Positions 1 to 45,632 of a stretch of DNA of 45,632 bases are shown here, piece by piece. Made by a program: the position numbers and the translations under genes. A model generated the notes under the pieces. That model searched no databases. It was not told where the DNA came from and saw only the letters and a list, made by a program, of their open reading frames with translations. Source of the DNA: Alphaproteobacteria bacterium (GTDB lineage: Bacteria > Pseudomonadota > Alphaproteobacteria > Micropepsales > Micropepsaceae); NCBI GenBank assembly GCA_028865545.1, contig JAGWJY010000029.1:1-45632 (forward strand), written 5' to 3'. Position 1 is the stretch's first letter. The number at the start of each line of letters is the position of its first letter.

Positions 1-694
1 CAATGTCGGCCTTTATGGCTGCCCGACGACCGTCAACAATGTCGAGAGCATCGCAGTGGCGCCGGAGATTCTGCGCCGCGGCGCCGAATGGTTCGCCGGC
101 ATCGGCCGTCCCAACAACACCGGCACCAAGGTGTTCTGCATCTCCGGTCACGTGAACAAGCCCTGCAATGTCGAAGAGGCGATGGGTATCCCGCTGCGCG
201 AACTGATCGACAAGCATGCCGGCGGCGTGCGCGGCGGCTGGGACAACCTGCTGGCCGTGATCCCCGGCGGCGCCTCGGTGCCGTTGATCCCCAAGGCGAT
301 CTGCGACGACGTGCTGATGGATTTCGACTCGCTGAAAAATGTGCAGTCGGGTCTCGGCACCGCCGCCGTCATCGTCATGGACAAGTCCGCCGACGTGGTG
401 AAGGCGATTCAGCGTCTGGCTTATTTCTACAAGCACGAAAGCTGTGGCCAGTGCACGCCGTGCCGCGAAGGCACCGGCTGGATGTGGCGGGTGATGACCC
501 GCATGGTGAAGGGTGACGCCAAGGTCGAGGAAATCGATCTGCTGCAGGAAGTCACCAAGGAAGTGGAAGGCCACACCATCTGCGCCCTCGGCGATGCGGC
601 GGCATGGCCGATCCAGGGCCTGATACGGCACTTCCGTCCCGAACTCGAGCGGCGCATCGCCGAGTATCGCGGCTCCAAGATGGCGGCGGAGTAG
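1..694 (+). CDS. nuoF: NADH-quinone oxidoreductase subunit F, C-terminal part
   Basis: This is the FMN/NADH-binding subunit of respiratory complex I, located in the peripheral arm, which passes electrons from NADH into the iron-sulfur chain. The reading frame is open from base 2, so the gene starts outside the window; about 230 residues are present, roughly the C-terminal half. The visible start reads [14 protein letters not shown], typical of the region after the flavin site. The N3 4Fe-4S cluster is recognisable from [15 protein letters not shown] and the later cysteine in HTICALGD. The stop lies 4 bases before nuoG. The last codons (MAAE, stop) and the following bases are nearly repeated at the nuoG-nuoH junction. 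Identity is certain; only the N-terminus is missing. Confidence 0.97.
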
Positions 695-702
695 GGCGAT
701 GG
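679..702 (+). repeat. Junction repeat, copy 1 (nuoF-nuoG)
   Basis: The 17 bases GATGGCGGCGGAGTAGG followed by GCGATGG span the nuoF stop and nuoG start. The same 17 bases, followed by CGATGG, recur at 2810-2832 at the nuoG-nuoH junction. Both end the upstream protein with MAAE and place GGAG 9-11 bases before the next ATG. Confidence 0.8.
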
Positions 703-2825
703 CACGCAAGATCATCATCGACGGCAAGGAAATCGAGGCGGAAGAGAACATCACGCTGCTGCAGGCCTGTGAGCAGGCCGGCGCCGAGGTGCCGCGCTTC
801 TGCTATCACGAGCGCCTGTCGGTCGCCGGCAATTGCCGCATGTGCCTGGTCGAATGGGTGGGGGCGCCCAAGCCGCAGGCCTCCTGCGCATTGCAGGTCA
901 AGGACATTTTCCCCAACAAGGACGGCACGCCGGCCAAGATCAACACCAACTCGCCCTATGTGAAGAAGGCGCGCGAAGGAGTGATGGAGTTCCTGCTCAT
1001 CAACCATCCGCTCGATTGTCCGATCTGCGATCAGGGCGGCGAATGTGATCTGCAGGACCAGGCGATGGCCTATGGCCGCGCCAATTTCCACCGCTTCAAC
1101 GAGAACAAGCGCGCGGTGGAAAACAAGCATATGGGCCCGCTGGTCAAGACGATCATGACCCGCTGCATCCAGTGCACCCGCTGTGTGCGCTTCGCCACCG
1201 AAGTCGCCGGCGTGCCCGATCTGGGCGCCACCGGCCGCGGCGAAGACATGGAGATCACCACCTATCTGGAGAAGGCCTTCGCCTCGGAACTCTCCGGCAA
1301 CGTCATCGACCTGTGTCCGGTCGGCGCGCTCACCAGCAAGCCTTACGCCTTCAACGCAAGGCCGTGGGAACTGCGCAAAACGGAATCCATTGACGTAATG
1401 GATGCGCAGGGCTGCAATATCCGCGTCGACGCCCGCGGGCGCGAAGTGCTGCGGGTGCTGCCGCGCCTCAACGAAGAGATCAACGAGGAATGGGCATCCG
1501 ACAAGGCGCGTTTCGCCTGTGACGGTCTTTCCCGCCAGCGCCTCGACAAGCCTTATGTGCGCAAGCACGGCAAGCTGGTGCCGGCGAGCTGGGCCGACGC
1601 TTTCGCCACCATTGCCGCGCGCGTCTCCGAGACCAAGCCTGAACGCATGGCGGCGATCGTCGGCGATCTGGCGGCGGCCGAAGAGATCAAGGCGCTGAAG
1701 GACCTGATGACCGCCTTTGGTGTGGTCAATCTCGATTGCCGCCAGGAAGGCGCGAAGCTTTCCGGCCCGCGCCCCGCTTATCTGTTCAACACCACCATCG
1801 CCGGGGTGGACGCGGCCGATGCGCTGCTGCTGATCGGCACCAATCCCCGCTGGGACGCGCCGGTGCTCAACGCCCGCATCCGTAAGGCCTGGATCAACAG
1901 CAGCCTCAAGGTCGCCAATGTCGGCGTGCCCGTTGATCTCACCTATCCGGTGGAGGAACTGGGCACCAATGTTTCGGTGCTGGAGCAACTGGCCGACGGC
2001 AGTCATCCCTTCGCCGCCGTGCTGAAGGCTGCCAAGCGGCCGATGCTGATCATCGGAAATGCGGCGCTGACCCGTGCCGATGGCGCCGCGCTCTACAAAC
2101 TCGCCGCCAGGATTGCTGCCGAGACCGGCATGATCGGCCCCGCCGGTACGCCGGCCGAGGGCGGCTGGAACGGCTTCAATGTAATTCATACCGCGGCCTC
2201 ACGCGTCGCCGCGCTCGATCTCGGCTTCCTGCCGGGCCAGGGCGGTCGCGATGTGGCGGCCATCGTCGACGGCGCGCAGAAGGGCGAGATCGACTTCATC
2301 TATTCGCTGGGCGCCGACGAATTCCCGACCGACAAGATCGGCCGTGCTTTCGTCGTTTATCAGGGCAGCCATGGCGATGCCGGTGCCCACAATGCCGACG
2401 TCATCCTGCCGGGCGCCGCCTATACGGAAAAAGACGGGCTTTACGCCAATTTCGAAGGCCGGATTCAGGAGGCGCAGCGTGCCACCTTCCCGCCGGGCGA
2501 CGCCAAGGAAGATTGGGCGATCCTGCGGGCGCTGTCCGATGTCCTCGGCCGCCGTCTGCCCTATGACAACATCGAGGCGCTGCGCGCGGCCATCGTCGCA
2601 CAGGCGCCGCAATACGCCGTGCTGAACCGGGCGCCCGTGCATGGCGGCGCCGATCCGGCGGTGTGGAACGCGATAGGCGCCGACGGGCCGCTGGAAGCGA
2701 CGCAGCCGCTGGTGCCGGCGATCGCCGATTTCTATCTCACCAACCCCATCGCGCGCGCGAGCCGCACGATGGCCGAGTGCAGCCGCGTCTTCGTGCACGG
2801 CGATCACGCGATGGCGGCGGAGTAG
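699..2825 (+). CDS. nuoG: NADH-quinone oxidoreductase subunit G
   Basis: This 708-residue protein is the large iron-sulfur subunit of complex I, carrying electrons from NuoF towards NuoI. Cluster ligands are visible: C35, C46, C49 and C63 for the 2Fe-2S cluster N1b; H103, C107, C110 and C116 for N5; C156, C159, C162 and C206 for N4. The rest is a molybdopterin-oxidoreductase-like domain that in complex I is structural. The extra N7-cluster cysteines of some long NuoG proteins were not seen, and the length fits the short alphaproteobacterial/mitochondrial form. The ATG has the SD-like GGAG inside the end of nuoF. nuoH follows after 3 bases. Confidence 0.98.
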   Translation: MARKIIIDGKEIEAEENITLLQACEQAGAEVPRFCYHERLSVAGNCRMCLVEWVGAPKPQASCALQVKDIFPNKDGTPAKINTNSPYVKKAREGVMEFLLINHPLDCPICDQGGECDLQDQAMAYGRANFHRFNENKRAVENKHMGPLVKTIMTRCIQCTRCVRFATEVAGVPDLGATGRGEDMEITTYLEKAFASELSGNVIDLCPVGALTSKPYAFNARPWELRKTESIDVMDAQGCNIRVDARGREVLRVLPRLNEEINEEWASDKARFACDGLSRQRLDKPYVRKHGKLVPASWADAFATIAARVSETKPERMAAIVGDLAAAEEIKALKDLMTAFGVVNLDCRQEGAKLSGPRPAYLFNTTIAGVDAADALLLIGTNPRWDAPVLNARIRKAWINSSLKVANVGVPVDLTYPVEELGTNVSVLEQLADGSHPFAAVLKAAKRPMLIIGNAALTRADGAALYKLAARIAAETGMIGPAGTPAEGGWNGFNVIHTAASRVAALDLGFLPGQGGRDVAAIVDGAQKGEIDFIYSLGADEFPTDKIGRAFVVYQGSHGDAGAHNADVILPGAAYTEKDGLYANFEGRIQEAQRATFPPGDAKEDWAILRALSDVLGRRLPYDNIEALRAAIVAQAPQYAVLNRAPVHGGADPAVWNAIGADGPLEATQPLVPAIADFYLTNPIARASRTMAECSRVFVHGDHAMAAE

Positions 2826-2832
2826 GCGATGG
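2810..2832 (+). repeat. Junction repeat, copy 2 (nuoG-nuoH)
   Basis: Second copy of the stop/Shine-Dalgarno/start element described at 679-702, one base shorter. It spans the nuoG stop (2823-2825) and the nuoH ATG (2829). Confidence 0.8.
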
Positions 2833-3908
2833 GGCTGATCGATTTCTACACTTGGGCGTTCCAGAACTGGCTCGGTATCGCGCTGCCCTGGGGTTGGGCG
2901 TGGACGCTCAGCCAGGTGACGCTGATCGTCGTGTTTGCGGTGGTCCTGCTGGTGATGCTCGCCTTTATCCTGCTGTTCGACCGCAAGGTCTGGGCGGCGG
3001 TGCAGATGCGACGCGGGCCGAACGTGGTGGGCGCCTTCGGCCTGCTGCAGTCCTTCGCCGACTTCTTCAAGTTCATGTTCAAGGAGCCGATCATTCCGGC
3101 TGGCGCCAACAAGGGCATCTTCCTGCTGGCGCCTCTGCTCAGCTTCACGCTGGCCTTTGCCGCCTGGGCGGTGGTGCCGCTGGCCAATGGCTGGGTGTTC
3201 GCCGACATCAATGTCGGCGTGCTTTACATCTTCGCGATCTCGTCGCTGGGCGTCTATGGCGTCATCATGGGCGGCTGGGCGTCGAACTCGAAATATCCCT
3301 TCCTGGCGGCGCTGCGCTCCGCGGCCCAGATGGTGTCCTACGAAGTCTCCATCGGCTTCGTCATCATCACCGTGCTGCTGTTCGCCGGCTCGCTGAATCT
3401 CTCTGCCATCGTGCACGCCCAGGAACACGGCTGGTTCGCCTTCTCCATCCTGTTCCCGATGTTCGTGATCTTCTTCGTATCGTCCCTGGCCGAGACGCAG
3501 CGTCCGCCCTTCGACCTTCTGGAAGCGGAGTCCGAACTGGTCGCCGGCTTCATGGTGGAATACTCCTCCACGCCGTATCTGCTGTTCATGATCGGCGAAT
3601 ACGTCAACATCGTGCTGCTCTGCGCCCTGATGTCGATCATGTTCCTCGGCGGCTGGCTGCCGCCGCTGTTCTGGCCGCTCAATTACATTCCGGGCCTGTC
3701 CTGGTTCATGAATGCCGTGCCCGGCGTGCTGTGGTTGCTCGGCAAGGTGATCTTCCTGTTTTTCATGATCGCGATGGTGAAGGCCATGGTGCCGCGCTAC
3801 CGCTACGATCAATTGATGCGTCTCGGCTGGAAGGTGTTCCTGCCGACGTCGCTTTTCTGGGTGGTGCTGACGGCGGGCTGGGTGCTCGTCTTCCACCACC
3901 ACGCGTGA
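2829..3908 (+). CDS. nuoH: NADH-quinone oxidoreductase subunit H
   Basis: This 359-residue multi-pass membrane protein (ND1 homologue) links the peripheral and membrane arms of complex I and helps form the quinone chamber. The sequence has about eight hydrophobic segments and the family's conserved loops, including [20 protein letters not shown] (about residues 219-238) and [14 protein letters not shown] near residue 60. Length matches the alphaproteobacterial family. The start lies 3 bases after nuoG, with SD-like GGAGTAGG overlapping the nuoG stop. Nothing odd was seen. Confidence 0.98.
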
Positions 3909-3915
3909 GGTAACG

Positions 3916-4404
3916 ATGGCAACTCTCGATCGCGCGGCACGGCAGATCTTCCTCTGGGAATTCGTGCAGAGCTTTCTGCTCTCGATGCGTTACTTCTTCG
4001 CGCCCAAGGCGACGCTGAACTATCCCTTCGAGAAAGGCCCGCTGTCGCCCCGCTTCCGGGGCGAACATGCACTGCGCCGCTACCCCAACGGCGAGGAACG
4101 CTGCATCGCCTGCAAGCTGTGCGAAGCCATCTGCCCGGCTCAGGCCATCACCATCGAGGCCGAACCGCGCGAGGACGGCAGCCGCCGCACCACGCGCTAC
4201 GACATCGACATGGTGAAGTGCATCTATTGCGGCTTCTGCCAGGAGGCCTGCCCGGTGGATGCCATCGTCGAGGGCCCGAATTTCGAATTCGCGACGGAAA
4301 CCCGCGAAGAACTCTACTACGACAAGGCGCGGCTGTTGGCGAACGGCGACCGCTGGGAACGTGAAATTGCGCGCAACCTTGAAATCGATGCGCCTTATCG
4401 CTGA
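3916..4404 (+). CDS. nuoI: NADH-quinone oxidoreductase subunit I
   Basis: This 162-residue ferredoxin-like subunit of complex I carries the last two 4Fe-4S clusters (N6a, N6b) before the terminal cluster N2. Two classical CxxCxxCxxxCP motifs are present: C63, C66, C69, C73 and C102, C105, C108, C112. The N-terminal amphipathic segment ([15 protein letters not shown]) fits attachment to the membrane arm. The ATG is preceded by GAGGTAAC, a reasonable ribosome-binding site, 7 bases after nuoH. Length is standard. Confidence 0.98.
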
Positions 4405-4419
4405 ACGGATGACGGGGAC

Positions 4420-5034
4420 ATGCTGACAGCCATAGCCTTCTACGTCTTCTCGGCGATCCTGATCGCGGCCGCGTTCATGGTCGTTGCCGCGCGCAACCCC
4501 GTACATTCGGTGTTGTTCCTGATCATGGCGTTTTTCAACGCCGCCGCTCTCTTCGTGCTGCTGGGCGCCGAGTTCCTGGCGATGATCCTGGTGGTCGTCT
4601 ATGTCGGCGCCGTCGCCGTGCTGTTCCTCTTTGTGGTGATGATGCTCGACGTCGACTTCGCCAAGCTGAAGAGTGGCGCGCAGCAATACGTTCTGGCGGG
4701 GTTGGCGGTCGGCGGTCTCTTGGCGCTCGAGCTGATCTTCGTCGTCGCCTATCATTGGAACATCACACCGCATGCCTTGCAGGCTGCGGCTGCCGCAACG
4801 CCCGTCGGCGTCTCGAACACGGTGGCGCTGGGGCGCATCCTCTATACCGACTACGTCTACTACTTCGAGGTCGCCGGCCTGGTGCTGCTGGTGGCCATGA
4901 TCGGCGCCATCGTGCTGACGCTGCGCGCCCGGCCCGGCGTCCGCCGGCAGTCGGTTTGGCGGCAGGTGTCGCGCACGCCGGAAAATTCCATGGACCTGGT
5001 CGACGTCAAACCGGGGCAGGGGGACAAGGCATGA
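4420..5034 (+). CDS. nuoJ: NADH-quinone oxidoreductase subunit J
   Basis: This 204-residue membrane subunit (ND6 homologue) is part of the proton-pumping arm of complex I. It has about five hydrophobic helices, including the family segment [20 protein letters not shown] with a pi-bulge-type glycine/tyrosine pattern. A hydrophilic C-terminal tail of about 35 residues ([12 protein letters not shown] onward) follows the last helix, as in related alphaproteobacteria. The ATG follows ACGGGG. The stop overlaps the nuoK start as ATGA, suggesting translational coupling. Confidence 0.97.
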
Positions 5035-5339
5035 CTATCGGTCTGGGTGATTATCTGGCGGTCGCCGCCGCGCTGTTCACCATCGGCGTCTTCGGCATTT
5101 TCCTGAACCGCAAGAACGTCATCGTCATCCTGATGTCGATCGAGCTGATCCTGCTGGCGGTGAACATCAACTTCGTCGCCTTCTCGTCCTATCTCGGCGA
5201 TCTGGTCGGGCAGGTCTTCGCGCTGTTCGTGCTGACGGTTGCCGCTGCCGAGGCGGCCATCGGGCTCGCCATTCTCGTCGTCTTCTTCCGCAACCGCCAC
5301 ACCATTGCGGTCGAAGACGTCAACCTTCTGAAAGGCTGA
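5031..5339 (+). CDS. nuoK: NADH-quinone oxidoreductase subunit K
   Basis: This 102-residue protein with three transmembrane helices is the ND4L homologue of complex I. Conserved glutamates sit in the second and third helices ([17 protein letters not shown] and [14 protein letters not shown]), which are part of the proton pathway in the family. The start chosen is the ATG overlapping the nuoJ stop by four bases; it gives the usual family length, whereas the open frame extends much further upstream over nuoJ without homology. nuoL begins 3 bases after the stop. Confidence 0.97.
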
Positions 5340-5342
5340 GGC

Positions 5343-7310
5343 GTGTACACAGCGATCGTCTTCCTCCCCATTATCGCCTCGGCTATCGCCGGCCTGTTCG
5401 GCCATTACCTCCGCCCGCGCCTGTGCGAGATCATCACCACCGCGGCGCTGTTCGTCTCCTGCGGCCTGTCGATCGTCGCCTTCTACGACGTGGCCATCCT
5501 CGGCCATTCGCAGATCATAATGCTGGCGCAGTGGATCACCTCCGGCGACTTCGAAGTGGATTGGATGATCCGCATCGACACGCTGACGGCGGTGATGCTG
5601 GTGGTGGTAACCGGCGTCTCTTCGCTCGTGCACCTCTACTCCATCGGCTACATGCACGACGATCCGGGTCGGCCGCGCTTCTTCTCGTATCTTTCCTTCT
5701 TCACCTTCGCGATGTTGATGCTGGTGACGGCCAACAACTTCCTGCAGCTGTTCTTCGGCTGGGAAGGCGTCGGCTTGGCGTCCTATCTCTTGATCGGCTT
5801 CTGGTACAAGAAGCCCAGCGCCAATGCTGCGGCGCTCAAGGCCTTCGTCGTCAACCGCGTCGGCGATTTCGGCTTTGCGCTCGGCATTTTCGGCATCTTC
5901 TACATCTTTAAGACGCTGAACTTCGACGCCGTGTTCGCCGCCGCGCCCGCCATGGCAGGCAAGACCTTCGTCTTCGCCGGATACAACGTCGACATCCTGA
6001 CCACGCTCTGCCTGCTGCTGTTCGTCGGCGCTATGGGCAAGTCGGCGCAGCTCGGCCTGCACACCTGGTTGCCGGATGCCATGGAAGGCCCGACGCCGGT
6101 CTCCGCCTTGATCCATGCCGCCACCATGGTGACCGCTGGCGTCTTCCTGGTTTGCCGTTGTTCGCCGATGTTCGAGCACGCGCCGGTGGCTCTGGAATTC
6201 GTCACCTTTATCGGCGCCTCCACCGCCTTCTTCGCGGCGACGATCGGTCTGTTCCAGAACGACATCAAACGCGTGATCGCCTATTCGACCTGTTCGCAGC
6301 TGGGTTACATGTTCGCGGCGGCGGGTGTCTCGGCCTATGGCGCGGCGATGTTCCACCTCTTCACGCACGCCTTCTTCAAGGCGTTGCTGTTCCTCGCGGC
6401 AGGCTCGGTCATCCACGCCATGCACCACGAGCAGGACATGCGGAAGATGGGCGGCCTGGCCAAAGCCATTCCCTTTACCTGGGCGATGATGCTGATCGGT
6501 AATCTGGCGCTGACCGGCGTCGGCATTCCGCTGCTCGGCATCGGCACCGCCGGCTTCTATTCCAAGGACAGCATCATCAACGCCACTTATCTCGCCGGTA
6601 CGCCGATCGGCCATTACGCCTTCGTGCTGACCGCCGTGGCGGCGCTGCTGACCTCGTTCTATTCCTGGCGCCAGTTCCTGATGACCTTCCACGGCAAGTT
6701 CCGCGGCGGCGAGGGGCATCATGGGCATGGCCATGGCGTCAAATTGGAAGACGTTCACGAATCGCCGCTGACCATGCTGATCCCGCTGGGCGTGCTGGCG
6801 ACGGGCGCGCTGCTTGCGGGTGCGATCTTCACACACTACTTCATCGGCGCCGATTCAACCGGCTTCTGGCGCGGCGCCGTGGCGGTAGCTTACGGCCATG
6901 GCGGCGCCAAGGAACTGCCGCTGTGGGTGGAGTTCGCGCCGTTCGTGCTCACGCTGCTCGGCTTCGGCATCGCCTATTACTATTACATCCTGCACCCGGA
7001 GCTGCCTGCGAAGCTGGCTGCGCGCAAGGGCATGGTTTACACCTTCGTCTACAACAAGTGGTATTTCGACGAGCTCTATAACTTCCTGTTCGTGCAGCCG
7101 GCGCTCAAGTTCGGCCGCTTCTTGTGGAAGTTCGGCGACGGCAAGGTGATCGACGGGCTGGGGCCCGACGGCATCGCCGCCCGCGTGCTCGATACCACCC
7201 GAGGCGCCGTCAAACTGCAGTCCGGCTACGTCTACCACTACGCCTTCGCCATGCTGATCGGGGTGTTCGTGCTCGCTACATTCTTCGTGGTGACGGGAGG
7301 AATGCCATGA
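5343..7310 (+). CDS. nuoL: NADH-quinone oxidoreductase subunit L
   Basis: This 655-residue subunit is the distal antiporter-like proton pump of complex I. The family core [20 protein letters not shown] is present, as are the [20 protein letters not shown] segment and a C-terminal lateral-helix region. The start is GTG, giving [10 protein letters not shown], the usual N-terminus, 3 bases after nuoK. A histidine-rich cytoplasmic or periplasmic loop ([20 protein letters not shown], near residue 460) resembles loops in other alphaproteobacterial NuoL proteins. The stop overlaps nuoM as ATGA. Confidence 0.98.
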
Positions 7311-8854
7311 GCTTCCTTCTGAGCCACCTCCTCAGCATCATCACCTTTCTGCCGCTGCTGGGCGCGGCGTTCATCCTGGTCGCCCGCGGCTCCGAGAAGA
7401 CGGTTGCCAACACGGCGCGCTGGGTGGCCCTGATCGTCACCATCGTGGACTTTGCGCTGACGCTGCTGCTGTGGGTCAAGTTCGACGGCACCACCGCGGC
7501 CTTCCAATTCGTCGAGCGTGCCGCCTGGATGGGCAACGGCATCAGCTACCACATGGGCGTCGACGGCATCTCCATGCTGTTCATCGTGCTGACCGGCGGC
7601 TTGATGCCGTTCTGCATCCTGGCCAGCTGGGAATCCATCAAGACACGGGTGGGCGAGTACATGATCGCCTTCCTCGTGCTTGAAACGCTGATGATGGGCG
7701 TCTTCGCGGCGCTCGACCTTTTCCTGTTCTACGTCTTTTTCGAAGGCGGTCTGATCCCGATGTTCGTCATCATCGGGGTGTGGGGCGGCAAGCGGCGCGT
7801 CTATGCCAGCTTCAAGTTCTTTCTCTACACGCTGCTCGGCTCGCTGTTCATGCTGCTGGCCGTGCTGGCGATGTATTTCTATGCCGGCACCGCCGACATT
7901 GAGACCATCATCAACACCGTGCACTTCCCGGTGGCGATGCAGAGCCTGTTGTGGCTCGGCTTCTTCGCGTCCTTTGCGGTGAAGATGCCGATGTGGCCGG
8001 TGCACACCTGGCTGCCCGACGCCCATGTCGAAGCGCCGACCGCCGGCTCGGTGATCCTGGCGGGCATTCTGCTGAAGATGGGCGGTTACGGCTTCCTGCG
8101 CTTCTCGCTGCCGATGTTCGCCTCGGCCTCGGTGACCTTCACGCCGCTGATCTTCGCGCTTTCCATTATTGCGATCATCTACACCTCCTTCGTGGCCTTG
8201 GCCCAGGAAGACGTGAAGAAACTGATCGCCTATTCCTCCGTCGCCCATATGGGCTTCGTCACCATGGGCCTGTTCACGCTCACCCAATGGGGCGTCGACG
8301 GCGGCATCTTCCAGATGCTGAGCCATGGCGTGGTCTCCGCCGCACTCTTCCTCTGCGTCGGCGTGATCTATGACCGCATGCACACCCGCGAAATCTCCGC
8401 CTATGGCGGACTGGTCAACCGCATGCCGATCTACGCAGCCTGCTTCATGGTGTTCGCGCTCGCCAATGTCGGCCTGCCGGGCACCAGCGGCTTCGTCGGC
8501 GAGTTCCTCACCATGCTGGGCGCCTTCTGGGTCAACACCTGGGTGGCGATCTTTGCCGCCACCGGCGTGATCCTCTCGGCCGGCTACATGCTCTATCTCT
8601 ACTGGCGGGTGATCTTCGGCGAGCTGGTGAAGCCGGCGCTGATGACCATCAAGGATTTGAGTCTGCGTGAATTCGCCATCCTGGCGCCGCTGGTGGCGGT
8701 CACCATCCTGCTCGGCGTCTACCCGAAGCCGATCTTCGACGTCACCAGCGCCTCGGTGGCGCATTTGATCGCGCAGCATAAGGCGGAGGTCGCCTTCGAC
8801 CAGGCGCCGCATCAGAATCAGATCAAGCTCGCCAGCCGGGGAGACGTGCGGTGA
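7307..8854 (+). CDS. nuoM: NADH-quinone oxidoreductase subunit M
   Basis: This 515-residue antiporter-like membrane subunit (ND4 homologue) is one of the proton-pumping modules of complex I. The diagnostic [20 protein letters not shown] segment is present, as is the [18 protein letters not shown] segment near the N-terminus. The ATG overlapping the nuoL stop (ATGA) was chosen; the frame is open further upstream inside nuoL but that part has no family similarity. Its own stop overlaps the nuoN GTG. Confidence 0.98.
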
Positions 8855-10284
8855 ACATCCAGGCCGATCTTCTGACCCTTCTGCCCGAGCTGATCCTGGC
8901 GATCGGCGCCATGGCGGCGCTCCTGATCGGGGCGGTGCGCGGCGACAAGTCCACGAATTTCCTGTCGATCCTGATGGTCCTGCTGATGATCGCGGCGGGT
9001 TATTTCGTGCTCATGGCGCCCGACGCGGGCGCCTTCCACGGCGCCTTCATTGTCGACGGCTTCTCGCGCTTCGCCAAGCTGGTGGTCCTGTCGTCCGCCG
9101 CGCTGTGTGTGCTGATGGCCCAGCGCTTCTTCGAGGAAGAAGGCAGAGTCCGCTTCGAACTTCCTGTTCTGATTGGGCTTTCGACCCTCGGCATGATGTT
9201 GATGGTTTCCGCCGCCAACTTCGTCTCGCTCTATCTCGGTCTCGAGCTGCAGAGCTTGGCGCTCTATGTGCTCGCCGCCTTCAACCGCGATTCGCAGCGC
9301 TCGGTCGAAGCCGGCCTGAAATATTTCGTCCTCGGCGCCCTGTCGTCCGGCATGCTGCTCTACGGCATCTCGCTGATCTACGGCTTCACGGGCACCACGG
9401 AGTTCGCCGGTGTGGCGCAGGTCATCAAGGCCTCGGGCGTCGGCATCGGCCTGATCTTCGGCCTGGTGTTCCTGATCGCCGGTCTGGCGTTCAAGCTGTC
9501 CGCCGTGCCGTTCCACATGTGGGCGCCGGACGTGTACGAGGGCGCGCCGACCCCGATCGTCGCCTTCTTCACCACGGCGGCGAAAGTCGCCGCCTTCGCG
9601 ATGTTCATCCGCGCCATCATCATCCCGTTCCCCGATGCGCTGCATCAGTGGCGCCAGATCATCGAGTTCGTCTCGGTGCTGTCGATGGGCCTGGGTGCCT
9701 TCGCCGCCATCGGCCAGACCAACATCAAGCGGCTGATGGCCTACAGCTCCATCGGCCATATGGGCTACGCGCTGCTCGGTCTCGCCGCCGGCACCGTGAT
9801 GGGCGTGCAGGGCATGCTGTTCTATCTGGCCTTCTATGCCGTAACGAATATCGGCGTCTTCGTCTGCATCCAGGCGATGCGGCGCGACGGCGAGGCGGTG
9901 GAAACGATTTCCGATCTCGCCGGCCTGGCCCGCAGCCGCCCGCGCATGGCCTTCGCGCTGGCCGCGCTGATGCTCAGCCTCGCAGGCTTGCCGCCGCTGG
10001 CTGGCATCTTCGCCAAGATCTACGTCTTCCTGGCGGCGGTCGAGGCCCATCTCTACGTCTTGGCAGGGCTCGGCTTCCTCGCCAGCTGTGTGGGCGCCTA
10101 TTACTATCTGCGCATCGTCAAGGTGATGTATTTCGACGAACCGGCGAAACCCTTCGATCGTGAGATGGGACGCGGCATGGGCACCATCCTGGCGCTCTCC
10201 ACCGCCTTCACCGTGCTGTTCGTCTTCATCCCGGGGCCGCTGATCGCGGCGGCACTGACGGCGGCGCAGGCTCTGTTCCGGTGA
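8851..10284 (+). CDS. nuoN: NADH-quinone oxidoreductase subunit N
   Basis: This 477-residue antiporter-like subunit (ND2 homologue) is the third proton-pumping module and the last subunit gene of the cluster. It has about 14 hydrophobic segments and the conserved [20 protein letters not shown] core, with KLSAVPFH just before it. The start is GTG, in a GTGA overlap with the nuoM stop, and the N-terminus ([20 protein letters not shown]) agrees with the family. The stop overlaps the birA start in the same GTGA way, so birA is translationally coupled to complex I genes. Confidence 0.98.
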
Positions 10285-11030
10285 CCGCTGCGGCGTGGCC
10301 GGCCGGTTACGCGCTGCTGGAATTCGACGAGATCGACTCCACGAACGAAGAGGCGCGCCGCCGCGCCGCCGCGGGTGCGTCCACGCCGCTCTGGATCACC
10401 GCCGCGCGCCAGAGCGCGGGGCGCGGCCGCCGGGGCAGGGTGTGGGACTCGGCCTCCGGCAATCTCTTCGCCACGTTGCTGTTGCGTCCCAATAAGCCGG
10501 CGGGAGAATGCGCCCAGCTCTCTTTCGTCGCCGCGCTCGCCGTCTCCGACATGCTGGCGGCTTTTGCGCCGGCCGCGGACCTCAAGCTCAAATGGCCCAA
10601 CGACGTGCTGGCCTCGGGCCGCAAGCTCGCCGGCATCCTGCTGGAGTCCGAAAGCCGGCCCGACGGCAAGACCGCCTGGCTGGCGGTCGGCATCGGCGTC
10701 AATCTGGCAATGTTTCCGGAGGATACCGAGTTCCCGGCCACCTCTCTCAAGGCTCTGGGCGTGACGCCGCCGCAGCCGAGGGATGCACTGCTGCACCTCG
10801 CTGCCGCCTTCGCGAAATGGTATGAGGCGTGGCGTATGGGCGGCTTCGGCCCGGTGCGCGAGGCGTGGCTGGCACGCGCATCGGGACTTGGTTCGCGCAT
10901 CCGCGCGCGGCTGGCGAACGAGGAGATCATCGGCGTGTTTCAGGGGATCGACGATAGCGGCGCGTTGCTGCTCGGCCTGCCCGGCGGCACGACGCGGATC
11001 ATTGCGGCCGGCGAAGTCTTTTTCGGATAG
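10281..11030 (+). CDS. birA: Biotin--[acetyl-CoA-carboxylase] ligase
   Basis: This 249-residue enzyme activates biotin with ATP and attaches it to the carrier lysine of acetyl-CoA carboxylase and other biotin enzymes. Family motifs seen are DSTNEEARR (19-27), AGRGRRGRVW (46-55, biotinyl-AMP site) and KWPNDVLASGRKLAGILLE (104-122), followed by a small SH3-like C-terminal domain. It has no N-terminal winged-helix domain, so it is a group I ligase and not expected to act as a repressor. The start is GTG overlapping the nuoN stop. The nuoN-birA-coaX-rnj order is widespread in alphaproteobacteria. Confidence 0.95.
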   Translation: MTAAAWPAGYALLEFDEIDSTNEEARRRAAAGASTPLWITAARQSAGRGRRGRVWDSASGNLFATLLLRPNKPAGECAQLSFVAALAVSDMLAAFAPAADLKLKWPNDVLASGRKLAGILLESESRPDGKTAWLAVGIGVNLAMFPEDTEFPATSLKALGVTPPQPRDALLHLAAAFAKWYEAWRMGGFGPVREAWLARASGLGSRIRARLANEEIIGVFQGIDDSGALLLGLPGGTTRIIAAGEVFFG

Positions 11031-11033
11031 GCC

Positions 11034-11816
11034 ATGCTGCTCGCCATCGACGCCGGCAACACCAACATCGTCTTCGCCGTTCATGACGGCAAGGACATCC
11101 GTTGCGAATGGCGGGCGGTGACCGAGACCACCCGCACGGCCGACGAATACGCCGTCCTGCTGCAGCCTTTGCTGCAGCTCAACGGCCTGGAATTCGCCGA
11201 TCTGCATTCCGCCATCATCGCCACTGTGGTGCCCGCGGCGTTGTTCGACCTGCGCCAGCTCTGCCGGCGCTATCTGAATTGCGAGCCGCTGGTGGTGGGC
11301 GATCCCGACGTCGATCTCGGCATCGGTGTGCAGGTCGACCGCCCGGAAGCGGTGGGCGCCGACCGGCTGGTCAACACCGTTGCCGCGCATGACCGCTACA
11401 AGGGCGCGCTGGTGGTGGTGGATTTCGGCACTGCCACGACCTTCGACATCGTCGGCGAGAACGGCGATTACGAAGGCGGCGTCATCGCGCCCGGCGCCAA
11501 TCTCTCCGCCGAGGCGCTGCACAAGGCCGCCGCCATGCTGCCGCGCGTCGCCGTGGCGCGTACGCAATCGGTGATCGGCAAGGATACCGTGCCCGCCATG
11601 CAGTCGGGATTGTTCTGGGGCTATATCGGCTTGATCGAAGGTCTGCTGGCGCGCATCAAGGAAGAATATGGCAAGCCGATGACGGTGATAGCCACCGGCG
11701 GCCTCGCCAAGGTGTTCCACAAGCAGACTGCCGCCATCGACCATCTCGACCCGGATCTCACCATCCGCGGCCTGATCCTGATCCACGCGCGCAACGCGGG
11801 GAAACGACCGGCGTAA
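11034..11816 (+). CDS. coaX: Type III pantothenate kinase
   Basis: This 260-residue cytoplasmic kinase carries out the first step of coenzyme A synthesis, phosphorylating pantothenate. It belongs to the ASKHA fold; visible motifs are the N-terminal phosphate loop [13 protein letters not shown] (4-16), the GADRLVN segment and [13 protein letters not shown]. The ATG is 3 bases after birA. Its stop codon TAA shares one base with the rnj ATG (taATG). Length matches the family. The type III enzyme normally needs a monovalent cation and is not feedback-inhibited by CoA (family knowledge). Confidence 0.95.
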
Positions 11817-13474
11817 TGGCTTCACGCTCCCGCGACGACGAACTCGTTCTTCTCCCGCTCGGCGGCGCGGGCGAGATCGGCATGAACTTCAACGCCTACG
11901 GCTTTGGTCCGTCCGACGAGCGCAAATGGATCGTGGTCGATTGCGGCGTGCTGTTCGGCCGCGAATCCGCCACGCCGGGCGTCGACGTCATCATGCCTGA
12001 CATCTCCTATCTCGCCGAGCAGCGCCGGAACGTGCTCGGCATCGTCGCCACGCACGCCCATGAAGACCATATCGGCGCCATCCATTACCTCTGGCCGACG
12101 CTGCGCTGTCCGGTCTACGCCACGCCTTTCACCGCGCGACTGATCGCCGGCAAGTTGGAGGAGGCGGGTCTGACGCAGAAGGTGCGCGTCAACGCCGTGC
12201 CGCTGCACGGCAGGCTGACGCTCGGCCCCTTCGACATCGAATTCGTCTCCATCACCCATTCGATTCCGGAGCCCAACGCGCTCGCCATCCGCACGCCGCT
12301 CGGCTTGGTGGTGCACACGGGCGACTGGAAGATCGATCCCGAGCCGCTGGTCGGCGAAGCCACCGACGTCAACGCCTTCCGCAAGCTGGGCGACGAGGGC
12401 GTGCTGGCCACCGTCTGCGATTCCACCAACGCGCTGGTGGCGGGCGAGTCCGGTTCCGAAGCCACGGTGCGCGATGCCTTATCGAAGCTGATCGGCACGC
12501 TGAAGGGCCGCGTTGCCGTCACGTCTTTCGCCTCCAACATCGCCCGTCTGGATTCCATCGCCAGGGCGGCGCGCGCCAACGGCCGCGAGATCGCGCTGGT
12601 CGGACGCGCCATGCACAAGCTGGTCTCGGCCGCCCGCGACACCGGCTATCTGGCGGATTTTCCCAACGTGCTCGACGAGGAAGAAGCCGCCCGGCTGCCG
12701 CCGCGCCGGATTCTCTATCTCTGCACCGGCAGCCAGGGCGAGATGCGCGCCGCGCTCACCCGCATCGCCGCGGACGAAAACCCCAACGTCAAGCTCGGCC
12801 CCGGCGACACGGTGATCTTCTCATCGCGCATCATTCCCGGCAACGAGCTGGCGATCTATGCGCTGCACAACAAGCTGGCGGCGATCGGCGTTGAGGTCCT
12901 CTCGTCAGACGATCATTTCGTGCACGTCTCCGGACATCCGGCGCGCGACGAGCTGGCGCAGATGTATCGTTGGACGCGGCCGCAGATTGCCGTCCCCGTG
13001 CACGGCGAGTTGCGCCACATGACGGCCCATGCGCGTCTCGCCCGTTCGCTGCAGGTGCCGCAGGCGGTCAATGTCGAGAACGGCCAGATGCTGCGTCTGG
13101 CGCCAGGCCGCGCCCAGGTCATCGACGAAACACCGTCGGGCCGTGTCCATCTCGATGGCCAGGTGCTGATCTCCGAAGGAGCCGGCCTCACGCGCATGCG
13201 CCGCGCACTCAGCTTCGCCGGCATGATCGCCGTCACGCTGGTGCTCGACGGCAAGGGCAGGGTGGTCGCCGACCCGGCCATCGTGCTGGAGGGCATTCCC
13301 GAGCCTGTGCACGAAGCCGTGCGCGAAGCGGTGGAGGCTGCGATCAATCGTTACGATCCAAGACGCGGCGCCGAGGAAAAGCTGCGTGAGACCGTCCGCC
13401 GTGCCGCCCGCGGCGCCGCTGACGACGCCTGGGGCAAGAAACCCGTGACGCGGGTGGAAGTGGTGTGGGTATGA
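11816..13474 (+). CDS. rnj: Ribonuclease J
   Basis: This 552-residue metallo-beta-lactamase/beta-CASP nuclease takes part in rRNA maturation and mRNA decay, with endo- and 5'-exonuclease activity in characterised homologues. The metal site HAHEDH is at residues 80-85, followed by the VHTGDWKIDP segment. The beta-CASP domain is in the middle, with SSRIIPGNE, and the VHVSGHPARDEL motif follows; a C-terminal domain completes the protein. It overlaps coaX by one base. It appears to end the long nuo-birA-coaX unit, since a 160-base gap follows. Confidence 0.95.
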   Translation: MASRSRDDELVLLPLGGAGEIGMNFNAYGFGPSDERKWIVVDCGVLFGRESATPGVDVIMPDISYLAEQRRNVLGIVATHAHEDHIGAIHYLWPTLRCPVYATPFTARLIAGKLEEAGLTQKVRVNAVPLHGRLTLGPFDIEFVSITHSIPEPNALAIRTPLGLVVHTGDWKIDPEPLVGEATDVNAFRKLGDEGVLATVCDSTNALVAGESGSEATVRDALSKLIGTLKGRVAVTSFASNIARLDSIARAARANGREIALVGRAMHKLVSAARDTGYLADFPNVLDEEEAARLPPRRILYLCTGSQGEMRAALTRIAADENPNVKLGPGDTVIFSSRIIPGNELAIYALHNKLAAIGVEVLSSDDHFVHVSGHPARDELAQMYRWTRPQIAVPVHGELRHMTAHARLARSLQVPQAVNVENGQMLRLAPGRAQVIDETPSGRVHLDGQVLISEGAGLTRMRRALSFAGMIAVTLVLDGKGRVVADPAIVLEGIPEPVHEAVREAVEAAINRYDPRRGAEEKLRETVRRAARGAADDAWGKKPVTRVEVVWV

Positions 13475-13591
13475 ACCTCAATTGCCATCGCCTGCGAATG
13501 CCAGCCATCCCGTTGAATTCTGTTTGGATCGTGAATGTGTCGCGAGGCCAAGTGTCATCGTCTAGAGGATAGTTCTAGGATCGCCTGGGTT

Positions 13592-13607
13592 GCCCGCATT
13601 CGCGGGC
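13592..13607 (+). terminator. GC hairpin between rnj and mce, possible weak terminator
   Basis: GCCCGC-ATTC-GCGGGC is a perfect 6-bp stem with a four-base loop, about 118 bases after the rnj stop and 28 before the mce start. No T-run follows, so it is not a textbook intrinsic terminator; it may act as an mRNA 3'-end stabiliser or be a leader structure of mce. Confidence 0.3.
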
Positions 13608-13634
13608 TGTGACACCGGGTTTTGGGAGCACACC

Positions 13635-14033
13635 ATGATCGGCCGTCTCAATCACGTCGCCATTGCGACCTCGGACCTTGCCAAATCGGCCGCCATCTAT
13701 CGCGACGTGCTCGGCGCCAAAGTATCGGAGCCGCTGGCGTTGCCCGATCACGGCGTCACCTCGGTGTTCGTCGAACTGCCCAACACCAAGATCGAATTGC
13801 TGGAACCGCTCGGTGAAGCCTCGCCGATTGCTGGATATCTCAAGAAGAACCCGAACGGCGGCATGCATCATGTCTGCTACGAAGTCGACGACATCCTCGC
13901 CGCGCGCGACTGGCTGAAGGCCAATGGCGCCACGGTGCTCGGTGAGCCGCGCATCGGCGCCCATGGCAAGCCGGTGCTGTTCCTCCACCCCAAGGATTTC
14001 GCCGGCACGCTGGTCGAACTGGAGCAGGCATGA
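13635..14033 (+). CDS. mce: Methylmalonyl-CoA epimerase
   Basis: This 132-residue vicinal-oxygen-chelate enzyme interconverts the R and S forms of methylmalonyl-CoA in propionate metabolism. Candidate metal ligands are H7 (RLNHVAIATSDL), E54 region (NTKIELLEPLG), H78/H79 (GGMHHVCYEVDD) and E128 (LVELEQA), matching the family order. The chosen ATG has GGGAG seven bases upstream; a TTG 45 bases earlier in frame would add a non-homologous extension. The stop overlaps the next gene as ATGA. No mutase gene is in the window. Confidence 0.93.
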   Translation: MIGRLNHVAIATSDLAKSAAIYRDVLGAKVSEPLALPDHGVTSVFVELPNTKIELLEPLGEASPIAGYLKKNPNGGMHHVCYEVDDILAARDWLKANGATVLGEPRIGAHGKPVLFLHPKDFAGTLVELEQA

Positions 14034-14257
14034 TCAACTTCATTGTCCATGAGGCCGTGCTCGTCAGCGCCTTCCTGGTGCTGTGGTTCCTGGCGTTTTT
14101 CTGCTTGTTGCCGGTCGGCCTCGGCGAAGTCGATCCGCAGACCGGTGCGCCGCTGCATCCCTATCTCGGTCGCAAGGCACTGATCGCCACCGCCATCGCC
14201 GTCGTGCTGTGGATCGCGTTCTACGCGCTGATCGCACTGCACATTGTCGATCTGTGA
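14030..14257 (+). CDS. DUF1467 family small membrane protein
   Basis: This 75-residue protein has two transmembrane helices (about 8-30 and 51-72) joined by a short loop with GEVDPQTGAPLHPYLGRKAL. It matches the DUF1467 family that in alphaproteobacteria sits between mce and proS; its role is not known. It overlaps mce by four bases (ATGA), so the two are co-translated. Here proS is displaced by about 4.2 kb, which breaks the usual neighbourhood. Confidence 0.85.
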   Translation: MINFIVHEAVLVSAFLVLWFLAFFCLLPVGLGEVDPQTGAPLHPYLGRKALIATAIAVVLWIAFYALIALHIVDL

Positions 14258-14527
14258 ACGGTACCTTGACAGCGCCGTTCGCGGCGAGAGGATAAGTCCG
14301 TATGCAGATGACTCTGCGCCGCATTCTTGAAAATGAATAGGTTGTCGCATCTCTCTTGAAGTTGCCGGCAGCATTCCCATCTCAGGTAAGTAGTCTGTGC
14401 TGGGGGAAACGCGCCGACCGTGAATCCGCAAATTCTGTCTCTCGCTGAAGTGCCGTATATCATTGCGACCGCGCGGTTGCGTCGCTGTCGCGCGCCTGCG
14501 CGGCAGGAGGGGTACCCCCGTTTTTGA
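14258..14527. other. Gene-free stretch after DUF1467
   Basis: I see no convincing gene in these 270 bases. The part from about 14290 to 14460 is visibly richer in A and T than the flanking genes. It contains a TTGACA hexamer at 14266-14271 without a good -10 partner, and three small perfect or near-perfect hairpins: CGCCG-TTCG-CGGCG (14273-14286), GCAGA-TGAC-TCTGC (14304-14317) and GGGGTACCCC followed by a run of five T's ending at 14525. The last could be a weak terminator. The stretch marks the left edge of the accessory segment. Confidence 0.5.
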
Positions 14528-14578
14528 AAATCGCGGAACAATTATCTTGCCGGACGTGCCGCAAGTCGCAGGCGCAAT

Positions 14579-14827
14579 TTGCGAAACGCCGTCACCGGCG
14601 GACGCAACCGTCCTGGTGCCGGCGCCCCGCGCGGCAACCGCAATGCTTTCAAAACTGGAGTCTACAGCACGGATATCCGCTTCATCATGGCGCTGGCCCG
14701 GATGCACATCGAAGCGCTGCATCTGGGCGTCGAGCGTTTGAAGTACGTGAAGGCCATGAGAGATGCGGCTGCGAAAGGCCTGCACCAGCCGTCTTTGCCG
14801 CCGCCGCTGATTGACTGGCCGGCTTTC
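14579..14827 (+). pseudogene. Orphan gene fragment with GAPRGNRNAFKTG motif
   Basis: An open frame, closed upstream by TGA at 14525-14527, has no ATG or GTG start before its recognisable part; only a TTG at 14579 is available. It encodes RPGAGAPRGNRNAFKTGVYS, then an amphipathic helix-like stretch (IRFIMALARMHIEALHLGV). The G-P-R-G-N-R-N-A-x-K-x-G-x-Y pattern is familiar from small proteins and phage small-terminase-like proteins, though their function here is unknown. The frame does not stop before the permease gene and continues antisense through it to 15145, with low-complexity sequence after about residue 83. I infer a truncated remnant; a short functional gene with a TTG start is possible. 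Confidence 0.4.
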
Positions 14828-16120
14828 CTAAGTCCCCCAGGCGATCTTGGCGACGAAGGCGAGCGCGATGACAACGACGGCCGCATTCACATCGCGCCAG
14901 CGCCCGGAGATCAGCTTGATGGCCACATAGGCGATGAAGCCGATACCGATGCCGGTAGCGATCGAATAGGTGAAGGGGATGGCGAGCGCAGTGAGCAGGG
15001 CGGGGGCGGCCTCCGTCATGTCGTCCCAATCGATATCCTTCAGCCCCTTCGCCATCAGCGCCGCCACGAAGACGAGGGCGGGGGCGGTCGCGTAAGCCGG
15101 CACGGCGCCGGCCAGCGGGCTCAACACCAGACTGAGCAGGAATAGAATACCGACGACCACCGCCGTCAGTCCGCTGCGCCCGCCTGCCTGGATACCGGAT
15201 GCACTTTCGATATAGGCGGTGACGGGCGAGGTGCCGAGCGCGGCGCCGATCATCGTGCCGACCGCGTCGCTGGTCAGTGCGCGTCGCGCATTCTTCAGCC
15301 GCCCATTCTCATCGAGCAGCTTTCCCTGATAGGCCACGGCGGTCAGCGTGCCGGACGTGTCGAGCATGTCGACCAAGAGGAACACCAGCACGCTGGTGAG
15401 GATTGCTTCGCCGGCGGCGCCATTGAAATGCATCGCCAGGAAGGTCGGTGCGATGGAAGGCAGCGGCGCGGAAAGCACGGGCGGTGCCTGCAGGCCGAAA
15501 GCGATGGCCGCGCCCGTGGCGCCGACGATGCCGAGCAGCACCGCACCGATCACACCGCGCGCCGCCAGTGCGAAAATGACGATGAAGGCGCCCGCCGCGA
15601 TCAGCACTTTGGGATCGGTGAGGATGCCGCCTTGCACCAGCGTATCGGCACTGGCCACCACCACGCCGGCATTCTCCAATCCGATCAGCGCCAGGAAGAA
15701 GCCGATGCCCGCTGCGATCGCCAGCTTCAGGCTGTGCGGCAATGCGTTGATCAGCCATTCGCGCGCCGGGGTGATGGAGATGCCGACGAACAGAATGCCG
15801 GAAAGAAACACGCAGCCCAGCGCCAGCCGCCAGTCGCCGTTCAGCGCCGGCACCACGGTGTAGGCGAAGTAAGCATTCAGCCCCATGCCGGGCGCCAGCG
15901 CCACGGGCAGCTTGGCGTACAACCCCATCAGCAGCGTCGTGAGGCCTGCAGCGAGGCAGGTGGCGACGAACACCGCGCCCTTATCCATGCCGGCCGCCGA
16001 CAGGATCATCGGATTGACGAACATGATGTAGGCCATGGTGAAGAAGGTCGTAGCGCCGGCCACGAACTCGCGCTGCACAGTGGTGCCGTGCGCTTTCAGA
16101 TCGAAGAATGCGTCGAACAT
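14828..16120 (-). CDS. NCS2/AzgA-type purine permease
   Basis: This 430-residue inner-membrane protein belongs to the AzgA branch of nucleobase transporters (COG2252 type), which import adenine, guanine or hypoxanthine with protons. Typical segments are AGATTFFTMAYIMFVNP near the N-terminus, LPVALAPGMGLNAYFAYTV, and GTSPVTAYIESASGIQAGGR in the middle; about 12 hydrophobic helices are present. The start chosen (cat at 16118-16120) follows a GGGGG Shine-Dalgarno; the frame is open 12 codons further upstream. The exact base transported cannot be told. It lies alone on the minus strand within the segment that separates DUF1467 from proS, with a structured leader. Confidence 0.9.
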   Translation of the reverse strand: MFDAFFDLKAHGTTVQREFVAGATTFFTMAYIMFVNPMILSAAGMDKGAVFVATCLAAGLTTLLMGLYAKLPVALAPGMGLNAYFAYTVVPALNGDWRLALGCVFLSGILFVGISITPAREWLINALPHSLKLAIAAGIGFFLALIGLENAGVVVASADTLVQGGILTDPKVLIAAGAFIVIFALAARGVIGAVLLGIVGATGAAIAFGLQAPPVLSAPLPSIAPTFLAMHFNGAAGEAILTSVLVFLLVDMLDTSGTLTAVAYQGKLLDENGRLKNARRALTSDAVGTMIGAALGTSPVTAYIESASGIQAGGRSGLTAVVVGILFLLSLVLSPLAGAVPAYATAPALVFVAALMAKGLKDIDWDDMTEAAPALLTALAIPFTYSIATGIGIGFIAYVAIKLISGRWRDVNAAVVVIALAFVAKIAWGT

Positions 16121-16184
16121 TTGCCCCCGCCGCAGATGCATGCAAATCGGCAACATAGGGGAAGTGGCGGCGGCCCCAAAACAC

Positions 16185-16228
16185 GAAAGGCCGGGCGCCG
16201 CCCAGCCTTTCTGCCGCGATTACCGCGG
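16185..16228 (-). promoter_or_regulatory. Two hairpins in the leader of the purine permease
   Basis: On the minus strand two stem-loops precede the permease start by 65-108 bases. The first is CCGCG-GTAAT-CGCGG (16228-16214). The second has a 7-bp stem GAAAGGC/GCCTTTC (16211-16205 with 16191-16185) enclosing a 4-bp GGGC/GCCC stem, followed on that strand by GTGTTTTGGGG. The second resembles an attenuator with a short U-run. I could not match a known purine or xanthine riboswitch core, so the role is inferred from position only. On the plus strand the first hairpin is followed by AATTTT and could be a terminator. Confidence 0.4.
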
Positions 16229-16343
16229 AATTTTCTCCCCGAACTTGGCCGTTCTTAACCGGAGGCCTTACCGTCCGTTTATCGCTGTGTGTGATACTGG
16301 AATTACTGGGAAATGTCACGAAACTTTGGTGATTGGGGCGAGT

Positions 16344-16697
16344 ATGCGGCGAAATAAAGGCAGGTTTTCAGCTAGCCTATTGCTTTTACTGGTATTGTCC
16401 CCGGTGTCATTTGCCTGGGCGGGGACGATTGCCCCCAAAGAACGTGTCCCCAAGGCCACAGCCCCCGCACAATGTGATCCGGACCTCGACAGCCCGGACT
16501 ATGTCGGTGGCGTCGATGTGAACGGCAATCGAATCGTCCCGGCGGATGTCGGTGGCGGCGTGGGGGTAGACCTCAGCCATGTGACCGTCACGCCGGTGAT
16601 GAGGCCGGGCGGCCAGCGCCCAGATATCATCGTCCAGGGTGTGAAATTCGGCCCCGCCGATCCGCCCTGCGTCTCGCGCGACCAGCCGGGCCACTAG
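16344..16697 (+). CDS. Small secreted protein of unknown function
   Basis: The 117-residue product begins with a clear Sec signal peptide (charged MRRNKGR, hydrophobic SASLLLLLVLSPVSF, then AWA, cleavage near residue 26). The mature part, about 90 residues, is rich in G, P, D and V and has two cysteines (C43 and one near residue 109) that could form a disulfide. The segment SPDYVGGVDVNGNRIVPADV looks like a conserved motif of short alphaproteobacterial hypothetical proteins, but I know no function. The ATG is preceded by GGGGCG. The next gene, also secreted, starts 36 bases after the stop, so the two are probably co-transcribed. The first part of the gene is lower in GC than its neighbours. 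Confidence 0.7.
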   Translation: MRRNKGRFSASLLLLLVLSPVSFAWAGTIAPKERVPKATAPAQCDPDLDSPDYVGGVDVNGNRIVPADVGGGVGVDLSHVTVTPVMRPGGQRPDIIVQGVKFGPADPPCVSRDQPGH

Positions 16698-16733
16698 CTT
16701 GACTCCACACCGTCCTGCCCGGACCGTGGCGTC

Positions 16734-18368
16734 ATGCGTGTTCTGGCATCCGCGCTTCTGATCCTGTGCCTGAGCCTTCCGGCGGCGCATGCGGCCGGGA
16801 CCTGGCACATCCTCAAGGACCATTGGTCGGCAGCCGATGAGAAGGGTTTCGGCCAGTTCGTCGCCGCCATCGGCGCCAGCAATTGCAGCTCGTCGGAAAG
16901 CTGTCTGCGCGATCCGGCCAATCCCTACCGGGCCAGCGACAAGCATTTCGTCGACATCGACGTCGACTGCGCCAAGTGGCCGTATCTGCTGCGCGCTTAC
17001 TACGCCTGGAAGAACGGCCTGCCGTTCTCCTATGTCGATGCCATCAGCGGCTCGGGCGACAATCTGCGCTTCACCAAGACTTCGAACCGCGCCGTCGGAC
17101 GCCGCAATCTGATCGACCATGGCGACGGCATCAACGGACCGGCGGTGATCCGCGAGATGCTCGATACGGTGTTCTCCGGCACCTACCGCATCGACGCCGC
17201 CGAGCATCGCGGCGTGCTGTCGGATTTCTATTCGCCGGCGCTTGATCCGCAGTCGATTCATTCCGGCACGGTGATCTACGACATCAACGGCCATGTCGGG
17301 ATCGTCTACAAGGTCGATGGCAATGGCCGCATCTTCTACATGGATGCCCATCCCGACTTCACCATCACCCGCAGCGTCTATGGCGCGCAGTTTGGACAAA
17401 GCCCGCTCAAGCTCGGCGGCGGGCTGAAAAACTGGCGGCCGCTCAGGCTGGTGGGCGCGCACCGCGACAAGCATGGGCGCTATTTCGGCGGCCATATCGT
17501 GTTCGCCGAGAACGATCAGATTCCGGATTTCTCGCTGGTCCAGTATGTCGGCACCGAGCCCAATCCGAAGCGGGACGTGAAGCAGGCGAAGTTCGTCTAC
17601 AACGGCGAAGAGCTGGGCTTCTACGAATATGTCCGCGCCGCCGTCTCGGGCGGCAAGATGACGTACAACCCCGTCTACGAACTCAAGATGACGATGAAGA
17701 CGCTGTGCAACGATCTCAACGATCGCGCACAATATGTGAACCTTGCCATCTCTGACGGCATCGACAGGAAGCCGCATCCGTCCAGCCTGCCGGACGACAT
17801 CTTTTCGTCGGATGACAATATCTGGGAGAGCTATGCCACGCCGGCGCGCGATGCCCGCACCCGCGCCGCCTTCGCGCAATTCTACAAGGACATGGCCGAC
17901 ATGATTGACATGTGGGTCCATCGCGATCCGCGCATCGTCTATGACGGCTACAATCTGCGGAAGGACCTGCTTAAGGCTTACAACACGCAGTCCAAGGCCT
18001 GCACCATCACCTATCTCAATTCCGCCAAGCGCCCCGTGGCGATGACCTTCGACGACCTCCTGCACCGCGTCTATGCGATGTCGTTCGATCCCTATGACTG
18101 CATCGAGCTGCGTTGGGGAGCGAGCGGCGACGAGCGCGACAGCTGTCCGGAGTCGAAGACCAAGCTGCGCTGGTACGAAGCCGAGCGGCCCTTGCGCGAA
18201 CTGGCGGATCGCACCGGCAGAGCCCATACCGGCTTCGATCTGGCCGAACTGGAACACCGCGCGACGAGTTCGGGCGTCGCCGATCCGCCGCCGGTCGACG
18301 TCAAGACGCTGATCGAGACGATGCCCTATCAGGTACCGCTGCGGGCGATGCGGCCGGTGGGGCGGTAA
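16734..18368 (+). CDS. Secreted protein, possible papain/NlpC-like cysteine hydrolase
   Basis: The 544-residue product has a signal peptide (MRVLASALLILCLSLPAAHA, cleavage near 20-21), so it is probably periplasmic or exported. I do not recognise a named family. A cysteine at the start of a helix (DCAKWPYLLRAYYAWKNG, C79) followed far downstream by GHVGIVYKV (H187) and MDAHPDF (D204, H206) is the order Cys-His-Asp seen in papain-fold NlpC/P60-like enzymes; the His motif sits on beta strands preceded by SGTVIYDING, as in that fold. This is inference from pattern, not proof. The C-terminal 300 residues contain several further cysteines (near 328, 422, 448 and 463) and charged helices without a recognised domain. 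It follows the small secreted gene by 36 bases and precedes proS by 63. Confidence 0.75.
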   Translation: MRVLASALLILCLSLPAAHAAGTWHILKDHWSAADEKGFGQFVAAIGASNCSSSESCLRDPANPYRASDKHFVDIDVDCAKWPYLLRAYYAWKNGLPFSYVDAISGSGDNLRFTKTSNRAVGRRNLIDHGDGINGPAVIREMLDTVFSGTYRIDAAEHRGVLSDFYSPALDPQSIHSGTVIYDINGHVGIVYKVDGNGRIFYMDAHPDFTITRSVYGAQFGQSPLKLGGGLKNWRPLRLVGAHRDKHGRYFGGHIVFAENDQIPDFSLVQYVGTEPNPKRDVKQAKFVYNGEELGFYEYVRAAVSGGKMTYNPVYELKMTMKTLCNDLNDRAQYVNLAISDGIDRKPHPSSLPDDIFSSDDNIWESYATPARDARTRAAFAQFYKDMADMIDMWVHRDPRIVYDGYNLRKDLLKAYNTQSKACTITYLNSAKRPVAMTFDDLLHRVYAMSFDPYDCIELRWGASGDERDSCPESKTKLRWYEAERPLRELADRTGRAHTGFDLAELEHRATSSGVADPPPVDVKTLIETMPYQVPLRAMRPVGR

Positions 18369-18431
18369 GACCACTGGCGCTTGTGCCTAAGCTTGCCTAG
18401 AAAGGGGCGGAATCTTGTATCGGTATCGTTC

Positions 18432-19757
18432 ATGCGCCTGTCCCGCTATTTCCTGCCGCTCCTGAGAGAAACGCCCACCGAGGCGCAGATCGTCTCCCAC
18501 CGCCTGATGCTGCGCGCCGGGCTGGTCCGGCAGGAGGCCGCCGGCATCTATGCTTGGCTGCCGCTCGGCTTCCGCGTGCTGCAGAAGATCGAGCAGATCG
18601 TCCGCGAGGAGATGAACCGGGCAGGGGCCGTCGAGATTCTCATGCCGACGCTGCAGTCCGCCGATCTGTGGCGCGAGAGCGGGCGCTACGACGCCTATGG
18701 CAAGGAGATGCTGCGCATCAAGGACCGTCACGAGCGCGAACTGCTCTACGGGCCCACCAACGAGGAAATGGTCACCGAGATCTTCCGCAGCTATGTGCGC
18801 AGCTACAAGCAGCTGCCGATGAACCTCTATCACACGCAGTGGAAATTCCGCGACGAGGTGCGCCCGCGCTTCGGCGTCATGCGCGGCCGTGAGTTCCTGA
18901 TGAAGGACGCCTATTCCTTCGACATCGACCAGGCCGCCGCGCGCCGCAGCTACAACAGGATGTACGTCGCTTATTTGCGCATGTTCGCGCGCATGGGCCT
19001 GAAATCGATTCCGATGCGCGCCGAGACCGGCCCCATCGGCGGCGACCTTTCGCATGAATTCATCGTCCTGGCCGAGACCGGCGAGAGCGGCGTCTTCTGC
19101 CACAAGGATCTGCTCGACATGCCGATCCCCGGCGAGGACACCGATTTCGACAGCGATCTGGAACCCATTATCAAAGGCCGTACTGACCTCTACGCCGCCA
19201 CCGAAGACGTGCACGATCAGGCGCGTTTCGAAGCCGAGGTGCCGGAAGACAAGCGTCTTTCCGCCCGTGGCATCGAAGTGGGGCAAGTCTTCTATTTCGG
19301 CACAAAATACTCCGCGCCGATGAAGGCAGTGGTAGCCGGTCCCGACGGCAAAGAAGTTCCGGTCGAAATGGGCTCCTACGGTGTGGGCGTCTCGCGGCTG
19401 GTCGGCGCGATCATCGAAGCCTCGCACGACGACGCCGGCATCGTCTGGCCGGAACCGGTGGCGCCGTTCGGCGTTGGCTTGGTCAATCTCAAGGCAGGCG
19501 ATGCCAAGACCGACGCCGCCTGCGACGACCTTTATGCGCGCCTGACGGCAGCCGGCAAAGATGTGCTTTACGACGACACTGCCGAACGTCCGGGGGCGAA
19601 GTTCGCCAGCATGGATCTGATCGGTCTGCCCTGGCAGGTCGTGGTGGGGCCGCGTGGTCTGGAAAAGGGTTTGATCGAGATCAAGAACCGTAAGACCGGT
19701 GCCAAGGAGGAAATGTCTGTCGATGCCGCGGTGAACAAGCTTACCTTACGCGGATAG
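18432..19757 (+). CDS. proS: Prolyl-tRNA synthetase, short form
   Basis: This 441-residue class II enzyme charges tRNA-Pro. Class II motifs are present: the dimer motif region [19 protein letters not shown], motif 2 around [19 protein letters not shown], and motif 3 [16 protein letters not shown], followed by an anticodon-binding domain. Between motifs 2 and 3 there is only a short linker instead of the roughly 180-residue editing (INS) domain of the long bacterial form, as is usual in alphaproteobacteria. The start chosen gives [15 protein letters not shown], the family N-terminus; a good Shine-Dalgarno is not visible close to it (GAAAGGGG lies about 25 bases upstream). Confidence 0.95.
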
Positions 19758-19913
19758 GGATTTTTCGACTCGCCGACCAAAGTATCCATTGTCAACGCTA
19801 CCACGCGCCGCATGCGCTGCGCGTTCTCGTCGTACCGCGTCATTTTGGGCCTGCGCTAGAATTGCGCCTTGATCCGCGCCAAGCGCGGTAAAATCGAAAA
19901 ACGGGGGCTAACC
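19758..19913 (+). promoter_or_regulatory. proS-fhs intergenic region with leader hairpin
   Basis: These 156 bases hold no gene. ACGCGC (19803-19808) and GCGCGT (19819-19824) form a 6-bp stem with a 10-base loop that could end the proS transcript, though no T-run follows. CCGCGC-CAA-GCGCGG at 19874-19888 is a perfect 6-bp hairpin followed by TAAAATCG, then the GGGGG ribosome-binding site of fhs at 19903-19907. I found no clear -35/-10 pair and no recognised riboswitch. Confidence 0.35.
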
Positions 19914-21593
19914 GTGACGACTGTCCGCAGCAATATCGAAATCGCCCGCGATGCCAAGATGAAGCCGATCACCGAGGTTGGCCGCAAGATCGACATCCCC
20001 GACGGCGCGCTCCTCCAATACGGCCGCACCAAGGCCAAAGTGTCTTACGACTTTATCGAGAGCTTGAGCGGGAACAAGGACGGCAAGCTCATCCTGGTGA
20101 CCGCGATCACGCCGACCTTGGCGGGAGAGGGCAAGACCACCACGACGATCGGGCTCACCGACGGCCTCAATCGCATCGGCAAGCGCGCCATCGCCTGCAT
20201 CCGCGAACCGTCGCTCGGGCCGTGCTTCGGCATGAAGGGGGGTGCGGCGGGCGGCGGTTACGCGCAGGCCGTGCCGATGGAAGACATCAACCTGCATTTC
20301 ACCGGCGATTTCCATGCCATCACCGCCGCCAACAATCTCTTGGCTGCGATGATCGACAATCACATCTATTGGGGCAACGAACCGCATATCGACACCCGCC
20401 GCGTTGCATGGCGCCGCGTCGTCGACATGGACGACCGGGCGCTTCGCTCCATCGTCAATTCGCTGGGTGGCCCCGCCAACGGTTATCCGCGCGAGGACGG
20501 TTTCGACATCACCGCGGCCTCCACGGTGATGGCGATCTTCTGTCTGGCGACGGACCTGAAGGATCTGGAACGCCGGCTCGGTAACATCCATATCGGCCAG
20601 ACGCGCGACCACAAATACGTCACGGCCCGCGACATCGGCGCGGCGGGCGCCATGACCGTCCTGCTGAAGGACGCCTTCATGCCCAATCTGGTGCAGACGC
20701 TGGAGAACAATCCGGTGTTTGTGCACGGCGGCCCTTTCGCCAATATCGCGCATGGCTGCAATTCCGTGATCGCCACCAGGACGGCGCTCAAGCTCGGCGA
20801 TTACGTCGTCACCGAAGCGGGCTTCGGCGCCGATCTGGGTGCCGAGAAGTTCTTTGACATCAAGTGCCGCAAGGCGGGCCTCAGACCGGCGGCGGCTGTC
20901 GTCGTTGCGACGGCCCGGGCGCTGAAGATGCACGGCGGGGTGGCGCGCGAAGACCTGAACAAGGAGAACGTCGCGGCGGTTGTCAAAGGTTACGAGAACC
21001 TGGCGCGCCACATTGCCAATGTGAAGAAATTCGGCGTGCCGCCGATTGTCGCCATCAATCGTTTTGTTTCCGATACCGATGCCGAAATCGCCGCCATTGA
21101 GAAGATGATTGCGGAGTTGGGTTGCCGGGTGGTGCTTTGCACCCATTGGGCCGACGGCGGGCGGGGTGCCGAGGAATTGGCGCGGCGCGTCGCCGATCTG
21201 TGTGAAACCGGTCAGGCGGATTTCAAGCCGCTCTATCCTGACGAGATGCCGCTTTGGGAGAAGATTCGGGCGGTGGCCACGTCCATTTACGGCGCGGGCG
21301 ATGTCACGGCCGATAAAACCGTGCGCCAGCGCATCGACGATCTGCAGAAGGAAGGCTACGGCCATTTCCCGGTTTGCATCGCCAAGACGCAGTATTCCTT
21401 CTCGACCGATCCGCAGCTCAAGGGCGCGCCGTCCGGCCATACGTTACATGTGCGTGAGGTACGGTTGTCGGCGGGTTCCGAATTCCTGGTGGTCATTGCC
21501 GGCGACATCATGACGATGCCGGGTCTGTCGAAGACGCCGGCCGCCGTTGCCATCCATATCGACGCGCAGGGTCGCGTCGAGGGCTTGTTCTGA
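19914..21593 (+). CDS. fhs: Formate--tetrahydrofolate ligase
   Basis: This 559-residue ATP-dependent enzyme makes 10-formyl-tetrahydrofolate from formate and THF, feeding one-carbon units to purine, Met-tRNA formylation and serine metabolism. The P-loop [10 protein letters not shown] is at 66-75, followed by [19 protein letters not shown], typical of the family. The start is GTG seven bases after GGGGG; this gives the usual N-terminus ([14 protein letters not shown]) and length, while the frame is open 15 codons earlier without homology. It lies between proS and lolC, which in many relatives are adjacent, so it appears to be an insertion in the conserved order. Confidence 0.95.
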
Positions 21594-21606
21594 GCCAGAA
21601 GGCTGG

Positions 21607-21633
21607 TTGCGGACGCGCAAAAGCGTGTATAAA
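21607..21633 (+). promoter_or_regulatory. Candidate promoter upstream of lolC
   Basis: TTGCGG (21607-21612) and TATAAA (21628-21633) are separated by 15 bases, shorter than the usual 17. A small stem ACGC/GCGT lies in the spacer. The hexamers resemble those of the better promoter before rpsB (TTGCGC, TATAAA). It would serve the lolC-lolD-methyltransferase operon. Confidence 0.3.
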
Positions 21634-21761
21634 CCGCCTTCACGCAAGCGGTAAGCCCGACGACATGGCTGTATTTGACATCGACCGGACGCTCGTTTCT
21701 GACACCGCTGTAATCACCGACGAACGATCGAGCACAGTCGGACAATCTCGTGGGCGGACGC

Positions 21762-23033
21762 ATGGCGCGGCAATCATCTGACACCAGGCCGTTCGCGCCG
21801 TTCGAATGGATGCTGGCGCTGCGCTATTTGCGCGCCAAGCGGGCGGAAAGCTTCATCTCGGTCATTTCGGCGATTTCGCTGGTTGGCATCGCGCTGGGCG
21901 TGGCGACGCTGATCATCGTCATGGCGGTGATGAATGGATTTCGCCACGAGCTTCTGTCGCGCGTCCTGGGGCTGCAAGGCCATGTGGTCGTGCAGGGCAT
22001 CGACGGCAATCTGCCCAATTTCGACTCCGTGGCCGATCACGTGCGCAAGGTCGCGGGCGTTACACTGGTGGCACCCATTGTCGACGGTCAGGCGGTGGCG
22101 AGTTCGGACAGCATCAACACGCCGGTTTATGTTCGTGGCATGCGCCTCCGCGATCTGAAGGCGTTCACTATTGTCTCAAAGACGCTGTCGCCGGGCGCGC
22201 TGGCGCATTACAGCGACGGCGACTCGGTGATCATCGGCGCGCGCGTCGCGCAGAAGCTGCGGGTGGTCCCAGGCATGTCCGTCACGTTGCTGGCGCCGCA
22301 TGGCAACATCACGCCCTTCGGCATCACACCGCGCGTCAAGACCTACACCGTTGCCGGCACGTTCGACGTCGGCATGAGCGAGTATGACCAGACCTTCGTC
22401 TTCATGCCGCTGTCGGAAGCGCAACTCTACTTCAACATGGCCAACACGGTCACCGGTCTGGAGGTGATGGTCCGCGACCCGGATCAGGTCGACGGCATGG
22501 TCGCCCCGATCGGCCGCGCCGCTGGGCCCTATGCGCGCATCGTCACCTGGAAGGACATCAACTCGACCTTCTTCGGCGCCATCGAGACGGAACGCAATGT
22601 GATGTTCCTGATCTTGACGCTGATCATCCTGGTGGCGGCGCTCAATATCGTCTCCGGTCTTTACATGCTGGTGAAAGACAAGTCGTCGGACATCGCCATC
22701 TTGCGCACCATGGGCGCGACGCGCGGCGCCATCATGCGGGTGTTCCTGATCGCGGGTGTCAGTGTCGGCGTCATCGGCACCTTCCTCGGTTTTCTGATCG
22801 GCGTCGTGTTCTGCGACAACATCGAGAGTATCCGCCAGTTCCTGTCCTCTCTCACGGGCACCACGTTGTTCGACCCTACGATCTATTTCCTGAGCAAGAT
22901 GCCGGCCGAGATGGATCCCATGGAGGTCACCGCCGTCGTGATGATGTCGCTGGTACTTACCTTTCTTGCCACGCTCTATCCGTCCTGGCGCGCGGCGCGT
23001 CTCGATCCGGTGGAGGCCTTGCGGTATGAGTGA
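21762..23033 (+). CDS. lolC: Lipoprotein-releasing ABC transporter permease LolC/E
   Basis: This 423-residue inner-membrane protein is the permease of the Lol system that extracts outer-membrane lipoproteins from the inner membrane. It has the MacB/FtsX topology: one N-terminal helix (about 32-58, after the EWMLALRYLRAKRAESFISV cap), a large periplasmic domain, and three C-terminal helices ending at YPSWRAARLDPVEALRYE. Alphaproteobacteria usually have this single permease in place of separate LolC and LolE. The ATG at 21762 was chosen; a GTG four codons earlier is possible. The stop lies inside the start of lolD (8-base overlap). Confidence 0.93.
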   Translation: MARQSSDTRPFAPFEWMLALRYLRAKRAESFISVISAISLVGIALGVATLIIVMAVMNGFRHELLSRVLGLQGHVVVQGIDGNLPNFDSVADHVRKVAGVTLVAPIVDGQAVASSDSINTPVYVRGMRLRDLKAFTIVSKTLSPGALAHYSDGDSVIIGARVAQKLRVVPGMSVTLLAPHGNITPFGITPRVKTYTVAGTFDVGMSEYDQTFVFMPLSEAQLYFNMANTVTGLEVMVRDPDQVDGMVAPIGRAAGPYARIVTWKDINSTFFGAIETERNVMFLILTLIILVAALNIVSGLYMLVKDKSSDIAILRTMGATRGAIMRVFLIAGVSVGVIGTFLGFLIGVVFCDNIESIRQFLSSLTGTTLFDPTIYFLSKMPAEMDPMEVTAVVMMSLVLTFLATLYPSWRAARLDPVEALRYE

Positions 23034-23742
23034 TGCCTTCGCCGCTGCCGCTTTGCGTCTGAGTGCGGTTACGCGCACCTACAAGGAGGGTGAAGGTCAG
23101 CTCGAGGTCTTTCGCAATTTGAATCTGGTCCTGGCGCCGGGAGAGCTTGTGGCCTTGGTGGGGCCGTCGGGTGCCGGCAAGTCGTCGCTGCTGCATATGG
23201 CTGGTCTGCTCGAAGCGCCGACATCGGGCGAAATCATCATCGGTGGCGCGTCGGTCTCGGCTTTGTCGGACATCGAACGCACCCGTATCCGCCGCGACAA
23301 GATCGGCTTCGTCTATCAGGCCCATTATCTGCTGCCGGAATTCACGGCGCTGGAGAATATCGTCATCCCGCAGTTGATCGCCGGCAAACCGCGCAAGGCG
23401 GCGGAAATCGAAGCGCTGCGCCTGCTGACGCTGATGGGTCTGCAGGATCGCAAAACGCATCGTCCGTCGCAGCTTTCCGGCGGCGAGCAGCAGCGCGTGG
23501 CGATCGCCCGCGCCCTGGCAAACGGTCCAAAAATCCTGCTGGCCGACGAGCCGACCGGCAATCTCGACGAACGCACGGCCGCGGGTGTTTTCGACGCGCT
23601 GATGGTCATCGTGCGCGCCGAAGGGTTGGCGGCGCTGGTGGCGACCCATAATCTGCAGCTTGCGGCGCGGATGGACCGCGCTCTGATCCTTCACGAAGGC
23701 CGTCTGATCGACGGCGGTAAACTGGGAGTTGGTGCCACATGA
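23026..23742 (+). CDS. lolD: Lipoprotein-releasing ABC transporter ATPase
   Basis: This 238-residue ATPase drives lipoprotein release with the LolC/E permease. Walker A GPSGAGKSS is at 46-54, the Q-loop in FVYQAHYLLPEF, the ABC signature LSGGEQQRVAIARAL from 150, Walker B with LLADEPTGNLD (171-181), and the H-loop in VATHN. The start overlaps lolC by 8 bases and the stop overlaps the methyltransferase gene as ATGA. Confidence 0.95.
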   Translation: MSDAFAAAALRLSAVTRTYKEGEGQLEVFRNLNLVLAPGELVALVGPSGAGKSSLLHMAGLLEAPTSGEIIIGGASVSALSDIERTRIRRDKIGFVYQAHYLLPEFTALENIVIPQLIAGKPRKAAEIEALRLLTLMGLQDRKTHRPSQLSGGEQQRVAIARALANGPKILLADEPTGNLDERTAAGVFDALMVIVRAEGLAALVATHNLQLAARMDRALILHEGRLIDGGKLGVGAT

Positions 23743-24398
23743 GCCAGCGACGCTGGGACGCCGTCGACAAATATTTCACAGACACTCTGGTTGCGCCGGA
23801 TGCGGTGCTGGATGCGGCTTTGGAGGCCAGCAAGGCGGCGGGCCTTCCGGAAATCGCCGTGGCGCCGAACCAGGGCAAGCTTCTTCACCTCATTGCGCGC
23901 CTCCAGGGCGCAAAGCGCATCCTGGAGATCGGTACGCTGGGCGGCTATAGCGCGATCTGGCTCGGTCGCGCGTTGCCGTCGGACGGCAAGCTGACCACGC
24001 TCGAATACGATCCCAAGCATGCCGACGTGGCGCGCGCCAACATCGCCCGCGCGGGTCTGTCGGACAAAGTCGAGGTGATCACCGGGCGTGCCATTGATAC
24101 GCTTCCGACGCTGACCGGTCCCTTCGATTTCTTCTTCATCGATGCGGACAAGATGTCCAATGCCGAGTATTTTCGCTGGGCCGTGAAGTTGTCGCGGCGC
24201 GGCAGCCTGATCATCGTCGACAACGTCGTACGGGACGGCGAGGTCGCCAACGCCGCGAGCACGGACGCCAGCGTCATCGGTTCGCGCAAAGTGATCGAAG
24301 CGATGGCGGCCGAACCCCGGGTTTCCGCCACCGGCCTGCAGACCGTCGGCTTTAAGGGCTATGACGGCTGGGCTGTCGCGCTGGTGGTCTCCGATTAA
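23739..24398 (+). CDS. SAM-dependent O-methyltransferase (COMT-like)
   Basis: This 219-residue protein belongs to the class I methyltransferases of the catechol/caffeoyl-CoA O-methyltransferase type (methyltransferase 3 family). The SAM-binding EIGTLGGYS is at 63-71, an acidic end of strand beta-2 at TTLEYDP, and metal-ligand candidates are D135, D137 (FIDADK) and N162 (IIVDNVV). The substrate is unknown. It overlaps lolD by four bases and is therefore co-translated, although a link to lipoprotein sorting is not evident. Its stop codon overlaps, tail to tail, the stop of the minus-strand GST gene (ttaa at 24395-24398). Confidence 0.9.
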   Translation: MSQRRWDAVDKYFTDTLVAPDAVLDAALEASKAAGLPEIAVAPNQGKLLHLIARLQGAKRILEIGTLGGYSAIWLGRALPSDGKLTTLEYDPKHADVARANIARAGLSDKVEVITGRAIDTLPTLTGPFDFFFIDADKMSNAEYFRWAVKLSRRGSLIIVDNVVRDGEVANAASTDASVIGSRKVIEAMAAEPRVSATGLQTVGFKGYDGWAVALVVSD

Positions 24399-25033
24399 CC
24401 CCGCAATTCGCTGAACGGCGGCGGCGTCGTGTTGACGAAGCTTGGCCGCTGCGCCTGTGTGGCGAAATACGTGCTCAGCTTCTTGGCGCCGCCGATGGCG
24501 TCCCGGCTCTCCGGGCAGACCTTCAGATAATCCAGGATCGGCAGCACCAGCATGTCGGCATAGGTGAAACTGTCGCCGGCGAGATGGCCGCTGTTCGTCA
24601 CCGCGCGATCGAGCAGCGCGATCTGTGTTTGCACGCCGGGCAGGGCGGCTTCGATCATCGCATGGTCCGGCTTGCCGTCCGGCATCTGCGAGAAGAAGTA
24701 GCCCCGCAGGTAAGGCATGATGGTCGGTTGCACGACCGTGGTGATCAGCGATGCCCATTGCTCGATCAGGCCGCAGAGCTTCGCGTCGTCCGGGAACAGC
24801 TTCGGTCCGGCGAAGGCCTTGTCGACATAGCTGGCGATCGCCTTGGATTCGCACAAGGCGAAATCGCCGTGGCGCATCACCGGTATCTTGCCGAAGGGAT
24901 GGATAGCATCGACCTCGGGCGAATGCGGCCGTGCCGGCGTCAGTGTGTAGGGCACGCCCTTCTCCTCCAGCGCCATGCGCAGCGTGCGGACGAAGGTCGA
25001 TTGCGGCACGCCGATGAGTTCGAGCTTCGTCAT
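24395..25033 (-). CDS. Glutathione S-transferase family protein
   Basis: The 212-residue cytoplasmic protein has the thioredoxin-like N-terminal domain of GSTs: a likely active-site serine near S12 (GVPQSTFVRTLRMAL), the cis-proline motif GKIPVM and the glutathione gamma-glutamyl site CESKAI. A helical C-terminal domain includes GDSFTYADMLVLPIL. Substrate unknown. The ATG shares one base with the stop of the AHSA1 gene (TGATG), so it is translated with it; it is the last gene of an ArsR-AHSA1-GST operon. Confidence 0.9.
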   Translation of the reverse strand: MTKLELIGVPQSTFVRTLRMALEEKGVPYTLTPARPHSPEVDAIHPFGKIPVMRHGDFALCESKAIASYVDKAFAGPKLFPDDAKLCGLIEQWASLITTVVQPTIMPYLRGYFFSQMPDGKPDHAMIEAALPGVQTQIALLDRAVTNSGHLAGDSFTYADMLVLPILDYLKVCPESRDAIGGAKKLSTYFATQAQRPSFVNTTPPPFSELRG

Positions 25034-25470
25034 CACGCCGCTCCCTTCGCCAGCAACGCCGCCAGCTTGTCGAACGTCCCGTTCCAGCCGTTGTTGTGGC
25101 CGTCGCGGCGTTCGGCGGTGGAGAAACCTTCGTGGTGGATCGTCATGTCGGTTCCCGTACCGGCCTTGCGGAAGGTCAGGGTGACCAGGGTTTCGCGCTC
25201 TTCGTGTATCCACGTCCAGGTGAACGCCAGCTTGGTCGGCCGTTCGATCGTGCGATAGACGCCTTCGACCGTCAGCGGTTTGTCGTCCGGCCGGTGCATG
25301 ACGATGCGGTAACGGCCGCCCACCTTCGGTTCCAGCAACGTCACTTCGCCTTTGACGGCCCGCGGCCCGATCCATTCGCCCCAGGATGTGCTCAGCCAGG
25401 CGTCGAAGACGCGTTCGGGCGGCGCCTCGAAGCGGCGGGTAATTTCCAAAGACAGGGCAGCGTCAGTCAT
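25033..25470 (-). CDS. SRPBCC/AHSA1 domain protein
   Basis: The 145-residue protein is a single Aha1-C/START-like domain (hydrophobic ligand cavity): it starts with ITRRFEAPPERVFDAWL, then EWIGPRAVKGEV, and ends with GHNNGWNGTFDKLAALL. The wider superfamily binds small hydrophobic ligands or acts in stress responses; the specific role here is unknown. It is paired directly with an ArsR regulator (8-base overlap), a very common bacterial arrangement, and followed by the GST gene. Confidence 0.92.
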   Translation of the reverse strand: MTDAALSLEITRRFEAPPERVFDAWLSTSWGEWIGPRAVKGEVTLLEPKVGGRYRIVMHRPDDKPLTVEGVYRTIERPTKLAFTWTWIHEERETLVTLTFRKAGTGTDMTIHHEGFSTAERRDGHNNGWNGTFDKLAALLAKGAA

Positions 25471-25789
25471 CGTCGGTTCCTTTTTGTTTCAGGTGTTCGT
25501 CCAATCGGTCGAAGCTTTCGCTCCAGAAGCGGGCATAGAAGGCGAGCCAGTCGTTGGCGCTCTTCAACGCCTCGGGCTTGAGCCGGCAGCGCCGGTGCTG
25601 TCCGTCGCGGATGCGCTCGATCAGCGAGGCGGTCTCCAGGACACGCAGGTGGCGGGAAATCGCCGGCTGCGAAATGGCGAAGGGTTCCGCCAATTCGCCG
25701 GCCGTCGCTTCGCCGAGCGCCAGACGCGCGAGAATGGCCCGTCTGGTCGGATCGGCGAGGGCGGCAAAGGTGTGGTCGAGGTTCATCAT
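25463..25789 (-). CDS. ArsR family transcriptional regulator
   Basis: The 108-residue protein is a winged-helix repressor-type regulator. The recognition-helix region AISQPAISRHLRVLE and the wing IRDGQHRRCRLKP are clear. The metal-binding cysteine motif of arsenic/cadmium sensors is absent (only one cysteine, in the wing), so it is likely a non-metal sensor. Two tandem ATGs (25789 and 25786) are possible starts. It begins just inside a nest of palindromes (25791-25821) and leads the AHSA1-GST operon, which suggests autoregulation. Confidence 0.9.
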   Translation of the reverse strand: MMNLDHTFAALADPTRRAILARLALGEATAGELAEPFAISQPAISRHLRVLETASLIERIRDGQHRRCRLKPEALKSANDWLAFYARFWSESFDRLDEHLKQKGTDDD

Positions 25790-25790
25790 T

Positions 25791-25821
25791 TAACGAGTAC
25801 GTTATATAACATGATGGTTAT
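25791..25821. promoter_or_regulatory. Nested palindromic operator of the ArsR operon
   Basis: Three overlapping inverted repeats are seen: TAACG-AGTA-CGTTA (25791-25804), the perfect palindrome GTTATATAAC (25801-25810) and ATAAC-ATGATG-GTTAT (25806-25821). They start one base from the arsR ATG on the minus strand. On that strand TTGCAC (25827-25822) with TAACGT or TATAAC downstream gives a possible promoter overlapped by the repeats. The layout fits autorepression; binding is inferred. Confidence 0.6.
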
Positions 25822-25852
25822 GTGCAAGCGGAAAGTCGATCCCGTTTTGTTC

Positions 25853-25882
25853 TTGACGGAACGAAAAAAGAACGGATATGGT
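25853..25882 (+). promoter_or_regulatory. Promoter of the 34-residue membrane micro-ORF
   Basis: TTGACG (25853-25858) is followed after 18 bases by TATGGT (25877-25882), or after 17 by ATATGG. It lies 25 bases before the micro-ORF start. It may also contribute to dnaE transcription, 220 bases downstream. Confidence 0.45.
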
Positions 25883-25906
25883 TTCCGCCCAACGATGGAG
25901 AGAACA

Positions 25907-26011
25907 ATGGCTTGGATCAAAGACGCAGCGGCGGGTGTCGGACTGGTGGTCATTCTGGCGTCGTCCTTTGTGCTGACGGGCGCGCTGCAGGCGCTGTTCG
26001 TCACCGGCTAA
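25907..26011 (+). CDS. 34-residue membrane micro-protein
   Basis: The short reading frame encodes a charged N-terminus (MAWIKDAA) and one hydrophobic helix (VGLVVILASSFVLTGALQAL, about residues 11-30). GGAGAG lies 5-10 bases before the ATG, a good ribosome-binding site, and a promoter-like pair precedes it. The frame continues upstream but without a better start. It is divergent from the ArsR operon and 92 bases before dnaE. Function unknown; it is supported by start signals and composition only. Confidence 0.5.
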   Translation: MAWIKDAAAGVGLVVILASSFVLTGALQALFVTG

Positions 26012-26103
26012 GCTTCTGTGGATGAAGGGGCGCGCGGCCTCGCGTCGTGCGTGGCCTGCCGCCGATACTTCTTTTCGATAAGCCAATCGAATCGAGAAAC
26101 GGG

Positions 26104-29100
26104 ATGGCTGAGGCAAAGAAGCCCGCCGGGTTTGTGCATCTTCGGGTGAAGAGCGCCTATTCGCTGCTCGAAGGGGCGGTGCGTCCGAAGGAGCTGGCGG
26201 ATTTGACCCGCGGGGGTGGTATGCCGGCCGTGGCCGTCACCGACGTCAACAACCTGTTCGGCGTCTTCGAAATCTCGGAGACCTTGGCCAAGGCGGGCGT
26301 ACAGCCGATTGTCGGCTGTCTGCTGGCGGTGGAATTGGGTGGCCGTCCGGCAGGCCCGGGCTCCCCAAACAAGCCGCCGATGCTGCCCCTGCTGGTGCAG
26401 AACGATGCCGGCTACCGCAATCTGATCAAACTTCTCAGTGCCGCTTATCTGGGTGCCGAGCCGGGCGACTGGCCGCATGTGACAGCCGCTGCGCTGGCGG
26501 ACCATTCGGAAGGTCTGATTGCGCTGACTGGAGGCCCCGGCGGCCCGCTCAACCGCCTGATCGTCGATGGCCAGCCGGACGCCGCGGCTGCGCTCCTGGA
26601 CCGTCTCGCGGCCGCGTTCCCCGACCGGCTTTATGTCGAGCTGCAGCGCCACGGCTTGTCCGAAGAACGCGCGGCGGAAGACGGCTTGATCGATCTCGCC
26701 TATGCCAGGAACCTACCGCTGGTGGCGACCAACGATGTGCATTTCGGTGCGGCCAACATGTACGAGGCGCACGACGCGCTGCTCTGCATCGCCGACGGCA
26801 CCTTTGTTTCGCAGGACGATCGCAGGCGGCTGACCCGCGAGCATCGTTTCAAATCGGCCGCCGAGATGGCGGCGCAGTTCGCCGATCTGCCGGAGGCGAT
26901 CGAGAACACGGTGGAGATCGCCAAGCGCTGCGCCTTCCGGCCCAAGCGGCGCGACCCCATTCTGCCGCAATTCGTTCCGGAATCCGGGCGTTCGCCGGAA
27001 GACGAATTGCGCGTCCAGGCCGAGGCGGGCCTCACGCGCCGGCTGGCGCGGCACGGTCGCCATGCCGACGAGGAGGTCTATCGGGCCCGCCTGGAGTACG
27101 AGCTCGGCGTCATCATCAAGATGCAGTTCCCGGGTTACTTCCTGATCGTCTCCGACTTCATGAAGTGGACGCGCGGGCAGGGCATCCCCGTGGGCGTGCG
27201 CGGTTCCGGCGCCACTTCGCTGGTCGCCTGGGCGCTGGACATCACCAACCTCGATCCCATCCGCTTCGGCCTGCTGTTCGAACGCTTCCTCAATCCCGAA
27301 CGTATCTCGATGCCGGACTTCGACATCGACTTCTGCCAGGAGCGGCGCGACGAGGTGGTGCGCTATGTGCGCAACAAGTACGGCCACGAGAAGGTGGCGC
27401 ACATCATCGCGCTCGGTTCGTTGCAGGCGCGCGCCGCCGTGCGCGACGCGGGGCGCGTGCTGCAAATGCCGCTGGGTCTGGTCGACCGCATCGCCAAGCT
27501 AATCCCCAATCCGCCCGGCCGTCATGTCGAGCTGTCCGACGCCATGGAGACCGAGCCGCGGTTGCAGCAGATCGCCGAGCAGGAGCCGATAGCCGAGCGG
27601 CTGTTCTCGATCGTCGAAAAGATCGAAGGGCTTTACCGCCACGCCTCCACTCATCCCGCCGGCGTGGTGATCGGCGACCGTCCGTTGGACGAATTGCTGC
27701 CGCTCTATCGCGATCCGCGTTCGGAAATGCCGGTCACCCAGTTCGACTACGAGGATGCCGAGAAGGCGGGCCTGGTGAAGTTCGACTTCCTGGGCTTGAA
27801 GACGCTGACTGTCATCGCCAAGGCCGAGGAACTGCTGAAACGCCGCGGCATCGAGCTCGACACGCAGAACATCGATTTCGACGACCGCGCCACCTTCGAC
27901 ATGCTGGCGAAAGGCGACTCTGTCGGCGTGTTTCAGCTGGAAGGTGCGGGCATGCGCGATCTGATGCGCAAGATGAAGCCCGACCACATCAACGATCTGG
28001 TCGCGCTCGTGGCGCTCTATCGCCCGGGTCCGATGGATTCGATCCCGAAATACATCGCTTGCAAGAACGGGCGCGAAGCACCGGAATATCTGCATCCCAT
28101 GCTCGAGCCGATCCTGAAGGAAACCTTCGGGGTGATGACGTATCAGGAAGACGTCATGCGCATCGCGCGCGAGTTGGGCGGCTACACGATGGGGCAGGCC
28201 GATCTTCTGCGCCGCGCCATGGGCAAGAAGATTCCGTCCGAAATGGCCAAGCACCGCGAATTGTTCATCAAGGGTGCGGGCGAAAAGGGAGTCTTGCCGT
28301 CGGTCGCCGAGCAGATCTTTGAGCAGGCCGCGAAGTTCGCCGGCTACGGCTTCAACAAAGGCCACGCCGCCGCCTATGCCCAGGTCGCCTATCAGACGGC
28401 CTATCTGAAGGCGAATTATCCGGTCGAATTCCTTGCCGCTTCGATGACGCTGGATATCGGCAATACCGACCGGCTGAACGTCTTCCGTCAGGAAGCGCAG
28501 CGGCTCGGCATCAAGGTCCAGGCGCCGGATATCAACCGCTCCGAAGCGTTCTTCGCTTGCGATGCCGAGGCAGGCACCATTTTCTATGCGCTCGCGGCGG
28601 TGAAGGGCGTCGGCCGCCAGGCGATGGACCATGTCGTCGCCGCCCGCCATGAGGGCGGTCCGTTCAAAAGCGTCGGCGATTTCGCTGCGCGTGTGGACCC
28701 AAGGCTGATCAACAAGCGGGCCTTCGAAAGCCTGACGCGAGCCGGTGCCTTCGATGCACTCAATCCCAACCGCCGCCAGATGGTCGAGTCGGCCGAATTG
28801 CTGCTCGGCAGTGCGGCGCGCAATGTGCAGGAACGCGAGAGCGGCCAGACGAGTCTGTTCGGCGGTCCGGCGCAGAGCGAAAGCGAAGTGCGCCTGCCGG
28901 TGGTTCCGGAATGGCCGGCGCATGAAAGGCTGAGCGAGGAGTTCAGCGCCATCGGCTTCTATCTGTCCGGTCATCCGCTCGACGCCTATGCGGCGGCGCT
29001 GAAACGACTGGGCGCCGTCGATTATGCCTCCTTGCTCGAAGATCGTCGCCGTTCGAGTTTTCGCGTCGTCCTGGCCGGAACGGTTATCCGCAAGCAGGAG

Positions 29101-29535
29101 CGGCGAGGCCGCAACGACCAGCCTTTCGGCTTCGTCTCCTTGTCGGATCCGACCGGCATGTACGAGGTGATGATATTCTCCGAGGTGCTGTTGGCTTCGC
29201 GCCCGCTTCTCGAACCGGGCAAGCCCGTTCTTCTGACGGCTGCCGCGGATTGGGACGGCGAAGAGCTGAAGCTCCGCGCCTTGTCCATCACCGATCTTGC
29301 GCAGGCCGCGGCGCAGGCAGGCGAGGGCCTGCGCATCCGTCTGAGCGATGCGTCGGCGCTCGGTGCGCTTGCGGAGCAACTGCGCCAGCCCGGCAAAGGC
29401 ATCATCACCTTCGTCGTCCCCGGCGCGGCCGGCGAGGAAGTCGAGATCGCGCTGCCCAAAAAGCAGCAGGTGACCGTGGTCATGAAGGACACGATCCGGA
29501 CCTTGCCGGGCGTCGTGGCGGTGGATTCCGTCTGA
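26104..29535 (+). CDS. dnaE: DNA polymerase III subunit alpha
   Basis: This 1143-residue enzyme is the replicative polymerase. Domains in order: N-terminal PHP domain starting at H12 (FVHLRVKSAYSLLEGA), polymerase core with the catalytic PDFDIDFCQERRDEV (D405, D407), the fingers (GFNKGHAAAYAQVAYQTAYL), a helix-hairpin-helix region, an OB fold (FGFVSLSDPTGMYEVMIFSE) and a C-terminal domain. It lacks a proofreading domain, so it is DnaE1-type. The ATG gives MAEAKKPAGFVHL; a GTG 19 codons earlier is in frame but without homology. The C-terminal region of this copy is near the common length. Confidence 0.96.
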   Translation: MAEAKKPAGFVHLRVKSAYSLLEGAVRPKELADLTRGGGMPAVAVTDVNNLFGVFEISETLAKAGVQPIVGCLLAVELGGRPAGPGSPNKPPMLPLLVQNDAGYRNLIKLLSAAYLGAEPGDWPHVTAAALADHSEGLIALTGGPGGPLNRLIVDGQPDAAAALLDRLAAAFPDRLYVELQRHGLSEERAAEDGLIDLAYARNLPLVATNDVHFGAANMYEAHDALLCIADGTFVSQDDRRRLTREHRFKSAAEMAAQFADLPEAIENTVEIAKRCAFRPKRRDPILPQFVPESGRSPEDELRVQAEAGLTRRLARHGRHADEEVYRARLEYELGVIIKMQFPGYFLIVSDFMKWTRGQGIPVGVRGSGATSLVAWALDITNLDPIRFGLLFERFLNPERISMPDFDIDFCQERRDEVVRYVRNKYGHEKVAHIIALGSLQARAAVRDAGRVLQMPLGLVDRIAKLIPNPPGRHVELSDAMETEPRLQQIAEQEPIAERLFSIVEKIEGLYRHASTHPAGVVIGDRPLDELLPLYRDPRSEMPVTQFDYEDAEKAGLVKFDFLGLKTLTVIAKAEELLKRRGIELDTQNIDFDDRATFDMLAKGDSVGVFQLEGAGMRDLMRKMKPDHINDLVALVALYRPGPMDSIPKYIACKNGREAPEYLHPMLEPILKETFGVMTYQEDVMRIARELGGYTMGQADLLRRAMGKKIPSEMAKHRELFIKGAGEKGVLPSVAEQIFEQAAKFAGYGFNKGHAAAYAQVAYQTAYLKANYPVEFLAASMTLDIGNTDRLNVFRQEAQRLGIKVQAPDINRSEAFFACDAEAGTIFYALAAVKGVGRQAMDHVVAARHEGGPFKSVGDFAARVDPRLINKRAFESLTRAGAFDALNPNRRQMVESAELLLGSAARNVQERESGQTSLFGGPAQSESEVRLPVVPEWPAHERLSEEFSAIGFYLSGHPLDAYAAALKRLGAVDYASLLEDRRRSSFRVVLAGTVIRKQERRGRNDQPFGFVSLSDPTGMYEVMIFSEVLLASRPLLEPGKPVLLTAAADWDGEELKLRALSITDLAQAAAQAGEGLRIRLSDASALGALAEQLRQPGKGIITFVVPGAAGEEVEIALPKKQQVTVVMKDTIRTLPGVVAVDSV

Positions 29536-29553
29536 TTTTCCGACGGAGCGGAT

Positions 29554-30741
29554 TCAGCGATGAGCGGTTGCTTGTTCGATCCGCGATAGGCCCTCGCGCA
29601 AGCGCTCCGGATCCTGTGCAAAGCAGATGCGCAGATAGGAGTCGTTGCCGACCTCGTCGTCGAGGCCGAACGCTGATCCGGGCGACACGCCGACACGATG
29701 GTTGAGGACGAGATCACGCGCATAAGCAAAGCTGTCCGTCAGACCTTCGACCTGCAGGAAGCCGTAGAACGCGCCGTCGGGCTTTATCCAGCGTATGCGG
29801 TTATGACCGTCGAGGAATTTCTGCACGATATCGCGTCCCGCGCGGCAACGCTCCAGCATCTCCGACCGGAAACGGTCGCCTTCGGCCGATAGCGCTGCCA
29901 GCGCGCCGTACTGTGCGAAGGTTGCTGGCCCCGTGTTGTTGGCGATGCAGATGACGTCCATCGGCTCGTCGAGCGAAGGCGGATGCACCAGCCAGCCGAT
30001 GCGCCAGCCGGTCATCGCCCAAGGTTTGGAGAAACTGTTGATCACGAAGAGATCGTCTTCGGGATCGGCGATCTGCAGGAACGACGGCGCATGCGTGCTG
30101 CCGTCGTAAACCAGCGTGCCATAGACCTCGTCGCTGATGATCGCGATGCCGCGCTTGCGCGCAAAATCCAGAATGGCCTGCTGTTCTGCGCGCGAGGCCG
30201 TCCATCCCGTGGGATTTCCGGGTGAGCAAACGAAGATGGCCTTGGTGCGCGCGTCGCATTGCGCGAACAGCTTGTCGAGATCGAGGCGCCAGCGCGCGGG
30301 CGTGCCGTGCCAGTCTTCTTCCAGTCTGGCAAAGCGAAGCTCGGCCCCGACGGCTTGGGCGGCCTGGAAAATGCTCGGCCAGATCGGCGAGACCATGACG
30401 ACATTGTCGCCGGTCTCGATCAGGCATTGCAGCGCCGTCACCACCGCCAACGTCGCCGCTCCCGGTACGGAGATGCGTTCGACGCCGACATCAACGCCCG
30501 CCGTCCGCTTGTGGTAGTCCCGCAAAGCCTGCCGCAGCGCCATCATGCCCCGCGCGTGGTTGTAGAAGGTCGCGCCGTCGTCCAGGGCGCGCTTGGCGGC
30601 CTCGCGGATGAAAGCCGGCGTGACCAGATCGGTCTCCCCGAACCACAAAGGGATGATGTCCTGCTGGCCGAGGCCAAGGGACGAGACGCGGCCGATGCCG
30701 TTGTGCACAAGACTGAGAATGGAGGGGCGGATGGGCGACAT
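29554..30741 (-). CDS. PLP-dependent class I aminotransferase
   Basis: The 395-residue protein is a fold-type I aminotransferase of the aspartate-aminotransferase superfamily. Family residues are visible: N176 in SPGNPTGW, D204 and Y207 in IISDEVYG, the Schiff-base lysine K239 in NSFSKPWAMTGWRIGW, and a substrate-carboxylate arginine near the C-terminus (YLRICFA). The substrate cannot be fixed. The start was set at MSPIRPSIL; the frame is open 37 codons further upstream without homology. It converges on dnaE with an 18-base gap and is divergent from rpsB. Confidence 0.9.
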   Translation of the reverse strand: MSPIRPSILSLVHNGIGRVSSLGLGQQDIIPLWFGETDLVTPAFIREAAKRALDDGATFYNHARGMMALRQALRDYHKRTAGVDVGVERISVPGAATLAVVTALQCLIETGDNVVMVSPIWPSIFQAAQAVGAELRFARLEEDWHGTPARWRLDLDKLFAQCDARTKAIFVCSPGNPTGWTASRAEQQAILDFARKRGIAIISDEVYGTLVYDGSTHAPSFLQIADPEDDLFVINSFSKPWAMTGWRIGWLVHPPSLDEPMDVICIANNTGPATFAQYGALAALSAEGDRFRSEMLERCRAGRDIVQKFLDGHNRIRWIKPDGAFYGFLQVEGLTDSFAYARDLVLNHRVGVSPGSAFGLDDEVGNDSYLRICFAQDPERLREGLSRIEQATAHR

Positions 30742-30814
30742 GACTTTTGGGTAGCATACAATTCGCGCCGCCGCCCGCCTTCCAGACGCCCGGCTGACCG
30801 GACAAAAACGCAAC

Positions 30815-30843
30815 TTGCGCGGCCCCGGCCCAACCCCTATAAA
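30815..30843 (+). promoter_or_regulatory. Promoter of the rpsB-tsf operon
   Basis: TTGCGC (30815-30820) and TATAAA (30838-30843) are separated by exactly 17 bases, the best promoter in the window. Transcription would begin near 30850, leaving a leader of about 110 bases before rpsB. Confidence 0.7.
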
Positions 30844-30849
30844 CCGCGC

Positions 30850-30958
30850 CATTCCGCACGCGAGGGTGGGTTCATGGAGGGTGTTCCTCCGTCCCCGTCC
30901 GGTGCCCGTAAAGGGTGACTCCTCGTGTCTGGCTAACCGGAAAAGGAGAAGTATTTCA
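30850..30958 (+). promoter_or_regulatory. rpsB leader with hairpin and 14-codon reading frame
   Basis: The leader carries a hairpin GGAGG-GTGTT-CCTCC (30876-30890) and a second potential stem CCC-GTAAA-GGG (30905-30915). A 14-codon frame (ATG 30874, TGA 30916-30918, [14 protein letters not shown]) has a purine-rich GAGGG seven bases before its ATG and overlaps the first hairpin. The rpsB ribosome-binding site AAAGGAG is at 30942-30948. Ribosomal protein S2 represses its own leader in some bacteria (established for other groups); whether this one does so is inference. Confidence 0.4.
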
Positions 30959-31744
30959 ATGGCATTGCCTGATTATTCCATGCGTCAACTCCTCGAGTCG
31001 GGCGCTCATTTCGGCCATCGCACCCAGCGCTGGAATCCGAAAATGTCGCCCTTCATCTATGGATCGCGCAACGACATCCACATCATCGACCTGACCCAGA
31101 CCGTGCCCTTGCTGCACCAGGCCCTCGTGGCCCTGCGCGAAGTGGCGGCGGGCGGCGGTCGTATCCTCTTCGTCGGTACGAAGCGCCAGGCTTCCGAGCC
31201 GATCGCGGCGGCGGCCAAGCGTTGCGCCCAGTATTACGTCAATCATCGCTGGCTTGGCGGCACGCTGACCAACTGGCAGACCATATCCAATTCGATCAAG
31301 CGGCTTCGTTCGATCGAAGAGACGTTGGGGTCGGCGCAGGGCTCGGGCCTGACCAAGAAGGAATTGCTCGGCCTGCTGCGCGAACGCGACAAGCTTGAGC
31401 GCGCGCTTGGCGGCATCAAGGAAATGGGCGGTCTGCCGAACATGTTGTTCGTGATCGATACGAACAAGGAAGCTATCGCGATTTCGGAAGCAAGGAAGCT
31501 CGGCATTCCCGTGACCGCGATCCTCGACTCGAACTGCGACCCGGATGGCATCGCCTATCCGATCCCCGGCAACGACGACGCGGCCCGCGCCATCGCGCTG
31601 TATTGCGATCTGGTTGCCCGCTCCGTGATCGACGGTCTGTCGGCCGGTCAGGTTGCGTCTGGCCTCGACACCGGCGAGTCCGAGGTCGTGCCTGACATGA
31701 CGCCTGCCGCTGAAGTGTCGGCCGAAGGAACGCCCGCCGTCTGA
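30959..31744 (+). CDS. rpsB: 30S ribosomal protein S2
   Basis: This 261-residue protein binds 16S rRNA in the head-body junction of the small subunit. Typical segments are [34 protein letters not shown] and [20 protein letters not shown]. The C-terminal acidic/alanine-rich tail of about 30 residues is common in alphaproteobacteria. A strong AAAGGAG site lies 11 bases before the ATG. It is the first gene of the rpsB-tsf-pyrH-frr unit. Confidence 0.98.
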
Positions 31745-31766
31745 CGGCAATCAAACGGAGGCCATA

Positions 31767-32687
31767 ATGGCGAATATCACCGCACCGATGGTGAAGGACC
31801 TGCGCGACAAAACCGGCGCGGGCATGATGGACTGCAAGAAGGCGCTGAACGAGACCGGCGGCGACATGGAAGCCGCCGTCGACTGGCTGCGCAAGAACGG
31901 TCTGTCCAAGGCTGCGAAGAAGTCCGGCCGCGTCGCTGCGGAAGGCCTGGTTGGCGTCGCGGTTGGTGGCGATGCGGGCGCGTTGGTGGAGGTCAATTCG
32001 GAGACCGACTTCGTCGCGCGCAATGACGAGTTCAAGGAGTTCGTCAAAAAGGCCGCGGAGCTTGCGCTGACGGAAGGCTGCGACGCCGAAAAGCTCTTGT
32101 CCAAGCCGATGGGCGGGAAAAGCGTGCAGCAGACCCTGACGGAAATGATCGCCAAGATCGGCGAGAACATGAGCGTGCGCCGTGCCGTGGCGCTGTCGGT
32201 GTCGCCCGGCGTGGTGGCGTCCTATGTTCACAATGCCGCTTCGCCGGAACTGGGCAAGATCGGCGTTCTGGTGGCGCTGAAGTCGACCGCCGACAAGGAC
32301 AAGCTGGCCGCGCTCGGCAAGCAGCTCGCCATGCACGTCGCCGCCGCGGCGCCGCTGGCGCTGACCCCCGAACATCTGTCGAAGGAGGTCGTGGACCGCG
32401 AGCGTGCGGTTCAGGTCGATCTCGCACGCCAGTCGGGCAAGCCGGAGAACGTCATCGAGAAAATGCTCGAAGGCCGTATGCGGAAGTTCTACGAGGACAC
32501 CGTGTTGCTGTCGCAGACCTTCGTTATCGACGGTGAGACCCAGATTAAAAAGGTTCTTGAAAAGGCTTCCAAGGATCTCGGCGCGCCGGTGGAGATTGCC
32601 GGCTTTGTTCGCTTCCAGGTCGGCGAGGGTATAGATAAGGTGGATGACGACTTCGCCGACGAAGTGAGCAAGCTCGCCGGCCATTGA
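31767..32687 (+). CDS. tsf: Elongation factor Ts
   Basis: This 306-residue factor exchanges GDP for GTP on EF-Tu. The N-terminal UBA-like module ([20 protein letters not shown]) is followed by the core with the EF-Tu contact [16 protein letters not shown], a coiled-coil and the C-terminal module. The ATG is preceded by ACGGAGG, 22 bases after rpsB. Length is normal for the family. Confidence 0.98.
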
Positions 32688-32698
32688 AAGACCGCACC

Positions 32699-33442
32699 AT
32701 GTCCTCGACGCCAAAATACAGCCGGGTGCTTCTGAAAGTCTCCGGCGAGGCGTTGATGGGGGCGCAAGCCTTCGGGATCGACACCGCGACCGTCGACCGC
32801 ATCGCCTCGGACGCGAAAGAGGCGGTGGATGCCGGCGTGCAGCTCTGCATGGTGATCGGCGGAGGTAATATCTTCCGCGGACTGGCCGGCGCCGCCAAAG
32901 GCATCGAGCGTGCGACCGCCGATTACATGGGTATGCTCGCCACCGTGATGAATGCGCTGGCGATGCAGGCGGCACTTGAGCGGGTTGGCGTCGAAAGCCG
33001 CGTGCAATCCGCGATCCCCATGAGCACGGTATGCGAGCCCTATATCCGGCGCCGCGCCATCCGGCACATGGAAAAGGGCCGCGTCGTCATTTTCGCCGCT
33101 GGCACCGGCAATCCGTTCTTCACCACCGACACCGCTGCGGCGCTGCGGGCGGCGGAAATGAATTGCGATGCCTTGCTGAAAGGCACGCAGGTCGACGGTG
33201 TCTACAGCGCCGATCCGAAGAAGGTCGCCGGCGCCGAGCGCTACACCTCGCTCAGCTATCACGACGTTCTGTCGCGCGACCTGAAAGTGATGGACGCGGC
33301 CGCGATCAGTATTTCGCGCGAAAACAGGATTCCGATCGTCGTTTTTTCGATTCACGACAAAGGCACGCTCGTCGCCGTGTTGAAAGGTGTGGGGCGGGCG
33401 ACTGTCATCCAGGACGGAGGAGAGCATGTCCGAGACGTATAA
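32699..33442 (+). CDS. pyrH: UMP kinase
   Basis: This 247-residue amino-acid-kinase-fold enzyme phosphorylates UMP to UDP. Motifs are KVSGEALMG near the N-terminus, [32 protein letters not shown] and the aspartate-bearing [11 protein letters not shown]. The start ATG gives [19 protein letters not shown]; a TTG five codons earlier is possible. It follows tsf by 11 bases and overlaps frr by 17. Confidence 0.97.
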
Positions 33443-33986
33443 TAAGGATGAGATGGGCCGCCGTATGAAGGGTGTCGTAACGACACTAAAAGGCGAGTTC
33501 GCCGGCCTTCGCACGGGACGCGCCAGCCCGGCGTTGCTTGATCCGGTCACCGTGGATGCCTATGGCAACCAGATGCACATCAGCCAGCTGGGCACGGTGT
33601 CCGCCCCGGAATCCCGTCTGCTGACCGTGCAGGTGTGGGACCGCAGCATGGTTAAGGCGGTCGACAAGGCGGTGCGGGATGCGGGGCTTGGTCTCAATCC
33701 GCAGGTGGACGGCCAGCTTCTGCGCATTCCCATTCCCGAGTTGAATGAGGAACGGCGCAAGGAACTTGCGAAATTGGCGCATAAATATGCCGAACAGGGT
33801 CGTATCGCAGTGCGCAACGTCCGGCGTGACGGCATGGAACTTCTGAAAAAGCTCGAAAAAGACCACAAGATCGGCCAGGACGAGCATCACAAGCTCGGCG
33901 ACGAGCTGCAGAAGCTGACGGACGCGAATATCAAGGAAATCGACCAGATGCTGCAGGGTAAAGAACAGGAGATCATGCAGGTCTGA
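33426..33986 (+). CDS. frr: Ribosome recycling factor
   Basis: The 186-residue factor splits post-termination ribosomes with EF-G. Conserved segments are [20 protein letters not shown], the hinge region [20 protein letters not shown] and [18 protein letters not shown] strong GGACGGAGGAG precedes the ATG inside the end of pyrH, with which it overlaps by 17 bases. It matches the usual 185 residues. Confidence 0.97.
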
Positions 33987-33997
33987 ATGGGCGTTGC

Positions 33998-34059
33998 TCT
34001 CCGGGCCGGAGAAGGTCAGCATGGGGAGGTTCGTTAACGTCCGTGCCCGGAAACCGGGC
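33998..34059 (+). promoter_or_regulatory. Two hairpins in the frr-uppS gap
   Basis: The 90-base gap holds TCTCCG-GGC-CGGAGA (33998-34012) and GCCCGG-AAA-CCGGGC (34045-34059), both perfect 6-bp stems with three-base loops. The second ends 17 bases before the uppS ATG. Neither has a T-run, so they look like transcript processing or attenuation elements, or a weak terminator for frr. I found no clear promoter for uppS between them. Confidence 0.4.
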
Positions 34060-34076
34060 GAAACTGGAAAGTAGGA

Positions 34077-34811
34077 ATGGTCGCCGCGTCGTGTAACAGC
34101 ACTCTTCCACGCCATGTCGCCATCATCATGGACGGCAACGGCCGGTGGGCGGCAAAACGGCGTCTGCCTCGGCAGGCCGGCCACGTGGCGGGCGTGAACG
34201 CGGTGCGTGAAGTTGTGCGTGCGGCCTGCGATATCGGTCTCGAGAATCTGACCCTCTACGCATTTTCGTCGGAGAACTGGAAACGGCCGGCCATGGAGGT
34301 CGGCGCCTTGATGGGGCTGTTCCGTCTCTATTTCCGCAATGATTTGGGCGAGCTGGTTGATCGCGGCGCACGCGTGCGAATCATCGGCAACCGCGGCCGC
34401 GTCGACGAAGACATCCGCCGGATGATCGAAGACGCCGAGCGGCGCACGCTGGGCAATGCCGGTCTCAATCTGACCTTCGCCTTTGATTATGGCGGGCAGG
34501 AGGAAATCGCCGCCGCCGCCCGGGAGCTGGCGCGCGCCGCCGCCGAAGGCAGGCTCGATCCTGAAACGATCACGCCTGAGCTGGTAAGCTCGCGCTTGTT
34601 CACCAGCGGTCTGCCCGAACCGGACCTTGTCATCCGCACCAGCGGCGAACGGCGGTTGAGCAATTTCCTTCTCTGGCAATCGGCTTATGCCGAGTTGATG
34701 TTCGTCGAGACGCTGTGGCCCGACTTCGGCCAGCAGGAGTTTCTCGACGCGCTCGACAAATTCACGCAGCGCGAACGGCGCTTCGGCGCGCTTCCGGAAT
34801 CCGCCGCGTGA
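34077..34811 (+). CDS. uppS: Isoprenyl transferase (undecaprenyl diphosphate synthase)
   Basis: This 244-residue cis-prenyltransferase makes the C55 lipid carrier of peptidoglycan and other glycan synthesis. Diphosphate-binding IIMDGNGRWA is at 16-25 (D19), with SSENWKRP, and the C-terminal DLVIRTSGERRLSNFLLWQ is the IPP-binding region. The ATG follows AAAGTAGGA. The stop overlaps the cdsA GTG by four bases (GTGA). Confidence 0.95.
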   Translation: MVAASCNSTLPRHVAIIMDGNGRWAAKRRLPRQAGHVAGVNAVREVVRAACDIGLENLTLYAFSSENWKRPAMEVGALMGLFRLYFRNDLGELVDRGARVRIIGNRGRVDEDIRRMIEDAERRTLGNAGLNLTFAFDYGGQEEIAAAARELARAAAEGRLDPETITPELVSSRLFTSGLPEPDLVIRTSGERRLSNFLLWQSAYAELMFVETLWPDFGQQEFLDALDKFTQRERRFGALPESAA

Positions 34812-35674
34812 GTAAGGCCCCCGACATTCTGACTATGACGGTGCCCGGGCCGCGCACCATCACATTTTCCCGCGACTGGATCACGCGGCCCGTGTTTGGC
34901 GTCGTGCTGGCGCTGATCGTGATTGCGGCGATCTATGGCGGCACGTCGTCGCTGGCGGTGGTCGTGGCGCTGGCTGCGTTTGCGGCCGCGCGCGAATGGC
35001 AGCGGGTGGTTGGTGAAGGGGCCTCCTCGCCGGAGCTGACGCCGACGGTGGCGACGATCTGGCTGATGCTGGCCGCGTTTGTCTTGTCGCCGCGCGGAAC
35101 CACGCCGTACATCGTTCTTCTCTGCGGTACGCTGCTGGTGCTGGCGCTCAGCGCGGCGCGGCACAGCCATCCCATATGGCGGGCGGGCGGCGTTCTCTAT
35201 TTGGGTATTCCGTCGCTGGCGATTCTGACGCTGAGAGATATCCCGCCGCATGGCGCCTGGTTGATCGGCGCGCTTTTCGCGGTGGTTTGGGCGACCGATA
35301 CCGGCGCGCTGGTGGTCGGCAACCTGGTCGGGGGAGCGAAGCTCGCGCCGGTGTTGTCGCCGAACAAGACGTGGTCTGGAACGATCGGCGGCATCGTCGC
35401 TGCCGCCGTCGCCGAGGCGATCTTCATCGCCTTGATCGGAGGCAACGCCTTCGCCGCCGCCTTGTTCGGCGCGGTGCTCGCGCTCTTCGCGCATGCCGGC
35501 GATTTGTTCGAGTCCTGGGTCAAGCGTCGCTTTCACATCAAGGACAGCGGCGGGCTGATCCCTGGTCATGGCGGCGTCCTTGATCGCGTCGACTCCACGC
35601 TTTTCGCGGTCGTGGCGTTGGAGGTTGCGGTTCTCGCCTTTCATCTCGACCCGCTGTTTGGAGCTCGCCCATGA
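34808..35674 (+). CDS. cdsA: Phosphatidate cytidylyltransferase
   Basis: This 288-residue membrane enzyme makes CDP-diacylglycerol from phosphatidate and CTP, the branch point of phospholipid synthesis. About eight hydrophobic helices are visible. The family signature at the C-terminal side is present: SPNKTWSGTIGG, AHAGDLFESWVKRRF, and KDSGGLIPGHGGVLDRVDS. The start is GTG within the GTGA overlap with uppS; this fits the N-terminus SKAPDILTMTVPG. The stop overlaps the dxr ATG. Confidence 0.95.
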   Translation: MSKAPDILTMTVPGPRTITFSRDWITRPVFGVVLALIVIAAIYGGTSSLAVVVALAAFAAAREWQRVVGEGASSPELTPTVATIWLMLAAFVLSPRGTTPYIVLLCGTLLVLALSAARHSHPIWRAGGVLYLGIPSLAILTLRDIPPHGAWLIGALFAVVWATDTGALVVGNLVGGAKLAPVLSPNKTWSGTIGGIVAAAVAEAIFIALIGGNAFAAALFGAVLALFAHAGDLFESWVKRRFHIKDSGGLIPGHGGVLDRVDSTLFAVVALEVAVLAFHLDPLFGARP

Positions 35675-36912
35675 TGGCGCTTGCCGCCCATCGCCGGCAC
35701 ATTGAGATGCCGGACCTGTCGCCGGTGCTGGCGCGCCGCGTCACGATCCTCGGCTCGACCGGCTCTATCGGCGTCAGCACCTTGGACGTGATCGACCACG
35801 CGCGCGAATGCTACGGCGCGAATGCGCTGCCGGTCGAAGCGCTGACCGCACAGTCGAATGTCAGCGTGCTTGCCGCACAGGCGCGGAAATTCAAACCCAA
35901 GATGGCCGTGATCGGCGATGAAAAGCTGTATCACGAGCTCAAGGCCAATTTGTCGGGCACCGGCGTGGAAGTGGCCGCTGGCCGGGCTGCGGTCATCGCC
36001 GCCGCCGCCAGGCCGTCGGATATCGTCATGGTCGCGATCATGGGTGCGGCGGCGCTCGAACCGGCGCTGGCGGCCGTGGCGCGCGGCGCGACGGTCGCGC
36101 TGGCCAACAAGGAATGCATCGTGGCGGCGGGCATGGTGTTCCACCGCGCCCTGGCGGCGTCGAAAGCCGCGGTGATCCCCGTCGATTCGGAGCACAACGC
36201 CATTTTCCAGGTGTTCCGTGCGGCCGATGTGGACGAAGTGGACCGCGTTACGCTCACCGCGTCCGGAGGCCCGTTCCGCGACTGGACCCTGGACCGCATG
36301 CGCGTGGCGACGCCGGAACAGGCCGTCGCGCATCCGAACTGGTCCATGGGCGCCAAGATTTCCGTCGATAGCGCGACGTTGATGAACAAAGGGCTGGAGC
36401 TGATCGAAGCGCATTTCCTTTTCGCGCTGCCGCCGGAGAAACTTGGCGTCGTCGTCCATCCGCAATCGATCGTGCATTGCCTTGTGGCGTATGCGGACGG
36501 TTCGACATTGGCGCATCTCTCCGCGCCCGACATGCGCACGCCTATCGCCCACGCGCTGGCCTGGCCGCGGCGCATCTCCTCGCCGTCGCGCAAGCTCGAT
36601 CTGCCCCAAGTCGGGCAATTGACCTTCCAGGCTCCGGATTACGAACGTTTCCGCTGCTTGGCGCTTGCGCTGGACTGCATGCGCCGCGGCGGTTTGGCGC
36701 CGACCATCCTCAATGCCGCCAATGAGATCGCGGTGCAGGCCTTTCTGAACCGCCAGATCGGCTTTCTGGATATACCAAGCGTCGTCGAAACGACGCTGGA
36801 CGAAAGCCCTGGCGCGAACGTCGAAGCACAATCTCTTGAAGGCGTGCTCGCGGCGGATGCGCGGGCGCGGGAACTCGCCGGAAGTGTCTGCCGGCGCATG
36901 GCGGCGAAATAG
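35671..36912 (+). CDS. dxr: 1-deoxy-D-xylulose 5-phosphate reductoisomerase
   Basis: This 413-residue enzyme makes 2-C-methyl-D-erythritol 4-phosphate, the committed step of the MEP isoprenoid pathway. The NADPH site GSTGSIGVST starts at residue 28; NKECIVAAGMVF, PVDSEHNAIFQ and KISVDSATLMNKGLELIEA carry catalytic and metal ligands. An N-terminal extension of about 22 residues precedes the Rossmann domain; a later in-frame ATG (MPDLSPVLARRV) could be the true start. The gene overlaps cdsA by four bases. Isoprenoid units made here feed UppS next door. Confidence 0.96.
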   Translation: MMALAAHRRHIEMPDLSPVLARRVTILGSTGSIGVSTLDVIDHARECYGANALPVEALTAQSNVSVLAAQARKFKPKMAVIGDEKLYHELKANLSGTGVEVAAGRAAVIAAAARPSDIVMVAIMGAAALEPALAAVARGATVALANKECIVAAGMVFHRALAASKAAVIPVDSEHNAIFQVFRAADVDEVDRVTLTASGGPFRDWTLDRMRVATPEQAVAHPNWSMGAKISVDSATLMNKGLELIEAHFLFALPPEKLGVVVHPQSIVHCLVAYADGSTLAHLSAPDMRTPIAHALAWPRRISSPSRKLDLPQVGQLTFQAPDYERFRCLALALDCMRRGGLAPTILNAANEIAVQAFLNRQIGFLDIPSVVETTLDESPGANVEAQSLEGVLAADARARELAGSVCRRMAAK

Positions 36913-36934
36913 GGCGGGGCAAACGGGAGTAGGA

Positions 36935-38065
36935 ATGCTGACGCTGTTGCACAACGTGCTGGATTGGGTGCCGCTGGGGCTGCCCGCGTTTATTTTTGTC
37001 ATCACCTTTGTGGTCGGCATTCACGAGCTTGGTCATTTTCTTATGGCGCGGGCCTTCGGCGTCGGCGTCGAGACCTTTTCAATCGGCTTCGGCAAGGAGA
37101 TCTTCGGCCGGACGGATCGCAGGGGCACACGCTGGAAGGTGTCTTGGCTGCCGATCGGCGGATATGTGAAGTTCCTCGGAGACGAGGACGCTGCCAGCAC
37201 GCCGGACCGCGAACGCTTGGCCAAGATGAATGCCGAAGAGCGGTCGCATACTTTGCCCTACAAGCCGCTGATCCAACGCGCGCTGGTCGCTGCTGCGGGC
37301 CCCGCCGCGAATTTTCTGCTGGCCGTCGTCGTCTTTACGCTTCTCTTTGCATTTTTCGGTGCGAAGGCTCTGTCGACCTATGTCGGCTCCGTCGCGCCGA
37401 ACTCGCCGGCCGCCATGGCGGGGATCAAGCCGGGAGACAAGATCACCGCGATCAATCACCGGCCGGTTCGGTTGTTCGCGGAGCTTCCTGGCCTGATCGA
37501 CGGCAGCAGGGGAAAACCGCTTGCGGTGTCGATCGATCGCAACGGCAAGGCCATGACGCTGAGCATCACGCCGCGCGTTATCGGCACCAAGGATATCTTC
37601 GGAACGCCGGTTAAAGCAGTCGCCATCGGGGTTGGTTTCGGTCCCGACACGCCCGAGAACACAGTCTATGTGCCCATTCCCTTGCTCCAGGCGCCGCTGG
37701 CCGCCGCGGGACAGACCTGGGGTATCGTGGATATGACGTTCACTTATCTGTGGCGGATAGTCTCGCACCATGCGGATGCCAGCCAGTTGGGCGGCCCGAT
37801 TGGCATGGCGCAGATGGCAAAATCGGCCGCCGCCCATGGGCCCTACGAGCTCGCCTATCTGCTGGCTTTCATTTCTGTAAGCATCGGTCTAATCAACCTT
37901 TTTCCCATTCCGCTCCTCGACGGGGGCCATCTTCTGTACTATGGATGCGAAGCGGTTCTGGGGCGCCCTCTCGGTGAGCGGGCCCAGGACCTTGGATTCA
38001 GGCTGGGGCTTGCGTTGGTGCTGGGTCTGATGATCTTCGCCACCTGGAACGACTTGGTCCGGTAG
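36935..38065 (+). CDS. rseP: Site-2 zinc metalloprotease RseP
   Basis: This 376-residue inner-membrane protease cleaves transmembrane segments of anti-sigma factors and remnant signal peptides. The zinc motif HELGH is at 30-34, and the third metal ligand lies in LLDGGHLLYY near the C-terminus. One PDZ domain (about 118-200: SVAPNSPAAMAGIKPGDK) lies between the membrane parts; the enterobacterial form has two. The start ATG follows GGGAGTAGGA 22 bases after dxr; an upstream open frame lacks homology. Confidence 0.95.
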   Translation: MLTLLHNVLDWVPLGLPAFIFVITFVVGIHELGHFLMARAFGVGVETFSIGFGKEIFGRTDRRGTRWKVSWLPIGGYVKFLGDEDAASTPDRERLAKMNAEERSHTLPYKPLIQRALVAAAGPAANFLLAVVVFTLLFAFFGAKALSTYVGSVAPNSPAAMAGIKPGDKITAINHRPVRLFAELPGLIDGSRGKPLAVSIDRNGKAMTLSITPRVIGTKDIFGTPVKAVAIGVGFGPDTPENTVYVPIPLLQAPLAAAGQTWGIVDMTFTYLWRIVSHHADASQLGGPIGMAQMAKSAAAHGPYELAYLLAFISVSIGLINLFPIPLLDGGHLLYYGCEAVLGRPLGERAQDLGFRLGLALVLGLMIFATWNDLVR

Positions 38066-38128
38066 TATCGTTAAACCTTCGGCCAGCAGCACGCATACGG
38101 GATTTCCTCGCCGCGTGTCGCCCGATCT

Positions 38129-38149
38129 GAGACGAGAGTCAGAGACGAG
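38129..38149 (+). repeat. GAGACGAG direct repeat before bamA
   Basis: GAGACGAG occurs at 38129-38136 and again at 38142-38149, five bases apart. The second copy lies four bases before the bamA ATG and may serve as its ribosome-binding site. The 87-base rseP-bamA gap holds no other clear feature. Confidence 0.6.
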
Positions 38150-38152
38150 TGG

Positions 38153-40552
38153 ATGAGCGTTAACGCCCTCTTCGCCCGAGTAAAGCGTGCGGCCCCGGTC
38201 TCGCTGCTTCTCGCGTCCGTTGCCGTCGTTGGGCCTGCATTCTCGCAGGAGTTGAGCGGCCCAGGCACAACGCAACCGCCGTCGACGGGTGTCGGCGGTT
38301 CGTCGGCTGCACCGGCCGAGGCGGCACCGACGACGGTCAAGCGGATCGTCGTACTCGGCACGCAACGCATCGAGCCGGCCACCGTCCTCACCTACATAAC
38401 GTTGCATGTTGGCGACGATTACAGCGAGCCGGCGGTCGACCGCGCATTGAAATCGCTGTTTGCGACCGGGCTGTTTTCGGACGTCAAGATCAATTGGGAC
38501 GGCAGCACGCTGACGGTGCATGTCGTCGAGAACCCGATCATCAATCAGGTCGCGTTCGAGGGTAACGACAAGGTCACGACGAAGGACATCCAGAAGGAAG
38601 TGCAGCTTCAGCCGCGTATGGTTTTCACGCGTGCCAAGGTGCAGTCCGACGTCCAACGCATCATCGAGCTCTATCGGCGCAACGGCAAGTTTGCGGCGAG
38701 CGTGGATCCTCAGATCATTCAGCGTCCGCAGAACCGCGTTGATTTGATCTATTCGATCAACGAAGGGCCGACCACGGGCGTCGCACGCATTATCTTTCAG
38801 GGCAACAAGGTCTTCGACAGCGACACGCTGCGCGCGAAGATCGCGACCGAGCAGTCGGCGTGGTGGCGCATCCTGGCGACCAACGACAACTACGATCCGG
38901 ACCGCCTTCTCTTCGACCGCGAGCAGTTGCGCCGCTTCTATGTGAGCAACGGCTATGCGGACTTCCACGTCGTCTCGTCGGTTGCCGAACTGACGCCGGG
39001 CGGCGGCGACTTCTACATCACCTTCACCATTGACGAGGGTCCGAAATACAGCTTCGGCAAGGTCGACATCGTCTCGAAGGTCAAGGAGCTTCCGGCGCAG
39101 GAATTGCGGCCGCTGGTGAAGATCGCGGCTGGGGATGTCTACGACGAAAACCTCGTGGAGAACGCGAAAGACGCGTTGATCAACGCCGTCGGCACCAAAG
39201 GTTACGCCAACGCCGACGTCAGCGTGCGGCTCAAGCGCAACCCGGAAAATCGCACGATTGATGTCATCATGAACATCAATCAGGGGCCGCGCGTCTACAT
39301 CGACAAGATCAACATCGTCGGCAACAATCGCACTCTTGATAAAGTTATCCGGCGCGAACTGCGATTTGTCGAAGGCGACGCCTTCAATCAGGACCTGGTT
39401 GACCGTTCGCGCACCCGTATCCGCGCGCTGGGCTTCTTCAAGGACGTCACGATCAAGAATTCGCCGGGCTCGCGGCCGGACAAGACCGACATAACGGTCG
39501 CGGTCACCGAGCAGTCGACCGGCGAAGTCTCGGTCGGCGCGGGCTATTCCACGACCAGCTCCTTTGTCGGTGAATTCGCCTACACGGAGCGCAATCTCTT
39601 CGGGCGCGGCCAATATCTGCGCGCCAGCATCGCCGTATCGACGCTGAGCAAGCAGTTCCAGTTCAGCTTCACGGAGCCGTGGTTCCTCGATCGGCCTCTC
39701 GCCGCCGGTTTCGACATCTACAAATGGGTGACGAATTACAATCAGGCCGCCTATCAGGGTGACACGACCGCCATCGGTCTGCGCCTAGGCTTTCCGACCT
39801 CCGAATATGGCAGCGTCGGTCTGCGCTACACCTACAGCATCAGCAAGGTGTCGCCGTACTCCAACGCGCCGATCGAGGTGCTGCAGGCCGCCGGCTCGAA
39901 CACCATCTCGGAGCTTGGATATTCGTTCATCTACAACACGCTGGACGACAATATTAAGCCGACCAAGGGCACAGTCTTCAGCTTTACACAGGGCTTCGCG
40001 GGCTTCGGCGGCACGTTGGACTATCTGAAGACCGAAGGCTCGATCACCGCCTATCACAAACTGTTCAGCGACTCGTATATCGGCCACCTGACGCTGTCGT
40101 CCGGCTACATCACCGGCTATGGCGGCACGATCCTTCCGATCCAGGAACGCTTCTTCAAAGGCGGTGATTCGTTCCGTGGTTTCAAACTGGCCGGCATCGG
40201 CCCGCGTGACGTGGATGTAAGCGGCGACTATGGCGCTGTCGGCGGCGATTTCTATGCCATCGGTACGGCCGAGGTCCGCTTGCCGGACCTCGTGCCGGCG
40301 GATTACGGCATGTCCTTCGCGCTGTTCTCCGATTTCGGAACGCTCGGCCACCTCGATACGCCGTACAGAACCTGCACGGCCGTAACCTGCATCAGGGACA
40401 ATCTGGCGTTACGCGCCTCTGCAGGCGTAAGTATCGGCTGGAAGTCGCCGTTTGGCCCGGTCCAGATCGACCTGGGCATTCCGTTCCTCAAAGCACCTTA
40501 TGATAGAACCGAAATCATCCACTTCAGCGCCGGCACCGGCGGGGGAATGTAA
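38153..40552 (+). CDS. bamA: Outer membrane protein assembly factor BamA
   Basis: This 799-residue Omp85 protein inserts beta-barrels into the outer membrane. A signal peptide (about 1-32, ending AFSQ) precedes five POTRA domains (about 60-430) and the C-terminal 16-strand barrel with the RFFKGGDSFRGFKLAGIGPR segment that carries the conserved lid-lock VRGF/Y-like element. The start is supported by the signal peptide. Unusual: the C-terminus reads IIHFSAGTGGGM, lacking the usual terminal aromatic residue. It is upstream of skp by four bases. Confidence 0.96.
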   Translation: MSVNALFARVKRAAPVSLLLASVAVVGPAFSQELSGPGTTQPPSTGVGGSSAAPAEAAPTTVKRIVVLGTQRIEPATVLTYITLHVGDDYSEPAVDRALKSLFATGLFSDVKINWDGSTLTVHVVENPIINQVAFEGNDKVTTKDIQKEVQLQPRMVFTRAKVQSDVQRIIELYRRNGKFAASVDPQIIQRPQNRVDLIYSINEGPTTGVARIIFQGNKVFDSDTLRAKIATEQSAWWRILATNDNYDPDRLLFDREQLRRFYVSNGYADFHVVSSVAELTPGGGDFYITFTIDEGPKYSFGKVDIVSKVKELPAQELRPLVKIAAGDVYDENLVENAKDALINAVGTKGYANADVSVRLKRNPENRTIDVIMNINQGPRVYIDKINIVGNNRTLDKVIRRELRFVEGDAFNQDLVDRSRTRIRALGFFKDVTIKNSPGSRPDKTDITVAVTEQSTGEVSVGAGYSTTSSFVGEFAYTERNLFGRGQYLRASIAVSTLSKQFQFSFTEPWFLDRPLAAGFDIYKWVTNYNQAAYQGDTTAIGLRLGFPTSEYGSVGLRYTYSISKVSPYSNAPIEVLQAAGSNTISELGYSFIYNTLDDNIKPTKGTVFSFTQGFAGFGGTLDYLKTEGSITAYHKLFSDSYIGHLTLSSGYITGYGGTILPIQERFFKGGDSFRGFKLAGIGPRDVDVSGDYGAVGGDFYAIGTAEVRLPDLVPADYGMSFALFSDFGTLGHLDTPYRTCTAVTCIRDNLALRASAGVSIGWKSPFGPVQIDLGIPFLKAPYDRTEIIHFSAGTGGGM

Positions 40553-40556
40553 GACT

Positions 40557-41183
40557 ATGATGAAGAAACTGCTTATCGCCCGTACCATTCTGGTGGCAGG
40601 AGCGCTTGTTTTTGGGACCATCGGATTGGGCAGCGCCGTGGCGGCGCCGCCTCCGCCGACGCAAGGCGCCGCTCCGACGGCGAGGATCCTTCTTGTCGAT
40701 CTGCGCCGTGTCATGGGTGCGTCCAAAGTCGGTCAGGACATCCAGCGCCAGGTTGAGGCGTTGAAGGCGGATGCCACCAAGCAATTGAACGGCGAGGGCC
40801 AGGAGCTGCAGAAGGAAAAGACGCAGCTCGAACAGCAGGCAGCCATTCTGGCGCCCGACGTCAAAGCCCGCCGGATCAAGGACTTCGACGCCAAGGCGCA
40901 GGCCTTTCAGCAAAAGCTGCAGCAGCGCGGCTCGCTCATCCAGGGCGGCGTGCTGAAGGCCCAGCAACAGATCGAACAGGCGCTGGGGCCGATCCTGCAG
41001 GGCATCATGCAGGAGCGCGGCGCAACTATTCTTCTCGACCGGTCGGCCGTTCTTTTGGCGCCGAATGCGATCGACGTGACGGATGTCGTCATCCAGCGTC
41101 TCGACATGAGAATGCCGACGGTGAAAGTGGAGCTTACCGCACCGCCGCCGGGCGCCGTGCAGCAGGCACCGCAACAGCAATGA
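40557..41183 (+). CDS. skp: OmpH/Skp family periplasmic chaperone
   Basis: The 208-residue protein has a signal peptide (MMKKLLIARTIL to about AVAA, 1-30) and then the OmpH domain: a short strand ARILLVDLRRVM and a long helical hairpin rich in Q, K and E (about 65-150) that in Skp forms the tentacles around unfolded outer-membrane proteins. The C-terminal part ends in a P/Q-rich tail (APPPGAVQQAPQQQ). Adjacent ATGs at 40557 and 40560 are both possible starts. Its place between bamA and lpxD is the usual one. Confidence 0.93.
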   Translation: MMKKLLIARTILVAGALVFGTIGLGSAVAAPPPPTQGAAPTARILLVDLRRVMGASKVGQDIQRQVEALKADATKQLNGEGQELQKEKTQLEQQAAILAPDVKARRIKDFDAKAQAFQQKLQQRGSLIQGGVLKAQQQIEQALGPILQGIMQERGATILLDRSAVLLAPNAIDVTDVVIQRLDMRMPTVKVELTAPPPGAVQQAPQQQ

Positions 41184-41220
41184 TCTCGCGGTGACGTGAG
41201 GTCCTGCGGACTGGCGTCTT

Positions 41221-42267
41221 ATGGCTGATCCTCGCTTTTACGACAATCGCGGTCCGTTCACGCTGAAAGACATCTGCGCGAGAATCGGCGCTGCCTTGCC
41301 GCAGGACGTCGACATGGCGGCCATCGTCGAAGACGTGGCGAGTTTGTCCGGCGCTGGCGCCACGCACCTTTCGTTTTACACGGGCAAGGGCGCGGCGAGC
41401 GAATTGTCCGGTACCATGGCGGGCTTTTGCCTGGTGCCGGCGGCACTGCGTAAGGCCGATGAAGCGCCGGCAAATGTCGTCGTCATCCCGTGCGCATCCG
41501 TTCAGCACGCCTTCTCCACCGTCGCGGAGATGTTCTATCCGGATGCAAATCGGATCGCCTGGGCGCAGCAGACGGCGGTCGATCCGCGCGCCGAGATCGG
41601 CGAGGGCGTCGTGCTGGGCCATGGCGTGGTGATCGGCGCCTATGCCCAGGTCGGCGACGGAACCTATATCGGTCCCAACAGCGTCATTGGCCGCGGCGTG
41701 GCTATCGGCCGTGGCACGGAGATCGGCAGCAACGTGTCGATTTCGCACGCCTATGTCGGTGATCAGGTGTTGATCCTGCCCGGCGCGCAAATCGGCCAGC
41801 CCGGTTTCGGATTTGCCAGCAGTGCGCAGGGACACGTCAAGACGCCCCAGCTCGGTCGCGTGATCGTGCAGGACAAAGTGGAAATCGGCGCCTGCGTCAC
41901 GATCGACCGCGGAGCTCTGGGCGACACGGTGATCGGCGAAGGCACGAAGATTGATAATCTGGTGCAGATTGGGCACAACGTCCATCTGGGACGACACTGT
42001 GTCATCGTCGGCCAGGCCGGCATCGCCGGCAGCAGCACATTGGGCGATTTCGTCGTGATGGGCGCGCAGGCCGGGGTCTCGGACCATGCCCGCGTCGGCA
42101 ACGGAGCCCGCATCGCCGGGCGTGCCGCGGTGATTCCCGGCCAGGACCTTGAAGGCGGGCACGATTACGGCGGAGTGCCGGCCAAGCCGGCGAAGATTTG
42201 GATGCGGGAGTTGCACGCCGTGGCCGCGCTGGTAAAAAGGCCGAAACGGGACGGCAGCCATGACTGA
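41221..42267 (+). CDS. lpxD: UDP-3-O-acylglucosamine N-acyltransferase
   Basis: This 348-residue enzyme adds the second 3-hydroxyacyl chain of lipid A. The N-terminal uridine-binding domain (about 1-110) is followed by a left-handed beta-helix of hexapeptide repeats ([20 protein letters not shown] and so on) and a C-terminal helix. The catalytic histidine is likely H252 in [11 protein letters not shown]. No strong Shine-Dalgarno is visible before the ATG. It overlaps fabZ by 8 bases. Confidence 0.96.
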
Positions 42268-42763
42268 CAAGAATGTACCGCATGTTGTACTTGGCGTGGA
42301 GCAGATCAAGCTGCTGCTGCCCCATCGTGCGCCGTTTTTGTTCGTCGAAAAGCTGAGCGACATCGTCATCTTCGAGAGCGCCACGGGCCATAAGGCCGTC
42401 GGCTACAACGAACCCTATTTCCAGGGCCATTTCCCAGATCACGCCGTGATGCCCGGCGTCTTGATCATCGAGGCCATGGCGCAGACGGCCGGCGCGCTGG
42501 TGCTGCATTCCATGGGACCGCGCGACGGCAAGCTGATCGTCTACTTCATGACCATCGAAAAGGCCCGCTTCCGGCGGCCTGTCCGTCCCGGCGACATGAT
42601 GCACATGAAGGTGAAGGCCTTGCGGCGGCGCGGCCCGGTGTGGCGATTTGCAGGCGAAACCTTCGTCGACGGCATGCTATGTGCGGAAGCGGAATTCAGT
42701 GCGATGATCCAGGATGGCGCAAGCGACGGCGGCGATGGCGATTCATCCAACGGCGGTCGTTGA
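42260..42763 (+). CDS. fabZ: 3-hydroxyacyl-[ACP] dehydratase FabZ
   Basis: The 167-residue hot-dog-fold enzyme dehydrates 3-hydroxyacyl-ACP in fatty-acid synthesis and draws on the same precursors as LpxA and LpxD. Catalytic H57 ([14 protein letters not shown]) and E71 ([14 protein letters not shown]) are present, as is the N-terminal [12 protein letters not shown]. The C-terminal tail [15 protein letters not shown] is a low-complexity extension that overlaps the lpxA start region. Confidence 0.95.
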
Positions 42764-43550
42764 AGACGGCGCGCTGCTGGGCGCCGGGGTCGAGATCGGC
42801 CCCTTTTGCATTGTCGGCGCCAAGGTTCGTTTAGGCGAGGGCGTCCGTCTCCTTTCCCATGTGGTAATCGGCGGAGAGACCGAGATCGGCGCGCGCACCG
42901 TGGTGCATTCCGGCGCCGTGCTGGGCGGCGAGTCGCAGATCCGGGGCAACGACGCCGAAGGCACGCGCCTGACGATCGGCGAAGACAATGTCATCCGCGA
43001 GCACGTCACCTTCAGCCTCGGCAGCAAGAAGGGGCACGGCGTCACCACCATCGGGGCGCGCGGCTATTTCATGGCCTACAGCCATGTCGGCCATGATTGC
43101 CGTGTCGGCGACGACGTCACCTTTGCCAATGGCGCACAGCTGGGCGGCCATGTCGACATCGCCGACGGCGTCATCCTCGGCGGCTTGTCGGCGGTGCAGC
43201 AGTTCGGCCGCATCGGGCGGGGCGCCATGCTCGGCGGCGTCGCCGGCGCCAACGAAGACATCATCCCCTTCGGCATCGCCTTCGGGGCGCATGCCAAGCT
43301 GGCGGGACTGAACATCATCGGCCTCAAGCGGCGCGGCGTGCCGCGCGCCAGCATCCACGCCTTGCGCGCCGCCTATCGCGCCATCTTTCTCGGCAGCGAC
43401 GGCAAGTTCGAGGAGCGGGTGGCGCGCGCCAAGGAAAGCTGGGGCGCGATCGCCGAAGTGCGCGAGGTGATCGATTTCATCCAGGCGCCCGCCAAGCGGC
43501 CGGTCTGCCGGGCCCGTCTGCACGGCCACGAGGCGGCCGAAGAGGCATGA
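42735..43550 (+). CDS. lpxA: UDP-N-acetylglucosamine acyltransferase
   Basis: This 271-residue enzyme starts lipid A synthesis by acylating UDP-GlcNAc. It is a left-handed beta-helix of hexapeptide repeats with a C-terminal helical part; the catalytic histidine is H120 in AYSHVGHDC (equivalent to E. coli H125), and EDIIPFGIAFGAHAKLAGLN is the conserved end of the helix. The start [12 protein letters not shown] at 42735 was preferred because family proteins begin there; ATG 42714, seven codons earlier, is possible. It overlaps fabZ by 29 bases and lpxI by four (ATGA). Confidence 0.95.
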   Translation: MAIHPTAVVEDGALLGAGVEIGPFCIVGAKVRLGEGVRLLSHVVIGGETEIGARTVVHSGAVLGGESQIRGNDAEGTRLTIGEDNVIREHVTFSLGSKKGHGVTTIGARGYFMAYSHVGHDCRVGDDVTFANGAQLGGHVDIADGVILGGLSAVQQFGRIGRGAMLGGVAGANEDIIPFGIAFGAHAKLAGLNIIGLKRRGVPRASIHALRAAYRAIFLGSDGKFEERVARAKESWGAIAEVREVIDFIQAPAKRPVCRARLHGHEAAEEA

Positions 43551-44392
43551 GCCAGAACGCCCAACCGGCGCTGGGCATCGTCGCGGGCGGCGGCGAGTTG
43601 CCTTTGGCCATCGCCGAAAGCGCGCGCGAGAACGGCCGCGAGGTCTTCATCCTCGCGCTGCTCGGCTCGGCCGACGCATGGGTCTCGTCCTATCCGCATG
43701 AATGGGCCTCGCTGGGCGAGGTCGGCAAGATCATCAAGACGCTGCGCGGCAACGGCTGCGGCGACGTGTTGCTGGCCGGCAAGCTGGCGCGGCCGAAATT
43801 CTCCGAGATCAAGCTCGACGCCAAAGGCGTTCTCGTGGCGCCGCGCATCATCGCCGCCGCGCGCCACGGCGACGACGCCTTGCTGCGCGCCGTGGTGGAA
43901 GTCTTCGAGCGCGAAGCCTTCACGGTGCTCGGCGCGCAGGAAGCGGCGCCCGGCCTGCTCGCCACCACGGGACAGATGGGCCGCGTGGCGCCGTCGGCGG
44001 ACGACCGCGACGATGTGGTCGCGGCGTTCAAGGTGGTGCGGGCGATGGGGGCGCTCGACATCGGCCAGGCGGCCGTGGTCTGCGAAGGGCTCGTTCTCGC
44101 CGTGGAAGCCGCCGAAGGAACGGATGCGATGGTGGCGCGCGTCGCCACGCTGCCGGAACATCTGCGCGGCACGCCGGCCAAGCGGCGCGGCGTATTGGCG
44201 AAGGCGCCGAAACCGATCCAGGACGGCAAGACCGATCTGCCCGTCATCGGCGTGCAGACGGTGCAGAACGCCGCCGCGGTGGGGCTTGCCGGCATCGCCG
44301 TGGAAGCGGGCGGCGCGCTCATTCTGCGCAAGCAGGCCGTGATCGCCGAAGCCGACAAGCTCGGCTTGTTTCTGCTCGGCGTCGCGCCGTGA
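43547..44392 (+). CDS. lpxI: UDP-2,3-diacylglucosamine diphosphatase LpxI
   Basis: This 281-residue protein is the DUF1009-type hydrolase that replaces LpxH in alphaproteobacteria and makes lipid X. The N-terminal GIVAGGGELPLAIAE, the middle GDVLLAGKLARPKF and the C-terminal DLPVIGVQTVQNAAAVGLAG segments match the family. The ATG overlaps the lpxA stop (ATGA). Downstream lpxB overlaps as GTGA. Product of LpxI and its precursor are the substrates of LpxB. Confidence 0.95.
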   Translation: MSQNAQPALGIVAGGGELPLAIAESARENGREVFILALLGSADAWVSSYPHEWASLGEVGKIIKTLRGNGCGDVLLAGKLARPKFSEIKLDAKGVLVAPRIIAAARHGDDALLRAVVEVFEREAFTVLGAQEAAPGLLATTGQMGRVAPSADDRDDVVAAFKVVRAMGALDIGQAAVVCEGLVLAVEAAEGTDAMVARVATLPEHLRGTPAKRRGVLAKAPKPIQDGKTDLPVIGVQTVQNAAAVGLAGIAVEAGGALILRKQAVIAEADKLGLFLLGVAP

Positions 44393-45567
44393 GCACGGCA
44401 TTGCCCGCAAAGCCGCGCTCGCTGATGCTGATCTGTGGCGAGCCGTCCGGCGATCAGCTCGGCGGACAGCTGATGGCCTCGCTGAAGGCGCTGACCGGCG
44501 ACACCATCCGCATCACCGGCGTGGGCGGCGAGGCGATGGCGGCGCAGGGCCTGCAAACGCTGTTTCCGCTCGACGCCACCGCGGTGATGGGCCTGCGCGA
44601 GGTGGTTCCGAAAATTCCCGAGATTCTGGCGCGGGTGCGCCAGGCCGCCGACTTCGCCGTCGAAACCCAGCCCGACGCCGTGGTGCTGATCGACAGCCCG
44701 GACTTCACCCATCGCATCGCCCGCCGCGTCAAGAAAATCGCGCCGCGCCTTGCCACCATCAATTACGTGGCGCCCCAGGTCTGGGCGAGCCGTGCCTATC
44801 GCGCCCGCGCCATGGCGCGCTATTTCGACATGGTGCTGGCGCTGTTGCCCTTCGAGGCGCCGTTCTTCGAGAAATACGGCCTGCGCTCCGTCTTCGTCGG
44901 CCATCCCGCCATCGAGCGCGCCAGGCGCATGACCGGCGGCGAGGCGTTCCGCGCCCGGCACGGCATCGCGCCCGACGTCCCGCTGCTCGCCGTCCTGCCG
45001 GGCAGCCGCACCAACGAGATACGTTTTATCTTTCCGGTGTTCCGCGAGACGGTGACGCTGCTGGCCAAGCGCATCCCTGGCCTCGTCACCATTCTGCCGA
45101 CCGTGCCGCATGTTGCCGCCAAGGTGAAGGCCGGCGCCGAAAACTGGCCGACGCCGCTGCACATTGTCGAAGGCGAAGACGAGAAATTCGCCGCCTTCGA
45201 CGCTGCTGATGCGGCGCTCGCCGCCTCGGGTACGGTGACGACGGAAGTGGCGCTGTCGCGCACGCCGCTGGTGGTCGCCTACAAAGTCGGCTGGCTGACC
45301 GCCACGCTGATGCGCCCGCTGATCCATGTGAAATTCGCCACCCTGGTCAACCTGCTGCTCGACCGCGAAGCGGTGCCGGAATTCATCCAGGAGCGCTGCA
45401 AGCCCGCGGCGCTGGCCGACGCGGTTTTTCCGTTGCTGACGGACAAGGCTGCCGCCGCGCGCCAGGTTGCCGATCTCGACGAAGCGATGCGCCGGCTGGG
45501 GCAGGGCGGCGAACATCCTTCGCTGCGCGCCGCCCGCGCCATTTTGGATTTCGTGCAGCCGCGCTGA
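44389..45567 (+). CDS. lpxB: Lipid-A-disaccharide synthase
   Basis: The 392-residue glycosyltransferase condenses lipid X with UDP-2,3-diacylglucosamine. Family segments are MLICGEPSGDQLGGQLM near the N-terminus, NYVAPQVWASRAYRARAMA, FVGHPAIER, LAVLPGSRTNEI and DAALAASGTVTTEVAL. The start GTG overlaps the lpxI stop (GTGA); the N-terminus STALPAKPRSLML fits the family. It ends the lpx block. The remaining bases to the window end hold a minus-strand gene tail. Confidence 0.96.
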   Translation: MSTALPAKPRSLMLICGEPSGDQLGGQLMASLKALTGDTIRITGVGGEAMAAQGLQTLFPLDATAVMGLREVVPKIPEILARVRQAADFAVETQPDAVVLIDSPDFTHRIARRVKKIAPRLATINYVAPQVWASRAYRARAMARYFDMVLALLPFEAPFFEKYGLRSVFVGHPAIERARRMTGGEAFRARHGIAPDVPLLAVLPGSRTNEIRFIFPVFRETVTLLAKRIPGLVTILPTVPHVAAKVKAGAENWPTPLHIVEGEDEKFAAFDAADAALAASGTVTTEVALSRTPLVVAYKVGWLTATLMRPLIHVKFATLVNLLLDREAVPEFIQERCKPAALADAVFPLLTDKAAAARQVADLDEAMRRLGQGGEHPSLRAARAILDFVQPR

Positions 45568-45589
45568 CGGCGGCGCCCCTCATCGCGGC

Positions 45590-45632
45590 TCAGCCTTTGA
45601 CATGGGGATTGGGAAAGATCTCTTCGACGCTT
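45590..45632 (-). CDS. C-terminal end of a minus-strand gene
   Basis: On the minus strand the frame from the window edge reads SVEEIFPNPHVKG and then TGA (45592-45590). This is the length of a normal protein tail and it converges on lpxB with a 22-base gap. I do not recognise the family; the rest lies outside the window. Confidence 0.35.
   Translation of the reverse strand, partial: SVEEIFPNPHVKG

Follow-up and report, generated by a model that had tools for sequence, protein, structure and literature searches.

The window, that is, the whole stretch of 45,632 nucleotides analyzed here, carries two co-directional genes that code for exported proteins, as judged by eye. The small open reading frame (ORF; 16344-16697, plus strand, 117 residues) is followed after 36 bases by the large one (16734-18368, plus strand, 544 residues), and the ORF listing agrees here with the initial annotation. 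Both proteins begin with Sec-type N-termini, judged by eye, so the signal peptides proposed earlier are retained. The two cysteines noted earlier in the small protein are present as C44 and C109. On the two sides lie the genes that we treat as one block, with rnj, mce, DUF1467 and the permease upstream and proS, lolCE, lolD and dnaE downstream. The features of the region are the following.

11816..13474 (+): rnj (RNase J family), outermost gene of the conserved block on the upstream side (above the Pfam cut-off, below the NCBIfam cut-offs)
13590..14033 (+): mce, methylmalonyl-CoA epimerase (profile match)
14030..14257 (+): DUF1467 protein (profile match)
14828..16156 (-): transporter of the Xan_ur_permease family (profile match), presumably NCS2-type
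16344..16697 (+): small secreted protein, divergent member of an alphaproteobacterial family (ORF, profile searches, hhalign)
16344..16424 (+): signal peptide of the small protein, about 27 residues (by eye)
16734..18368 (+): large secreted protein, 544 residues, predicted divergent papain-fold (CHAP-like) cysteine hydrolase (ORF, alignment, model)
16734..16796 (+): signal peptide of the large protein, about 21 residues (by eye)
18381..19757 (+): proS, proline--tRNA ligase (profile match; true start probably near 18432)
21750..23033 (+): lolCE, lipoprotein-releasing ABC permease (profile match)
22966..23742 (+): lolD-like ABC ATPase (best match LolD, below the cut-off of that model)

Both genes are coding and under purifying selection. 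For the small gene, dN/dS is 0.143/0.363 against the near relative L043 and 0.223/0.655 against the near relative L044; the large gene has 0.084/0.437 and 0.051/0.535 in the same two comparisons. In the comparison with L045, the synonymous sites of the small gene are saturated, and the value for the large gene is 0.171/0.696. These comparisons show faster evolution of the small gene than of the large one. An ORF on the minus strand (16407-18374, 655 residues) overlaps both genes and was rejected as a likely shadow ORF. No sigma-70-like promoter is found by scanning 16150-18450, a result that carries no weight with 0.9 expected by chance. Five terminator-like sites are found where 1.7 are expected. 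PADLOC gives no matches at E<=1.

Conserved residues and predicted fold of the large protein

The large protein forms a lineage-restricted family. A scan of the GTDB genome collection yields 327 relatives among 385 candidate stretches, and the best 80 of the 327 were analyzed as loci. Named records among the relatives come from Rhizomicrobium electricum (Micropepsaceae), Parvibaculum sedimenti (Parvibaculaceae) and Tepidicaulis marinus. Among 61 genomes chosen as relatives, with the window's own counted, 32 have the gene, 31 of them among the 37 from the same genus and one among the remaining 24. In the class-wide sample it occurs in 13 of 385 genomes and 6 of 276 genera, and in the phylum-wide sample in 1 of 289 genomes, which is the window's own. 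That genome contains three copies, the other two lying on other contigs with 43% and 42% identity. One of these paralogs (L106) has genes for a TPR protein, two ExbD, ExbB and TonB as neighbors and the other (L107) has thrS; no clear function follows from either neighborhood. The main alignment (A2) has 78 rows, namely the window and 77 of the 80 loci (L094, L116 and L117 were dropped for internal stops). L018, L027 and L032 are left out of the 29-row alignment A1, and alignment A4 excludes L077 as well as L075, whose start is not clear.

Searches of Pfam and NCBIfam give no meaningful match for the large or the small protein. The sole row for the large protein is HTH_58 (E 0.21, 12 of 23.8 bits), and profile searches against PDB sequences return 0 matches in one search and a single match at E 5.5 in another. 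When all 78 members are scanned, 19 Pfam families match at E<=1. CHAP is found in 40 members (best E 0.004) and the runners-up in 2 each; NlpC_P60 (PF00877) is absent from the 19. The best CHAP (PF05257) score, 18.0 bits, stays below the cut-off of 26 bits, and the large protein of the window, searched against Pfam by itself, has no CHAP match. Ten members scanned singly give CHAP in six, always over the His segment and never over C79. The same is seen in a local search with a profile of alphaproteobacterial CHAP proteins, where the best stretches cover H187 in 68 of 78 members and C79 in 0 of 78. The mean score is -0.5 bits for the members (maximum 5.5) and -3.4 bits for shuffled sequences (maximum 4.0), the latter taken over the 164 of 390 sequences with any score. 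The CHAP alignment (A3) holds 27 of 30 fetched loci, without L172 and L173 (a stop in the slice) and L175. Comparison of the large family with alphaproteobacterial CHAP by hhalign gives a probability of 3.4% and E 0.013 over 27 columns. The genome of the window has three PF05257 places of its own. The distance between Cys and His is also longer, 104-113 residues in the large family and 46-52 in CHAP proteins. Since the CHAP scores and the hhalign result are weak and this distance is longer, the large protein is, as far as its sequence indicates, CHAP-like but outside the CHAP family of Pfam.

The domains and candidate catalytic residues of the large protein map as follows.

16797..17453 (+): N-terminal papain-like domain, residues ~22-240 (AlphaFold model, VIA-align)
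16968..16970 (+): codon of C79, predicted nucleophile (77 of 77 rows reaching C79)
17292..17294 (+): codon of H187, predicted catalytic His (78 of 78)
17343..17345 (+): codon of D204, probably auxiliary, position of E134 in LysGH15 CHAP (His+17; 68 Asp and 10 Ser of 78)
17349..17351 (+): codon of H206, predicted third triad residue, position of N136 in LysGH15 CHAP (His+19; 78 of 78)
17481..18323 (+): C-terminal region, residues ~250-530, mostly helical, with conserved C325, C423, C456 and C471 (model, alignment)

C79, H187 and D204 occupy the positions given in the initial annotation, and C79 and H187 are invariant in the homologs. H206, P207 and D208 are invariant in all rows as well, and H206 and D208 had not been named before. 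The invariance of C79, H187 and H206 reaches down to 40% identity in the alignment. C51 and C57 in the N-terminal part are other conserved cysteines. D204, which had been taken as the third residue, varies more than any other residue named. The ten rows with Ser (L096, L097, L098, L102, L111, L112, L113, L118, L121 and L122) make up one branch of the tree, with Parvibaculum-type loci. Since D204 is replaced in these rows, the likeliest triad would be C79-H187-H206, with D204 in an auxiliary role.

Residues 204 and 206 stand at His+17 and His+19 in every row. The catalytic quartet of the LysGH15 CHAP domain, C54, H117, E134 and N136, has the same +17 and +19 spacing (PMC4022735). C54 opens a helix, H117 opens a strand, E134 ends the next strand and N136 lies in the loop after it; mutants of C54, H117 and N136 are inactive and E134A is partly active (PMC4022735). 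The assignment of C79, H187 and H206 as triad and of D204 as auxiliary residue follows this analogy. A polar third residue at His+19 is expected of CHAP, and H206 provides one in all 78 rows. In alphaproteobacterial CHAP proteins this residue is Asn in 24 of 27, with His, Trp and Gln once each.

AlphaFold gives a confident model of the large protein from A2, with mean pLDDT 88.0 and pTM 0.84. C79 lies just ahead of helix 81-94 and H187 opens strand 187-194. D204 is within strand 200-205 near its end, H206 is just beyond it, and strand 210-215 follows. The invariant Cys before a helix and the invariant His at a strand start, both expected of a CHAP domain, are found in alignment and model. Foldseek with this model finds no PDB match at E<=0.001, and none among viral models (BFVD) at E<=0.001, where CHAP-named rows recur at non-significant scores. 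We re-examined Foldseek's list with VIA-align, in which 82 chains have Z>=2. Among the 50 listed, all 14 rows lying within residues 23-280 look papain-like, most of them by title; 2lrj and 8ej5 are among those we take to be papain-like. Their Z does not exceed 4.9. LysK CHAP aligns with Z 4.9 and rmsd 5.1 over 130 residues, LysGH15 CHAP with Z 4.9 and rmsd 4.6 over 129, and PlyC with Z 4.4 and rmsd 4.1 over 123. Further papain-like rows are staphylococcal amidase, Gsp amidase, trypanothione synthetase, C39-type domains and others. A Z of 4.9 by itself could reflect a common arrangement, which counts against the CHAP reading, and such values prove nothing alone; the agreement among the 14 N-terminal rows appears telling for the modeled fold. 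The remaining listed rows fall on, or reach into, the C-terminal half, with STAT the best at Z 6.4. STAT and other helical bundles were rejected as candidates for the C-terminal part, being within the noise described for helical models.

The papain/NlpC-type enzyme proposed in the initial annotation therefore stays the most likely reading, given the conservation and placement of C79 and H187 and the weak papain-like structural neighbors, but H206 is a better candidate than D204 for its third residue. The same fold may serve another chemistry, that of a papain-like amidase, acyltransferase or transglutaminase-type enzyme with an envelope protein, a polyamine or a lipid as substrate. We consider this possible but rather unlikely. 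Glutathionylspermidine amidase and trypanothione synthetase chains are among the fold matches, the family departs from the CHAP proteins compared in its large C-terminal part and its wider Cys-to-His spacing, and the C-H-D reading (C79, H187, D204) resembles transglutaminases. However, D204, whose equivalence to the transglutaminase Asp is an assumption, is Ser in 10 of 78 rows, with D208 invariant, and no transglutaminase model appears among the Pfam families of the 78 members, whereas CHAP recurs. It is improbable that the papain-like domain is catalytically dead and acts as a scaffold or binding module. The low sequence similarity to CHAP domains and the unusual His at the third position would fit, but three candidate residues that do not vary down to 40% identity argue for catalysis, and a Cys-His-His site is known in E. 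coli Spr. The Spr site is the subject of a title in the reference list of PMC10318531.

The small protein family and independent occurrence of the two genes

The small family is recognized by a motif around Y-x-x-G-V-D-x-x-G-x-x-V-x-P-A-D and by two conserved cysteines. With a profile built from the small proteins, 136 of 372 genomes in the class give a match, one each. A profile from 57 wider homologs finds 143 of 372 genomes and 104 of 272 genera; some genomes give two rows with it, which are nearby pieces on one contig where both are listed, with the exception of G181, where the pieces are at two contigs. The wider profile overlooks the divergent same-genus members G025 and G030, which were found by the first. 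In the phylum-wide sample the family is present in 7 of 299 genomes, all within Alphaproteobacteria. The window's group and the wider family are homologous (hhalign probability 99%, E 2.7e-18), and the window's small protein differs in a shorter second half. It shares with the wider family the profile similarity, the two cysteines and the neighborhood, and we count it as a member.

Five wider homologs scanned against Pfam and NCBIfam have no match at E<=1, and the PDB sequence profile search with the small protein gives nothing useful, with a single match at E 0.38. The AlphaFold model of the Parvibaculum sedimenti homolog (L113) is poor (pLDDT 68.6, pTM 0.42). Release factors from Foldseek (E >= 0.16) and the VIA-align candidates (Z <= 3.6) were discarded as noise. 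From the 136 places we picked 60 small-gene loci, mostly better-scoring ones and some truncated by contig ends. The gene was relocated in 59, the miss being L237; L225, from G030, is among the 59. Alignment A5 holds 57 of these, leaving out L225 and L263. At least one of rnj and mce upstream or proS, lolCE and lolD downstream is in place in 53 of the 59 loci. In 35 of the 59, proS is no more than 300 bases downstream, and DUF1467 is detected in 22. The small protein is probably an old, widespread alphaproteobacterial family, exported as judged by eye, with one member per genome and no model in the libraries searched.

The small ORF lies upstream of the large gene on the same strand in 32 of the 80 large loci, and is not found in the other 48. 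Its end is 37-282 bases from the start of the large gene's match in the 32 loci, a distance that runs to the start of the tblastn match and in some loci ends inside the gene. In two large loci an extra small match was taken as an artefact of non-coding frames. At least one block gene is in place in 61 of the 80 loci and none in 19. Among the 32 loci with the small gene, 31 show at least one block gene, and in L077 the contig is too short. The 19 markerless loci minus L077 leave 18 that we sorted as elsewhere; the small gene is found in none of these. Two of the 18 are doubtful, L103 with 165 bases of upstream sequence and L091 with masked sequence there; L105, with 17 bases upstream, is uninformative on the small gene. 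Downstream, proS follows on the same strand in 36 of the 80 loci; among the 32 that have the small gene, 16 show this order. In 8 others the sole synthetase match, at 21-24% identity, is weak and lies on the opposite strand. The position of the large gene between the small gene and proS is true of part of the loci. The two genes adjoin in Micropepsaceae and Parvibaculaceae.

Seen from the small gene, the large gene is absent within ~6 kb in all 59 relocated loci. The small gene is present and the large one missing in two genomes of the same genus, G014 (95% complete) and G030 (100% complete). To account for where the small gene is present on the tree of 78 rows, 9 changes are needed, and well-supported branches force 8 of these; 2 changes are needed to separate loci at the conserved site from the others. 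Because the small family is older and wider, the 9 changes read as repeated loss of the small gene while the large gene stayed.

The initial annotation had seen in the two genes a possible joint system, to be abandoned if homologs of one were routinely without the other. Such separation is found both ways, in the 48 large loci, in the 59 small loci and in the two same-genus genomes. The suggestion that the small protein is a partner or inhibitor loses its support, since each gene occurs without the other, and the co-occurrence expected of an enzyme-inhibitor or toxin-immunity pair fails (32 of 80 large loci, 0 of 59 small loci). A two-gene unit, with the small protein as a periplasmic inhibitor, activator or targeting factor of the large enzyme, would suit the upstream position on the same strand in 32 loci, the export of both proteins as judged by eye and, weakly, the empty promoter scan, but with the small family in 143 of 372 and the large in 13 of 385 genomes of the class, 18 large loci showing no block marker and the many forced changes on the tree, it is highly improbable; we rejected a dedicated pair on the loci, the wider genomes and the tree.

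Proposed roles and comparison with known systems

We think it probable that the large protein is an exported CHAP-type cysteine hydrolase, likely acting on peptidoglycan, and that the small protein is an older resident of the locus and not its dedicated partner. The large protein would be exported to the periplasm. There C79, at the helix start, would act as nucleophile and H187 as general base, with H206 orienting H187 and D204 helping. The enzyme would cut or rearrange an amide bond of peptidoglycan peptides. Exported bacterial CHAP and NlpC-type domains usually act on peptidoglycan, and for this reason we prefer it as the substrate. The C-terminal half (~250-530), with its four conserved cysteines, may serve in substrate binding or regulation. 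In many Alphaproteobacteria the small gene would have been inherited along with the block of rnj-mce-(DUF1467) / proS-lolCE-lolD, and the large gene would have come to lie beside it by insertion. A more speculative proposal, to which we give little credence, is that the small protein represents an undescribed exported family for envelope biogenesis, spread through the class with one member per genome and perhaps concerned with lipoprotein release by lolCE-lolD, and that Micropepsaceae and Parvibaculaceae recruited to this locus a new type of CHAP-like cysteine hydrolase with its own C-terminal domain.

We recognized no paper describing either family in the non-subscription literature, where part of the searches was too broad to weigh much. 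The view that both families are undescribed is based on Pfam, NCBIfam, PDB sequences and these paper searches. A papain-like hydrolase of CHAP type is already known as a kind; what is most likely new in the large family is the longer Cys-His distance, the His as third residue and the C-terminal half of its own. It would add a separate branch to the bacterial papain-like hydrolases, with a Cys-His-His triad and an extra C-terminal part, and a likely activity can be offered for a protein that has no Pfam or NCBIfam model. The small family, present in 143 of 372 sampled genomes at one place each, mostly in the proS/lolCE block, is a clear target for annotation and may be the more useful lead of the two.

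The hydrolase that we favor resembles the CHAP domains of LysGH15 and LysK in the Cys at the helix start, the His at the strand start, the pair at His+17 and His+19 and the arrangement of the domain. It differs from CHAP in scoring below the Pfam cut-off with a match confined to the His segment, in having His instead of Asn at His+19, in ~55 extra residues between Cys and His, and in an additional C-terminal part of ~300 residues. With NlpC/P60 proteins of the Spr type it shares the papain-like order Cys-His-His and a likely periplasmic location. However, no member among the 78 matches the NlpC_P60 profile at E<=1, and the third residue of Spr is at His+12, whereas that of the large family is at +19. 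The alphaproteobacterial CHAP proteins occur in the same class and even in the same genome, yet the large protein forms a family separate from them, as the hhalign comparison indicates.

Genes flanking the large gene

The conserved block around the small gene and the large gene, which encodes a putative CHAP-like exported cysteine hydrolase, contains DUF1467 (window 14030-14257), which is small, conserved and without an assigned function. It is found upstream of the small gene in 22 of the 59 wider loci of the small-gene family. In the window, proS and lolCE are separated by a formate--tetrahydrofolate ligase gene (19869-21593). The same arrangement is observed in locus L043, and the gene has no match in the remaining 79 large-gene loci (L-numbered; best 80 of 327 relatives kept, coordinates per locus). 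At eight of these loci (L069, L070, L071, L072, L073, L075, L078 and L081), the sole match to the proS of the window is weak (21-24% identity) and lies on the opposite strand, 3' of the large gene, as if proS had been relocated or another synthetase had taken its place.

Disrupted and unexpected copies

Internal stops or frameshifts interrupt the large gene in L027, L032, L094, L116 and L117, through gene decay or through misassembly of the draft sequences. In L092, a record titled Bdellovibrionaceae encodes a 44% identical large protein (6001-7593) at about 55% G+C, and this may be a case of either transfer or mis-binning.

Neighbours of large-gene paralogues

The second paralogue group lies near thrS in L107 (assigned by Pfam) and in L109, L114 and L119 (assigned by an upstream class II synthetase match). 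The small gene was not found at these four loci, nor at L106 and L115. Other paralogues are convergent to a cluster encoding a TPR protein, two ExbD proteins, an ExbB-type channel and TonB, at 7665-11359 in L106 (Pfam) and at 7670-11289 in L115 (assigned by eye). L106 also has a GtrA-type gene upstream. Similar ORF clusters recur in about nine loci.
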